Shown: piece after piece, positions 1 to 64,000 of the stretch | How the letters are laid out: each line of letters starts with the position of its first letter | Numbering within the stretch: the first letter of the stretch is position 1 | Origin: Caenorhabditis remanei | Lineage: Eukaryota; Nematoda; Chromadorea; Rhabditida; Rhabditidae | Length of the DNA stretch: 64,000 bases | Assembly: GCF_010183535.1 (NCBI RefSeq) | Contig: NC_071333.1 | Location: forward strand, 21,326,587-21,390,586 | Direction: 5' to 3' | Made by a program: the position numbers and the translations under genes | Notes under the pieces: model-generated | The model's input: only the letters and a program-made list of their open reading frames with translations | Databases searched by the model: none | What the model was told of the DNA's origin: nothing

Positions 1-706
1 GCGTTGAAAGATTTTCCTGGTGAAGAATCGGAGAGAAGATTCAAGAGGTAACGATAATTTTGCAGCAGGACTAAAAGAGTAAACTGTAACACATCATTAT
101 CGTCCCAATCAAAAGGAATCCCAGAAAACATAATCTCAAGAAATATAGTACCATACGCGTTTTTTTAAACTGATTTCTATTCTTTTCACCGACTTCTAGT
201 GACTCATTTCATGGTATTTGAAATACTGTTTTGACCACTTGGAAAAACTTTGAAAGTTTGATCACCTATGGTTTTCTTAATTTGAATGTGGTTTTGACAT
301 TTTGTGAAATTTCCAGTTATAATGACGGCTTGAAATTATCTCCGTTTGAAGAGTCTTCACAATACGTTCCAGACATTTAAAAATCCAACATCTTTGCAAC
401 ACAGAAATTGTATCGTATTCGAACGTTTATATGCACAGAAGATGAAAATTTATGACATGAAAAAATGACAGGAAAAAAAGGTGACGAAAAACCGGTGAAC
501 TAGAACAAATTATTGGTAATAGTACATTTAAAACTGTGTGAACACTAAAAATCTAGAAAAAAAGCAGAAAACTGATGCGTTCACAGAAATGAAGGGTCAT
601 GTCAGAACAACAGAAACAGTTCAGATAGAATTACAAGATTTGGAGTACTAGAAAATGACACTCACATTCAGTATATTTTCCACGAGTTGACCTCTTCATC
701 TCTGGC

Positions 707-939
707 TTATTCACTAAATTTCTTCGTATAAACGAATGCCGCTCTTAGTGGATCGTCGTAGTAGGTCTCGTCTCTCTCAGTTTCAATAAAACCGCAATGT
801 TGATAAAACTGCTGAGCAGTAGTATTGCCGACCTGAAAAACCCAAATAAATTGTTTAATAAAAAGTCAAAACCAAATCTCACTTGTACATGCAATTGAAT
901 ATCTTTTTTCAAGGCTCTGACAAAAGAAATCGCGTATTG
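707..939 (-). pseudogene. 3' two exons of a GNAT-family N-acetyltransferase (left arm)
   Basis: The reverse strand has exon 883-939, ending in ...DIQLHVQ at a GTGAG donor, then exon 707-832, starting VGNTTAQQFYQHCGF after TTTTTCAG and ending in a stop. LHVQ-x-x-N-x-x-A-x-x-FY-x-x-x-GF is the acetyl-CoA-binding end of GNAT enzymes of the NAA50/RimI type, which acetylate protein N-termini or amines. The upstream exons, including most of the acetyltransferase fold, are absent, so this copy is a 3' fragment unless distant exons exist. The foldback element sits immediately upstream of the first exon. Family assignment is good; the exact member is unknown. Confidence 0.7.
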
Positions 940-945
940 ACCTTA

Positions 946-2040
946 CAAGGGAATTGACTTTCCGTACCCGTTCAGAATTTTCTATAAACTTGCACACTGA
1001 TAGTTTCGAGCCTGCTCTGAACAATGATGATAGTCAAAAAATGCAAAACTCCCGAAAAAGTGGATTTTTTTGCTCCGAAAGTTTGCTCATTTTTCATCAT
1101 AGAAAACGCGAGTGCCACTTTGGGAGGACTATCGGGTTTGTGAAGGCAACTAGCTGCCCTCTCGGTCAGCGGTTGAATGGCCACGTGGCAGAGTGGGGGA
1201 CTGGTAGGAGGAAGGTCTGGGGATCGACCCCTTCCCCTTTTTCTTTTTTTTTTGCTTTTTGAAAACCGACTGTGGAAAGTTAATTACAGCTTTTTCGACC
1301 TATTCTATGAAGTTTTTATTCCGTTTTGAACTATTTTCTACATTATCTGAACATTTGGAACAAAAATTGTTTTGAGAAAATTTTGTGTTCTCATGATCAT
1401 TCGTTCATGGTGGACACTCCTCTTTGCCAATTCTTTAATGAATCATGGTTTTTAAGTAGGTATTCCGGATTCTTGCTGTACAGGGCCTTATTCATTCTAA
1501 ATAAATATCTGGTTCGAGAGTAGATGAGAAAATTTGGTTGACAAGCTTTCAAAAATGAGCGGGTATCCCATGAGGAGATGAACGAATGATCATGAGAACA
1601 CAAAATTTTCTCAAAGCAATTTTTGTTCCAAATGTTCAGATAATGTAGAAAATAGTTCAAAACGGAATAAAAACTTCATAGAATAGGTCGAAAAAGCTGT
1701 AATTAACTTTCCACAGTCGGTTTTCAAAAAGCAAAAAAAAAAGAAAAAGGGGAAGGGGTCGATCCCCAGACCTTCCTCCTACCAGTCCCCCACTCTGCCA
1801 CGTGGCCATTCAACCGCTGACCGAGAGGGCAGCTAGTTGCCTTCACAAACCCGATAGTCCTCCCAAAGTGGCACTCGCGTTTTCTATGATGAAAAATGAG
1901 CAAACTTTCGGAGCAAAAAAATCCACTTTTTCGGGAGTTTTGCATTTTTTGACTATCATCATTGTTCAGAGCAGACTCGAAACTATCAGTGTGCAAGTTT
2001 ATAGAAAATTCTGAACGGGTACGGAAAGTCAATTCCCTTG
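946..2040. mobile_element. foldback DNA element, 463-bp terminal inverted repeats, TTA target duplication
   Basis: The arms 946-1408 and 1578-2040 are reverse complements along their full 463 bp (p pairs with 2986-p), with a 169-bp centre. The ends are CAAGGGAATT...AATTCCCTTG, and TTA flanks both sides (943-945 and 2041-2043). The uninterrupted right arm of the palindrome shows one TTA at this point, confirming insertion. No transposase is encoded. The ORF-like stretches inside come from the repeat itself and occur in both arms. This is a non-autonomous foldback/MITE-like element; the superfamily is not clear from the sequence. Confidence 0.85.
1186..1230 (+). promoter_or_regulatory. tRNA-like Pol III A/B boxes inside the foldback arm
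   Basis: TGGCAGAGTGG (1186-1196) matches the Pol III A-box consensus and GGATCGACCC (1221-1230) resembles a B box with two deviations. T-runs follow from about 1237. The spacing is shorter than in most tRNAs and I could not fold a convincing cloverleaf. The same boxes occur in mirror image at 1756-1800. This could be a tRNA-derived internal promoter or chance. Confidence 0.35.
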
Positions 2041-2948
2041 TTAGTGTTATTATCTCGAATGAAACTATTCGTTTCATATTTTAATTAGTTTTTGTTGTTC
2101 AACCAAACTGTTCAATCAGCAATATATGATCATTTTTGTGGAACTTGTAGAACGTAGTCCACAACATAATAAAATATTAGGAACTCATTGAGTAATTTGA
2201 GATTTGAAAACAATCAATAGCTGCGTTCATGTTTTGGTTTCATTATCACAGCTAACTTTTTGTTTTTATTTGTAATCACGGGTCTGTTGGAATTGTCAAT
2301 ACACAGATTTTTCGAAAGTTCAAAGAAGCATTTTTGTTTCAAATACGGATTAATATTTTATTTCCTTATTTGTTGAATATCCTAGGAAATAAATGTTGCT
2401 ATAAAAACAAACAGATGTCTTTGACTCACACTGACAGACAGACATAAGTAGATATTTCAGTTGATACCAGTTGCCTGGAAACTGTCATAAACTCACAAAC
2501 CAGTAAATGATTCTGATGAAATTTGAGCTTCTAGTTTCAAATTCAGACAAATAGAAGAGCATTGCTTTTAGAAAGCTTTCAATAACTATCTGGTAGATAA
2601 TTTACAAATCCGGAATGAAATGGTATTTCTTGTTCTACGGAACGAGTTCTAGCTGTTTTTTTGTGTTTCATTTTCTATTTTCGCGCTCACGTTGCCAACT
2701 TGTCTTTTCTTTACTTGATTCAGATAGAGACAAAGCCATGTTTACAACGAAGAGACAACGAGTAAAAATGTTACTTATTCATTGTAATTTTCAATTTTTA
2801 GACAAAAGGTTCATTTAAAAGTGTAAGATCAACAGATTCAGAGCCTAAGTGTTACCCAAACAATAATTACCCAACTAATAATAACAAACAATTGAGAAGT
2901 ACTAACCGCATTATAAAAAAACGAGTGTGACAAAATTGCATAGTCCAG

Positions 2949-3989
2949 ACAAAAATGATCATATATTGCTGATTGAACAGTTTGGTTGAACAACAAAAAC
3001 TAATTAAAATATGAAACGAATAGTTTCATTCGAGATAATAACACTAAGGTCAATACGCGATTTCTTTTGTCAGAGCCTTGAAAAAAGATATTCAATTGCA
3101 TGTACAAGTGAGATTTGGTTTTGACTTTTTATTAAACAATTTATTTGGGTTTTTCAGGTCGGAAATACTACTGCTCAGCAGTTTTATCAACATTGCGGTT
3201 TTATTGAAACTGAGAGAGACGAGACCTACTACGACGATCCACTAAGAGCGGCATTCGTTTATACGAAGAAATTTAGTGAATAAGCCAGAGATGAAGAGGT
3301 CAACTCGTGGAAAATATACTGAATGTGAGTGTCATTTTTTAGTACTCCAAATCTTGTAATTCTATCTGAACTGTTTCTGTTGTTCTGACATGACCCTTCA
3401 TTTCTGTGAACGCATCAGTTTTCTGCTTTTTTTCTAGATTTTTAGTGTTCACACAGTTTTAAATGTACTATTACCAATAATTTGTTCTAGTTCACCGGTT
3501 TTTCGTCACCTTTTTTTCCTGTCATTTTTTCATGTCATAAATTTTCATCTTCTGTGCATATAAACGTTCGAATACGATACAATTTCTGTGTTGCAAAGAT
3601 GTTGGATTTTTAAATGTCTGGAACGTATTGTGAAGACTCTTCAAACGGAGATAATTTCAAGCCGTCATTATAACTGGAAATTTCACAAAATGTCAAAACC
3701 ACATTCAAATTAAGAAAACCATAGGTGATCAAACTTTCAAAGTTTTTCCAAGTGGTCAAAACAGTATTTCAAATACCATGAAATGAGTCACTAGAAGTCG
3801 GTGAAAAGAATAGAAATCAGTTTAAAAAAACGCGTATGGTACTATATTTCTTGAGATTATGTTTTCTGGGATTCCTTTTGATTGGGACGATAATGATGTG
3901 TTACAGTTTACTCTTTTAGTCCTGCTGCAAAATTATCGTTACCTCTTGAATCTTCTCTCCGATTCTTCACCAGGAAAATCTTTCAACGC
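2949..3989. repeat. right arm of giant palindrome, uninterrupted
   Basis: This is the reverse complement of 1-945 plus 2044-2139. It carries a forward-strand copy of the same two GNAT exons as the left arm. It lacks the foldback insertion, so it shows the pre-insertion state. The match ends at 3989 only because the window starts at base 1; the true boundary is not visible. Confidence 0.9.
3051..3283 (+). pseudogene. 3' two exons of a GNAT-family N-acetyltransferase (right arm)
   Basis: Mirror copy of the left-arm exons: 3051-3107, a GTGAG donor at 3108, a TTTTTCAG acceptor, and 3158-3283 ending in TAA. The phase is 0 on both sides. The first codons differ from the left copy only at a synonymous glycine site. 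In the reading frame upstream of 3051 there is a stop at once (3045-3047), so the 5' part of the gene is missing or lies beyond an unrecognised intron. One of the two copies could still be the tail of a real gene, but no 5' exon is visible here. Confidence 0.7.
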
Positions 3990-4479
3990 TTCAACCTAAC
4001 TCATTCCTTTTATTTGGACCGTCTGTTTCAACTCAATTTTCTCTCTACGCGAAATCGTAGATTCAAAGGCCAGCTGCTTTTTCAATATAAATTTGTCAGC
4101 GGTACTTATTACTTTCCAAACTTAGATTTGCACTATGAATATTGTTTGTAATGAAGCCAATTGCTCTGATTTCTTCTCTCATACTGTCCCCCCTATGGAA
4201 CGTCATCACCGCCCCGACCTCTTGTTTTCTCTCCCTCCCTCCGAATTCTGTACTCTAATTATATCTTGTATAACCCGCTATTAGAGTTTACCCTTTGTCT
4301 TTAACCACCCTTCCACGTATTACTTTCTTATATTTATTCAAAATGTCTTTTAAATCGGTAAACCTATATTACTGTGCTATTCCCCTGTTACCAGTCATTA
4401 TTTTATATTGTTGCCCCGCATTTCTCACTATGAACCCACCCTTTGAATGATCTCGTGAGGGGACGATGAAAAATTTTAC
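3990..4479. other. unassigned intergenic DNA
   Basis: AT-rich sequence between the palindrome and the decayed BEL element. I see no ORF, repeat or splice pattern that supports a gene. It could include a strongly diverged LTR, but no repeat partner was found. Confidence 0.4.
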
Positions 4480-4599
4480 CCGGATAATCGTGAAATAATT
4501 TGAATGCAAAAATACAGAAGACGGGTTTATTTAAAAAACTACAATAGCAAAAAAGATACGCATAAATTGGATATATCACAGTGACTTAAAAAGTAGCGG

Positions 4600-4980
4600 A
4601 TCTTAATAAGTAGCAGATCTGGAATACCAGATCTAAGCGCCGACGGGTAAAGAACCCTTCTGAGCCTGATTTAATAAGTTGCGGATCTGGAACACCAGAT
4701 CTAAGCGCCGACAGGTGAAGAACAACGTTTTGTACAACACTGCTCTGTTCAGTTTGAGTTACATTCCTCACGGACAATACTCGGAATCGTGGAAACACGA
4801 TTAGATGTAATTCAGAAAGATAACACTTTTTTTCACCCACAATTGGGTACTGTGGAGTATAGTTGTACCTATTAAGACCAAACACGCTGGCCCCGCTCCA
4901 ATAGGCCGATGAGCGTTGATTTGCATTCCTCGCGGACAATACTCGGAATCTTGGGCACACGATTAGATGCACTCAGCCCT
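4600..4980. repeat. degenerate tandem duplications
   Basis: Two near-copies of a unit beginning GATCTGGAA and containing AAGCGCCGAC lie at about 4617-4655 and 4685-4722. Two near-copies of a unit beginning TCCTC and containing GGACAATACTCGGAATC lie at about 4765 and 4927. GATCTGG...CCAGATC is itself a short inverted repeat. They sit at the 5' side of the decayed BEL element. Confidence 0.6.
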
Positions 4981-6482
4981 GATAGGACCACGTGGCAAAA
5001 CATCTAAACTGAATTACGTTACTGGGACTACTAGTCTCAGTCGGTGTTTTATCCGCAGAACCAGATCCTGGAACCTATTCTAGCGCAGATACAGAACCAC
5101 ATAAACTCACTGCGAGTCAATTGTAATAGCTACATCAGCAAGAGGAGGCGAAGATCATTCCTTCTCATTTCCACTATCAATACCATCGCATAAAAAGCCG
5201 CAGGCTTGATCTCTTCCAACGGAATGAGAAAAACCTCGTTTGCGAACCAAAACTCATTCGACATTCAAAGTCTATAACAACTACAATTGTCGATCCAAAC
5301 AAAATTGGTGATCTCAAAGTCACTTGGAAACGCCAAAAGTGCGCAATACTGATGCCGCGGCTATCCTGATGCTCTGTGAAGATCCCACAAAATTATACAC
5401 ATGATATTGAGCAAGAGACTCCACGAAATGCCATATCACATCTTCCAATTGAAGGTAGTGAACAATAAGATCGAGGGTTTTGACTCATATCTCTAAAAGA
5501 CCAAAAACTTACTTGAAACGAAGGTAACCTAAGAAGACTTGCTCATAAAGACAAGGACGCTCCATACAGAGAGTCACTTCAAAACGAAAGTGCTTATGAT
5601 CAATCCGCGGTTGCGGACATTATCAAGTCAACTCTCACTACGAGTGTACGATCCGCGGAGAGGGAAACCACTGTCACAACAGTACAAACTCCCCAACGCT
5701 CAGCAGTCATTATCAGTTACCCAAGTATTAAATCAAATTCCACCGAAACACCTAACGCTTTCCATACTCTTGATTTGAAAGAGATAAAGAATGCTACCTC
5801 AAATGTTGAGATACACATTCTTCAATATACGACCCAAATGGGTCAAGATATGGAACAGCACCTAGGTGCAAAAATTCATATAAAATTTAAAACATCAGTC
5901 AATAGATCCAGAGCACACAACAAAGCGTACCTGCCGTCAGAGATCTCGTAGACAAAGCTCAAAGCTTCATCAAGATCTTAATCTGAATGCAGAAATAATG
6001 CTGGAACTTTTTCAAAAGCTCAAAGAGATCAGTGACTCAAACCAAATAAAGTTCACCCTTACAAAAGTTATGGATATTGTAGTGATATGCTGTATACAAG
6101 ATACTGTTCAAAGAAAGAGTACTAACAGAAACAAAGAGAACTGTCTAAAGGAAGCTCATCCAGTGGCAACGTACATATATCGTTCCACCAAAGCTAAAAA
6201 ACCGAAGTAAAAGTATCACGGCAGAGTCAAATGTACCAAACGGTGCGTCACAAGCTGACTTGAGAACTATATCTTTCACTGATACCTGCTTCTATGCTTC
6301 ATTCATTTGTTACAGTAACCATGTTTCACAAAGTGACACTTCTCGAACCCAGTTCGAACCGTCAGATCTGTAGAACATTGTTCACGATCCGCGGTTGTAT
6401 CCGCTACAAATCCTAAAAATAACTCATCATATGAAAATCTCTTTTAAAAACTAACTATACCGAAGACGGTGATAAAGAAGAA

Positions 6483-6698
6483 TTGGCTATGCAGCTGTTC
6501 ACTGAGATTCTAAACAGATTAAACCATTATGTTTATGCGACATTAGTTCCGAATGACACAGAACGCCTCACATTCCTTTATCTGGAAACAACAGAAGGCG
6601 AACCACTTCTTGGTCTTATTGACTCAGGAGCGTCTCTGTCTCTCATTCTGGAATCATTCGCAAATGGTTATTTACATCCGATCTTGAAACGAACGTGA
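6483..6698 (+). pseudogene. retropepsin (aspartic protease) remnant of the BEL element
   Basis: The residual frame contains LLGLIDSGASLSLI, the catalytic D-S/T-G-A motif with flanking hydrophobic residues typical of retroviral aspartic proteases, which cleave the Gag-Pol polyprotein. The second conserved region of the fold cannot be followed because stops intervene. It lies about 1.5 kb upstream of the integrase remnant, the order expected within pol if the reverse transcriptase region between has decayed or shrunk. Confidence 0.6.
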
Positions 6699-7999
6699 CT
6701 GTCAGTCCAAGGATTCAGATTCACCACATTCGAAAAACAAATATTCATGCCTTACAAAGTCATCTTCAAGATACCAGAAATCCACAATCCATAGTGATTG
6801 TAGGATCACCAGCTCTAATGGACCCAAAGATCCAAGCAGAGGTAATATTATCCGAAAACTCGCTACTACGGTGCGAAAGCCAGCCCTAGGGCAGAAAGTT
6901 ATCGATCCGCGGTTGTCAGATAAATATCGAACTGCAATTGAACAGTAGTGATCCGGAAGATGCCCTGACAGAACTAACTTACAAAATTGCCAATTCAATG
7001 GTTGCAAAACCTGAGTTCTAAAGATCCCTGTACATCTGATGACAGTTGCAAAAAATCCACAGTGGATTTCTTACATAAGTTCATCGCAGTTGTCAAACAC
7101 AAGAACAAAAGAACAAAAAGTTTTCTTACATATAACGGCAACAAGTCACGTCCAGCAGCAGTGCTGCAAGAGATCGGTCAATATTGTAATCACACTGAAG
7201 AAAGGCACAAAACTTTTTAATAAAATTTACTAAAATTATTTTCAATAAAGACAAAGACACCCATCCCAAAGAGATGTTGCGATCCGCCCGTCAAAATATG
7301 ACACCTGGACAATTTCCAAACTAGGTATTCGTTCAATGCAATTAGCATGCGATCTTGTACATACTATCCAGACAGATCCTCCGCATGACCATACACGATT
7401 GCAAGAGAAGTCACCTGTCCAATTGAGTCAGATATTTGGTTCATTCTGAGATCATCGATCCAGACACCAAAACGATTGTGACTATACTCGCCGAAAAACC
7501 CATTGTCCCTCGATCCGCAGTTCTACCACAAAACGACAAAACTGTCATGGTTCTGAACGCTACTAATACGAGGAAAGGATCATATGCAACAACAAATTCT
7601 CTTAAATACTCACTAAAATTATTACAAAAACTCTGAACACATTCAGCAAAGTAGAATATTAGTCTTGGGAAAGCCAAGTGATGAAACAGTTCCAAAATCT
7701 TGACTAGCTTCACCTAGCAAAGATAGCGAGATTGCTCATTATCACCGAGCATTGCAAAGACTGATTGTATATTATCACGGCTACACCTTCCCTACTGTCA
7801 TCGAGCACAACACTGGCGCAGATGGAATACACCGTGTTACACAGAAGGATTGCATCTCCATTGCTTCCACATGAAGCAAGTGAGACAATTCTCAGACACC
7901 CGCGGTTTCCACTTGCAAAAATTACCGCTCACAAAACATATGCCATTAATGGCCAAATGCCAGAAGACTAGACAACGTCTAAAAAGTCACAAATAGTCA

Positions 8000-8269
8000 T
8001 TGGGAATAATCACTCATGTTGAAAAATCAAAACGCGACAGACAAATTCGATCCGCGATTATAAAGTGCAGAGGCAAATTATACTCTCGTGCAGTCTCTCA
8101 GTTGATTCCTCTTGAATTAAATCCACTGAACCGCCCTAATATCGCGACAGAGGAAGAGATAGAGGATGCACAGGACTCCAGTCCAAGAGAGCTACCAGCA
8201 CCCGCGGTTCTGTTCAATCTAGACATGAAATACGTCCCAGAGCTATTCTTACCAAAAGACTTGACATAG
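8000..8269 (+). pseudogene. integrase C-terminal domain remnant (BEL/Pao type)
   Basis: The segment has VEKSKRDRQIRSAIIKCRG followed by RAVSQLIPLE. The pattern G-I/V-x-x-V-E...R-S-A-I/V-x-K...R...S-Q-L-x-P-L-E is the hallmark of the C-terminal domain of BEL/Pao integrases. The catalytic DDE core upstream is too eroded to call. It is followed by the presumed 3' non-coding region of the element. Confidence 0.65.
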
Positions 8270-9335
8270 CTGAATGGGAAAATTATTCAAATCCAAATTT
8301 TAATGTAAATAAATCAAATAATACCACTGAACCAAAAATTCCGATCATATAGAGAATAATATAATATCTGGTGACACAGATGATTTTAACATCTTGGAAA
8401 AGAGATCAACTAACGGGAATACCCTACAAGACCATCAAAGTTGTTCCGGCAGAGGCCGCGGATGAAGATATAACGGAGTTACCAACGGGCTGAGTTAGAA
8501 CATTTCTATCTCGAAAACTTAAAGAGCTGCCCATTTAACTACGTCCATCTCACTAATGTCCGTGCGCCCGCTGGCACCCTCCCCCCGGGATTGTTGTCAA
8601 CTATTTCCCCGAAGACAAATTCGTCGACAACTTAAAGGCTGGATGATGGCCCTCATGTGGTTTTCCCCGCAAAACTAGGACCATCATCGCCTTAATAATC
8701 TCTTATTCCAATCTGTTTATTCACCTTATTATTTATCTCTTTAAATCTCCCTTTTATCCGGAATATTCAATCAATTATAATTTGAATTACCGCTCTAAAC
8801 CCATTGTGTCAGTAAACGCGCTCCATTCAGCCGCCGCGCGTCCTTGTTGCTCAGTCTTCCCCGACGAGTAGTTGTTGCCTCTCCCGGTCGTCCGGTAACG
8901 TGACGAGTGTGAAAGTGTCGGCAAAATAGATCCTATCTTTTTTCCGGACTATTTTAGCCTATTTTATGCGCTACTGACGCTTGGGAGAGTGAATAACCGT
9001 CCTTTTTAGGCCCTTTAGGCCATTTTTGAGATCGTCTGTTCGAGTGCGCCGTTTTACGTCCAACTTCCGTGCCACCGCTCCTTCAGTTGGACTTATATAA
9101 ATTATACTAACTAAATCTTTCGTAAATAAATGGGTCATTGTCTTTAAACTGTGTTCTGTTCGTTACATCGCTTATCTCACACTTTAGCCGTCATTTTATA
9201 CACTTTGTTTGGGAAGATTTTTCCGGAGCGGGGCTGTCTCCGACCGCATTAAAGCCCCGCCTCCACATTGTGGCTCTCCTGTTGACATATGGCCCCTTTA
9301 GATACAATACTGCGGGCAGCGGGTAGAGACGCATG

Positions 9336-9761
9336 TGAGAAGGTAGACAAAGCAGGTGGTAAGAAATGATGAACTTGTTTATTGATAAATTCAGGTAGTC
9401 AGGAAATACTGGAAAGATTATGATTAGGAAACGATACAAACCATACTACGCTTTAAAGAAAACTAAATAAGCCAACGTCATCTTTTTCTACAAACGAGCT
9501 TCTCTATTAGATTCATCGGAGTAGTCTAAATACATTTTCACCAGGTACTGGGAATAAAAAAGCCATAACAATAGTTTTATCTACAATAGGACTTCGATAA
9601 ACATTGCATATATGAAATTTGATAAGAGTGTGCACTAATGCATAAACAAATCTTGTAAAGATTTGATGCAGTTTCGTCCTTCCCAAACAGTCAAGCGAAA
9701 GAACAAAAAGACAAAATTCTGGAATGCACAGGTAAGATAATGAACAGTACTTTATTGGAGT
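9336..9761. other. unassigned AT-rich DNA
   Basis: This lies between the presumed end of the BEL element and the 3' tail of the LINE. I see no gene or clear repeat in it. Confidence 0.4.
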
Positions 9762-10071
9762 TTTTATTTTTATTTTTTTTCAAGAAAAGGGACTGTATAA
9801 TAATCAAAGAAGACTTGAACATGCCCCTCACGAGGAAAATTCAAGTAGAGGAGACAACAAAAAAAAAGAACTGGGGAAGAAAGCAAAGAAAAGTAACCGG
9901 GGGAAAGAAAAGGAAATGACTAGAACATGGTGAGCAAATTATATGGGAGTGAGTATCTGGGAATAAATGAGATTAAAATTGGGTCATGGAGGGAACGGAG
10001 GTAAAACGAGAAAAGAACTGTTACATTAGTACAGCAGTAGAGAGAAGAGACATTAGAACCGGGTGATTGAG

Positions 10072-10912
10072 TTATCGAGTAACATAGAAAACTGGGAGGG
10101 GGAAAGAAAAATATTTACATTGTTGGTGATAGCATTCCAAAATGGAATAGTAAAAGAAAAAAAAGTTATCTGATAGGGGAGAGAGATTGATTAGAGCCAT
10201 GGGCCTTCTAGGAGAGTCTGACAGTCTGACATAGGTATTAAGAAAGGGAAAATGAGACGCGCCAGCAATGTATTTATAAAGTAGAAGCAGTTGTGCTTTA
10301 AGTCTACGGCGTCTAATGGAATGCATTGAGAGGAGTTCCAAGCGATGCGAGTAGGAAGAAAAAGAGATGTTGCAACGCTGGAGTGTTTTTCTAGAGTATA
10401 CTCTGAGGGTGGATTCAAGGAGTCTAGAGAGACGAGATGAGGGGGAAAAGCAGAATATAACAGAACAGTACTCCAGGATAGGTAAAACATACGTTTTGAA
10501 TAGGAATGCGTAGAAAGCAGGGTTGTTAGACTTGAAGGATTTTAAGATCTGAGATGAACGAAGTCGGGCTAGAGCCACAGTACGATTAATGTGACCACGG
10601 AACTTGAGATCCGGTTCAACAAGAAGGCCAAGATCTCGAACTGAGTTGGAGTCAGGAATGGGAGAACCCTCAATAAACAACTGATGATGGGGGTTGAGGG
10701 AGCCTAAGCGAAGTAGACCGGTTTTGGAATGGGCAAGAGGAAGGAAATTGGTTTCGGCCCATTTGGAGACCAAATCAATTCCAGCTTGAAGACTAGAAGG
10801 AAAGTGAGAGTAGATCTTAATATCATCAGCATAGGCTGCCACATGCAGGTGAGGAATATCATTCAAACTGAGTAACAAGTCATTAATGAACAGAATAAAG
10901 AGTAAAGGGCCC
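10072..10912 (-). pseudogene. LINE reverse transcriptase, C-terminal part
   Basis: The frame runs GPLLFILFINDL then YADDIKIY, the catalytic Y-A-D-D box of RT motif C, followed by the KTGLLRLG and LGLLVEPDLKF regions and a thumb/C-terminal domain ending near 10072. Non-LTR reverse transcriptases copy the element RNA at a nicked target site. This half is separated from the N-terminal half by the insert at 10913-13223, so no functional enzyme can be made from the genomic copy. Confidence 0.85.
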
Positions 10913-10914
10913 GA

Positions 10915-11745
10915 AATTGCAATCTACATGAACACTGCACATGTACATCAGCAGAATTTGAGATGCAATGCTACTGTGATAAAGATGAAGTGAAAGCAGC
11001 GTTTGACTCCCCACAAAGACATCTCCCGATTCGAGAAGGACATTGGAAATTGGAAGTGAGCAATGACACCGTACAAGCAGTCACAGGAACAGCAACGATG
11101 AAGATTACTATGAAGATCCTGAAAAAATGGTCGACAGTAACAATGCTTTCCAAAGACAGATGCAAGGCTACAGCCAAAGAAGCGGTCGGATGTTACGCCT
11201 GCGAAGCAGGATCAACAGCCGAAATCAATTGCTACACTCGAAAGGAAGACACTATGGCAAACGTGGATTGCGGAAAAGAAGTCTTCGCCATCAGATGTAC
11301 TCCAAACGGACACAACACGAACCTCACGTTCTTCTCAAACAACGCGAAATTCAGACGATCATGCTCGATCGGTTGCGGAGGAAACAGTGAGCGATTCGAA
11401 ATCAATGGAAACCTGAAGTATTCCGGTTCAATTTGGACATCGATCTACAGAGCAATTCGAGGAGATTCGACGCTCTATAATGAGATAAACTTTCCGGACA
11501 TCGGACATGTTATCGATAGCTACCTTGGATAAATGAAAACGGTCATCACGGTATTAGTAATAGTCGGAATTGGATTCCTTCTCACATACACGATGATAAC
11601 AAGAGCCGGATTAAAAGTTGTCAAGAACATCCTGAAAGGAATACTTTTCATCATCATGATGCCAATCGAGATCATATGTTGGATTTATTTTTTCTTCAAG
11701 CGCCGACGTGCCAGAAATCGGCCAAAAACGGAACACGTGGCTTAA
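10915..11745 (+). pseudogene. truncated Env, phlebovirus G2-like glycoprotein C-terminal half
   Basis: The frame is already open at the insert edge. It is cysteine-rich: HCTCTSAEF, CYCDKDEV, GCYACEAGS, CGKEVFAIRC, CSIGCGG. This spacing resembles the C-terminal domain of phlebovirus-type G2 fusion glycoproteins found in nematode BEL elements. A TAA at 11530-11532 separates the ectodomain from an in-frame transmembrane segment (about 11536-11700) and a basic tail ending KTEHVA. The N-terminal half with the fusion loop is absent. It is not a functional envelope gene: 5'-truncated and interrupted. Confidence 0.65.
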
Positions 11746-11807
11746 AAACCACAGTTTTTATCTTCCTTTTCTGCATGCCCAGTTCTACATTATATATTCA
11801 TAACGAC

Positions 11808-12623
11808 ATGGCGGCTCAACAAGTAGAGTTGGTCGACCTCTTGAAGATCATAAAAGGAGATCTGGATGAAGCAAGAAGTGCCATCAAGAAACACACGGAT
11901 GCAATTGAAGAATTGAGAAGTTCTATCGAGGCAACAACCAACGATATCGAAGCTATCCGGTATTATGGCCGGGGAGGCTCCTCCGGAGTTGAGCAGGCTC
12001 CAGAATTGCCTGGGCCGGCCCAACATCGCCGAGAAGGATCGCCAGGACAAGCCGAACGTCTTCGTGAAGGATCGCCACCCCCAAAAAGAAGAGACGATGG
12101 AGTTGATCCATCTCGTCCAAAACGATGGATCTACCCACGCGACTACGAATTGAAAACGATCAAGAACGATTGCGCCTTTTGCGGGCTCAACCACTATTCT
12201 GACAATTGTCAGAACTTCGAGTCAGCGGACGATAGACGCGACTCCATCAGAGGAATAAGATGCTCTCGCTGCATCAAACCCCTCGCACACGGATTCTGCA
12301 ACTGCAGACCGACACACTGTCGGTACTGCAAACGAGTCACAGAGCATCACTACTCGCTCTGTGACAACCCAGTCCACATTCACCGGACTCCAGAGGACTA
12401 CGTCCCAGACGATCAATGGAGCACAAATGGTCACCGATGTGACAACCACGCCCCTCGGGGAAACCGCCGAGGGCAAAGCTCCAGTCGCGATTCGGAGGAT
12501 CCAAATGTTCCAGGACCATCGCACGGGCGCCGCAGAGACAGTCACGCCCCACATAGGGAACCATCGAGAGAGAGAGGAGGACGTCGCCAACGACACGACT
12601 CAACGGACAGCAGGAGACACTAA
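11808..12623 (+). CDS. coiled-coil/zinc-knuckle accessory ORF of the BEL fragment
   Basis: About 271 aa from the ATG at 11808 (an in-frame extension to 11676 overlaps the Env tail). Residues about 1-55 form a charged coiled coil, followed by a low-complexity EGSP/RRE-rich stretch. Then come three Cys/His knuckles: CAFCGLNHYSDNC, CSRCIKPLAHGFCNC and CRYCKRVTEHHYSLC. The tail is rich in R, S and H. CCHC knuckles usually bind nucleic acid and are common in retroelement Gag proteins. Its position after env suggests an accessory protein or a displaced gag-like ORF. The ORF is intact, but whether it is expressed is unknown. Confidence 0.55.
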   Translation: MAAQQVELVDLLKIIKGDLDEARSAIKKHTDAIEELRSSIEATTNDIEAIRYYGRGGSSGVEQAPELPGPAQHRREGSPGQAERLREGSPPPKRRDDGVDPSRPKRWIYPRDYELKTIKNDCAFCGLNHYSDNCQNFESADDRRDSIRGIRCSRCIKPLAHGFCNCRPTHCRYCKRVTEHHYSLCDNPVHIHRTPEDYVPDDQWSTNGHRCDNHAPRGNRRGQSSSRDSEDPNVPGPSHGRRRDSHAPHREPSRERGGRRQRHDSTDSRRH

Positions 12624-12997
12624 CTTTAATGAGCCGGGAGTATACTCGAATCTCGTATCCTTTTATTATTATCGTTATTCTTGTATTGGTCCCCCATTCT
12701 TTTTGCTCTATGTTTCTATTGTCTAACACCCCTGCACCCACATCCTCCATCACGCTCTCTAGAGATAACGGCATCTGTAGGCTTCTTGACTCATGTTATA
12801 TAAATATAACACGGGACAAGAATGCCACAGATGCAACTTTTGTCATGGACAGATTCTGGGCCTCCTGATCTGTCCTTGCTCTCTCACACACACCCACATA
12901 CATTCTTTTCGCTCCTGTCTGAGACTGTAAGGCCCCGCCCCCATACAGACAGAACCTCCTTCCTTCCATTCCCTTCCTTCCATCATTTCATTGTTCT

Positions 12998-13022
12998 GAG
13001 ACCGTCGTGTTAAGACGGTCTC
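12998..13022. repeat. 9-bp stem inverted repeat in the BEL fragment 3' region
   Basis: GAGACCGTC and GACGGTCTC flank a 7-base loop. It lies in the pyrimidine-rich non-coding part of the insert (12624-13223), which may be a partial LTR. A hairpin in the transcribed terminal region is plausible; otherwise I see nothing in this stretch. Confidence 0.6.
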
Positions 13023-13223
13023 TTCTTTTTTCTCTCCCTTTTATTTTCCTTATTTTTTATTGTTCTCCATTATTTGTTATATCTTTTTTGTTATTGTTAA
13101 CTCTTTTATATTATAAAGGTTTAATTACCCAAATTTGAGGTTCTACACACAAACGCATTCTACCACACCAACGACGCCTAGAATATTCCTGAGGACGCTT
13201 ACGCCTGAAGGATTATTTTTAAT

Positions 13224-15349
13224 TTATACGGAACCTTGCGGAACACCGGAGGAGATAAAAGCGGAAGAGGGATTGATGAAACTGTTAACCTTAACGGAAA
13301 AGGATCTAGAGGAAAGAAAGTCTGAAAACCATGCTACAAAAGGAGGGGAAATGCCAAAAGAGGAAAGCTTGCTGAGGAGAAGGTTGTGAGGAACTTGGTC
13401 AAAGGCTTTCTGGAAGTCAAAGAATACAACATCAAGAGATTTGTGAGTTTTCAGAATAATATTGTAATTGGTTATGACCTGAACTAAAGAAGAGGCGCAG
13501 GACCGTTTAGGTAAGAAACCATGTTGATAAACCGAAAGCTTATGGGCAAAGTCAGATTTGATGCGGTTACAAATTATGCGCTCGCAAATACGAGATAAGG
13601 GATCAGTAAGACTAATTGGGCGATAGTTATTCGGAAAACTAGCATTACCTTTCTTTAGAACCGGAGTGACAACAGCTTTCTTCCAAGCATGAGGGACTGT
13701 AGAGGAGCGGAAAGAATCATTGAAGATAATCGAAAGGGGAAGGGCCAGAGAGGTGGCGCATTTCTTGATGAGTAGAAAGTTGGCAAGATGGGGCGAGAAA
13801 CCGCAACGAGGCGGAAGTTTTGATAAGGAACTCTCGATTATCCAAGGGGCAAACAAATCAGAATCCTGGATGGGATTGGAATGAGAAGCTGAGTAGATGT
13901 CGGAGACTGAACACCCGGAAACACTATGAGTCACAATGGGGTTTTTAAAATTGGAAGTGAACGCGGTAGTGAAGATGGAGGCTTTCTCAGAGTCTGTATT
14001 GACGATTCGACATTGATGGGAAAGAGAAGGAATCCTAGAAGTTCTTTTTAATCTTCTGGTTATGAGAGAGCGGGCGGCAAAACTGTGAGGGGAGTTGAGT
14101 AGTCTTCTTTCCGTTCTGGCGAAGTTGCAACGGATAGTTCTGGTAAGATTTCTAATGCGAGAATTCAGTGTCTGGACATCACTGAAGGACGGGCTAGGAG
14201 AGGCAATGAGTTTGGCAAGACGACTGCGTGCACGACGCAACTGGCGGATATGGTTGGAAGGCGATTTGGGTTTAAGCAAAGTTTTAGAAGGGGTGTGGGT
14301 TTTGATAAGTTCGGATAAAATACAAATGAACCTGTCAAATTTGGCCGAGGACGAAGGAAGGGTACAGAAAATAACATCCCAGTCAATGGAAGCAAGATCA
14401 GAATTCAAGAGAGTATAATTACATTTTCTGTAGTCAAGTAGATGGGAATGGGAATCTGATGGAGGATCGGGGAAAGTGGAAGCAGCAGAGCGGGGGAAGA
14501 CAGAGAAATGGACGCTGAAGTGGTCTGAGTTCAAAAGTGGTGGGTGGCAAACGGGAGGCGAAAGAGCTATATCATTGGAAGATATAACTAAATCAAGAAT
14601 ATTGGAAGTAAGTGAGGTAGTGCGGGTAGGAAAGTCAACCAGCTGAGTTAGTCCCTTTGAAACTAAAAAGTCAGAAAAAGGATGCCGAGAAGAGTTATCG
14701 TTCCAGTCAACAGATGGGAGGTTGAAGTCACCAAGTACTACTGCGGAGGAGAGTGGAATGAGAGAGTCAAGATGTGAAATGAGAGAGGAGAGTTCAGACG
14801 ATTTGCAATCCGGAGGACGGTACACAAGTATTAAAGTAAAAGGAGAGAAAGTAGTCCGGTTATGACTAGAAGATGAGGGGGAGACGAGACAAGCGGCAAT
14901 TTCAGATTGGTGCAAGGGATAGTGATGGTCTAAATTGGAAGGAATGAGAGTGAGGCAGACGGTACTTTTGAAAAGGAAAGCAACACCCCCTCCAGTAGAT
15001 TTGCGGTGAAGGGATTGCATGCGATCACATCGAAGTATAGAAATGTTACGAGACACGAAGAGAGAGGAAGGGATGGAGTCATTAAGAAAGGTCTCGGTAA
15101 GTGCAATAATATCGTGAGAGGAAGCAATGAAGAGATCAATAAGAAGAGAAATTTTAGTAAGGCTGGCGACACCTCTAACATTAGAAAGAAGGATGTTGAT
15201 ACCAATGTCAGACTGAGGAGAAGAAGAGGAAGGACGAAGGCTCTTACAAGAAGGAGAGGAAGATGAAAAAGCAGAGAAATTAGAAATATAATCAGAACGG
15301 CAGATAACTGGGGGTGAATGAGGAAGACAGGCAGTTGAATAAAAGGGCG
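13224..15349 (-). pseudogene. LINE ORF2 N-terminal part: endonuclease and reverse transcriptase
   Basis: The frame opens after a TAA near 15350 and contains SDIGINILLSNVRG, LTETFLND, STGGGVAFLFK, VYRPPD and VLGDFNLPSVDWN, the motifs of an APE-type endonuclease (catalytic E, D, N). RT motifs follow: VVTPVLKKG, NYRPISLTD, DFQKAFDQVPH and SGVPQGSV. The protein nicks the target and primes reverse transcription. The frame stops at the BEL insert. It overlaps ORF1 in another frame at its 5' end, as in two-ORF CR1-like elements. Confidence 0.85.
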
Positions 15350-16126
15350 GGGCTTAGAGTTGACTTTATAGTTGATGTCCGTCATAATGTATTTGGATTC
15401 ACCAGCAATCTTGTTCTGATCATAACAAAATTTCCGAGAGGCGCGGAGAGTTTCAAGTTCTTGTTTCGTTAGATCACGACGAGCACGAGGCTTGGAGGCG
15501 ATAACGAGGAGAGATTTGTCCGTAGAGCGAATTTTGTGATATCCATGAAGGAAGATGTCCCGATCCGTAGAAGAGTCAAATTGGAGTTTGAGAGGGCGAA
15601 ATTTCGAAGAACATTGATGCCGGTGGGCTTTCTTGGGAGATGGGAGACGATTGGCCTTTGCTAACTTCTGGAAAAAATCTAGATCATCTGAGTCCTGGTT
15701 TGGGTTGTCCAGCTTGTCCGGCATCCGTTCGATTACCACCCGAGTAGCTTTATCGAGAAGCTTTGCGGCTTCACGAGCAATATCCAAGGAGCTGATTGAC
15801 GCGACAGGAGCAATGGCTGCGGATACTTGAGGGATCATCGATGAAGAGTTGACGAGAGCAGGAAAATCGGTAACGGATAGAGAGGGCTGTAAGAGGGGAT
15901 CAGCAATTTGGGACATATCCTGGAGGAGTTCACACGAATCCGCCACAGCGACAGATAACTTGTTAGGTCCCGAATCAATTATTGCTCCACGTAACTGATT
16001 GACCAGGGAAGAGAGAGCAACGACTCGATCATAAAGAGCTTTATAGGCTTCATATGGTACAAACTGGGGAGGAGCGTCGTCCTCAGAAGCAGTCTGCTTC
16101 CTTTTGGGAGGGCGGTTGAAAACCAT
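15290..16126 (-). CDS. LINE ORF1-like protein
   Basis: The ATG at 16126 begins MVFNRPPKRKQTASEDD, a basic N-terminus, then a predicted coiled-coil-like stretch (YKALYDRVVALSSLVNQL), an Ala/Ser-rich middle and a basic region with KLQFDSSTDRDIFLHGYHKI. I see no CCHC knuckle. ORF1 proteins of LINEs bind element RNA. The frame stays open to 14930, but downstream of about 15290 it is out of frame with the real endonuclease ORF, so the true end is uncertain. Confidence 0.55.
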
Positions 16127-16130
16127 AGTT

Positions 16131-19100
16131 TAGAAAAATCAATAAATAGCGAATGCGGCAAACAAGCGTACTGAACTGCGCTGAAGCAATGTGCAAAAAT
16201 TCATTATTAGGAAACAGTTTTCGTAATTTATTCCAATTCTTATGTGACATGTAAACCTGAAGAAAGTAGTGGAGAGATATAATGACCAAAATACTTTTAT
16301 TTATTTTATGCGTAAGGATTTTGTAGAAGTAAAACTAATCTTTTCAAAATGGGAATGAAATCATTTTATTTCATTGCATATAAAACTATACACTTTAATG
16401 GTTTTCAAACCTTGTAAAAAGATAGCCTCGTAACTTTTGAATTTTCTGAACTCGTTTCATTTTGTTAAGTATTTTGTTTTTCTGATTCATTCGTTTTAAT
16501 TTCATGAACTTCAATATTTTTATCTTCCCGTTCCTTTAATATTTGACTCCTAGTCTCTCTTCACATTTTGTCCCTCTTTTCACCTCAATAACCAAAAATC
16601 ACATGAAAAGATGCAATGGGAATATGACTTGGTCACTCTCTCCATTTTTGCTTGTTTCTCTCCCTTTCTTCTCTCGGGCTTCTCAATCTGAGCCCGAAAT
16701 GAGCTGCAAAATGGGAGCCACGTTTAGTGTGTTTTACTCTCTACTCGTATCTAGTCAATGCCCCACAAAGTTTCCGCTGGTCGCTGGCAGCTCCTCCCTG
16801 CAGCGTCTTCCACTATCGGTGTCGTCATGATCACTGTAGTTACCACATGCTCCAACTGTCTGCGGCTGTCTCCAGCTTGGAGAGCAATTAATATGTTTCT
16901 CGGTGTCTCTTGTTTGAACAAAGTATTTTCTCAGCATTCTGGGAAGAGCCAAAGGCGATCACCAATGAGGAATAGGAAGGAGAAGAGGAGGGCTTTGAGC
17001 AGAGACAGAGGGCTTGGTTGGTGATAAGCAAAATAAAATTAGGAGTGGGAGAGGAAACGAGAGAAACGAAGCCAGAAGAGAAAAAAGGAAAAAGAAGAGG
17101 GTGAACGATGACGATAAATTCTGAAGCCTTTCGAACAAAATAGTTAGAAGACAAGAGTTTGTCGGGATCATTGTAAACGGACTACTGTAAGCGGAAAAAA
17201 ACTAGTGAAGACACTAAACAAGTTCTGATGAACTCCAAATATTATTAATCCAAGTAAAAAAGTACACTTTAAGAAGGTGAAATATTAAGACTTTGTGAAA
17301 AACATAAGAATCGTTCTGTAAAAATTAATTGCGACTTTTATGGATGATCAAAAATCTTTACTTAAAACAACACTAAAGAAAAGAAGCCTGGACGTTCAAA
17401 GAATTGAACGAATTGATTTTAGGGGAATGATTCGAAAGGGTTCAAAATTCTTTTTTAACATGAAGAGATCGAAAAAACACGGAAATTCAACCGAAATAGA
17501 GGCTTGGTCGTAAAATTACGTGATACTTTTAGTTTTCTTTTTCGTTTTATCAGCGAATGTCAGAATTCCGGTTTATTCAAACTTTGCCGACCTTTCAACA
17601 GTGAATTCTGTTTCATTCTGTGTTATTCAATAATTAAAATTTATCTGAAACTGTTAATTTAAAATTAAAACTTAGAAAATGAAACAATTCGTTTTAGTTT
17701 TTTAAAGAATCTGATCATGAGTTGTGCTCATAACTTCAAATTCCCGATTCTAGTGTTTTTTTTTGTTTTCCTGTCCGGTTAATGGTTCCTGAAATGTTTC
17801 CGTAATCTAAAAAATATGACGTGTTTCTTGATGTTTATTTTCTGATTTTTTCTTATTCTTTTCTTAGATCTGGGGATAATCCAGCCTTTACCCAAAACTT
17901 CTAACATGAGATATCATGCGCCTTTTTCGTTGTTTTTCTATTTGGTATCATGAAAATGTTCAATGGTTTCATGTTTTGTAGGTAGTTAGACTTTGTGCAA
18001 TGGAAAAGGATCATTTTCTTTTGAGAATAAGAGTTCTTCCATCAAACATGACTGAATTATTTTTGAATTCAAGCAAAGAAGACAATTTTCTACTACAAAT
18101 CACGTTTTGAATCCTTATGATATTGTGGTTTCAGTAATCTACATCAGTTTAAAGTTTTGAGCTTCGTAGTGAGATATCTCTGATTTTAACTGAATAAAAT
18201 CTTTATCGGGCTCAGCGGGGCGTAAACAACCACCCGGCCGGCCGAGAGTCCCTTCTCTCCTTTTTACATTCAGTTTGATACTTCACTGGTGCGGGGGAAG
18301 GACGAGAGTCCTTCTCCTTGCTATACCGGAATAATAAATGATTGCAATCTAAACTCAATGTACCTAAAACAGACAGAAATGTTAAAATACAGAGCAGGCG
18401 CAATCTGGTATTTTACACCTCCAATCACCTTTTGCATGATTTCTACTTCCTTCACATTATATTATCCGAGTGCATTCTGAGTGCTGCTTCCTCATATCAT
18501 AGATCTTGTCCGGCTCATAAGATCACGAAGAAATATGTTCTGCACTTTCATCTTGTGATCTGTTTGAGTGGAAGACTTCAATATTTTGCATTCTGGTTCT
18601 TGTTTTCTGATTTCAAGTTTGCTCTGCTTGAAAACTCAGACTTTAGTTTTTAAAATTCTTGTTTTCGTTAGTGGTATTTTTTTTAATTTGAACCTTCTTT
18701 TTTTAATCCTTCAGTAACAATTTTTTCATGGATCGAAAGTCTTTCACATCAAGAATGGAATTCGATAAGTAGTATATAGATAAAAAAAGGGGACCCTTAA
18801 ACACGTAGGGGGCGGAGTTTGGGGGGTTTGAGATCGAAAAACAGTAAAATAAGCTCCGCCCCTGTGTTATAACTTTGCCACGTCATCATTAAGCCACACC
18901 TCATATGGTTAAGGGTTACCTTAAAATAATCTTTTTAGCGAATCTGGAAAATACAGTATGATCTGTTATCAAAAATTTTAAATCAAAAATATTTCTGTAT
19001 TATTAATTTTTTGTTATTTAAATTTTACTATTAATAATTGTCACCTACCTCTAACCAAAAAAATTAAAATGATGGAAATTGGAAACTGATCGCATTTATA

Positions 19101-19526
19101 TACCGTTCAGTTGAATGATAATCTTTACCACTGTTTCTATTCATAATTTTCTTTTTAAACCCCTTTTATTTTTTTCACACTCCGGAATATTCCTTCTCGA
19201 GCATGTCTCTTTCCACATCTCGAAAAACAATAGAATGACTAAAAGGAATAGACTAATTATCCATTCCGAAACAATAGACGGGCACAACTCGAGAACACAT
19301 ACCTTGTGTATTATTCAGACTCCATGGATAACTGAACTTTGAAAAATACCTTCTTACCATGTTTTATTTATCTTAACACGTCATTTTGTAACTATTTCGT
19401 AACTCACTAGTTTACGATAGGAAGTGAAGCAATAGATAAAATTAGGGAATATAAAATCAAAAATTACTACAGCGTAACGTGGTTTCGATATTAAAAAATC
19501 CTATGGATTAAACAACTCATTCCCAA
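16131..19526. other. 3.4 kb of AT-rich DNA with no recognised gene
   Basis: Short ORFs at 16543-17171 and 18212-18653 are pyrimidine-rich or low complexity, with no splice-consistent extension and no recognisable motif. A possible short MITE lies at 18793-18924. The remainder shows poly-T/A tracts only. Confidence 0.4.
18793..18924. mobile_element. possible short MITE
   Basis: A GC-richer island of about 130 bp in AT-rich surroundings, with imperfect inverted ends around TTAAGGGT (ACCCTTAA at the left, TTAAGGGT at the right). No target duplication could be established. Confidence 0.25.
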
Positions 19527-19670
19527 ATGTACACTGTTAATGTAAGTTTTAAATTACAATTCTTTTATAAAATTTCTTTATAGAACAATCTTGGAGCATT
19601 CAATTCTCACCTTTTTCTTGGGATGCTCATTGGATCTATAGGAACTATTTGCATCCTGGCCTTATGTTGA
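19527..19670 (+). CDS. tiny two-exon transmembrane protein, 33 aa
   Basis: Exon 19527-19541 (ATG) ends at a GTAAG donor; the TTTATAG acceptor leads to exon 19584-19670 ending in TGA. The frame is kept across the splice. The predicted product is one hydrophobic helix (HLFLGMLIGSIGTICILALC) after a short polar start. It lies with other small genes beside the older Polinton polB and may belong to it. Short length keeps confidence low. Confidence 0.35.
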
Positions 19671-19906
19671 AGATGTGTAATGAAAATAAATCAAGAAATT
19701 CGAACAGTGATTGAATATCGTAATTTACCGTAATTTATGAAAATTTAAATAAAAAATAAAAACGTGTTCTAAAATATATTGTTTTGAAAAAAGAGGTTTA
19801 CCATAAGAAGAGATTAACCCGTGACCATAAAAAATATCGTGTTGGAAAAAATATCGTGTTGGAAAAATATCGTGTCGGAAAAACTAATTAATCAGTTCTC
19901 AAAGAA

Positions 19907-20328
19907 ATGTGCACCAAGTTCGAAATACCCGTCGAGTTATCAGGACGAACATTGTGTTCTACAACACGTGATGTCTATGGAACCTATCATGCCTCAGTAA
20001 GTTAAGATTTTTTTTTGAACGTTCACAACTTCTTCTTAAGCTATTCAATTGCTCATGTTCTACAAATGCACTAATATCACCAACAGTCACAAATGAGAGT
20101 GCTTGTATCTCGGAAAGTATTGCAACTAAAGTTCTCTTCAACTTGTTCATTTTCACCATGGGATGTGTTTTTGCGATCGTTTCTCATTTGATTTATCGAT
20201 GTGGTAAACATGGTTACACTGAATATACAAACTATCAACGTTACAAACGTCGCCAAAATGATCAGCTCATCGACGTAGAAGACAACCAATCACAACAAGA
20301 AAAGACTCCCGAAAACATTATTCTGTAG
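19907..20328 (+). CDS. two-exon single-pass membrane protein, 125 aa, unknown function
   Basis: Exon 1 is 19907-19996 (GTAAG donor) and exon 2 is 20041-20328, after a 44-bp intron ending CTTCTTAAG. The joined frame is open. The N-terminal part has several cysteines (NCSCSTNAL, ESACISES) and would face outside. One membrane helix (VLFNLFIFTMGCVFAIVSHLIY) precedes a basic, then acidic/Gln-rich tail. The layout resembles the stem, membrane anchor and tail of a glycoprotein, but I recognise no family. It neighbours the P2 polB. Confidence 0.4.
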
Positions 20329-20445
20329 ATTGGATTTTATAAACACCTTATTATTTTTGAAATTTCACTTGTTTACTTGAGAAAAAACCATGGCAAGCCA
20401 TGTAAAAAACAACAAATAAGACCAGTGAATATAAAATAAAATACA

Positions 20446-20986
20446 CTAATTAGAAGGAGTTGTAGTAGAATTCTTGAATTGCTTGGGATATTTTGACCAG
20501 CCAGTCCTCTTTTGACAGTCTGTGCAAAAGTTGAACTTCAAGCAATCATCAATGGTTTCCACAGAAGGTTTGCAGCATGAAGCAAGCACTACAGATACGA
20601 CAGCTCCTCGACCGGTTACAGAACATGGAACTACTAAAAAGTCAAAAGTAAAAAAACAGACTAATAAGATATAACTCACATTCTTTCCAAGTTCTCCCCT
20701 TTTCAGGTGTCAAAGCTGATTTCATTTCCATATCCTTATCCAATTCTGAAACTGTTGATAATTAATTTTTAAAATCACAGAAAAACTAACCATAAAATTT
20801 TACTGCATATTTTTCAACATGACCTGGATATTTCATAGCAAAAGTCCTCTTATCACACTTTGAGCAAAAATTTGAAGAATACTTGCCATCTCGTATAGAA
20901 ATAGTAGATATACAATCAGTGCATAATGAATACACCATCACGCCAGTACCATTTACAAGAGCATTAGGAGTCATTTCAGACCACAT
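20446..20986 (-). CDS. three-exon Cys-rich protein with a duplicated CxxC-KR motif, 149 aa
   Basis: Exons 20791-20986, 20680-20745 and 20446-20633 join in frame with consensus splice sites. Two related segments are visible: NFCSKCDKRTFAMKYPGHVEKY in exon 1 and the matching segment FCTDCQKRTGWSKYPKQFK in exon 3. Each has an upstream cysteine pair (CTDC; CC), which suggests two small zinc-binding or disulphide modules from internal duplication. There is no obvious signal peptide. It is divergent from the P2 polB start at 21122, with about 135 bp between. I do not recognise the family. Confidence 0.45.
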
Positions 20987-21121
20987 TATGAAATTTCAAG
21001 CACTCAAAGTTTTTGTTTTATACATGGTGCAAGCACCGCCCCTACTTCTTTCCACCAATCGCCAGCCGAGACCAAATCTACCTCTCCCTTTAAAAGACGA
21101 GAAAAACGTAAGCTCACCATA

Positions 21122-22500
21122 ATGTTGAAGTGGAACGACCCTAGAGGTTAGTTCTTTTTGTTGTTATTTTCAAGGTAATGTTTTAACTAAAAATATCAGC
21201 TATTGACGAGACAATAGAACAAGTTCGAGCTAAAGTACGTATACTTACTGGAGGTGGTGGAAAGCGACAAGTTAAATCTCTGGAACAGATTTCTATAGAC
21301 TTTGAAAATGAAGACGGAACTCAGTTCATGACCGGTAAGTTATTTTCATAGCGAACAATAACTGAAAAATTTTAGGTAAGGAAATTGAACAAATGAAGGA
21401 CCACCTTGTATTTGAATATGAACCGAAGTTTTTATATCGAAATGAAAAACGTATATCGTTACCAGAAATGCGATTAAGATTCAAAACCAAAGTTAACTCA
21501 CCTGAGATTATGGAGAGAACTCTCGATCAATTCATTAGATATTGTATCGGAAAATCTGGTGGCGATTTGGAAAGTCAAAAATGAGCATTGGGTAAGTGTT
21601 TACAACATTACAGTTTTGAATTTTCTTGAATCAGGTTTTTTCATCAAGGATTTCATACAGACAAGGGATTTTGGTTCAATGAAAGAAGATACGGAACATT
21701 CAATGGTCAAGTTTTATTTGAAGAGTTGGAAAGAATTACACAATCTAAAGAAGATATTGATATTGATGATACATTTGTGATCGCTATGCATGTTTTTAAC
21801 AAATTTGAAGGAAAAGGTGGACGCTTCAAAAAGGTAATGAGTTTTCAATTGTGAATAATTGTTTACCTATTTTCAGTATTTTGACGACCAGATGAAAGTA
21901 ACTGCACATGTCGTTGGAAACGGAAAATGTTTGCCTAAAGCAGTAGCATTAGGAATGGCGTATTTAGCATTCAAAATAGAAAAAGATGAAAATCAAAAAA
22001 AGAAAAATCGGCTATTGGGATAAGTTAATTCACAAGAAGGTTTTTGTTTTTTTCTGTATAAAAAAATGTTTGAAATACAAATTTCAGTACATCGGTAGTA
22101 GTGAAAAAATTCAATGTGAAGCCGCGGACAACATCCTGAAAAAGGCAAATCTATCTACAATGGGGCAGAGTTTTGGACTAGATGATTTGGAAAAAATTGC
22201 CAAAGCTTTTCCTGAATACAAATTTGAAGTTTACATCAGGCCTCCATATGACAAACTCTATCACATAATCAAGCAGTTCAACGATACTGCTGAAAAAATT
22301 ATCACAATTGCATTCAAGAAAGAAGATGAGATAGGTCACTATGACTTCATAAAACCCTCCTTGTTTTATATGAAAACAACGTACGTTAACAAGAGATCTC
22401 ATAAACACTCTTCAATTTTGCAGATATTGTCACAAGTGTAAAAAAAAGACGTTATCGACAGGTCATTCTCAAGTGTGCTCAGCAAAGTGTGACAAATCCA
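21122..22500 (+). pseudogene. older Polinton (P2) polB, N-terminal region
   Basis: Forward exons begin 21122-21146, 21200-21334 and 21376 onward, with consensus short introns. Recognisable parts include FHTDKGFWFNERRYGTF, KVTAHVVGNGKCLP and a terminal zinc-type cluster CHKC...VCSAKCDK near 22430-22490. These correspond to the N-terminal part of protein-primed DNA polymerase B of Mavericks. The frame changes near 21550 without a splice solution, so the gene is broken. It continues into an inverted segment at 22506. Confidence 0.6.
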
Positions 22501-22505
22501 CATTA

Positions 22506-23695
22506 GCATTTTTATAGCAAAAACAGAATTGTTCCTTTCTGGAAATCCATTTTCGGGAATAATTCCCAAATCTCCTTTTCCAAAGTGCTCAAATTTCAAA
22601 ATATGTTTAACAAATCCGGCAATCGTACAAGAAGACATAACAGAATTCCAGCTGTTGAATAACTTTTTGCAAATCTGAAAATTTTAGATAATGAAATATT
22701 TAATTGAATGTACCTAACCTTAATGTATTCCGAGAGTCCTGCAGTAAGAATTTCAACATCACTTTGACAGTAGGATAGTAATTCTTGATCAGCATCGAAA
22801 GGTTCAAGCTCGTGTTCGTTATACCATCTTTCAAACTCGGCTAATGCTTCAGGTTTCATATGACTTGGGTCGTAAAAATGTTTTACTGGTAATCCAATCA
22901 GATTCTTTCCATAATTTTCTGGATGATTGAAATAGTAGGGATAATAACCCTTTTTCATCTCGGTGATTCCAAAGGTTTTTGGCATTTTCGCTAAAGGCAT
23001 AGGAATGTAGCGTAAAGAATCACGAAACTTGAGACTGTTGAACACATCAGATTTCCTGCGTGTAGTAATGTTGGCCATAATGAGTGATGTACCGTTTGAA
23101 ACATATTCAGGAATTATCCCAAATCGTTTCATCATTATGGCCAAAATAAAATTATGATCATATCTGTAAAAAATTGTTGAAGAGAGAATGATGATGATAC
23201 TCACCGTCCACCATTATGAGCTATTACATAAGCACCATTCAGTTTTGAATTGTGTAACAAGAATTCTGCAAACTTTTCGAGTGGTTTTGTGAATCGAGTA
23301 TAACCAAAAGTTCCAGATTCACAATCACATGTTGTTTTTTCTTCTACGCATTTATTGCAACAAGATTAGGTTGACATCATGATTGGGTTGTGGCTTGGTA
23401 GGGTCTGGAAAAAACTTGCACCGAGGAAAATTGACGAACTGTACCTGGTCCATTTGGAGAATTCGTTACAATTGATTCTACATCATAGCATATAATTCTG
23501 TACTCTTGTTGCGCAATCTTTGTATTTTCTTTGAATTTTTTTCTTGGTGGTTCAAAACAGCAATTATGATATCCGTATTTATCAAATTTTTGTTTACACT
23601 GACGGCATCTTGTAGTTTTATCACACTCGTGTATTTCATCTTGAGCAACTTTATCTTTGCATACTCGAAAATTGCATTGAAGACAACTAAATTGT
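22506..23695 (-). pseudogene. inverted exonuclease segment of the P2 polB
   Basis: Read on the reverse strand, zinc-type motifs (CLQCNFRVC, CRQCKQKF) are followed by the exonuclease motifs: ICYDVES (Exo I, D-x-E), AHNGGRYDHNFIL (Exo II) and YCQSDVEIL (Exo III). Between the last two lies RYIPMPLAKMPKTFG. A frameshift sits near 23385. In a normal polB this block lies between the zinc region and the palm on the same strand. Here both neighbours are on the forward strand, so the block was inverted with small losses at each breakpoint. Confidence 0.75.
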
Positions 23696-23770
23696 TTTTA
23701 CAACAGTTTTACCAAATGTCCTCAGTGTGCAAATCCTACAATGTTTCACCCTTTACGACCAGGAGTGGAG
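23696..23770 (+). pseudogene. P2 polB fragment just before the P1 insertion
   Basis: The forward frame contains KCPQCANPTMFHPLRPGVEN, which fits the conserved Cys-rich patch and following NPL stretch upstream of the palm of Polinton polymerases. The frame continues across the GTGGAG duplication into 53074 (AVYDSTIQ, stop, then GYNLVSFWEHE). This shows that P1 landed inside the forward-strand part of the P2 polB. Confidence 0.6.
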
Positions 23771-24300
23771 AGAGACTTGTGGGGGACCTATAAGAATCGA
23801 TAATAACCGTGACGGTTTGAGCAAACAGTGGGACGACCACTGGAATGTACTCTGCGTCTCTCGGACCTGTACACTCTTTCATTTCTCTGCGTCAATCCCG
23901 CACAATGATGTCTCGTCATCTCTGCGCGCACTCTTACTTTTGCATTGTCTCTCATTTTCGTCGTGTGCTGTCACGCATATTAATTCAATTTTGTTTTTGT
24001 TTTATCCATATCATTTTTTGCGCATCTTTAGCGCATCCTTACCGTATCCATATATTTTTCTCAAACCCCCATGATATTATACTTTTTGAAATCGGGAAGA
24101 TCTGGAGATTACGAATATGCTAATTTCATAGCATGAATATTCCAAATGTTCAATGTGTATTTAATAAAAAGGGCAAATTTGAAGTTTTTTAAATGACGTT
24201 TTTCAAATTCAAATTTTTCAAATGACGTTTTTTCCGAGACAAAGAAACCATTTTTGACACATTCTTCTTTGTTAAGCTATGTGTCGGTTAGATAAAAGGG
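23771..24300 (+). repeat. P1 left terminal inverted repeat
   Basis: About 530 bp matching the reverse complement of about 52544-53073, with scattered mismatches and small indels toward the inner end. A TATAAATA follows at about 24312, just inside the element, and may serve the forward gene downstream. Confidence 0.9.
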
Positions 24301-24598
24301 TGACATTTCCTATAAATACCTCGCTTTTGGGGGTATTTTCCTCATTCAAGACAACTTAGCGGAATAGTTGTCCCTTGCCATATATTGATTTCTTGTGTCG
24401 AAAACTTTATATGGTTCTACCTATTTTTCTGAAATTCTTGTATTTACTAGTTCAATCACTCACTCAATTCCCGACTGGATTCGCCTCGAACCTTGATTGA
24501 CAATGCAAACCAAATAACGGAACAATTGATGAAAAGGCTCTCCGAGAAACTGAAGAGAGTCATGTCAACTGACGAAGAAGAACAAGAGCAAATGCACA

Positions 24599-25161
24599 TT
24601 GAAGCATTTGACTGAAACCATTGTGGCTCCATTCAAGAAGCACTCGTTGGTTATTCAAACTCCAAATTATTGGAGTTTGTTCCTCGATAAGGATCGCGAT
24701 GTGTCTCTTGGAGGTGTCAACCAAGTCTTGAGAAGCTGGAACTCGCTGAGCACTAACATCTTGGTAAACAAAATAATTTTTCTATAAATTGAATGTGAAA
24801 TTTTATTATTTCAGAAAGTCAATCAACGAGTCCTGGAAGGTTTGGAAAACTGTTCCAACTGGAATGCTGCAGAGCAGGACGTCTGGGTGGTTTCTGGTTC
24901 ACCGGTTGTGTGCACTTTGAACTATGACTTCTTTGACAGCTACGAAGCCGCCGATGTGCTTCAATGTCAACGTGCCCTTGTTGGAGGCCGTACAGAAGTC
25001 TTCCGCGTGTATGTGGACTGCAAGGACGGACTCGAATGGAAGCAAGGAAACACGGGACTCTGCTCGACATTGACGAAAGCTCAAGAGACTCGTTTGACGA
25101 CATCGTGGCGACTCAGAGTGTTGGATGTGGTCAAGAATAAAGTGGAAAACTCGTTTATTTA
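24599..25161 (+). CDS. P1 gene carrying a polymerase-like GGRT segment
   Basis: Exon 24599-24763 (GTAAAC donor) and exon 24815-25161 (TTTCAG acceptor) join in frame. The start is uncertain because the frame is open only from about 24540. The second exon contains VLQCQRALVGGRTEVFRVYV, strikingly like LLECEKALVGGRTEVFKLHL in the P1 polB (exon 34659-34762), a motif that precedes the palm in protein-primed polymerases. No catalytic motifs follow, so it is not a polymerase. It may be a captured and diverged polB piece. Product about 170 aa, function unknown. Confidence 0.5.
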
Positions 25162-25219
25162 AATATTTTTTTATAATTTAAAAATATTTTTCAAGTAAAT
25201 AATAAAAAAAAAAAATTAT

Positions 25220-25476
25220 TCACTTTTTTGTTGTGGGTCGAGTCTAAAATAGGAACATGTATATAGTTTTCTCAAAATTGAAAGCTTACTGGTGATGATG
25301 GCGGGGTTGGAGTGTAGTTGGTGCCCTTCAAGTAGTCTCCTTTGCGAGGTGGCCAGTCTTTCGCGTCTCCCTCCTCAGCGTCCCAAATGCCTTCTTGTTT
25401 GATCTCCGTCTGACATTGAGAAATATTTATGCATAAAGTCGGACAATCTTACCTTAATCTTTTGTTGAGCGGGCAT
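25220..25476 (-). CDS. three-exon small acidic protein, 55 aa
   Basis: Exons 25453-25476 (ATG), 25290-25409 and 25220-25243 join in frame with GTAAG donors and CAG/TAG acceptors. The product starts MPAQQKIKTEIKQEGIWD and is rich in P, T and K. IKTE and IKQE fit the psi-K-x-E sumoylation pattern. No known domain. It is the last reverse-strand gene at the left end of P1. Confidence 0.45.
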
Positions 25477-25592
25477 TGTAGCGAATATCGTGAATGAAAT
25501 GATGGTTTCTTGAAACTGCTTCTTCTTCTTCTTCCTCGTGACTCATGTTTTCTACAAAATTCCATTAACTCCCATGAGTCATAACCAGGTAG

Positions 25593-25823
25593 CTATCCAG
25601 ATGTCACATGAAGATTATTTTTCTCGTCTTTGTAAATTTTGATGGTTCCCACAAGAGTCATATTTTTGAATGCATCTTCATAGAGTGGAAGCATTTGCGG
25701 ATATGGCGGATGAGGGAGTCCGATGGGGTGATTGTTTTGCGTTGGTGGATCCATAAAGTTTCCAGACATTGGACTGAGTGGAGGGTCAGTCGGGAGTGGG
25801 ACAGCGTCAATTTGTTCAATCAT
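25593..25823 (-). CDS. small proline-rich P1 protein, 76 aa
   Basis: Starts MIEQIDAVPLPTDPPLSPM and contains LPHPPYPQMLPLYEDAF, then a lysine-rich end. Its ATG overlaps the last codons of the protease gene by 8 bases, in keeping with the compact overlap style of the P1 capsid block. It may be a minor virion component; I recognise no family. Confidence 0.45.
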   Translation of the reverse strand: MIEQIDAVPLPTDPPLSPMSGNFMDPPTQNNHPIGLPHPPYPQMLPLYEDAFKNMTLVGTIKIYKDEKNNLHVTSG

Positions 25824-26334
25824 TGTTAATGAATGGGTTCTGATGGCATTTCAATGGCTTATATACTCTGCTCTCGCACAGCTTCAAATGGTTTTTGACC
25901 CATTTTACTACAAAATTGTCGTTTTTACCAAGATTTGCTGAAAATGGCAGACGTATTGCCTTATTCGATCGTTTTCTTGCCTTTTGAATCAAAAAGTAAA
26001 TGCAATAGTATCCACACACATTTGAAAGTATTCCTTGAATAGGTGATTGTAGCACCTTTTTCCACTTTGAACAGTTTTCAGCGAAAAATTGAACAAACTC
26101 ATCTTGCGGGTCACAACCACTACTGTCAAAGAAATATCCATAGTTTCGGTCATCTACCCAAAGGGCCACCCAATGCTCCCCAGATTCGTTACTTGGTGCT
26201 GTATTCCATATAAAAGAGCACGGTCTGCTGTTAATAATGGGCTTTTTGTCACTTGGGAAGACTCCATGAAAACATCTTCTGGTCAGGCGACAGGTACTTA
26301 GGAATTTATCAAGTTGAATAGTTGACAACGACAT
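25816..26334 (-). CDS. adenain-like cysteine protease
   Basis: About 172 aa from the ATG at 26334 (an in-frame extension to 26424 is unlikely). GEHWVALWVD carries the catalytic His, FFDSSGCDPQDEF the acidic residue and conserved Gln region, and SNVCGYYCIYFL the nucleophile Cys. This H-D/E-C order is that of the adenovirus maturation protease, which cleaves capsid precursors and is a core Polinton gene. It begins 29 bp after the PAZ gene stop. The frame is intact. Confidence 0.85.
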   Translation of the reverse strand: MSLSTIQLDKFLSTCRLTRRCFHGVFPSDKKPIINSRPCSFIWNTAPSNESGEHWVALWVDDRNYGYFFDSSGCDPQDEFVQFFAENCSKWKKVLQSPIQGILSNVCGYYCIYFLIQKARKRSNKAIRLPFSANLGKNDNFVVKWVKNHLKLCESRVYKPLKCHQNPFINND

Positions 26335-26362
26335 TTTTATTAAAACTTGACAAAAATACAAT

Positions 26363-26899
26363 TCAATAAACACGCATACGGAACCAAATGGCCTCAAGTG
26401 GGTACATTCTACCAGAGGCATCACGCAAAAGGGGTGAGTGTGGGTAGTTAAGGGTGATATTGTACTTTTCTTGGAAATATTTCAAAACTGAGACATAATT
26501 GCGCTTTCCTCGATTTCCGACACGAATGATCATGTTGACAAAGCTGTGGTTTCGTGGAGTCGCATCCCTGAAAATAAAAATATTTTGGAAAAAAAAAAAA
26601 GTCTTCAGAAATATAAACTTACAAACTCAATTCACTGATCAAGTCCACATTGTAGCCGTTGCAACCATTCCAGATTTGGGGGATATTCATGTCAAGTAGA
26701 TGAAGATTAATGTTTCGAATCTTGTTGATTGACAAGTGATCCAAGGAGCCAAACTTTGTTGCCAAATAGGATGCCAAGTTAGTGTCGACATACTGAAAAT
26801 TAAACATTATTTGTGTTAAAAAGGATAAAAATTTACCTGTGATGTCGGTGGAACATATCCATCTGGAAGAACCAGTGGTTTCTTGGAACCGGGCAGCAT
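26363..26899 (-). CDS. stand-alone PAZ-domain protein (Argonaute-type PAZ), 145 aa
   Basis: Exons 26837-26899, 26623-26792 and 26363-26567 have consensus splice sites, and the joined frame divides exactly into 145 codons plus stop. Exon 2 has NLASYLATKFGSL...LSINKIRNIN...LISELSL, matching the entry half of PAZ. Exon 3 has NHSF, VSVLKYFQEKYNITLNYP, SPLL and MYPLEAI, matching the YF...Y...L.YP..P.L...Y.PLE signature that shapes the PAZ 3'-end pocket. PAZ domains bind the 3' ends of small RNAs in Argonaute and Dicer. No PIWI, MID or N domain is present, so slicing is impossible. It lies between MCP and protease. Binding to small RNAs or interference with RNAi is inference. Confidence 0.75.
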
Positions 26900-26941
26900 C
26901 ACCAAACAGCAAGGCGAAAATGAATCAAAATGAACTTTTGT

Positions 26942-28195
26942 CTAATGGTGACTAGTCACATTGACATTTCGGAATCTGTCAATTTCGTACATTGAATCGA
27001 ATTGTGACAAAACTATCACATTTAGACCACCTTTCGGTGTTTTCTTCGCAAAACGCATCAAAAGCTGGGTGCTACCGCTTTGAACGAGTTCCTAAGCATT
27101 TGACGATACAATCGGGGCTAAATTGAAAACAAAGAATGTATAGCCTGATCGGTACATTTTGTAAGAAATCCTCGGGGTAGTGTTGGTTGATACACCACCA
27201 AGTTCTTCATGGAAACGGGCAAAAGCTTGAGCATAGTTTTTGTTTTCAAAATCACATCGTATCGGCTGAGGTGGGTAAACTGTACCGCCGGCATCTAGTT
27301 GTACTTCAGACACATTATAATGGCCAAAATCCAAGGAATTGGTGATAATCGACTCTTCTGGCGGGAGAATACCAATAATCACACGTCTTGGTATGATATC
27401 ATGGTACAATGTATTAAATGGCATCTCGAGTCTTCCCTCTGGAACGGCAATTAGTTTCACCTTTGTGGACGTAAATGGGTATTGAGCTGGAGAAGACCGC
27501 AAACGGTTTTCCATAGCAATTGTAGCAGAGGAAACCACTTCAATTGCTCGCATATGAAGTTTCAATTCAGTAATTTCTAGCTCCGCTCTAGTATCTTTGG
27601 AACTTTTCATACAAAAAGCATTGTCACTCCGATAAAGTTGAAGTTGAATATTGATATGCGGGACCAATAGTCTTTCAGTTTGAAATGGCTCCAAAAGCAG
27701 GGGAGCACACAAATCAAGGTAAGTTTTTTCGTTCAAAGCACGAAAGTCTTCATCTCCATACTCATGCCAACCAGCCGCAGTCAAAAGTCCTTCCTTGGTA
27801 TCACTGTTTTCACCCAAAAGTGTGAGAATATAGCTCTTGTAGTTGTAATCCCCTTAATCGTAAATCATTACATTATTAAAGGATAGTTTGACTTGATTGA
27901 AGAATGTCGCTCCGATGAAATTGGTATGCTCAATCTTGATAGGTGACTCTGTTCCAGTTGGAGCTTCAACGTTTTTCAAGTTTAGCTTGAACGAAATATA
28001 CGTCCTGTTGAGTTGGAAAAAGTGAGCACTATCAAACACATTAAAGGAATACGGCCCTTTTGAATCGATTGCGCTAGTTGGGGTAAAAGTCATCCATTTC
28101 CCCTTATTGAAGGCAACTTGACTTGGTGGAGTGTCGAAGAGACAAATGTTGGAGGGTGCACTTGGTGCGCTATTATTGTTGATCAGTTTTGCCAT
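26942..28195 (-). pseudogene. major capsid protein (double jelly-roll type), two in-frame stops
   Basis: One frame of 417 codons runs from the ATG at 28195 to TAG at 26942-26944. It is broken by TAA at codon 114 (27854-27856) and TAG at codon 368 (27092-27094). The N-terminus has ICLFDTPPSQVAFNKGKWM and FNVFDSAHFFQLNRTYISF, closely shared with the P4 fragment at 55214-55467. Later there are PRRVIIGILPPE and NPLDFGHYNV-like (here NSLDFGHYNV) motifs typical of Polinton hexon-like proteins. The rest of the frame is well kept, so the stops look recent. The start overlaps the end of the upstream basic gene. Confidence 0.75.
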
Positions 28196-28683
28196 TTTCC
28201 AAAAATATCACGTTTACGGGAAGAAGATTTTGGTAGAGAGCGTTTCCTAGTTTTGACTTTCTTTGAAGGCTTCTTTCGAGGTCTTTGCTTCCGCTTCTTC
28301 AAAGGTTTTCGTTGTCTTCTACGTCTTTTGCGACCACCAGACTGATCCAGTTTGCTAACAGCTCGATTAATCAAAGAATTATAAGAATTTGTAGCGTTTT
28401 TCGACAAGGACTGTTTAAAAGAATCACCAGACGCTACGTCGTTTGCAACACGAAGTGACGAATCCATAACTTCACGGCCTATTGAAACACCCATTCGTTT
28501 TAGCAGGGGGACAGCGGAAATGAAGAGTTTTCCGAGAAGTTGCGAGAAAGGACCGTTTCCCCGTTGATAGAGACTTCCGGCACGAAATCCACCAGAACCT
28601 GCTTGATTTGGTTCATTTTCGAAAAAATGGACCCAATCAACAGAATTGTCAGGATCAAAATAGATATACATATCACGAGGCAT
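28183..28683 (-). CDS. basic core/minor capsid protein
   Basis: 166 aa. The first half has GSGGFRAGSLYQRGNGPF and an amphipathic LFISAVPLLKRMG stretch, reminiscent of adenovirus/Polinton minor capsid proteins of pVI/pX character. Residues about 118-160 are almost all K and R (KRRRRQRKPLKKRK...), suited to binding packaged DNA or to nuclear import. It overlaps the MCP start by 13 bases and is followed by it as in P4. The frame is intact. Confidence 0.7.
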   Translation of the reverse strand: MPRDMYIYFDPDNSVDWVHFFENEPNQAGSGGFRAGSLYQRGNGPFSQLLGKLFISAVPLLKRMGVSIGREVMDSSLRVANDVASGDSFKQSLSKNATNSYNSLINRAVSKLDQSGGRKRRRRQRKPLKKRKQRPRKKPSKKVKTRKRSLPKSSSRKRDIFGKWQN

Positions 28684-28686
28684 GAC

Positions 28687-29460
28687 TTAACCATCGATTG
28701 AAAATGAAATTGGACGGAAGTGAAGTACAATCACAATCTTTCCAGAGTTGAAAGGAATGAAATGATCACGATCGTTCTTTATTTGTATGCCAATACGATC
28801 AACTTGTCTCGATCGAACAGGTACATATAGAGGGTTTGTGAAGGTTTGATCAATATTTCCAGTGTCTGTCGTAGATAGGGTGATAACTTTCAAAAGTGGC
28901 ACTTTCATATGACTAATCGTTTGTGGCTCCACCAATCCTTCAGAATAGATGTACATTAGATCGGATCCAGAAAATGCAGAATATTGTCCAACGACTGGAA
29001 AAGCTGTTGAAACCTTGTTGAGGCCAAGAAAATAGCTCAATCTGTCAGAAAGTTCAACTTTGGTCACTTTTGCACTTTTCTGAATAGTTACCCTCTTGAA
29101 CAGCGGTTCATAAGAAAATAGTTCAATCTTGGTTTTTGTGTCGTTTGTGACACGAATCATAGTGTTGTACAGGGTATAATTCAAAATACCAACCAACTCC
29201 ACAGGTGAAGAAAATGAGCAATTGGGAATTGAGCATCGCATACTTTGCTTGTCAAACCAAACTACAAACTCATTTTCAAAAGAACCATCAGTTTCCAAGC
29301 TTTTCGTCAACAAATCGTGGGATGATGGGTAAATTATTGAACTCAGGGCAACTTCGTATGGTCTATTAAAATTTAGTGTAGATGGTAGATGCGTCTTAAA
29401 GTTTGAAATTGTAGAATCCGTTTGGGCGTTTGAAACAAGAGTGATGTAAAAATCCGTCAT
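28687..29460 (-). CDS. penton-like minor capsid protein
   Basis: 257 aa, starting MTDFYITLVSNAQTDSTI and then YEVALSSIIYPSSHD. This opening (F-Y-x-T-L-x-S-N, then E-V-A-L-x-x-I-x-Y-P) is typical of Polinton single jelly-roll penton proteins that form the capsid vertices. It lies between the small membrane protein and the basic protein, overlapping the former by 4 bases. The full frame is intact, unlike the deleted P4 copy. Confidence 0.75.
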   Translation of the reverse strand: MTDFYITLVSNAQTDSTISNFKTHLPSTLNFNRPYEVALSSIIYPSSHDLLTKSLETDGSFENEFVVWFDKQSMRCSIPNCSFSSPVELVGILNYTLYNTMIRVTNDTKTKIELFSYEPLFKRVTIQKSAKVTKVELSDRLSYFLGLNKVSTAFPVVGQYSAFSGSDLMYIYSEGLVEPQTISHMKVPLLKVITLSTTDTGNIDQTFTNPLYVPVRSRQVDRIGIQIKNDRDHFIPFNSGKIVIVLHFRPISFSIDG

Positions 29461-29663
29461 TCTTTAATTTTTGGGTTTGGAAGAAGGTATCCAATACACG
29501 AACCAAGAACAACTAGCCAATGCTGATGTTGAGGGTAGTCAAGGGTACAAATTTTATATAGAGCAACAAATGTGACAATATAAATTATCAAAACTTGGGA
29601 AATGAATACAATCAAAGCTTTGGAACAATGAATGTTGCCACAAGACCACGTAGGGCTTTCCAT
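29457..29663 (-). CDS. small conserved membrane protein of Polintons
   Basis: 68 aa with WSCGNIHCSKALIVF, a helix around VLIIYIVTFVALYKI and the end LGSCIGYLLPNPK. A close homologue is at 56177-56386 in P4, so it is a conserved gene. Its role is unknown; a virion membrane or assembly function is possible. A potential 39-bp intron in the preceding integrase gene would splice integrase in frame to this ORF. Confidence 0.65.
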   Translation of the reverse strand: MESPTWSCGNIHCSKALIVFISQVLIIYIVTFVALYKICTLDYPQHQHWLVVLGSCIGYLLPNPKIKE

Positions 29664-29702
29664 TAAACTGAATCAAATTCAGGAATAACGAATGATAAAC
29701 AC

Positions 29703-30736
29703 TCACGATTTTCTACTACGTTTTTTAACTATTTTATCAATTTTCTTCAAATTATCAGGTTTCTGATACAATATCATCTCTTCTTGATACCAGATACCGT
29801 CGAGCTCATTTTCCATGTCATCTGCGAGAATGTAGACTGGAATATCATATTCCACAATTTTGATCACTTTGAATACTTCTTCGGACCACTTGGCACGTGT
29901 CCCTTTAGCAAAAGGCGAATTTTCCATAAGAATCCTGACAGTATCACCTACTTTGAAGCAAGGTTTACTTGATTTTGCAGATCCATAAAGTCGATTCCAA
30001 ACTTTTTGGGCATTGTTCCAGGAAACTTGCTCGGGAGACATTCCAATTGAATCCATATAGGTGGCATTCAAACCCTGGACGATATCATCCAAAACCAATG
30101 TCCACTCATAACTACCTGTTGCTGTGAACCATTTTTCCAACTTGTTTTTAATTCTCATGATTGCATTTTCAGCATAACAGGCCTTCACGTTGGTGTTTTT
30201 TGGATTCATATGAGAAATCCCCAGTGAGCCTACAAGTTCTCGAAAAGTGCGTCCCATGAACTCGGTACCTGAAAAGTAAAAATTAGTTTTTGCAAAAAGG
30301 ATAGTATTTTACCTTTATCAGTATACAAACGAGCTGGAATCCTCCAAGTTGTCAGCAAAATATCTTCATACGCATCGGAAACTGTGCCACACTCTTTATT
30401 TTTCAAGGGTCGGGTGAAAAGAAAGCGGCTAAAGACATCGACGACCACCAAAATGTAACAGAATCCTTTATTTTTCTTCTTTAGAGTAGGTAACATTGCG
30501 AGATCGGCCATGTGATGACTATCGGGACCGGAAGCAACCCATGGGTTATGCTTAATCTTTTTGATATTATGAAAGTGTCGAGTGTATGCATTATTGGAAT
30601 GAAGATAGGATACTACATCTCTTCGTGTGATAGTTGGATCAATTTCCCGGGCATCAGCGAGTAATTGTGAGACACCACGGAAACCAGACTTGGGATTATG
30701 ATACAATTTTTCAAGTAATTTTCCTTTTTCTGACAT
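29703..30736 (-). CDS. retroviral-type integrase, chromodomain lost
   Basis: Exon 30313-30736, a 44-bp intron, and exon 29703-30268 give 329 aa. The catalytic triad is visible in HMADLAML (D), LYTDKGTEFMG (D) and ACYAENAIMRIK (E). The region TVRILMENSPFAKGT...WSEEVFKV is the SH3-like DNA-binding part. The frame ends KIDKIVKKRSRKS at the point where the P4 homologue enters its chromodomain, so the targeting domain is truncated. It inserts element DNA and makes the 6-bp target duplication. Confidence 0.85.
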
Positions 30737-31376
30737 TTAGACCACCACTGCTCCAACGTCTAACTTTGAAGTTTCTGCTACTGGACCTTTGTGGGTATTT
30801 TCGCTTTGGATTCAAAATGTACTTTTCCGGAAAATTGGTTTCGTTCAAGTATTGTGAAATGGCAAAAAGTCCTGGGGTTGGTTTAGTAATCGGATTTTCG
30901 TTGCTAAAGTCTTCGAGAATCCTTTTAATGGTGACATTGGGTATTATAATATCCCTCAAGTAGAAATTACCAGAAGTCTTGTCGATTTTAAAAACTTCAG
31001 GGTTTTTCTTGAAATGTACCAAAAGCTTCTTTTTTGCCGTTTCTATATCAATTTCATTGGAAGTTGCAGTAAGTGACGCTGCCGGCGGTGGTGGTGGTGT
31101 TAGTATCGTGTCATTTCCTCCATAAAACACATCATCAGCTGGTTCTTCCATAGGTGGCAAATCGACGGGTTTTTCAACTTTAACGGGTTCTTCTGGTTTT
31201 GTGGCATTTACCCGTTCTCTCACCAAATTTGATATTTCACTTCGCAAATGAGCAAGTTTGACATCATTTTCCATGGGAGCATCAAGAATATTATCAATAG
31301 GGTCTTTCCTTTTCGAAATTAAATCTTCATGTTCTTCAACCGACAATAAAACATATTTACCGTAGGACATTTTCAA
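30711..31376 (-). CDS. conserved Polinton protein of unknown function
   Basis: 221 aa beginning MKMSYGKYVLLSVEEHEDLI. A Pro-rich hinge (TPPPPPAAS) separates a charged N-terminal half from a C-terminal half with FYLRDIIIPN, NETNFPEKYILNPKRKYP and a basic tail. The P4 gene at 57485-58132 shares both ends (MSYGKYVLLTIEEHEDLIS; FPERFILNPRRKY). It overlaps both neighbours by about 20 bases, suggesting coupled expression. I do not recognise a known fold. Confidence 0.65.
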   Translation of the reverse strand: MKMSYGKYVLLSVEEHEDLISKRKDPIDNILDAPMENDVKLAHLRSEISNLVRERVNATKPEEPVKVEKPVDLPPMEEPADDVFYGGNDTILTPPPPPAASLTATSNEIDIETAKKKLLVHFKKNPEVFKIDKTSGNFYLRDIIIPNVTIKRILEDFSNENPITKPTPGLFAISQYLNETNFPEKYILNPKRKYPQRSSSRNFKVRRWSSGGLNVRKRKIT

Positions 31377-31710
31377 GAATAGTAGTAGCGGCTGCTATCA
31401 AAACGGGCAAAAGTATAGTGACTGGGGATCCACCAGTTTGAATCAAAAACTCTCGGGTATCATCGAGATTACGGAAATTTGCCAACATTCTCAAGTTTTG
31501 AGCTTGAGGACTTAGTTTTGCAACAATTTTCGGTGGAACCTTGATTGAACCGTTGATAATGTTAAAAACCAGTTCAACTAGACATATGAGGACTTTGTCG
31601 GGAATCGAATTGATTTCGGAGATTCTTTCATTTTCATCCGTAGTTGAAGAAAGGGCCAGAATCTTGTGAAAAGCCTCCAAATCCCAACAATTATTTTGGT
31701 ACATAGACAT
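31357..31710 (-). CDS. conserved small Polinton protein with hydrophobic C-terminus
   Basis: 117 aa, from the ATG at 31710 inside the ATPase stop region. It ends TREFLIQTGGSPV followed by a hydrophobic LLPVLIAAATTI stretch. The P4 copy at 58113-58472 has the same ending (TREFLVQTGGSPV), so the gene is conserved. A membrane-active or capsid-associated peptide is possible; function unknown. Confidence 0.6.
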   Translation of the reverse strand: MSMYQNNCWDLEAFHKILALSSTTDENERISEINSIPDKVLICLVELVFNIINGSIKVPPKIVAKLSPQAQNLRMLANFRNLDDTREFLIQTGGSPVTILLPVLIAAATTILENVLR

Positions 31711-32320
31711 GAGTGGTTTTGCCAGGGAGGATATTATCGCGATAACGAATTTCGTCAGGGCAGTTTTTATGTAGATCAATAAGCAAATACGTATAAGGCT
31801 GATTAGTAGCGTCTGTATAAATGGACAGAAACGTATTGCATGAGCCAGGCATAAGTTGTGAACCCAAACACCGTACACTTGACTTGTCTGCATTGTTTTT
31901 GAACAAAATTATATAACTTGCCTGCAAACGCAAGTTTCTAATCACTTTTGAGTAGAAAATAGTGTGAAGTAGAAACATGATGGTCATATCGTAGTGGTGG
32001 GCCAAAACAGAGACTAAACGCTCCATTCCAGAGTTTTGGTCGATTTTTGTCATTAAATCGTCTATAACCACCATAGCCTGTTCCTTCTTATATTTCTTCA
32101 ATTCTTCCAAGTTTGGAAGTCCCTCACGAAGCAAAATATCAGGCCTATTCTTCATCGAGTCGGGTACGCTTTCAAAGGTATCGTAATACCAAAAACAGAC
32201 TTTGCTATTTGCATCAAAAATAACATTTCGTTGGTCCACAATTTGTCGAGCCAAAGTGCTCTTTCCTTGACCGCTTGGTCCGACAATAAGAATAGTAGAC
32301 TGCCAAGCTAGCTTAACCAT
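31691..32320 (-). CDS. FtsK/HerA (A32-like) packaging ATPase
   Basis: 209 aa from the ATG at 32320. Walker A is GPSGQGKSTLA, Walker B is AMVVIDDLM, and a downstream polar residue region (MFLLHTIFY) follows. These ATPases pump genomes into capsids in Polintons and large DNA viruses. The end reads LIDLHKNCPDEIRYRDN, which is also found in the truncated P4 copy at 58450-58565. The frame is intact. Confidence 0.85.
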   Translation of the reverse strand: MVKLAWQSTILIVGPSGQGKSTLARQIVDQRNVIFDANSKVCFWYYDTFESVPDSMKNRPDILLREGLPNLEELKKYKKEQAMVVIDDLMTKIDQNSGMERLVSVLAHHYDMTIMFLLHTIFYSKVIRNLRLQASYIILFKNNADKSSVRCLGSQLMPGSCNTFLSIYTDATNQPYTYLLIDLHKNCPDEIRYRDNILPGKTTHVYVPK

Positions 32321-33086
32321 GATGAATGAATATTTTTTTTTTGAATATTTTTGTTTCATTTTCATTCCATTCGATGCGAAAAAATTTCTATTAATTTTTC
32401 TATTACTGGAGAATCTCATGAATTTTCCATTTTATCGCATAATTTCCGATATTAACACATTTCCGACAATATTTCACTAAAATATGTGATGGCCGTCCCG
32501 TAAATCGACACGGCCTATCTTTTCTGTCTCCCAGTCCCCGGCCCCGCGCAAGTACGTAAGTACACCACGGGCATTGCACACTTTTCCCATCTCTCAACTA
32601 TTTCATCATCACCTTTCTCTCTGTGTGTCTGTTTGCTTCCTTCACTACTTTGACGCGGACTTGTAAAAATAAATTTATTAAGAAAAAATCCCTCTTTCCC
32701 AATAACAACATAACCACCAAGAAAAGCAAGTCGGAGGGTCACAACAAGTGACCTGGAGATGAAGCGAAAGCCAAAGGCTAAACCTTCCCTTCGCCACTCC
32801 TCACCGGAGCGGCTCATTGGTCAGGTTCTGAAAAGGAGTTTGTGTTGTGAGAGATTCCATTCCAAAACCGTGTCCCATAGCATAATCCAAAATCTTAGTG
32901 CAGAAAGTACCTTCTGTTTCTCCCTATCCAATGCAAATTCGCATTTTTATGTGGACCCCTCACTAGTGCAAATTCGCTTTCTTTCTCGCCTTCACTTCCT
33001 TGCTAAATGTACATTTATTCGTGGAATTGCGTAAAAAGAGAGACTTTATTCAAAATACCCGAAAAGTAAAGTAAAAACATGATATT
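32321..33086. other. non-coding gap between ATPase and polB
   Basis: About 770 bp upstream of the ATPase and downstream of the polB stop, both on the reverse strand. It contains pyrimidine-rich tracts and a GC-rich patch near 32530, probably a promoter for the capsid block. No gene or repeat recognised. Confidence 0.4.
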
Positions 33087-36000
33087 TTATTCGAAATACC
33101 CAAAAGGTAAGGTTGATCCATCCATCAGTATTCTTCTCTTATTAAATGTGAAGCGGAATCTCTTATTGATGGTGCGGCTGAACACATGATGGTCCCTGTC
33201 TCGATTGATGACAAATTGCGGCAAGTTCATCGTGGTCCTGTCAGCAACATCCTCCAAAACCTCGGTGATCATATTCTTCATTTTGCCAAAAGTAACTCGC
33301 TTGTCGACTTCGGAATTGATTGTGACGCCTTTCATCTTTCTCACAACCTGAAATTTTATATAAGTATTAAAGTTTTTGAAAAATGAATAGTACCTTGACT
33401 TCTCCACTGGAAAGACGATCCTTATAACAATAAGTTTTGGGTCCAAGGCTAACAAACTCTTCCAATTCACCATCCAATTCATTTGTGAGTTGTCCTAGGT
33501 AGGGTCCGATCTCCGATGCCAGTGGATCGTCGCAACCGTCTGGGACCGTATAAATCAATGAATCGGTATCTGAAAAAAGTTTGAAAATTTTAAGAAAATT
33601 ATATAAAAACCATACCGGAATACACTAGATTGTCTGGACCAGCCATCTCCATGAGCCGATACAAGCGGAGGCGAGCATAAGATGTTGTCAATGCGGCTAG
33701 ATGTACGGCGCTTGTCTTCAAACTTGAAAGAGTTTCCGCCTTCTTTCGATACTTGATGACGACCACATCATTCACAGGACGGACATCGAGGAGGGCAATG
33801 GAGGTGTCATTAACCAATTTCCAAAACTTTGATGGATCGATAACTATTTCAGTGTGCTCACGATCGACTCGCTGAGCAAACTTCCCCCACTGAAAATATT
33901 ATTATTTTTAAAATTTTTAGACAAAAGACTTACGAGTGAATTCAGCAAGAGTTTGGCAACGGCTCGTTTTCCGGCATTCTTCACGAAACGAGTCCAGTCA
34001 TCGAGGCGGATATGTTCCTTCTCCCAGTATCCCTGGCAGTATTCAGCCTTCTCTTCATCCGTGTTGACATTTGACGGCCAGCCAGAGCTATACTGAAAAT
34101 TGAAAAGAAAAGGATTTTTAAAAGTTTGAATACAACTTACAATCTTCTCTGCCATCATTGAGTTGATGTATGATGTGAATAGGCCTCCTTCTCCATCAGC
34201 ATTGTTTTCCACCCAATTCTTGTACTCTACTCCATGATAAACTTGAACAATTTTGTAGCCGAGTTCAAGGGCTTTTTTGAGTTCCACAGTTGTATAAGTT
34301 CCAGAGAAAGCTCGCTCCGATTCAGTGTGCTCACACTTTGACTGGCACCCAGCTTTTGCACATTCTGAAAAAGTATTTTAAATGATTGAAAATAGTCTAA
34401 AACTCACTTTTGCACAAAAAGAACATCAACCGGCCAGATGCTTTTCCGGGAATCAATGGTGTCTTCAAGTCATTTGGAGCAACAATTTTACAACTGAGGA
34501 ATCCTTTGAACTGCAAATCTTCAGGAGTGGTCATTGGCACCTTCATGCTGCTTCTTGGAACATTGACTGGCTCTCCGATAGGATAAGACTCGTGTTTCAT
34601 GACGGTCGGGTATAAGCTGAAAATAAGTTTACGACCAAATTTTGGAAAAAATACTCACCTAACTACATCGAGGTAGTATCCTTTCTTTCCTTCACAGCGC
34701 AAATGAAGTTTGAATACCTCGGTACGTCCTCCGACCAAAGCTTTTTCACATTCAAGCAAGTCCTGAAAGGATTCAACTAATTTTAGAAAAATTTCAAAAA
34801 TGCTTACCACTGCTTCATAGTTTTCGAAAAATTCAGCCATGTCCTTATTGTTTCGGAGCTCTTTCTTGACTTCACACTCGTAAACAACTTTGACTGGGAC
34901 GGTATTTCGCAATGTTCGAAGGCGTTTCCGGTCTTCCTTCCAAATTTCACGAGCACTCCTTTCTCCAATAATTGATTCTTCCGAGTAGGTACATGTGTGT
35001 CCATGCCAATAACATCCCTGAAAAATCTTTCTATATTTTGTATATTTTTCAAAAACTTACAAAAAATTCAATAACCTGACCGTCAGGGTATTTTTCGCAT
35101 TTCGGAATGTAACCATCGACTCGATAGCCATCAATTTTTTCTTCACCGTACGTGGTCGACATGTTCATTTGGACTCCTTCACTTTCTCCAATCCAAGCCA
35201 AGTATTTTTGACTCAATACAGAGTTGCTGACTGATACGGAAGGTTTAGCGTCCAAGACAATTTCACGATCCTTGTGCAAATGATTACGACGGAAAACTTT
35301 TGCTGCAGCTGAAGCAGCTGTCGTAGATTCCTAAAAAATTTATTATTTTTAAAGGTAACCAAATAAAAAACTTACTTCCAAGAGGCAAACGTTTGTCATC
35401 GCTTCAAATTCTTTTTCGAATTCCGTCATTGCTGAAGAGAGGATGAAGACATCATTATAACAATACTTGTGGATTTCGTCAATGAAGTTGAATTGTTTTC
35501 CAGCATTTCGTTCAGCATCCAAAAATTCGACCAATTTCTCTCTGACAGGTGCTGGTTTGTTTTCGATGGCGTAGTAGTCATTGTCGGGGATGGCGCCAGA
35601 GTAGTCGTAATTTTCAGGTTTTATAAACTTGACCGGAAAATCTCTGTAAATTGAAAATTATTTTCACAACGAGTAATTGATAACATACCCTTTTTCCGAC
35701 TTGATTTGGAATGTCTTGGCGACGTTGGCGAGGCTCATTGTCAGGTATTTGAGGGAGTCGATGAGACGGACATTATTGTATTTCATGTAGATAATTTTGG
35801 TCCCATCAAGACATACTTCGGGTGCAGCCTTGTTGCTGGAGATCATGTTTTCCAAGATGAATTGACCATCGTAACTAAAAATATTTTATGTTTAACTGAA
35901 AAGAAAATGTTTCTTACCCGGATGAATTGTGTGCGACGGCAACATATCCTCGGTGATGATTGCCAAACAGCCACTTTGTGAGACTTGCACCAACATTGAC

Positions 36001-37987
36001 GTTCCTATTGTCGGGCGTCACACACTCAATGACCTTGACCCTTCCATTTGGTGCACACTTTTTGCAAACCGCGTTGCGCGCATCTTGGAGATTTTTTGGA
36101 ATGTTGTGGGAACACTTTGGGCAGCAACGAAGAGCCACAAACAAGACGGGGTGCTGCTCGCCATTATCGGGATTTGCACGACACTAAAATATAAAAATGT
36201 TTTGGGAAAATTTCACAAAATACTCACCTCGATGTCGAAATACACTCTTTTCCTTGTCAACTTCTTTTCATTTTTTCCACATGGTGTCATTGTGCATTTA
36301 TGATCTTGATCCTTCGGGATTTGACAACGGTGACAGTATTTTTCACCACACACATGGCCTCGATTGTTTTTATTGTAGTAATATGCTGTCTCACATTTCC
36401 CACAAAATTTGGTAAAGTCACATCTACTTTTACCATTTCTCGGACCTAAACAAGAAAAATTAATACATTTTTTCAAAAGTAAACAACTCACCACGACGAA
36501 GATGATTTTGGTAACAATTTTCCGAGGGAAAAACCACTCTACATTTTGTGCATGTTGTTTCGACATCATCCTTCGAGCTGTGGCAGTCAGTCGCTCCACA
36601 CAATCGATGACGAAGACGACAATTATAATGGGAGGCCGCATCTCGGTATCTCGTCTGGCATAGTCCACAATAATATTTCGTCTTGAGGAGGGCACACAGA
36701 CTCCGCACACCCGAGTAGTGACCGTCCGCCAGATAGAGTACCAATTGTTTGTCCTTTCCAACATATGGACCAGCATAGTACGGCGTGAAGGAGTTTTGTG
36801 TGAAGACAATTATTTGATATCTGCCCGCATAAATTGTCTCCTGGAATTGCTTCACATCCAACATGTCAAAATCCGTTGATTTGATGACATTGGCCTCCTA
36901 TAAAAATATCTAAAAGTTTTAATGAATCTAAAGAATGGGATTACCTTTTTCATTTTCCGTACAGCCTTGTATACTTCTGGGAACTTGTTTGGCCGGCTGT
37001 GGGATTTGCGGGTGGAGTTGAGGTATTTGTTTCTGCATCTATCAAGCTTCTGCCACTCAAAGTGCATTTCAGCCTGGTATAGCGCGTGTACCAGGCAGTC
37101 TTCCACGACTGAAAAAAGGTATTTTACTTAAGAAACAATTTATTTAAAAATTACCATCATTTTTCATAATGTTGCTCCGTTGTGGTCTGATGACTTCATC
37201 CTCAAGCTCTTCAGCCTCCGTCTCCTCATCCTCCTCGGATCCGTCGGTATCCTTGGTGGCAGCATCAAAAAGATCGCTCGCGACCTCTTCCTCTCCTCTC
37301 TCTTTGTCTCTTTTCGATCGTTTCCCAAATGCCGTCAGATCGAGAAGGTTGGCTATATCGAATTTCCTCTTTCCTCCGCTGCCAGACGGAGGGTTTAGGT
37401 AGGTGATGCGAAGTGTCAGCTTTGGGGTATCAAGCTCGAGTACAGATTTATTGGACTGGGACATTTCCTCCATACTTTGAACAAGGTCTTCTGAGGACAG
37501 CTTGTTCAAAGGTTTAAAAGAAAGCCCAATCACTTCGGAAATTTCATCCGACTCGAGCATGATTCCCACTCGGCAATTAGAATGAGAAATCCCAGATGGT
37601 ACATTATTTTTAATTATTTTTATAATGTCCTCTCCAAAAAGTTGTGGACCGTTAGGGTCCACAGTATAAAGTCTGGGGATTTCTACATCTAATTTGACAC
37701 GTGTCACGGCACCTTTAAAACGCCTCTTCCCCTCCGTCACGGCCCTACTCAAAACTTTCAACGAGGAACCGCCTACTTGCATCTAAGAGAAAAAACCATT
37801 ATAAATATGTCTTCAAAATGTGACTCACCTCGTTTTCGGCCTCATTGTTCTCCATTTCTTCCACTTTTCCCACCAACTCGTTCACCACCTCTTTGATTTC
37901 CAACTCGATACGTTCTCGATCCATTTCTTCCACTTTTCCCACCAACTCGTTCACCACCTCTTTGATTTCCAACTCGACTTGATCCAT
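33087..37987 (-). CDS. protein-primed DNA polymerase B of P1, 17 exons, 1,393 aa
   Basis: Exon boundaries (high to low): 37829-37987, 37155-37782, 36945-37108, 36492-36897, 36228-36445, 35918-36183, 35689-35874, 35376-35643, 35061-35330, 34808-35017, 34659-34762, 34408-34616, 34141-34364, 33934-34092, 33616-33889, 33394-33569, 33087-33347. All phases agree and no stop occurs. The N-terminus is a duplicated coiled coil, then acidic and CxxC zinc clusters. Exo I is YFDIE, Exo II NSSGYDGQF, Exo III YCYNDVFIL. Palm: SLYPTV (motif A), NSLWGKFAQ (motif B), DTDS (motif C, split by an intron). ALVGGRTEVF is the protein-priming signature. It replicates the element; it appears intact. Confidence 0.9.
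37852..37977 (-). repeat. in-frame 69-bp tandem duplication at the polB N-terminus
   Basis: The segment coding for ELEIKEVVNELVGKVEEM occurs twice with a 23-codon period (37921-37977 and 37852-37908) and only a few differing bases. The unit is a heptad-like amphipathic helix, extending a coiled coil at the start of the polymerase. Confidence 0.85.
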
Positions 37988-38009
37988 TTTCTTCCAGAGA
38001 TCCTGAAAA

Positions 38010-38293
38010 ATGTCACAATTGGCAACAACAGCTCCACAAAAGAATATAAATGAGACTGGCACCGGATATGTCACGAGCACACAGCAACCATATTACGATC
38101 AAGGAGGAATGGTGAGGTTTTATAGTCAAAAATGTGTCAAAAATAATAAAAATTTCAGATGAATACGGGTGGAATGGAACCAATCTACTTTTCGAACGAA
38201 ATTGTGCCAAAAACCGTGAAGAAACCGGAAACATTCGTTTTCAACTTCAACAAGGGTTCTGCTCCAGTTTTCAACATTATGAAGGAAAAGTGA
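38010..38293 (+). CDS. two-exon small P1 protein, 78 aa, divergent from polB
   Basis: Exon 38010-38111 (GTGAGG donor) and exon 38159-38293 (TTTCAG acceptor) are in frame. The product starts MSQLATTAPQKNINETG and continues through a Gln/Tyr-rich stretch to a basic PKTVKKPETFVFNFNKG end. Its ATG lies only 22 bp from the polB ATG on the other strand. No recognised domain. Confidence 0.5.
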
Positions 38294-38654
38294 GAAAATT
38301 GACAGAAAGTGCTACCGATTCCCCCTACACTTTTGCCGAATTCAATTACGTTTTCGATGAGTCATCTTCGATTTTGTGAAAAAGTGCCCTCCAATACACC
38401 TACCCGCAATATTGTGCTTTCCACCGTGTTTTCGTCCTTTTTGATGTTTTTCCACACCTATCATCCAATTCCAATGATTGAGTCATGGCTCAATTTGACA
38501 ATTTTCCTCGTTTTTCCTGAAATATCATACTTTTTCAATTATTTTTGCTCAAAAAATTTTGCTTGACTCCGCCCCTTTTTTGATATGCTTGTCACTTTCA
38601 TTTCATTTCATTCACTTTTTATCGCTCTTCAATAAATTTCTTACTATTCTAGAA

Positions 38655-39261
38655 ATGCCTATTACTCGTTGGGATAATCCAAAAGCTAAAGCTCCAGAGC
38701 AAGACGCAATCAAGAATTGGTCTCCAACCACCGAAAAAACTATTGATGATTTTGTCAAGGAAGCTGCTATGGAACCGATTGAGAAGCCAAGTTTCCCTCA
38801 AAAATCCGCGTACAAACGAAAGCGCGAGGAAAAGAAGGTCGAATCACCAGAGGAAGCCCATAAAAGAAGAGTGGTCGGTTTCAACACTTTTCAGTACTTA
38901 AATAGAAAATTTGTTATTTTTAGGAGTGGCTCCACAAGCGTGCCAAGGAGAGTGCTATTCCAACCGAAGAGGGGGCCGTTCTGAAGCCATCTTTCATTTT
39001 CAAGGACATTGGGCCATTCATTGTCAACATGTGCCTCAATTGTAGAATTTTCAACTCGACTCAAGAACCAAAAACAGTTGCTGATGGAATGGTTCAAATG
39101 CGTAAGTTTTTTATATTTTTTCCGTTAAATATCATATTCTTATTCAATTATTTTCAGCAATGGCTCTCTGTACTGTATGCCGTGCTCACTTCAATCATCA
39201 ACGTGCTACAAAGTTCTTCCATTTCGACCTCCCATCAGTCAAGAAAAATTATAATCTCTAA
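38655..39261 (+). CDS. three-exon P1 protein with Cys/His zinc-like C-terminus, 166 aa
   Basis: Exons 38655-38873, 38924-39101 and 39158-39261 divide exactly into codons. The first donor is the rarer GTCGG. The N-terminal part is charged with a lysine/arginine cluster (KRKREEKKVE). The C-terminal part has MCLNCRIFN and CTVCRAHFNH, a C-x2-C...C-x2-C-x3-H pattern likely to bind zinc. A splice-acceptor-like CTATTCTAG just upstream of the ATG would suit trans-splicing. Function unknown; the gene lies between polB and the RING gene. Confidence 0.55.
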
Positions 39262-39881
39262 ATATTTTCCATTTTTTATTATTACTTGACAGCATTCTTT
39301 CAATAAACTACAGTAACCCAGAAGTTGTTTCTATGTTCGGGAGAGTATGATGAGTATTCAGAACTCTACTCACCGGTAAGCAAACAAAAATACGTATATG
39401 GGCTCTAGAATACGGTGATAACTCATCACTATCGAGTCAAAAATGGGCCACTATTACACAATTTTTTCGCGAGACTCCGCCTTCGGAATTGTTAAACTTT
39501 ATTCATTTGCTCCAAAATTTTTCATTTTGATTTCAATTCTTTATTTCAATTTTCATATAATTTTTCGTTAAATTTCTAGTAGAATGTTATTCAGCTATTA
39601 ACCAGAAATAGTAGCTCTGTCATCTTCGTGAAAGTACTGGAAACATTTGTTTTCCTGATTACGTTATGGTTTAGGGTTTTCAAAATTATTGTTAGATGTA
39701 TCAAAATTTGATTATTTTAGCTTTAAGGTTTCCAATTTTGGATGTTTGAAATTTATTTACGAACGAGTCGTTTAAATTTTTTATTTTTAATCGTACTTTT
39801 CTGGAATTTTGCTGAGGAGCCATCTACTAGAAATTTAGATTTTAAAATACTCACCCTTTTATTCACTTTTCAATTTCAGCC
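39262..39881. other. intergenic region upstream of the RING gene
   Basis: AT-rich, no convincing exon. It ends in TTTCAATTTCAG immediately before the RING-gene ATG, so it probably contains the outron/promoter. Confidence 0.4.
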
Positions 39882-40613
39882 ATGTCGCTTAGCAAACCAA
39901 CTGTTTCCTTGTCCTCAGGTCGTTCCGCAGAAGTCCAAGCCAAGGTAAAATTTGCATTTACATTTTTATTTCTTCACCTAAAAGAAAAGTTTAAAGAATA
40001 TTTTTCACATTTTCAGATTGCTAAAAATCGGATGAAGGCCTTGGAGAAGAGAGTGGCATTTCTCGAAAAGGAGAGCACCGAGCTTAAGAATCTACGGATC
40101 AAACTGAAGGTAATAGTATTTGTAGAATGGGAAAATTCTATTTAATGTTATTTTGATGACGAATTTCGTAGAATGAAAAAAAAAAAACGATTTTATGTAA
40201 TTTCAATGAACTTAGTAAAATATAAATTATAGTTTCACTTTTCAGATCGCTAAAAGCCGGGGAAGTGCTTTGGAAAAAAGGCTTAACTTGATCTCCCAGG
40301 ATAATGACACATTAGCCCAGGATAATAACACATTAGCCCAGGATAATGACACATTGGAAGGAGGAATAGATGCCCTCCAGGCCGAAGTAGCCCGAAAAGA
40401 TCTGGAGATCGCCAGGCGAGATGCGGAACTAGCATGGTTTAATTGGAATGAAGAGGTTCGGGAGGAGAGCCGTATTTGCCAACTTTGCCTCCAGGAATAT
40501 AGCCATGAAGCCAATATTCCAAAAGTCATAGGTAACGATAAATTTCATTTGTAAACTATTGGATCTAAAAACAAATTTCAGCCTGCGGCCACATCTGCTG
40601 TCACAACTGCTTG

Positions 40614-40993
40614 TTTAACAAGGTTGACGTTCCATGGTGGATCTTATTCCTTGTCCTTCCACTTTGACTTATATCCAACACTTTAGAACACGGTCTTTTA
40701 GAATACATAGAGGTTTATTATGGGAGAGATACTAAAGATAAAGATAAAGAGGTAGGTTATAGTTAAATCAGGAGACTAATACTGAATGAGGAATTCAAGG
40801 GAGATAAACATATAAAACTAGATAAAGGGAAAGAGTAATTAAAATAAAGAAAGACCTCAAGACGGGTGTTAGTCTTGGTGTCCTAGCTCTCTACTGGCAA
40901 GCGGGTGTCACAAACCCGTGCGGGAGAGAGAGAGAGAGACACAGAAACGAAGGAACGCCCTCCGAAAGGATTGCGTTCCTCTATCATGTGACA
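40614..40993 (-). repeat. 3' LTR of the gypsy-type element
   Basis: 380 bp, read as identical to 51602-51981. On the reverse strand it begins TGTCACATGATAG and ends ...CCTTGTTAAA. It contains a GA-repeat tract and an AATAAA-like region. It directly follows the polypurine tract. Confidence 0.95.
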
Positions 40994-41007
40994 TCCCCCT
41001 TTCTTCC
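40994..41007 (-). promoter_or_regulatory. polypurine tract
   Basis: Reverse-strand GGAAGAAAGGGGGA directly abuts the 3' LTR, the expected plus-strand primer of reverse transcription. Confidence 0.85.
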
Positions 41008-41307
41008 GAAAGAGCTGTGACGTCCTCGGAGCCTATATGAAATATTGGGGAACCTACAGTTACACAGATATTACAAGTAAATTCCTAAAAGACAAGAGGT
41101 AACTAAAGGGAAATCAAATTAAAATATAATACAAAAATTACAATTAAGAATGCAATACAACCGAAAATAGAATCCAATTAATACACAATAAACAACAATA
41201 TTATTATTACGAATTGATCCAAACCAAGAACATGAAGGACGCCATTGACTGTAGAACACGCAGTTGGCAATTGACTGGCATTTAGCAAATGGCAATTGAC
41301 CCCGATT

Positions 41308-41421
41308 AAACCATCCAAACGACCGAAAGTTCCAATGAAAACCATCCAAACGACCGAAAGTTCCAATGAAAACCATCCAAACGACCGAAAGTTCCAATGA
41401 AAACCATCCAAACGACCGAAA
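41308..41421. repeat. 31-bp tandem repeat, about 3.5 copies
   Basis: The unit begins CCATCCAAACGACCGAAAG and recurs every 31 bases from 41311, the last copy being partial. It lies between the polypurine tract and the EGF gene. The unit is not a multiple of three, so it is unlikely to be coding. Confidence 0.9.
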
Positions 41422-41686
41422 TGAACCGGAAACTTTTAAATTTGGATTACGGTAGGCGCGGCGCCATCGAAATGTTCCCTCGCTTTTAAGCTGAGCAATT
41501 CCCAAGCTTACCGTACCACAGGTTACGAGAAACGACCATTTTCGTTCGATTTTCTTCCATTTTCATCATTTTTCCTCGTTTTCCTTCGTTTTCCTTCGAA
41601 TTTTCTTCTTTCTTCAACGATTTCCATGCCAAAATCCATTTTTCGCAGCAAATTCTCCACCAAAATTGTGAATTTTCAGCGAAAAA

Positions 41687-42051
41687 ATGTCCAGAGTTTC
41701 CTCTTTCTTTTGTGCCGCAGCTTGCTCTTTCCACGGTTTCTGCGTGCAAGTGTTGGAGTCGTTCCAGTGTGTTTGCAATGAGGGATTTGTTGGAGAGGCT
41801 TGTGAGCAGGTTGCAGCGACTGCCGCGTCCCCCCTCGTCACAACGACTGTCGCGGCTCCTGTCGTGACCACCGTCGCCAGCGGATCCGGAGGTAAATGAA
41901 AGAGAATTTTAAATAAAATAACTCCACACTTTCAGCTTGGACCGTCTTCATTCTTGTCGGATTCGGCTTCGTCGTCCTGCTCCTTCTTCTCCTCCTCTGT
42001 GTCTTCTTGTCGCGTCGTCAGGATCCCGAGGTGGAGGATAGCCTCTGCTGA
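41687..42051 (+). CDS. EGF-like, single-pass membrane protein encoded antisense to the retroelement
   Basis: Exon 41687-41891 and exon 41936-42051 (44-bp intron, GTAAAT donor, TTTCAG acceptor) join in phase 1 to give 106 aa. Residues 9-39 have the EGF pattern C...C.....C........C.C..GF.G..C (for example CVCNEGFVGEAC). A Thr/Ala/Val-rich linker follows, then a membrane helix (TVFILVGFGFVVLLLLLLLC) and SRRQDPEVEDSLC. A TTTTCAG just before the ATG suits SL trans-splicing, or a missing upstream exon with a signal peptide and the first cysteine. The layout resembles membrane-anchored EGF-type ligands. It is on the strand opposite to gag-pol and is probably captured host cargo. Confidence 0.65.
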
Positions 42052-42084
42052 GTCTTCTTGTTCTTCTTTTTTTTTTCTTCTTTT

Positions 42085-42112
42085 TGTTGTTGTTGTTGTT
42101 GTTGTTGTTGTT
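42085..42112. repeat. GTT microsatellite
   Basis: Nine or so GTT units in the 3' non-coding part of the EGF gene, preceded by poly-T/C tracts. Confidence 0.95.
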
Positions 42113-42238
42113 CATACATGTTTTTTTTCTTGGTTGATGTGACAGCTAACAGACAATATTGAAGGGTATATGATGAAATGTCCCGATAACATACGATAGA
42201 TTTGACCCGAAGATAAGCGATTGTAAACAGACTGACCA

Positions 42239-45200
42239 TCATTTTTCTGCGGGGTCCTCCGGTGTTGTGGGGACTTCTTTCTTCTCCGACTTGTACACTT
42301 TGCATCGATTCTTGTGCACCGTATTGAGTCGTTCCTTCTTCGATCTTGTGTTTGGTCCAGAGATTCTGACAGTGATGTTCGGTTCCTTAACTTCAATTAC
42401 TTCAAACGGTCCTCGAAATTGCTTTCCAATCTTGCTGTATTTGGATTCCCGAATCAAAATCTTGTCCCCAACGTTGATAGCTGCATCGTTGATAACTTTT
42501 TCCGAATCATGTCTTTCCTTCTGTCTCGTGGACCTTTTCTCAATCTTCTCCATACACTCCTTCTGTAGGGTCTCTTGAGTTGACCTGACCTGCGACACAT
42601 GATCCATCACTCCTGTCGATAACGTATTCTCGGGCAACGCGTTTTTGAGTGGTGACCTCGCCTGCTGCCCGTGCATTACAACGTGTGGAGATACCCCAGT
42701 GGTAGCATTATTTGCATTGTTGTATGCGTGGACTAACGTTTGCAGTTTTCGGTCCCAATTTTGACTGTCCTCACACTGTCGAAGCATTTGTTGAATCGTT
42801 TGATTTGCACGTTCTACTTGTCCATTAGCCTCGTGGTGATATGGAGTACTCATTTTGTGTTCCACTGCTAACGACTTCAACAGTTCTTTGAATTGATTCG
42901 AAGTGTAATTGGTTCCGTGGTCGGTCACAAGAGTTTTGGGTGTCCCGAATCTTGATACCACTCGATCCATAAACACGGTGCACAATTCCTCTGCTGTTTG
43001 GTCTCTGACGGCTTCAGCTATGATGAACTTGCTGAATGAATCCACAAAAACCGCAATGAATTTGTTTTTTCTATCCGTTTCGGCCATTGGTCCAATAAAA
43101 TCCGAATGTACTCTCTCAAATGGTGCTGATGTTGTTTCGAATTTTCCCATCGGTGCTCTCAATCTCGTTTTTGCAGGATCCTTGTTCTTCTGGCACACTC
43201 GGCATCGTTCCACAATTCCTCGAATAGCTTTCGACATTCCCGGCCAAGAAACGATGTCACCAACTCGTTTCTCTGTCTTTTCGCAACCAAGGTGAGCACT
43301 TTCAAAAATCGATTCGTGAACCATCTTGGCGATGACGTGTCCATATTTGGTTTTAGCCGGTAGACTTATGACCCATTGTCGATCGTTGTTTCGTTTGAAC
43401 AGGATTTCTTCATGAATTAGGCAGTTTTTCAGAAGTTCCCTTGTATCCAAAGTTCTCTCATCTTCGGATTGTTCTTCACGAATCTTGTCAAAATCGATCT
43501 TCAGAGTAGCAGTGAGGGCATTGATGAGCATTTTTGGAGAGGTAAGTCTTTTGTTATTCTTCTCGGATTTCTTCAGCGGATGATATCTTGACAAAGTATC
43601 ACATACCACATTCTGCTTTCCAGGTCGATAGGTGATGACGATGTCGAATTCCTGTAGCACGATTTGATACTTCCCGAGTCTTCCCATCAGATCTTTTCGA
43701 TGTAGAAGTGCCTTCAACGGAGCGTGATCAGTGATGACTGTTGTCTTCGCCCCGTCAATATACGGACGAAATTGTTGCACAGCGTAGACCAATCCTAGCG
43801 CTTCCAATTCGATGGCTGCATAGTTCCGTTCATGTGTATTGTACACTCGACTCGCATATGCCACAACTCGAAGATCCTTCCCTTCCTTGTCTTGTTGTTG
43901 GTACAATACTGCTCCAACTCCTTTTCCGGAACTATCAACTTCGATGACGAACGGCTTTCCCAGTTGAGGTGCGACCAGAACTGGTTCTGAAGTGAGTGCT
44001 TCTTTCAGCTTTTCAAATGCTTCTGCTCTCTCGGTAGTCCATTCAAATTTCACATCCTTTTTGGTTAACTCCAGAATTGGTGCGGCTATTTTTGAGAAAT
44101 TTTTCACAAACCGGCGATAAAAAGAAGCCATTCCAATGAATGCTCGGACATCCTTGACTGTTCTTGGAACGGGATACTCCTTTACGGCTTGTGTCTTGGC
44201 TGGATCGGGTTTCAGGCCATCCTTTGATACGATAAATCCCAAAAATACAATGTGGTCTCTTGCAAATTTTGATTTATCTGCTTTCAGCTTCATCCCGATT
44301 CCTTCGATCTTGCCGAGAACTTCGTCGATGTCTTGAAGATGCTCTTCCGCTGTTCTGGATGTCATGATGAGGTCGTCGATGTAAACAAAGATTCTGGCTC
44401 GCACTTCTTTGATGAGTTCGTTCATGCATCGTTGGAAAGTTCCTGGAGATCCTTTGAGACCCATCGGCATTCGGAGATACTCAAAAGCACCCAAAAAACA
44501 AGCGAAAGCAGTCCTCGAAGAGTGTTCCGGTTCCACCATGATTTGATGAAACCCCGCTTGGAAATCCAAACTGGTGTAGAATTCTTGGCCTCCACATAAA
44601 TCCAAGATTTCCTGGATGTTCGGGATAACACTCTGGACTGGCTTGGTGATGGCATTCAAAGCACGAAAATCCACGGTGAAGCGCCACGTCAATCCATCAG
44701 CTTTTCTCACCAACACGATTGGAGCCAAAAATGGAGAATCCGACGGTTGTATGATTCGTTGCTCCAACATCATTTTTATCTGCCTCGCGATTTCTTCTCT
44801 CTTCTCCAATGGAATCCTGTAGATCTTGGCATTCGGTATTTTGTAACCATCTTCCAAATCAATCCGATGTTTGATTTTTCCCTTATACTCTCCAAGGATA
44901 CCGTCTGGTCCCACAAATGCTTCCGCATGTGCGTCGATGATCACTCTCAGAACTTCCTTTTGATTTTCGGTGAGTTTTGATTTCGAAAGGTCTACCCAAT
45001 CTGATATCCGAAAATTTCTAGGCGTCTCCTGTGGAAGTTTCGGCAGTTTCGATTCCCAATCAGCTTCCGGTGATGCGTTGTCCTGATCAAAAGTTTTGAT
45101 GGATCCAATCTTCGAAGCTTTGGCAATTGCTCTCTTCTTCTGGAGTCGCACTGGAGTTGCAGATGGATTGAAGACTTGAACCATTGTTTTCCCAGCATCC

Positions 45201-48200
45201 TCGATACGAGCAATCACTCTTCCAACCACGTAGATGTCGTCACCATCTTCCTGGGTATCTTCCAACAACAATTCCTGTCCCATCTCTGGATTGTAGTTTT
45301 CGATGATGGCTGGGATTACTGCTTCCGACTTAGCATCAATTACAACGTCTCCCTGTGGAAATACCAAGATGCTTTCTTCTTCGTCTTCCTCGTCACAGCC
45401 AACATAATTGATTGGAATTTTTACGCCTCCAATCTCGATAACTCCTTCGAAGAGATTTGTGCTGATGTTTCCAAAATTCTTACTGATGCTTGTTTGGATA
45501 TCGGCACCTAACAGAACTGGAGCTGGACAATCGACATCTGATGATACCAAGAAGTTGTGTTGCATCGCATATGGACCAATTTTGATCGTTGCCATGGTTG
45601 TCCCGAGGAAGTTGATTGGTGATCCATTTGCAGCTTGGGCCACCAATTGTCCTCTTGTATCCACATCTGTCACCACTGAAGACATCGGCATGTAACTGAT
45701 TGCAGCTCCCGTGTCCCACAAAGCTTTCAGTGGTCTTCCTTCGATTTCCAGAGGAATGTGCGGAGTACGAGCAGGTCTGATACCTTTCCATTTTCTCGAT
45801 TTGATTGCACAGACTTTTCCAAGCATAGGATATTCCTCTTCAATTGGCTTCTGTCGAATTTTCTGGGGTGGTGGTGGAGCTGGTCGATTGGTCATCTGGA
45901 CATTGTTGATGTGGAGTTGTTGTGTCAATCCCACGAGAGATTCGGCCAATCCAATTGCTGTTTTCCTGGTCACTTTTGTTGCCTTCCGGAATGCTCGGTA
46001 CTTCAAATAGGCGTATCCAATGCATACGATGACCAATATGACAGCAATCAACGATCCGATCCAGATGAAAAGTTCCAGAATAGAGAAGAGTGCATTTCGA
46101 AGTCCATTTCCAACCTTATCAACTGTGGTGTCGTACAGCTCTTTTGCGGATTTTCCAACTTTTGTAGCAGAATCGGTGAGTAGATCAATTCCTGTGTTCA
46201 GCACTCCTTCCTTAATCAAACTCTTCTGCAGATCTCTTTGGAATCGACTGGATTTCTTCTCGTTTTCCTTGTCAGCAGACGTCGAAACTCCAATTTCTTG
46301 GTTGAGATTGGTGTAGAAAGTCTTTGGTGGTTCCAGCAAGAATTGATCTTGAGTCATCCTGTTTGGTCGAATGAGCTGCTGAGGGCTGACTTCTTTGTTG
46401 TCCGATCCAATCCACCGATGATGTTCCATCCGGATTCCAATTGGTCGGTCATCACACGAAATTTTCACAGCTTCGGTCACCAAATCTTCAGATCCTGGCA
46501 GTTGGAACCAAATGATTCCATCCACTGTAACTGGCACCAAGTCATAACAAGTGTTGTTGACCTTCCTGTCCCAATGAATTGTAGATGGCGTCACTGTCCT
46601 GCATTTCGAAATGAGTAAGCTTTCTCCAATTCTTTTTGCAGAAATATCCTTTCTTTTCAGAAGTTGGCGAACTGCGGCAGTCGGATCAATTGAAAGAAGA
46701 GTGTCGAACAAGGAATTTGTGGCGAATTGTTCTTTGCAGGTGGAGGTGAAACTCTCTTCAATTGTCTTCGTACGAACCTTTGATGATTTGACATCGTTTT
46801 GGTTGATAACCGGAGCATGGTTCGATGTTATCACTGGAGCAGGTGCATCAGGTCTGGCAGACATAGCAGGAGCAGCGGGGACTGTATGAACAGGAGGTGT
46901 AACAAGTGGAGCTGTTGTTGTTGTCTTCGGTGGAGTCGTCGGTTTTTCTGTGGGAGGTGGTGTCGGCCGTGTCCACTGAGCTTCATCGATTGGAGCAAAC
47001 TCTCCCATTTCTTTCAGCTTCGTCTCGTTGAATTTTGGAACCAATGCACTTGAATCCAAATGAATGAAATCTGGCTCACTTTTCCCAAACTCTCGTTCCA
47101 GCAACGTGTCGAACATGAATGCATCTCGTTGTTCAATCATCCGAAACATTGTTTCCTCAGCATGTGTGAGTCCATTCTTCAACGAAGTAAGTCTTCTCAT
47201 TTCTCTCCAAGCGTACTGTGCAATCCGAATAGCTTTCAGGGCAATCAGAAGAGTGGATTGTTGATGTCTCCTGTCCTCCGGATAAAATTTGGCTCGTTGG
47301 CTCAGCAAATTGTTGGTGACGTTGTACCTTTTGAACTCACGAAGAAGTACTTGGTCTATAATTGGAGAGTTGACCACCGCGACATCCTTGAGGTTCTTCT
47401 TTCCATAGAGCTTCCAAACCAACGGAGTCGTGAAGTTTTCCCCGATTTCAAATTCAATCCATTCGTTGAGATTTCCTTTGATTCCGGCAGTCGCTCTCTT
47501 TATCCTCCATGGAAACGGTGAGTCTTTTTGAAAGACAGTGTACTCCGGTCTCTGATAAAGTATCTGTGGCAGTTCGATGAGAAGACCATCATCTGTCATC
47601 AAAGCCTGGTTCATTGCACAGTCATCGAGAATTGTTCGCACTTTCCTCAAATCTTTTTCAATTCCAGCAAAGAATCCAGTCTCCTCGATCGCGAGGTAAT
47701 CCTGGTGGATGATGGCTTCACTCGAGAAGGAGTATTGGAATGGGCATTCCCTTCTGGCGATTTGAGGTTCCCAGACAATGGTGAATCGATCCTCCTTGCA
47801 GCTACCTGACTCGAACGAGCATTGTTCCAAGTTGCCCAAATTGGAGATGATTGTCCTTCCGTCGATGGTCGCTACGTGTCCGGTCTGGAGTGTGAATTCG
47901 TGGAATTCAAACGTTTTGCTTCCGAACCAGCTAGGTTTGATTGTCCCGTTCTCCATGGTATTTGTCCGGAAGTAGCCAGGTGAGATCTCCTCCAACGATT
48001 TTCCATCATACTTCTTTTCCAGCACCGCTTTCCTGCACTCTTCGACTGCTACCTCCACCTGCTCTCCAATTTCCGTCTCGGTTGTCTGGTAGATGGTCAG
48101 AAAGCCAAACGTGTGAGCCTTCATTGATGTCTTGGAGCATTTGTTGGCTTGGAGCTCCATCGCTTCGGTCCTTGGCACATAGACTGCTATCTGATGGCGT

Positions 48201-49840
48201 TGCAAATGGACATCCGTGTTGAAGGTGCACTGGATGGGCTTCGGTGGGACGAACACGTTTCCAGTCACTCCGAATCCACAAACTTGTAGAGAATCAGCCG
48301 TTGGAAGGAGGGTCAACGTCATCAACCCCAAAAGGAACTTACTGACGTTGTTAATAACCGGTCTACCTGTCCGGTTATTGAATCCAACCTTTGGTGGAGC
48401 ATCCTCGATTGGAAGTGGTGGCGGTCTCTGGTGTCCAATTGCTTGGGTTGGTTGGTGTGTGGCTCCTTGGATTTGCTGGTATCCCGCTCCTTGGATTGGT
48501 TGGTGTCCAAATCCTTGCATTGGCTGACCATACTGCTGCGGGGCCTGGTGATACTGAGGAGGGGCCTGATGATGTTGCTGAGGGACATGATGAGGGCAAT
48601 GCTGGCAATGCTGACATCCTTGAACTTGTCCAAGTGTTCCCTGGTAATTGGGAAAACTCCGGTAGGTCTTTTCTCTTCTGCCTCGTCCTCCAAAATGTCC
48701 TCCCCTTCCAGGTTGCCATGCTGGAAAGGCTTGTTGGACAACGGCCACCAGTGCTTCATCATCATCTTCTTCCGCTTCGATTTTGAGGAGTCGATCGATT
48801 TTCTCCGCTTGGTTCACCATTTCCTTTAGAGTTTTCGGAGCAGTGGGGAGTCGGCGCAGCTCCGTTCTGATTTCCTTGTTGATTCCGTTCAGGAACTGAG
48901 TCGCTAGGAGCCGATCTCTGGATGCCACTTCCAGATCGTCGTATGCATACGTCCCGAGTTTCCTGATTTTTTCCGCATACTCCGAAATCGATGATTTCCC
49001 TTGATGGGTATTACTGATCTCCTGCAGAGCTATTTCCTTGTCGGCATCGCACTCATGAGCCTTGAGGAGTGCCTTGGTGACGCCGGCCCAGGTCTTCTTC
49101 TCCTCAGCTGGGATTCTGTCGTATTTGTGGAGGGCTGCATCCTCCAGAAAAAACGGCAGAATCCCAACTGCTGCCTCCGACGGGACCTTGATTCGATAGA
49201 AGGTCCGCGCCAGGGAGTCCAGCCACTCGGTGATGTCTGCGGCTTTGCCATCACCGAATTTCCGAACTCGCCTCTCCAACAGCCGCAATACGTCTCCGGT
49301 GGACTTCCACTCCGTCCCACCGGTGACGTCGATCTGCGTCTCCTCCGTCTCAAAGCGATCATTGTATGGGGCTGTCGGTGGCTTTTGCTCGTCCCCCATG
49401 ATTGTTCTCTCCGAATTCTCAGTTGTGTCCAACGGTGGGTCTTTTTCAACTTTCACACTAACAAAGTTGTAGCTTCCAGGTGGGGGAGAAGCAACGAGAG
49501 TCTTCGACTCAAGGGAATCAAAATACTCCGATAGTGAGAGAGTTGAGTTTGGAGAATCGGATTTGAGAGGAGAGTGGAATGGAGATATACAAGGAGAAGA
49601 TTGACGAGAAGAAATAGGAGTGGAGGTTCTTACGAATTTTCCTGGTGGTGAGAGATCCGTCTGCTCCTGGTTCCCTGAAGTTGGTGCTCTCGATCCAGGT
49701 GATCTCAGCCGCAATAATTTCTCCAGAAACGCGTTGACTTCTTCTGGCGTAGAGTTTTTTGTGAGCGCCGGTGAGTAGTCTTCCTTGACTGAGAATGGAA
49801 AAAGAGTTTTTCTTACTTCTGGGGTCTTCTTTTCAGCCAA
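42239..49840 (-). CDS. Gag-Env-Pol polyprotein of the gypsy-type element, 2,533 codons open
   Basis: Reading the reverse strand: a Ser/Pro-rich start, a Gag capsid-like region (about 49330-48780), a Gln/His-rich stretch with CQHCQHC, a hydrophobic leader (about 48350-48300, LLGLMTLTLLPTADS), and a Cys-containing ectodomain of about 750 aa. The latter has a furin-type RIKR site at 47496-47507 and a membrane helix at about 46080-46010. Then come retropepsin LWDTGAAIS (near 45710), RT with YIDDL (near 44380), RNase H, an integrase HHCC and a DDE core (HSDFIGPM, VTDHGTNYTS, ANGQVERANQT). No frame break occurs. The 49840 start is TTG; the frame is open further upstream and the first ATG is near 49400, so an upstream spliced start is possible. 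Confidence 0.9.
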   Translation of the reverse strand: MAEKKTPEVRKTLFPFSVKEDYSPALTKNSTPEEVNAFLEKLLRLRSPGSRAPTSGNQEQTDLSPPGKFVRTSTPISSRQSSPCISPFHSPLKSDSPNSTLSLSEYFDSLESKTLVASPPPGSYNFVSVKVEKDPPLDTTENSERTIMGDEQKPPTAPYNDRFETEETQIDVTGGTEWKSTGDVLRLLERRVRKFGDGKAADITEWLDSLARTFYRIKVPSEAAVGILPFFLEDAALHKYDRIPAEEKKTWAGVTKALLKAHECDADKEIALQEISNTHQGKSSISEYAEKIRKLGTYAYDDLEVASRDRLLATQFLNGINKEIRTELRRLPTAPKTLKEMVNQAEKIDRLLKIEAEEDDDEALVAVVQQAFPAWQPGRGGHFGGRGRREKTYRSFPNYQGTLGQVQGCQHCQHCPHHVPQQHHQAPPQYHQAPQQYGQPMQGFGHQPIQGAGYQQIQGATHQPTQAIGHQRPPPLPIEDAPPKVGFNNRTGRPVINNVSKFLLGLMTLTLLPTADSLQVCGFGVTGNVFVPPKPIQCTFNTDVHLQRHQIAVYVPRTEAMELQANKCSKTSMKAHTFGFLTIYQTTETEIGEQVEVAVEECRKAVLEKKYDGKSLEEISPGYFRTNTMENGTIKPSWFGSKTFEFHEFTLQTGHVATIDGRTIISNLGNLEQCSFESGSCKEDRFTIVWEPQIARRECPFQYSFSSEAIIHQDYLAIEETGFFAGIEKDLRKVRTILDDCAMNQALMTDDGLLIELPQILYQRPEYTVFQKDSPFPWRIKRATAGIKGNLNEWIEFEIGENFTTPLVWKLYGKKNLKDVAVVNSPIIDQVLLREFKRYNVTNNLLSQRAKFYPEDRRHQQSTLLIALKAIRIAQYAWREMRRLTSLKNGLTHAEETMFRMIEQRDAFMFDTLLEREFGKSEPDFIHLDSSALVPKFNETKLKEMGEFAPIDEAQWTRPTPPPTEKPTTPPKTTTTAPLVTPPVHTVPAAPAMSARPDAPAPVITSNHAPVINQNDVKSSKVRTKTIEESFTSTCKEQFATNSLFDTLLSIDPTAAVRQLLKRKDISAKRIGESLLISKCRTVTPSTIHWDRKVNNTCYDLVPVTVDGIIWFQLPGSEDLVTEAVKISCDDRPIGIRMEHHRWIGSDNKEVSPQQLIRPNRMTQDQFLLEPPKTFYTNLNQEIGVSTSADKENEKKSSRFQRDLQKSLIKEGVLNTGIDLLTDSATKVGKSAKELYDTTVDKVGNGLRNALFSILELFIWIGSLIAVILVIVCIGYAYLKYRAFRKATKVTRKTAIGLAESLVGLTQQLHINNVQMTNRPAPPPPQKIRQKPIEEEYPMLGKVCAIKSRKWKGIRPARTPHIPLEIEGRPLKALWDTGAAISYMPMSSVVTDVDTRGQLVAQAANGSPINFLGTTMATIKIGPYAMQHNFLVSSDVDCPAPVLLGADIQTSISKNFGNISTNLFEGVIEIGGVKIPINYVGCDEEDEEESILVFPQGDVVIDAKSEAVIPAIIENYNPEMGQELLLEDTQEDGDDIYVVGRVIARIEDAGKTMVQVFNPSATPVRLQKKRAIAKASKIGSIKTFDQDNASPEADWESKLPKLPQETPRNFRISDWVDLSKSKLTENQKEVLRVIIDAHAEAFVGPDGILGEYKGKIKHRIDLEDGYKIPNAKIYRIPLEKREEIARQIKMMLEQRIIQPSDSPFLAPIVLVRKADGLTWRFTVDFRALNAITKPVQSVIPNIQEILDLCGGQEFYTSLDFQAGFHQIMVEPEHSSRTAFACFLGAFEYLRMPMGLKGSPGTFQRCMNELIKEVRARIFVYIDDLIMTSRTAEEHLQDIDEVLGKIEGIGMKLKADKSKFARDHIVFLGFIVSKDGLKPDPAKTQAVKEYPVPRTVKDVRAFIGMASFYRRFVKNFSKIAAPILELTKKDVKFEWTTERAEAFEKLKEALTSEPVLVAPQLGKPFVIEVDSSGKGVGAVLYQQQDKEGKDLRVVAYASRVYNTHERNYAAIELEALGLVYAVQQFRPYIDGAKTTVITDHAPLKALLHRKDLMGRLGKYQIVLQEFDIVITYRPGKQNVVCDTLSRYHPLKKSEKNNKRLTSPKMLINALTATLKIDFDKIREEQSEDERTLDTRELLKNCLIHEEILFKRNNDRQWVISLPAKTKYGHVIAKMVHESIFESAHLGCEKTEKRVGDIVSWPGMSKAIRGIVERCRVCQKNKDPAKTRLRAPMGKFETTSAPFERVHSDFIGPMAETDRKNKFIAVFVDSFSKFIIAEAVRDQTAEELCTVFMDRVVSRFGTPKTLVTDHGTNYTSNQFKELLKSLAVEHKMSTPYHHEANGQVERANQTIQQMLRQCEDSQNWDRKLQTLVHAYNNANNATTGVSPHVVMHGQQARSPLKNALPENTLSTGVMDHVSQVRSTQETLQKECMEKIEKRSTRQKERHDSEKVINDAAINVGDKILIRESKYSKIGKQFRGPFEVIEVKEPNITVRISGPNTRSKKERLNTVHKNRCKVYKSEKKEVPTTPEDPAEK

Positions 49841-51583
49841 TGACGATGGAGATGCGGTTGGAGTTTGGAACGAACTTGATGGTGATACGGCCGGTGAAGT
49901 GTTGGACGTCGGATTCGATGAAGTTGGTGTCGGTGTCGTTGACGATGTTGCTGCAGTTGTCTCCGATGTAGTCGATGCAATCGATGCAGTGGACGCAGTT
50001 GATGCAGTTGTTGCAGCTTCAGCAATTAAGTCTTCTGCTTTCCGTTGGCTCCTCGTACGTCGGTCCGTTGGTCCAGTTGGATTCCGTGGATTCTTGTACT
50101 TCGTCTTCTTGTCCAGGATTGATGGAAAAAGTAAGTATTTGAATTAAGAAGAACGAGTGAAACGAGATGAGGAGTAAGGAAGCGAAGAATGGAAGATGAG
50201 AGAAAGTAGACGGTCAATAAGACGAGAGAATAGAACAGCGGCAATCGCCACGGCAAGTCAACGAAAGTTAAGATTCAAGAAAAGAAAAGAAACGAAACAA
50301 ACGATGAACTGAGCAGTGGACGAATGCGTCGGGTGAGTGTTGAATGAATGTGGCTGTTCTGTCTTACTGGCTCCACGATCTCTGGGGCGGGGCTTCTTCC
50401 ATGTTGTTTACCGCATTTGCCAGATAGGCGTACCCCGCGGTGCCATCTCGAACAGCTGTCATTAATTATGCGCGTAATCCGATACGAGATGCATATTGTT
50501 TACGCTATCGTTTGCAATATTTAATCGGGTCGGATTGCACTTAATGACTTTGTTTACGGGATGGTGCACTTCAAATGCATAAGATTAGAGATAGATTTTG
50601 CCGATGCCACAAACAGTAAACAATCTATCTATCAATCTTGTGTCGGTTCTGTTTCTGACGCCGTACGTCAGAGAGTGTTTGGATCTGTATCTCTCACACT
50701 ATCCATGACCAGGTGGATAAGATATGGTTGACTAATCCATATCGCCGACTCATATCAAAACTTAAGAATTTTACGGGGCATCGAAAAGAAATTTAGGTCA
50801 TAGCTAGCTTCCCAGCGTCTAGGTGCTACTGAGTCGGAAATCGCCCTTGGCTTAGTTTTACGACAGGCTCTTCTTCTTCTTTTTCTTCTTTCAGAATGCG
50901 CTCCTCCCTTGTGCGGGCCCTTCATCCAAAGCCCAGGCGTCACGAGCTGCACTCGCTGAGCTGTGGTCATTCTCGCGAGGGACGTGAACGAGCGACTAAT
51001 AATCTTACTATATATATAATTAATAAACAGTTCTCAGCCTGCTATTTGCCTTTGCCTGATATTCCAGGTCTGGGAACCACAGAATTGAGTAAAGGACCGG
51101 GGCAAGTACAGCGGTCCCCATCAGGTGTCGTCCTAATGTTGAATAAAATGGAACTAAACTTATGGTTACCAATATTGGGGTGGATACATGAATTGGGAGG
51201 GGGACGTGATTATAGACCTAGGTGAGCCGAGGGACGATTTGAGAGAATTTGTGTGGAGATTTTTCGGTTTAACAGATACAAAACTTACCTCCAGAACACT
51301 TGGATTACCCTGTACTTGAGATGGAGAAAAAATACAGAGGGTTATTTTATGAGTGGGAGGTGGGTTAATTACTCCACACCTGGACCAAATATTGTTAAAA
51401 GCACCTCTGAACTACTAAAAACAATGCTCATAAAAACCGTCCAAGGTGACACTACAACCTTTTCCGTGCGGTTGGAGTAGAGCTAGGACCATTCTTCTGT
51501 TTACTAAGAAGAGTTAAAGTGAGGGAAAAGTGGGAATTGGTAACACTCAAAACACTCTCAGTGAAACTGGATCATAATAGAGT
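49841..51583. other. 5' leader of the gypsy-type element
   Basis: About 1.7 kb between the primer-binding site and the polyprotein. The gag frame remains open without ATG to about 50136. Beyond that there is no long ORF on the reverse strand. It probably holds the packaging signal and perhaps a small 5' exon; no defined motif was found. Confidence 0.5.
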
Positions 51584-51601
51584 TCGGTGACGGGACCTCC
51601 A
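51584..51601 (-). promoter_or_regulatory. primer-binding site
   Basis: Reverse strand TGGAGGTCCCGTCACCGA begins directly at the end of the 5' LTR. TGG pairs with a tRNA 3' CCA. The tRNA identity was not determined. Confidence 0.8.
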
Positions 51602-51981
51602 TTTAACAAGGTTGACGTTCCATGGTGGATCTTATTCCTTGTCCTTCCACTTTGACTTATATCCAACACTTTAGAACACGGTCTTTTAGAATACATAGAG
51701 GTTTATTATGGGAGAGATACTAAAGATAAAGATAAAGAGGTAGGTTATAGTTAAATCAGGAGACTAATACTGAATGAGGAATTCAAGGGAGATAAACATA
51801 TAAAACTAGATAAAGGGAAAGAGTAATTAAAATAAAGAAAGACCTCAAGACGGGTGTTAGTCTTGGTGTCCTAGCTCTCTACTGGCAAGCGGGTGTCACA
51901 AACCCGTGCGGGAGAGAGAGAGAGAGACACAGAAACGAAGGAACGCCCTCCGAAAGGATTGCGTTCCTCTATCATGTGACA
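51602..51981 (-). repeat. 5' LTR of the gypsy-type element
   Basis: 380 bp, read as identical to the 3' LTR. It is followed on its outer side by the CTTG target duplication (51982-51985), after which the RING gene frame continues. Confidence 0.95.
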
Positions 51982-52268
51982 CTTGGCTCAGGTGACTGAG
52001 GAAATCAATGGGGTGGTGGTGGCCAGGTGTTGGATATGCCGACGGTATACAAAAAAGCCTGAGGACCGTGATTTCGCCACAGCCTTTATTGTACTTCCCC
52101 GTCTTTTGCCACGACCACCAGCATTTGTTCAACTTTAGCTTAGTTATCCTAATTTTTTTTTTTTCTGTATTCCTTTCAAATTTTCTTAACTGTTTTTCTC
52201 TATCATTATTTTTATTGACTTTTATACGTAATTCTTAAAAAGTAGATGAATAAATCAAAATTTTACCT

Positions 52269-52370
52269 TCACGACTCGATTCCAACCATGTTATCCACCG
52301 GTTTCACGGCTTCTGATTCCACCAATGACAAGGACTTGACCTTTTCTCCGAGCTTTTTGAACACTGTCAT
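52269..52370 (-). CDS. possible micro-ORF at the right end of P1, 33 aa
   Basis: ATG at 52370 follows TTTTTACAGG, a splice-acceptor-like sequence, and the short frame MTVFKKLGEKVKSLSLVESE... ends in TGA. The start is basic and amphipathic. It could be the last exon of a longer gene or a small peptide. Evidence is limited to the acceptor and a clean frame. Confidence 0.3.
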   Translation of the reverse strand: MTVFKKLGEKVKSLSLVESEAVKPVDNMVGIES

Positions 52371-52543
52371 CCTGTAAAAAGTCAGTTTTGGAAAAATATA
52401 AAATAAAAACTTGAAAAGTGTTGAAAAAGGAGAAATAATTTCACGAAAAAGGCTTCACATTTGAAAGAAGCAAAAATGACGCGAAAATTCTCGAGAGGGA
52501 AGTCGCGCTGTGAAGGAGAAATTTCGGCAACCAAGGTTACCCT

Positions 52544-53073
52544 TTCATCTAGCCGACACATGGCTTAACAGAGAAGAATGTTTCAAAAATAGTTTCTTTG
52601 TCTCGGAAAAAACGTCATTTAAAAAATTTGAATTTGAAAAACGTCATTTGAAAAACTTCAAATTTGCCCGTTTTTTTAATTAAATACACATTGAACATTT
52701 GGAATATTCATGCTATGAAATTAGCATATTCGTAATCTCCAGATCTTCCCGATTTCAAAAAGTATAATATCATGGGGGTTCGGTAAAAATATATGGATAC
52801 GGTAAAGATGCGCTAAAGATGCGCAAAAAATGATATGGATAAAACAAAAACAAAATTGAATTAATATGCGTGACAGCACACGACGAAAATGAGAGACAAT
52901 GCAAAAGTAAGAGTGCGCGCAGAGATGACGAGACAGCATTGTGCGGGATTGACGCAGAGAAATGAAAGAGTGTACAGGTCCGAGAGACGCAGAGTACATT
53001 CCAGTGGTCGTCCCACTGTTTGCTCAAACCGTCACGGTTATTATCGATTCTTATAGGTCCCCCACAAGTCTCT
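52544..53073 (-). repeat. P1 right terminal inverted repeat
   Basis: Reverse complement of 23771-24300. It ends CCCCCACAAGTCTCT, followed by the GTGGAG duplication. Confidence 0.9.
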
Positions 53074-54978
53074 GTGGAGAACAAAGCCGTATACGACTCT
53101 ACTATTCAATGAGAGAAGAGTATTAGACAAGCAGGGTACAATTTGGTTTCTTTTTGGGAGCATGAAATAAGAGATATGCTTAAAAAAGACGTCTCTATGA
53201 AAAAATTTTTCGAAAAGGTTGTTTGGGATAGTCTAGACATAATTTATGTTGTTTGATTTTAGTGTCGCCATGCAACGCACTTGATACCTCGTGAAGGTAT
53301 GTATGGAGGCCGCACTCAACCATTCCAAATGATAGTCGATTGTGATGCTAATGAAGAATGTAGATATGACGATTTTAATTCGTTATACCCGTCACTTAAT
53401 ATAATGTTCAAGTATCCTAGGGGACAACCGTCTGTGATCAAGAACAATTTTCCTCCAATTATAAAGGATCAAAGTTTATCAAAAAAAGGTATAAAAATTT
53501 TTGAAAAGTAGATTTAAATCAAAACAAATTTCAGGTCTATATTTCTGCTGCTCGATACTACCCCCAGTTGATATAAGAATTCCTGTACTACCCTACAAGA
53601 TTCCAGGGTTCTTGACATTTCCCATTTGTCGAACATGTATTGAGGACAATCAAAATATTGACTGCAAGCATAATAAAATTTCCGATCGTTACCTCACAGG
53701 TGTATGGACCCATGTTGAGTTGAATACAACCATCGAGAGAGGTATGTACGAGTTTGACTAAATATTTTAAAATCTTCTTTTAGGATATCAAATATTGAAA
53801 TTTCACGAAATTTGGTGGTGGCCTGATAACCAATGGGTCGAAGCAGACTATTTTGTCAATTATTTAAGACCAATGATTCAATTAAAACACGAATCTTCCG
53901 GTTGGCCGAGAGAAAACATGTCGTTCTAAGAAAAACTGGCATACATTGATTTAATTGAAAAACGAGATGGTGTTCGTCTAGTTTTGGAAAATGTTAGAAA
54001 AGCTGACAACATGAGAGAGATGGCCAAACTTTTTTTAAATACTTGCTGGGGTGAGTTTTTTAAAGTTTAAAGTTTTATAAATTTTATTTAGGAAAGTTTG
54101 CTGAGAATCCTATCAAACACGAATCAAAACTATTCGAAACCTTAGATCATGGTTCACAAAGTGATTACATGGATGATCAAAATTATGAAGTCACAGGTAT
54201 AAAAGATTGGGATGAGGGGATTACCCTAATAACGAGAAAGGCAAAAATTGAAGCTGTGTCAACAAGAGAATTCACAAACGTTGTAATTGGTATGTAGAGA
54301 CAATTGAAGAGAAAAAGACGATTAATAATTTATAGGTGTTTACACTACGTCGTATGCACGCCTACGACTCTTGCAAGCTATGGAAGCCATAGGACCTGAA
54401 AATTTAATTTATGTTGGTATGTAAAATCCTGGTCAATGTATAAACTTTACCTTTTATTTCAGATACCGACAGTGTCATTTACAAGAAAAAAATAAACGAA
54501 CCTAATCCTGTTGAACAGTTACTTGGTGATGGACTCGTTAAACTAAAGTCTGAGATCCCCGATGGTTTTCGAATGAAAAAAATTGTTTCAATGGGCTCCA
54601 AAGTTTACTCTTATCGGTTGGAACATGAACAAACCCTAGAAGAGAAGATTGTAACAAAGTTCAAAGGAGTTGTATTGAATACATCAACTGAACGAGTTAT
54701 CAACATGTCAGCTATGGAAAAATCGGTACGTGATTTTTTTAAATTCAACAAAAAGTTTTTTTGTTCAGGTCCGTGACTACTTGAAAGGTCATGTTGAAAC
54801 GATTTCCGCACCAGATAGAACAATGAGACGATCCAAAATATTTGGAGATGTGACAACAACCCCTTCCTTCAAAAAATTGAGACCTGTAATGGACAAGGTT
54901 CGAGTTCTACCAGACGGAAAAACTCTACCATGTGGGTATTACCCAAATTGCGATCTTATCGATGATTTCCCTTATTAA
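53074..54978 (+). pseudogene. P2 polB C-terminal half, copy 1
   Basis: The forward frame begins in the segment cut by P1 (AVYDSTIQ, then stop TGA; GYNLVSFWEHE). Exons with short introns then give MYGGRTQPF, DDFNSLYPSLN (motif A), LFLNTCWG-KFAENP (motif B) and DTDSVIYKK (motif C), and end LPCGYYPNCDLIDDFPY. A TAA interrupts the exon near 53929 (MSF then stop), where copy 2 reads through. It is not functional: early stop, inverted exonuclease block and P1 insertion. The stop codon overlaps that of the convergent integrase fragment. Confidence 0.8.
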
Positions 54979-55213
54979 ATGTTCATAATTTCTGATTCAT
55001 CAACCCAAGAGTCGAAAGTCGACGGTAATCCCTCCCATCGTACTAACATTTGTTGTATCTCCTTATTCTTACGCTTTTTCAAAATTTTTTCAATTCTATA
55101 TACTTGACCTTTATCATATACAACTCTAGTCATCTCGTAATAATAAAATTTTCCATCAATTTCTTCTCCATTTTCGTCAGCCAATAAGTATGTCACAGGG
55201 TTAGTAGGATAAA
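53371..55213. repeat. 1,843-bp direct repeat, copy 1
   Basis: Matches 60682-62524 at a constant offset of 7,311 with only scattered single-base differences. It covers the polB exons from DFNSLYP to the stop and the convergent integrase chromodomain end. The upstream context of this copy (in-frame polB exon) is the original one. Confidence 0.95.
54975..55213 (-). pseudogene. P2 integrase 3' fragment with chromodomain, copy 1
   Basis: It encodes TYLLADENGEEIDGKFYYYEM and a chromodomain (RIEKILKKRKNK...QMLVRWEGLPSTFDSWVDESEI). It is cut at 55213, where the sequence jumps into the MCP of P4. The full-length version is at 62286-63335. Chromodomains on integrases guide insertion to marked chromatin. 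Confidence 0.8.
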
Positions 55214-55467
55214 ACTACCGGTTTTCCGTCAATCTTCTTCTTGAGACCAGCCAAATGAACTTTGAATGAAAGGTAGGTTTTGTTGAGTTGGAAGAAGTGG
55301 GCACTATCAAAAATGTTGAATGTGTAGGGACCTTTAGCGTCAATTGGGTTTGATGTGGGGAATGTCATCCATTTTCCCTTGTTGAATGCAACTTGACTGG
55401 GTGGTGTATCGAAAAGGCAAATGTTGGCTGTAGCACACGGAGTGCTCTTGTTCATCAATTTTGCCAT
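55214..55467 (-). pseudogene. P4 major capsid protein, N-terminal fragment
   Basis: Begins MAKLMNKSTPCATANICLFD and shares PPSQVAFNKGKWMTF and FDSAHFFQLNKTYLSFKV with P1. It is cut after about 85 codons by the junction with the integrase fragment. It overlaps the end of the basic gene upstream, the same arrangement as in P1. Confidence 0.8.
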
Positions 55468-55795
55468 TTTCCAAAAATATCACGTTTGCGGGATGAAGAC
55501 TTGGCAATGGCACGCTTCTTGCGAGTGATCTTCCGTTTTCCAGATTTTTTGAGCTTCTTGGTGGTTCGTCGTCGTCGTCGTTTCACAACCTTCTTACGTT
55601 TGACTGTTCGTCGTTTACGGCGTCCACCTTTTTGACCAAGTTTGTCGATTGCTCGATTGACAAGTGAATTGTATGAATTTGAAGCGTTCTTTGACAGCGA
55701 CTGTTTGAACGAGTCACCAGCCGCCACGTCGTTTGCAACGCGAAGTGAGGAATCCATGACTTCGCGGCCAACTGAGACTCCCATCCGCTTTTCTT
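55455..55795 (-). pseudogene. P4 basic core protein, 5'-deleted
   Basis: The frame has MGVSVGREVMDSSLRVAND and a long Lys/Arg tract, homologous to the second part of the P1 gene at 28183-28683. The N-terminal third is missing because of a deletion that joins it out of frame to the penton gene near 55796. Confidence 0.75.
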
Positions 55796-56184
55796 TCGTG
55801 TGTCTTGATCAGGATCCGTTTGTAGAGTGGATTATACTCAAAAATTTCGATTGTTGTGTTGGTGGTGTTCAAAATTTTATCCAATTTTGAGGATAGTGTA
55901 TGATTCAGAATTTCGGTCAGCTCTTGGGGTGTTGAAAATGTGCAACTTTGAATTTTGCACTTGATTGGTGAATTTGCGAACCACACGACAAACTCGTTTT
56001 CATTCCATCCATTGTCTTCTGGTAGATTGGAAATCAAGTCGTGCGAGGATGGGTAGATGATGGAAGACAAGCCAACTTCAAATTCACGTTCAAAGTGTAT
56101 CGGGCTTGGGAGTTGTGTATTGAAATTGGAAATTGATGAAGTTGCCTGGGCATTACTGACTAGGGTGATGTAAAAGTCACTCAT
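55796..56184 (-). pseudogene. P4 penton-like protein, 3'-deleted
   Basis: Starts MSDFYITLVSNAQATSS, then FEVGLSSIIYPSSHD, as in P1. Homology ends at ILIKTHERK, after which the frame runs into sequence of the basic gene. About half of the protein is lost. Confidence 0.75.
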
Positions 56185-56386
56185 GATCTTTGAGTTTTGG
56201 GTTAGGCAAGAGGTAACCAATGCAGGAGCCAAGTACGGTCATCCACTGATGTTGTTGAGTTGGATCAGAATAAATTTTATATAGAGCAACAAGACTGACA
56301 ATGTAAACAATGAAAACTTGGGAACAATAGACAATGAGGGCCCTAGAGCAATCTGTGTTTCCACAAGACCACTTTGCGTTATCCAT
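56177..56386 (-). CDS. P4 small conserved membrane protein, 69 aa
   Basis: MDNAKWSCGNTDCSRALIVY, a helix, and LGSCIGYLLPNPK, parallel to the P1 gene at 29457-29663. Its ATG overlaps the integrase stop. The frame is intact although its neighbours are deleted. Confidence 0.65.
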   Translation of the reverse strand: MDNAKWSCGNTDCSRALIVYCSQVFIVYIVSLVALYKIYSDPTQQHQWMTVLGSCIGYLLPNPKLKDHE

Positions 56387-57497
56387 GATAGTCTTTGAAA
56401 TCCGATTCTGGGATCCATGAGTTGAATGAGTCGTCGTAGCCTTTGAAACTGAGCAAACACTCCCGAATGCCCTTCCTGGTCCGTTTTCTAATGATTCGGT
56501 CAATTTCATAGAAATCATCAGGTTTGTTGTAGATTACCATTTCTTCCTCGTACCAGATTCCATCCACCTCTCGATCGAGTGTATCAGCCAAAATGTATGC
56601 TGGGATGTCATATGGAATAACCTTGATGACTTTGAAAATTTCTTCAGACCACTTTGCTCTTGTACCCTTTGCGAATGGTGAATTGTCCATCAGGACACGT
56701 ACCGTGTTCCCAATTTTGAATTTGGCGACTTTTCTTGTGGGTGATCCATAGAGACGTTTCCAAATTTCGGTAGCATTTTCGCAAGAAACTTTTTTAGGAG
56801 AAGTTCCAAGTGACGTCATGAATTTGGCATTAAGACCTTCAACGACTTCAGGCAAAACTCGGGTCCACTCAAAACTCTTTGTGGTCGTAAACCATTTTTC
56901 CAGCTGTCTCTTGATGCGCATGATGGCGTTTTCGGCATAACAAGCCTTCACGTTGGTGTTTTTGGGGTTCAGGTGAATGATGCCTAGGTTTTTGCAAAGT
57001 TTCCGAAACTGTTTGCCCATAAACTCGGTACCTGGAAATTGAAAATGGGGTAAATCAATAATTTCAGACTCACCTTTATCGGTATACAGCTTGCTTGGTA
57101 TCCTCCACTTTGACCGCAAAATTTCTTCATAAGCCTTTGTAACTGTGGCACATTCTTTATTTTTGAGTGGTCTGGCAAACACATAGCGGCTAAAAACGTC
57201 CACAACCACCAGAATGTAGCAGAAACCTTGGTTGTGGGACTTTAGAGTTGGTAGCATGGCGAGATCTGCCATATGATGGCTATCCGGACCTGTAGCTACC
57301 CATTTGTTGTGTTGAATGAACTTGGACTTTGGAAAATGTCTAGTGTAGGCATCATTTGTGTGGAGATAGGCGACAACTTGTTTCCTCTGAATGTCGGGGT
57401 GAACTTTTCGAGCCTGCTTCAAGAGGGTTGACACACTACGTAGACCACTTTTGGGATCCGAGTAAAGACGTTCAAGGGTTTCCTCTAGCTTCTCCAT
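56379..57497 (-). CDS. P4 integrase with chromodomain
   Basis: Exon 57074-57497, a 42-bp intron (57032-57073; in frame and open, so the unspliced ORF also reads through), and exon 56379-57031. Catalytic residues: HMADLAML (D), LYTDKG-TEFMGKQF (D), ACYAENAIMRIK (E). The C-terminus has the chromodomain IDRIIRKRTRKG...LLSFKGYDDSFNSWIPESDF that P1 lacks. The frame is intact, so it could still encode an enzyme. Confidence 0.8.
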   Translation of the reverse strand: MEKLEETLERLYSDPKSGLRSVSTLLKQARKVHPDIQRKQVVAYLHTNDAYTRHFPKSKFIQHNKWVATGPDSHHMADLAMLPTLKSHNQGFCYILVVVDVFSRYVFARPLKNKECATVTKAYEEILRSKWRIPSKLYTDKGESEIIDLPHFQFPGTEFMGKQFRKLCKNLGIIHLNPKNTNVKACYAENAIMRIKRQLEKWFTTTKSFEWTRVLPEVVEGLNAKFMTSLGTSPKKVSCENATEIWKRLYGSPTRKVAKFKIGNTVRVLMDNSPFAKGTRAKWSEEIFKVIKVIPYDIPAYILADTLDREVDGIWYEEEMVIYNKPDDFYEIDRIIRKRTRKGIRECLLSFKGYDDSFNSWIPESDFKDYHG

Positions 57498-58132
57498 CGC
57501 GTAACACTAAAACTTCGTGGTGATGCACGGGTTCGGTATTTCCGTCGTGGGTTGAGAATGAAACGTTCGGGGAAATCGGTTTTTTTCAGCTCTTCAGATA
57601 GCAGTGCTAAACTTGGTTGCACTCCATGTAATGGTGTCTCATTGGTCAAATCGTCGGCAATCCGCTTAATGTTGTGAATCGTGATTGGGTTACCAAAAAT
57701 CGTTAGTTTTCCAGTACTCTTGTCAAGTTGGAAAATATTTGGAAATTTCCCGATATGCTCCAAAAAGCGCTTTTTGGCAATTTCAGGGGTGATGAGTGGT
57801 GCAGTTGTGGTATCACTAGTCGGTTGTGGGTCGTGAAGGCTTGAACGGCGTGTGCGTGGTGGTGGTTGTTGTGGACTTGGCGGTGTTGGTGTAAATATAG
57901 TGTTCTCTGTCACACTGGGGGTTTCTTCGGATGCTTCAGGCTCCTCCTGGGTGTCTAGTCGGGTTTTCACAATGTTGGTCAAGTGTGATCGTAAATGAGC
58001 CACTTTGGAATCGTTATCAAGAGGGGCTTTCAGCAGTTTGTCAACGGTTTCTTCTGGAGCTTTTTGACGTGAAATGAGATCTTCATGCTCTTCGATGGTC
58101 AGAAGTACATATTTACCGTAGGACATGTTCAA
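57485..58132 (-). CDS. P4 homologue of the conserved unknown Polinton protein
   Basis: About 215 aa. It shares MSYGKYVLLTIEEHEDLIS and the C-terminal FPERFILNPRRKYRTR with the P1 gene at 30711-31376. A Pro/Thr-rich hinge (TPTPPSPQQPPPRTR) lies between. It overlaps the integrase start by 13 bases. Confidence 0.65.
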   Translation of the reverse strand: MNMSYGKYVLLTIEEHEDLISRQKAPEETVDKLLKAPLDNDSKVAHLRSHLTNIVKTRLDTQEEPEASEETPSVTENTIFTPTPPSPQQPPPRTRRSSLHDPQPTSDTTTAPLITPEIAKKRFLEHIGKFPNIFQLDKSTGKLTIFGNPITIHNIKRIADDLTNETPLHGVQPSLALLSEELKKTDFPERFILNPRRKYRTRASPRSFSVTRWRS

Positions 58133-58472
58133 GAATGGAAGAGGCAGCGGAAATCAGAATTGGCAAAAGAGCAATGACTGGGCTTCCACCAGTTTGTACC
58201 AAAAATTCGCGAGTCTTGTCCAAATCACGAAGTTGTGCCAAACGTCGTAAATTTTCCGACTCTGGTCTTAATTTTCGGACATTTTCTTGGGATAGCGGTA
58301 GATTACCGTTCAGCGTGTTGAAAATCAGGTCCACCAGACAAATGATTGAGTTTTCAGGCAATGCATCAATTAGGGCGAGGCGGGTAGTTTGGTCTTTGGC
58401 TGAGGAAACAGCCAATATTTGGTTAAAAGTCTCCAAGTCCCATTCAGGTTTACGACTTTGGGATGAAGACAT
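58113..58472 (-). CDS. P4 homologue of the small hydrophobic-tail protein, 119 aa
   Basis: Starts MSSSQSRKPEWDLETFNQIL and ends TREFLVQTGGSPVIALLPIL..., matching the P1 gene at 31357-31710 along its length. The start overlaps the ATPase stop, as in P1. Confidence 0.6.
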   Translation of the reverse strand: MSSSQSRKPEWDLETFNQILAVSSAKDQTTRLALIDALPENSIICLVDLIFNTLNGNLPLSQENVRKLRPESENLRRLAQLRDLDKTREFLVQTGGSPVIALLPILISAASSILEHVLR

Positions 58473-58565
58473 GGGTAATTTTGTTGGGTAGGAGGTTATC
58501 CCGGAAACGTAACTCTTCAGGACACGATTTGTGAAGGTCAATGAGTAGCTTTGAGGTGCCGGGAA
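58450..58565 (-). pseudogene. P4 packaging ATPase, last ~35 codons
   Basis: The frame reads LLIDLHKSCPEELRFRDNLL...THVFIPKS and stop, homologous to the end of the P1 ATPase. Homology ceases upstream of about 58565, so the Walker motifs are lost. Confidence 0.7.
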
Positions 58566-60681
58566 ATTTTTCACGTCTCTGAAAATTCTGAGACGGTTCA
58601 CGACTATGCTTCTACACTTATGCTCTTGCGAAGTCAAGTCTCTGATGTTTGAATTTCGTTCCCTATTCATTAAGCTATTGTTCCCAGAAATTTTCATAAC
58701 TTTCCGTGCGACTCCAATTTAATCAGGCTAGTGACAAACTCCATGTATGCAGCTACAAAAACTGAACGACAATCATTGTAGTCAACTCCCAAATAGCGAT
58801 CAATGAAAAATTTGCACAGATGTACACAAAACTGGCTACACCATTCTACAGTTCGAGTAGTGATGAGCATGCCGTGTAGTGATGAGCATGCTGCAACTTC
58901 ACGCGCGTAGTGACAACTTCAAACAAGACGTCGTGGAGTACATTGGAAATGCACCAACGAAACATGTCGCAAGACAGTTTTTTCGATTGATGCTCAGAAC
59001 CACTTTCATCATCATCATCAATTATCCACTCTTTGAATTTTTCGTACCTGGATGTTTACGAAGGTTTGACACAGCGGAACCTCAAATGGATAACACTTTG
59101 GATCAGAACTATAGAGTTCAATTTTGTACAAGCAATCAAGAGGTTTACAAAGGACCATCCACTCCAGCAAAATGATGACAACACGACACATCACACAAGC
59201 TTCACATTTTTGAAAACCCTAGACGCGTGTGTGTGTGAAGTTTTCGCAGTTTATTGTTTCAACCGTGACCACAATTTACACAGGAGATCCAATTATCGAT
59301 TGTTCCATCATTCTTGGCACTCGACTGACTGAAATTCACTTCGATGACCTCAAAACATCATTTACAGATATGTCAGATTATACAGACACCTCAGTTTTCG
59401 TGATCCGGTTTCATTGACAATCTTAACGCGTCATTCCACAATCATGGGGAGAACGAAACGTGCGACACAGTCATTGCGGTGAAGAAGTGACTATGATTTT
59501 CCAAACCCATTGGAAAATCGATATAAAGACGTTAGTGGATTGATCAAAAACGAAAAAATTGTGTCGAGGTGGACACCATTCACCAACAGCTGCCAATTCA
59601 AAGATTTCCTAGGTTAGTGCATCAACTATGATGTGGTTGAGTGAAATCACCCATACAGGAGCAAAAGTTTGCAAATTATGAACGAGGAGGCACTTGATTG
59701 CAGTGAGTGTTCACCAATTTCCTCATGTGGGTGTTCACCGATCAGCTAAAAGTGTAGTGCATTTGTGTTTGAGGTCACAACAAAATACGTGAAGGACCAT
59801 GCATCATCCTGAAAACAACTTGTGTAATCTCTGCATCAAACTTAAGACTGCTTGTGCAAAACCCAGGTCAATTTCAAAAATTTCTTCTGTAAACTTTCCG
59901 TAACCCTATGAATTATCGGCGTGAATGCTATTTCACAATCAAACTTACTTGAACGGCTACGCAACCACTTAAAAACTACTGGGGGAATGCTACAACGTGG
60001 TCAAATCTTCTTCAAATTTCTTGTAAGCTTCGAATCACGGTCAAAAGTAATTCTGCAAACACGACACCATCAACATCAACAGTCATGAAACATCATTATC
60101 ATTGAGTATTCATTGTCGTTACCACATCCTACACAAGCCACACTGCAGCACTTCTTTGCTAGGCTCGATTGTTCAGAATGGGTTGCTGTAGTCAATGTTT
60201 TCCTTTTGCTCAATGCGAATCAGTGCAACGTCAGTGCAATGTCAATGCAACGCCATCAACAGTTTAAAGTCTTCAGACTTCACTCTCAAATAGCCGATAC
60301 CAACCAACAACCCAACGCTGTCAAGTCGATCCACAGTAGACTAAATCTTTCAGCAGGCACTCCGTACAATGGGAACGTCGTCAAACGACTAAACTAGTGG
60401 CATTCAATTTTAACCGCTAGCAAACAAGTAACTCAGTGCATCAAGCTCACTATACTTAAATTTCCAAATTTTGGAACTCAGATCATGAATGATGCAAGCA
60501 TCTCAAGCGTAAGTTGACAAATGAGAATGCATTCACACAGTTTTTCAAATGTAGTCTTCATACAGTTTTCCAACTCAAGTCGAGTCATGAAGGAGAGTGT
60601 CTCAAAATTCTCAAAAATGAATCGCTTGATTGTCCTCATGCATCAGCGAAGCATTCACCCGTATCGAAACTGACTTTTGCT
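58566..60681. other. 2.1 kb of unassigned DNA between P4 and the repeat copy 2
   Basis: No long ORF or homology to the other Polinton genes is visible. Small repeats occur: GTAGTGATGAGCATGC twice at about 58857-58892, a CAT/ATC run near 59010, and GTGCAA/GTCAATGCAA-type repeats near 60225-60250. It resembles neither P1 intergenic DNA nor the LTR elements. Its origin is unknown. Confidence 0.4.
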
Positions 60682-62289
60682 GATTTTAATTCGTTATACC
60701 CGTCAGTTAATATAATGTTCAAGTATCCTAGGGGACAACCGTCTGTGATCAAGAACAATTTTCCTCCAATTATAAAAGATCAAAGTTTATCAAAAAAAGG
60801 TATAAAAATTTTTGAAAAGTAGATTTAAATCAAAACAAATTTCAGGTCTATATTTCTGCTGCTCGATACTACCCCCAGTTGATATAAGAATTCCTGTACT
60901 TCCCTACAAGATTCCAGGGTTCTTGACATTTCCCATTTGTCGAACATGTATTGAGGACAATCAAAATATTGACTGCAAGCATAATAAAATTTCCGATCGT
61001 TACCTCACAGGTGTATGGACCCATGTTGAGTTGAATACAACCATCGAGAGAGGTATGTACGAGTTTGACTAAATATTTTAAAATCTTCTTTTAGGATATC
61101 AAATATTGAAATTTCACGAAATTTGGTGGTGGCCTGATAACCAATGGGTCGAAGCAGACTATTTTGTCAATTATTTAAGACCAATGATTCAATTAAAACA
61201 CGAATCTTCCGGTTGGCCGAGAGAAAACATGTCGTTGGAAAAAAAACTGGCATACATTGGTTTAATTGAAAAACGAGATGGTGTTCGTCTAGTTTTGGAA
61301 AATGTTAGAAAAGCTGACAACATGAGAGAGATGGCCAAACTTTTTTTAAATACTTGCTGGGGTGAGTTTTTTAAAGTTTAAAGTTTTATAAATTTTATTT
61401 AGGAAAGTTTGCTGAGAATCCTATCAAACACGAATCAAAACTATTCGAAACCTTAGATCATGGTTCACAAAGTGATTACATGGATGATCAAAATTATGAA
61501 GTCACAGGTATAAAAGATTGGGATGAGGGGATTACCCTAATAACAAGAAAGGCAAAAATTGAAGCTGTGTCAACAAGAGAATTCACAAACGTTGTAATTG
61601 GTATGTAGAGACAATTGAAGAGAAAAAGACGATTAATAATTTATAGGTGATTACACTACGTCGTATGCACGCCTACGACTCTTGCAAGCTATGGAAGCCA
61701 TAGGACCTGAAAATTTAATTTATGTTGGTATGTAAAATCCTGGTCAATGTATAAACTTTACCTTTTATTTCAGATACCGACAGTGTCATTTACAAGAAAA
61801 AAATAAACGAACCTAATCCTGTTGAACAGTTACTTGGTGATGGACTCGGTAAACTAAAGTCTGAGATCCCCGATGGTTTTCGAATGAAAAAAATTGTTTC
61901 AATGGGCTCCAAAGTTTACTCTTATCGGTTGGAACATGAACAAACCCTAGAAGAGAAGATTGTAACAAAGTTCAAAGGAGTTGTATTGAATACATCAACT
62001 GAACGAGTTATCAACATGTCAGCTATGGAAAAATCGGTACGTGATTTTTTTAAATTCAACAAAAAGTTTTTTTGTTCAGGTCCGGGACTACTTGAAAGGT
62101 CATGTTGAAACGATTTCCGCACCAGATAGAACAATGAGACGATCCAAAATATTTGGAGATGTGACAACAACCCCTTCCTTCAAAAAATTGAGACCTGTAA
62201 TGGACAAGGTTCGAGTTCTACCAGACGGAAAAACTCTACCATGTGGGTATTACCCAAATTGCGATCTTATCGATGATTTCCCTTATTAA
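60682..62289 (+). pseudogene. P2 polB C-terminal half, copy 2
   Basis: Same exons as copy 1 from DFNSLYPSVN through DTDSVIYKK to LIDDFPY and stop. The exon with the nonsense codon in copy 1 is open here (MSLEKKLAYIG), so this copy is less decayed. The 5' part of the gene is absent because the repeat starts inside motif A. Confidence 0.8.
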
Positions 62290-62524
62290 ATGTTCATAAT
62301 TTCTGATTCATCAACCCAAGAGTCGAAAGTCGACGGTAATCCCTCCCATCGTACTAACATTTGTTGTATCCCCTTATTCTTACGCTTTTTCAAAATTTTT
62401 TCAATTCTATATACTTGACCTTTATCATATACAACTCTAGTCATCTCGTAATGATAAAATTTTCCATCAATTTCTTCTCCATTTTCGTCAGCCAATAAGT
62501 ATGTCACAGGGTTAGTAGGATAAA
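60682..62524. repeat. 1,843-bp direct repeat, copy 2
   Basis: Partner of 53371-55213. At its left end the sequence switches from unassigned DNA to GATTTTAATTCG with no splice-like junction; at its right end it continues into the full-length integrase gene. Confidence 0.95.
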
Positions 62525-63335
62525 TTTTTTTAATGACAAACACTTCCTGAGTCCATCTTTCTTCATACCCCTTGTCAAAAGTCCCTTGTTTAGCATAAAT
62601 TCGAACATGGTCTCCGACGAGGAATTTTCTTTTCAAAGGGATTCTAGTGTCAACATTGCTAAAGTCACCATTTTTAACATTTACCGGTGCTTTTTTTATT
62701 GACCTATTCACAGAATGATTGATCGCATTGACAATTTTATCGAGAACGTCAATGTATCGCCAATTATATTTAGATGTCATATACTTTGCAAGCCAAGTTT
62801 TTAAAGTGCGATTTGCCCTTTCAGCCATGGCACACTTGATTTCACTTTTTGGAGTGCAGTGTCGTATAGAAAGACTTTCAAAATACTTTTTAACATGTAC
62901 ATTGTAAAATTCCTTTCCGAAATCCGTGTATACATAAATTGGCGGTGCTTTGAATTTGGAAAATACTTTTTCCAAAGCTTCTGCTACTTGTACTCCTTGT
63001 TTCGACTTTAACGGTTCGACATAAAACATTCGAGAATAGACATCTACACATACTAATAAAAATGTTATACCGTCATTGTGTTTTTTATGACGTGGTACAT
63101 CTGCCAAATCGGCTTGAATCGAATTTTCAATACCTGATGATGTCGTCTTTAATCGGGGAAACTTTGAACGTACGGGTACATGTTTGATGTAAGATTCTAT
63201 ATTTTCCAAAACCTTTTCCACTTGTTTTCTCGATATTCCTTGCGGCTTCAAAAACTTGTGTACAGCATTTATTGATGAAAATGCGCTAGCATTATTAGGA
63301 TTCAAATAAGCATCTCGTATCAAGTGTTCGGACAT
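62286..63335 (-). CDS. P2 integrase with chromodomain, 349 aa
   Basis: Single-exon frame. Catalytic residues: IQADLADVPRHKKHN (D), VYTDFGKEFYNVH (D), CAMAERANRTLKTW (E). A basic SH3-like region (GDHVRIYAKQGTFDKGYEERW) and chromodomain (RIEKILKKRKNK...VRWEGLPSTFDSWV) follow. Its sequence is clearly different from the P1/P4 integrases, so it marks a second Polinton lineage. Convergent with polB; the stop codons overlap. Confidence 0.85.
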   Translation of the reverse strand: MSEHLIRDAYLNPNNASAFSSINAVHKFLKPQGISRKQVEKVLENIESYIKHVPVRSKFPRLKTTSSGIENSIQADLADVPRHKKHNDGITFLLVCVDVYSRMFYVEPLKSKQGVQVAEALEKVFSKFKAPPIYVYTDFGKEFYNVHVKKYFESLSIRHCTPKSEIKCAMAERANRTLKTWLAKYMTSKYNWRYIDVLDKIVNAINHSVNRSIKKAPVNVKNGDFSNVDTRIPLKRKFLVGDHVRIYAKQGTFDKGYEERWTQEVFVIKKIYPTNPVTYLLADENGEEIDGKFYHYEMTRVVYDKGQVYRIEKILKKRKNKGIQQMLVRWEGLPSTFDSWVDESEIMNI

Positions 63336-63338
63336 TTT

Positions 63339-63818
63339 CTACCACAAACGAATAACGAATCTATTTGTACCTTTTCCTTTTTGGAACTTTGGAATCGGTG
63401 GTAATCTTTGAGCTCTAAATCTCTGCGTTAATTGACCAGTAGTGTTTTTAGGACTAGTTTTCTTAAGAGGTGTAGTTTTCTTGGAAACCACTTTCTGTTT
63501 TAAATTTGCATTATTCACGACTGGTGACCCTGAATTATTAACAATAGCGCTCGACTTTGGAGATGTAGTGTTTTTCTTTTGTTTTGCCACTTGGCGGGTC
63601 ATGGGTTTGGTTTTTACAGGGGTGCCAAGAGGTGTATCGGTAGACGGCTGTTCAGGGGTATATATTGCAGGAGAAGATATAGGAGTGTAATCAGACTGTG
63701 TAACATCATCGTCGAGATCATCTTGTACTTTACTAGTTTGTACCGAAGGTGAATGTTGAAATACAGGCATTTCACCCTCTTTTGAAACACTTTTTGGAAT
63801 AGAGACATTTTTTGACAT
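63339..63818 (-). CDS. Ser/Thr/Pro-rich protein, 159 aa, P2
   Basis: Starts MSKNVSIPKSVSKEGEMPVF. The middle is rich in T, P, S and K (VKTKPMTRQVAKQKKNTTSP), and the end is FQKGKGTNRFVIRLW. It lies directly upstream of the integrase, the position held in P1 and P4 by the conserved unknown gene, and may be its divergent counterpart. No domain recognised. Confidence 0.45.
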   Translation of the reverse strand: MSKNVSIPKSVSKEGEMPVFQHSPSVQTSKVQDDLDDDVTQSDYTPISSPAIYTPEQPSTDTPLGTPVKTKPMTRQVAKQKKNTTSPKSSAIVNNSGSPVVNNANLKQKVVSKKTTPLKKTSPKNTTGQLTQRFRAQRLPPIPKFQKGKGTNRFVIRLW

Positions 63819-63842
63819 TTGGTTCTCTCTCTGCTGTTTTGC

Positions 63843-64000
63843 CTAAACTTCGGGGTCTAGCGAATCTTTTTCTTTTTTATGGTTTACCAAATGATCGTTC
63901 AAAGAACGAAGTATTTCAGAGTCATTAATACGTAAATGAGGTAGTAATTTGATACGATGTAGTAAATCCTGATAAAATTGTTGTTTGGATACAGCATCTA
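63843..64000 (-). CDS. partial C-terminus of a further P2 gene
   Basis: The open frame enters from the window edge (DAVSKQQFYQDLLHRIKLLP...) and stops at 63843-63845. It is helical and charged. Its start lies outside the window. By position it may match the small protein upstream of the conserved unknown gene, but similarity is not visible. Confidence 0.4.
   Translation of the reverse strand, partial: DAVSKQQFYQDLLHRIKLLPHLRINDSEILRSLNDHLVNHKKEKDSLDPEV

Follow-up and report, generated by a model that had tools for sequence, protein, structure and literature searches.

A protein that consists of a PAZ domain standing alone is very probably a regular component of Caenorhabditis Polintons and not a stray Argonaute fragment. 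In the window (the whole 64,000-nucleotide stretch of C. remanei DNA that was analyzed), the gene for this protein is flanked by a capsid gene upstream and a protease gene downstream, with integrase, ATPase, and PolB pieces on the same strand. The new point is that elements of a known class carry a known domain, alone, as a standing gene; whatever its role, the gene provides a handle for tracking these elements across Caenorhabditis.

Nematode hosts have very active small-RNA defences. For the question of how Polintons persist and escape silencing, a PAZ-only protein whose gene is kept beside that for the capsid offers a concrete and testable candidate. Should it bind small RNAs, the host's own RNA-end-binding domain would be turned against the host by a virus-like element. 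Polintons are described as moving between nematode species (PMC10680173). The parts of the Polinton literature covered here (PMC11071308, PMC10680173, PMC3671162) mention no PAZ gene; the main 2023 papers on nematode Polintons (Science, MBE) lie outside this coverage, and an earlier description is possible. The titles and opening lines of abstracts on PAZ together with Polinton or Maverick report no such gene. Automatic database labels exist for single PAZ proteins, and we found no link to Polintons in them.

The PAZ gene and its Polinton setting

The exons of the PAZ gene and the other Polinton genes recognized around it are listed below, with their coordinates in the window.

26837..26899, minus strand: PAZ gene exon 1, 21 codons (MLPG...), followed by a phase 0 intron; same protein in NCBI
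26623..26792, minus strand: PAZ gene exon 2, the N-terminal half of the fold, followed by a phase 2 intron
26363..26567, minus strand: PAZ gene exon 3 (YFQEKY...HSPLL...MYPLE), stop codon included
25816..26340, minus strand: adenovirus-type cysteine protease (PF00770, 23.1 bits, cut-off 21.3)
27092..28195, minus strand: double-jelly-roll major capsid gene (PF21738, E 2.6e-4, 20.7 bits, below the cut-off of 27), with a stop at 27854-27856 that breaks the frame (27092-28207)
28687..29463, minus strand: candidate minor capsid open frame, expected from gene order; no relevant Pfam match
29703..30736, minus strand: integrase in two overlapping frames, broken (PF00665 rve, E 6.2e-6, 26.8 bits, below the cut-off of 32.6)
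31691..32431, minus strand: P-loop ATPase (several P-loop families match; Adeno_IVa2 only at E 0.076)
35349..35657, minus strand: PolB piece (PF03175, E 1.8e-5, 24.3 bits, just below the cut-off of 25.8)

The first-pass annotation had joined the three exons in frame to a 145-aa product, and this gene model held up: both introns have GT-AG ends, and the NCBI protein GCK72_010616 is 99% identical to the product over its full length. The possibility that the exons had been joined by chance was ruled out by the occurrence of the gene at 47 genomic places and by annotated homologues. In a C. nigoni gene model (P0002, 245 aa), the PAZ gene is fused to the last part of the capsid gene, which is probably a gene prediction error; a spliced capsid-PAZ fusion is possible.

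The PAZ gene of the window is open, although the Polinton copy around it is not intact. The capsid frame is broken in this copy, and a 421-aa open frame is found at two near-identical genomic places. No long terminal inverted repeats with arms of at least 40 nt were found between window positions 14000 and 46000. This copy, partly broken as it is, may also be truncated. The Polinton/Maverick gene set comprises PolB, integrase, ATPase, protease, and major and minor capsid genes, with a fusogen and the cargo genes wosp and krma in nematodes, and the PAZ gene sits in such a module; the P-loop ATPase is probably the packaging ATPase. Nematode Mavericks are reported to carry extra genes (PMC10680173).

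PolB pieces were seen on the minus strand at 22596-23213 as well as at 35349-35657, and a PolB-like piece was recognized by eye on the plus strand at 24788-25162; since these pieces lie at several sites and on both strands, they may be what is left of two or more Polintons. Beside the Polinton, at 10072-16129 on the minus strand, there are long frames that by eye resemble the endonuclease and reverse transcriptase of a non-LTR retrotransposon.

A PAZ fold without an Argonaute body

When the 145-aa protein was compared with Pfam, PF02170 (PAZ) ranked first with a significant E-value of 5.6e-6, and no other family was found. The domain had previously been recognized from the letters alone, and the profile agrees with that assignment by rank and E-value, but the score of 26.7 bits falls short of the curated cut-off of 28.8. 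PF02170 was likewise the top family for all ten PAZ-gene members scanned, each of them below the cut-off (best score 27.1 bits), and it is assigned in the source database, with a later model version, to P0001 and P0011. Alignment of the gene family with seven host PAZ exons by hhalign gave 93.6% over 40 columns.

The predicted structure of the protein had a pLDDT of 90.5, and all 31 of its Foldseek matches at E<=1e-3 were Argonaute/PIWI proteins, as were all 50 of the VIA structural matches among those listed. The PAZ fold spans residues 17-145 of the model and is common to the protein and to Argonaute/PIWI PAZ domains (PF02170; human AGO1 1si2, AGO2 8thq, and Hiwi1 3o6e), with 13-18% identity among the structural alignments listed. 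Unlike Argonaute and PIWI proteins, which have N, MID, and PIWI parts, the Polinton protein stops after PAZ; the MID and PIWI domains are absent, and the protease and capsid genes adjoin. The first-pass reading of a lone PAZ-fold protein inside a Polinton is supported, the gene module being made up of PolB, integrase, ATPase-like, capsid, and protease pieces. A fragment of an adjoining Argonaute was considered and rejected, the neighbours being capsid and protease genes.

Among viral structures in BFVD there were no matches at E<=1e-3, and the two proteins queried against PHROGs gave no match. A scan of IMG/VR with the PAZ family found no relative, which is uninformative because the scan with the capsid piece was equally empty there.

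Linkage to the capsid gene, constraint, and a second lineage

Searching the genome with the PAZ protein gave 86 exon-level matches, which merged into 47 places, and the capsid piece gave 85 matches at 74 places. Capsids with at least 40% identity to the query piece were classed as the close type (45 places) and the rest as the distant type (29 places); PAZ genes beside the former are referred to as lineage 1 and those beside the latter as lineage 2. The results showed that the PAZ gene lies 186-516 bp downstream of the capsid gene, on the same strand, in 42 of the 45 close-type places. As to the three exceptions, one (contig C1) keeps an apparent exon 1, a weak match with E 0.015 in a small search, in another (C27) the contig ends one base past the capsid match, and the third (C85) is a capsid fragment without a PAZ match. 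Three of the 47 PAZ places had no capsid match nearby. Homologues were also found in C. nigoni, C. brenneri, and C. tropicalis.

On contig C6, one Polinton PAZ copy has an Argonaute-like gene (L042:3471-6022, plus strand) approximately 6 kb away; the PAZ part of this gene scores above the Pfam cut-off and the remainder was recognized by eye. A near-identical PAZ frame is present on contig C40 (L041:4744-5364, plus strand).

Exons 2 and 3 were free of stop codons in all of the 30 loci examined, a sample that favours intact copies because the best-scoring loci, at 25 of the 47 places, were chosen; lower-scoring genome matches include decayed copies. In the same 30 loci, intron 2 invariably had a GTAAG or GTGAG donor and an AG acceptor, and the stop codon after exon 3 was at a constant position (one codon later in one type). 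Pooled pN/pS, calculated with nine representatives out of 15-17 distinct exon sequences, was approximately 0.43 for the PAZ gene versus 0.23 for the capsid segment, values that are only a rough guide because dS was often undefined (for 18 PAZ pairs and 24 capsid pairs, out of 36 each) and synonymous sites were near saturation. Rough as it is, the ratio indicates constraint on the PAZ gene. Judged by these sequences, the gene is retained by selection and yet evolves faster than the capsid gene, a pattern that fits an arms race and fits weak constraint as well.

A PAZ homologue was present at 5 of the 29 distant-type capsid places, with intron phases identical to those of lineage 1. This homologue was also modelled as a PAZ fold; the model had no Foldseek match at 1e-3 or better. 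This homologue and the capsid gene lie on opposite strands in all five places, and co-expression of the two is therefore not fixed.

The putative 3'-end pocket and the possible role of the protein

In simulations of Argonaute PAZ (PMC5896489), the terminal nucleotide of the RNA is held at its phosphate by H269 and Y309 and at its 3' hydroxyl by Y336; K313 and Y314 hold the RNA backbone, Y277 holds the preceding nucleotide, and F292 contacts the last base. When the Polinton protein was aligned with human AGO1 (1si2, to which the AGO residue numbers were assigned by spacing), its YF..KY motif coincided with the Y309, K313, and Y314 contacts: Y309, F310, K313, and Y314 correspond to Y108, F109, K112, and Y113, and none of these four varies among the 12 lineage-1 proteins. 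Equivalents of H269 and Y277 were not located in this alignment. F87 is also invariant in lineage 1 and may be the equivalent of F292. Outside the pocket, D79, R126, E136, and R141 mark invariant motifs of lineage 1, and our guess is that they are on the protein surface. In the five lineage-2 proteins, the position of Y309 is occupied by I, V, or A and that of K313 by D, and Y314 alone is kept. In its alignable part, lineage 1 would therefore fit a 3'-end binder in having the residues that such a protein needs; lineage 2 appears to retain the fold with an altered pocket, and, with most of its aligned pocket residues changed, it does not fit one conserved binding function.

The explanation that we favour as a whole, tentatively and as somewhat short of probable, is that a regular Polinton PAZ gene encodes a protein whose binding of small-RNA 3' ends blunts host RNAi. 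An Argonaute-type PAZ domain was presumably captured before the two capsid lineages diverged or moved between them, and purifying selection would then have kept the gene beside the capsid gene. With the same pocket that Argonaute uses, the protein would grip host small RNAs by their 3' ends, and silencing of the element would be blunted by the withholding of these RNAs from Argonaute. The likeness to small-RNA-binding viral silencing suppressors would lie in this proposed outcome, the keeping of small RNAs from Argonaute; the suppressors of this kind known to us have folds unrelated to PAZ. More speculative still is a wider version, that Caenorhabditis Polintons carry a dedicated anti-silencing gene derived from a part of a host Argonaute, whose PAZ-only product would occupy small-RNA 3' ends. 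The gene would be old enough to occur, with identical intron phases, in both of the distant capsid lineages, and in one sublineage it is accompanied by a second PAZ-like gene. When the family HMM was compared with eight host loci, several kinds of PAZ exon had similar scores (best 22.2 bits), and for this reason no donor clade is claimed.

Next in rank, and rather unlikely, is a virion or packaging protein, made together with capsid and protease, in which the OB-like PAZ fold was recruited to bind the DNA of the element or another capsid protein. Such a role would account for the fixed lineage-1 position between the capsid and protease genes on one strand and for the retention of the fold in lineage 2 with the loss of most aligned pocket residues, but it leaves the invariant RNA-end contacts of lineage 1 unaccounted for and sits poorly with the opposite orientation of all five lineage-2 genes. 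Nor are PAZ proteins known to us from virions. It is improbable that the protein is a decoy that acts through its surface, for example by occupying an Argonaute or Dicer partner, and does not hold RNA ends; the fold common to both lineages despite their different pocket residues, and the invariant motifs at D79, R126, E136, and R141, if these are indeed on the surface, are consistent with it, whereas the invariant 3'-end contacts of lineage 1 would need another reason. Very unlikely is a replication factor that binds single-stranded DNA of the element itself, at its 3' ends, in protein-primed replication: PAZ can hold DNA ends too, as the deoxynucleotide overhangs in the title of the AGO1 PAZ entry 1si2 indicate, and PolB pieces are present in these elements, but the gene is in the capsid block and does not adjoin PolB, and nothing else supports this role. 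A non-functional passenger, that is, a decaying host fragment spread by copying, could be suggested by the broken capsid and integrase frames of the window's own element, but is hardly credible and largely contradicted by the 47 places, the kept exons and splice sites, the pN/pS of 0.43, and the homologues in three other species.

In all five lineage-2 places, the PAZ gene is adjoined by a second gene, PAZ-like in its C-terminal stretch (SLYPIDLVH...), for example at L047:3915-4274 (minus strand), L039:6261-6593 (plus strand), and L052:1498-1857 (minus strand). In a small search, the second gene matched the HMM only weakly (E 0.0066 and 0.016), and it had no Pfam PAZ match. Downstream of another distant capsid type, a PAZ-like exon was seen as a weak match at L048:1618-1791 (minus strand); used as a query, it gave 25 matches in the genome, many of them at sites with no listed capsid match nearby.
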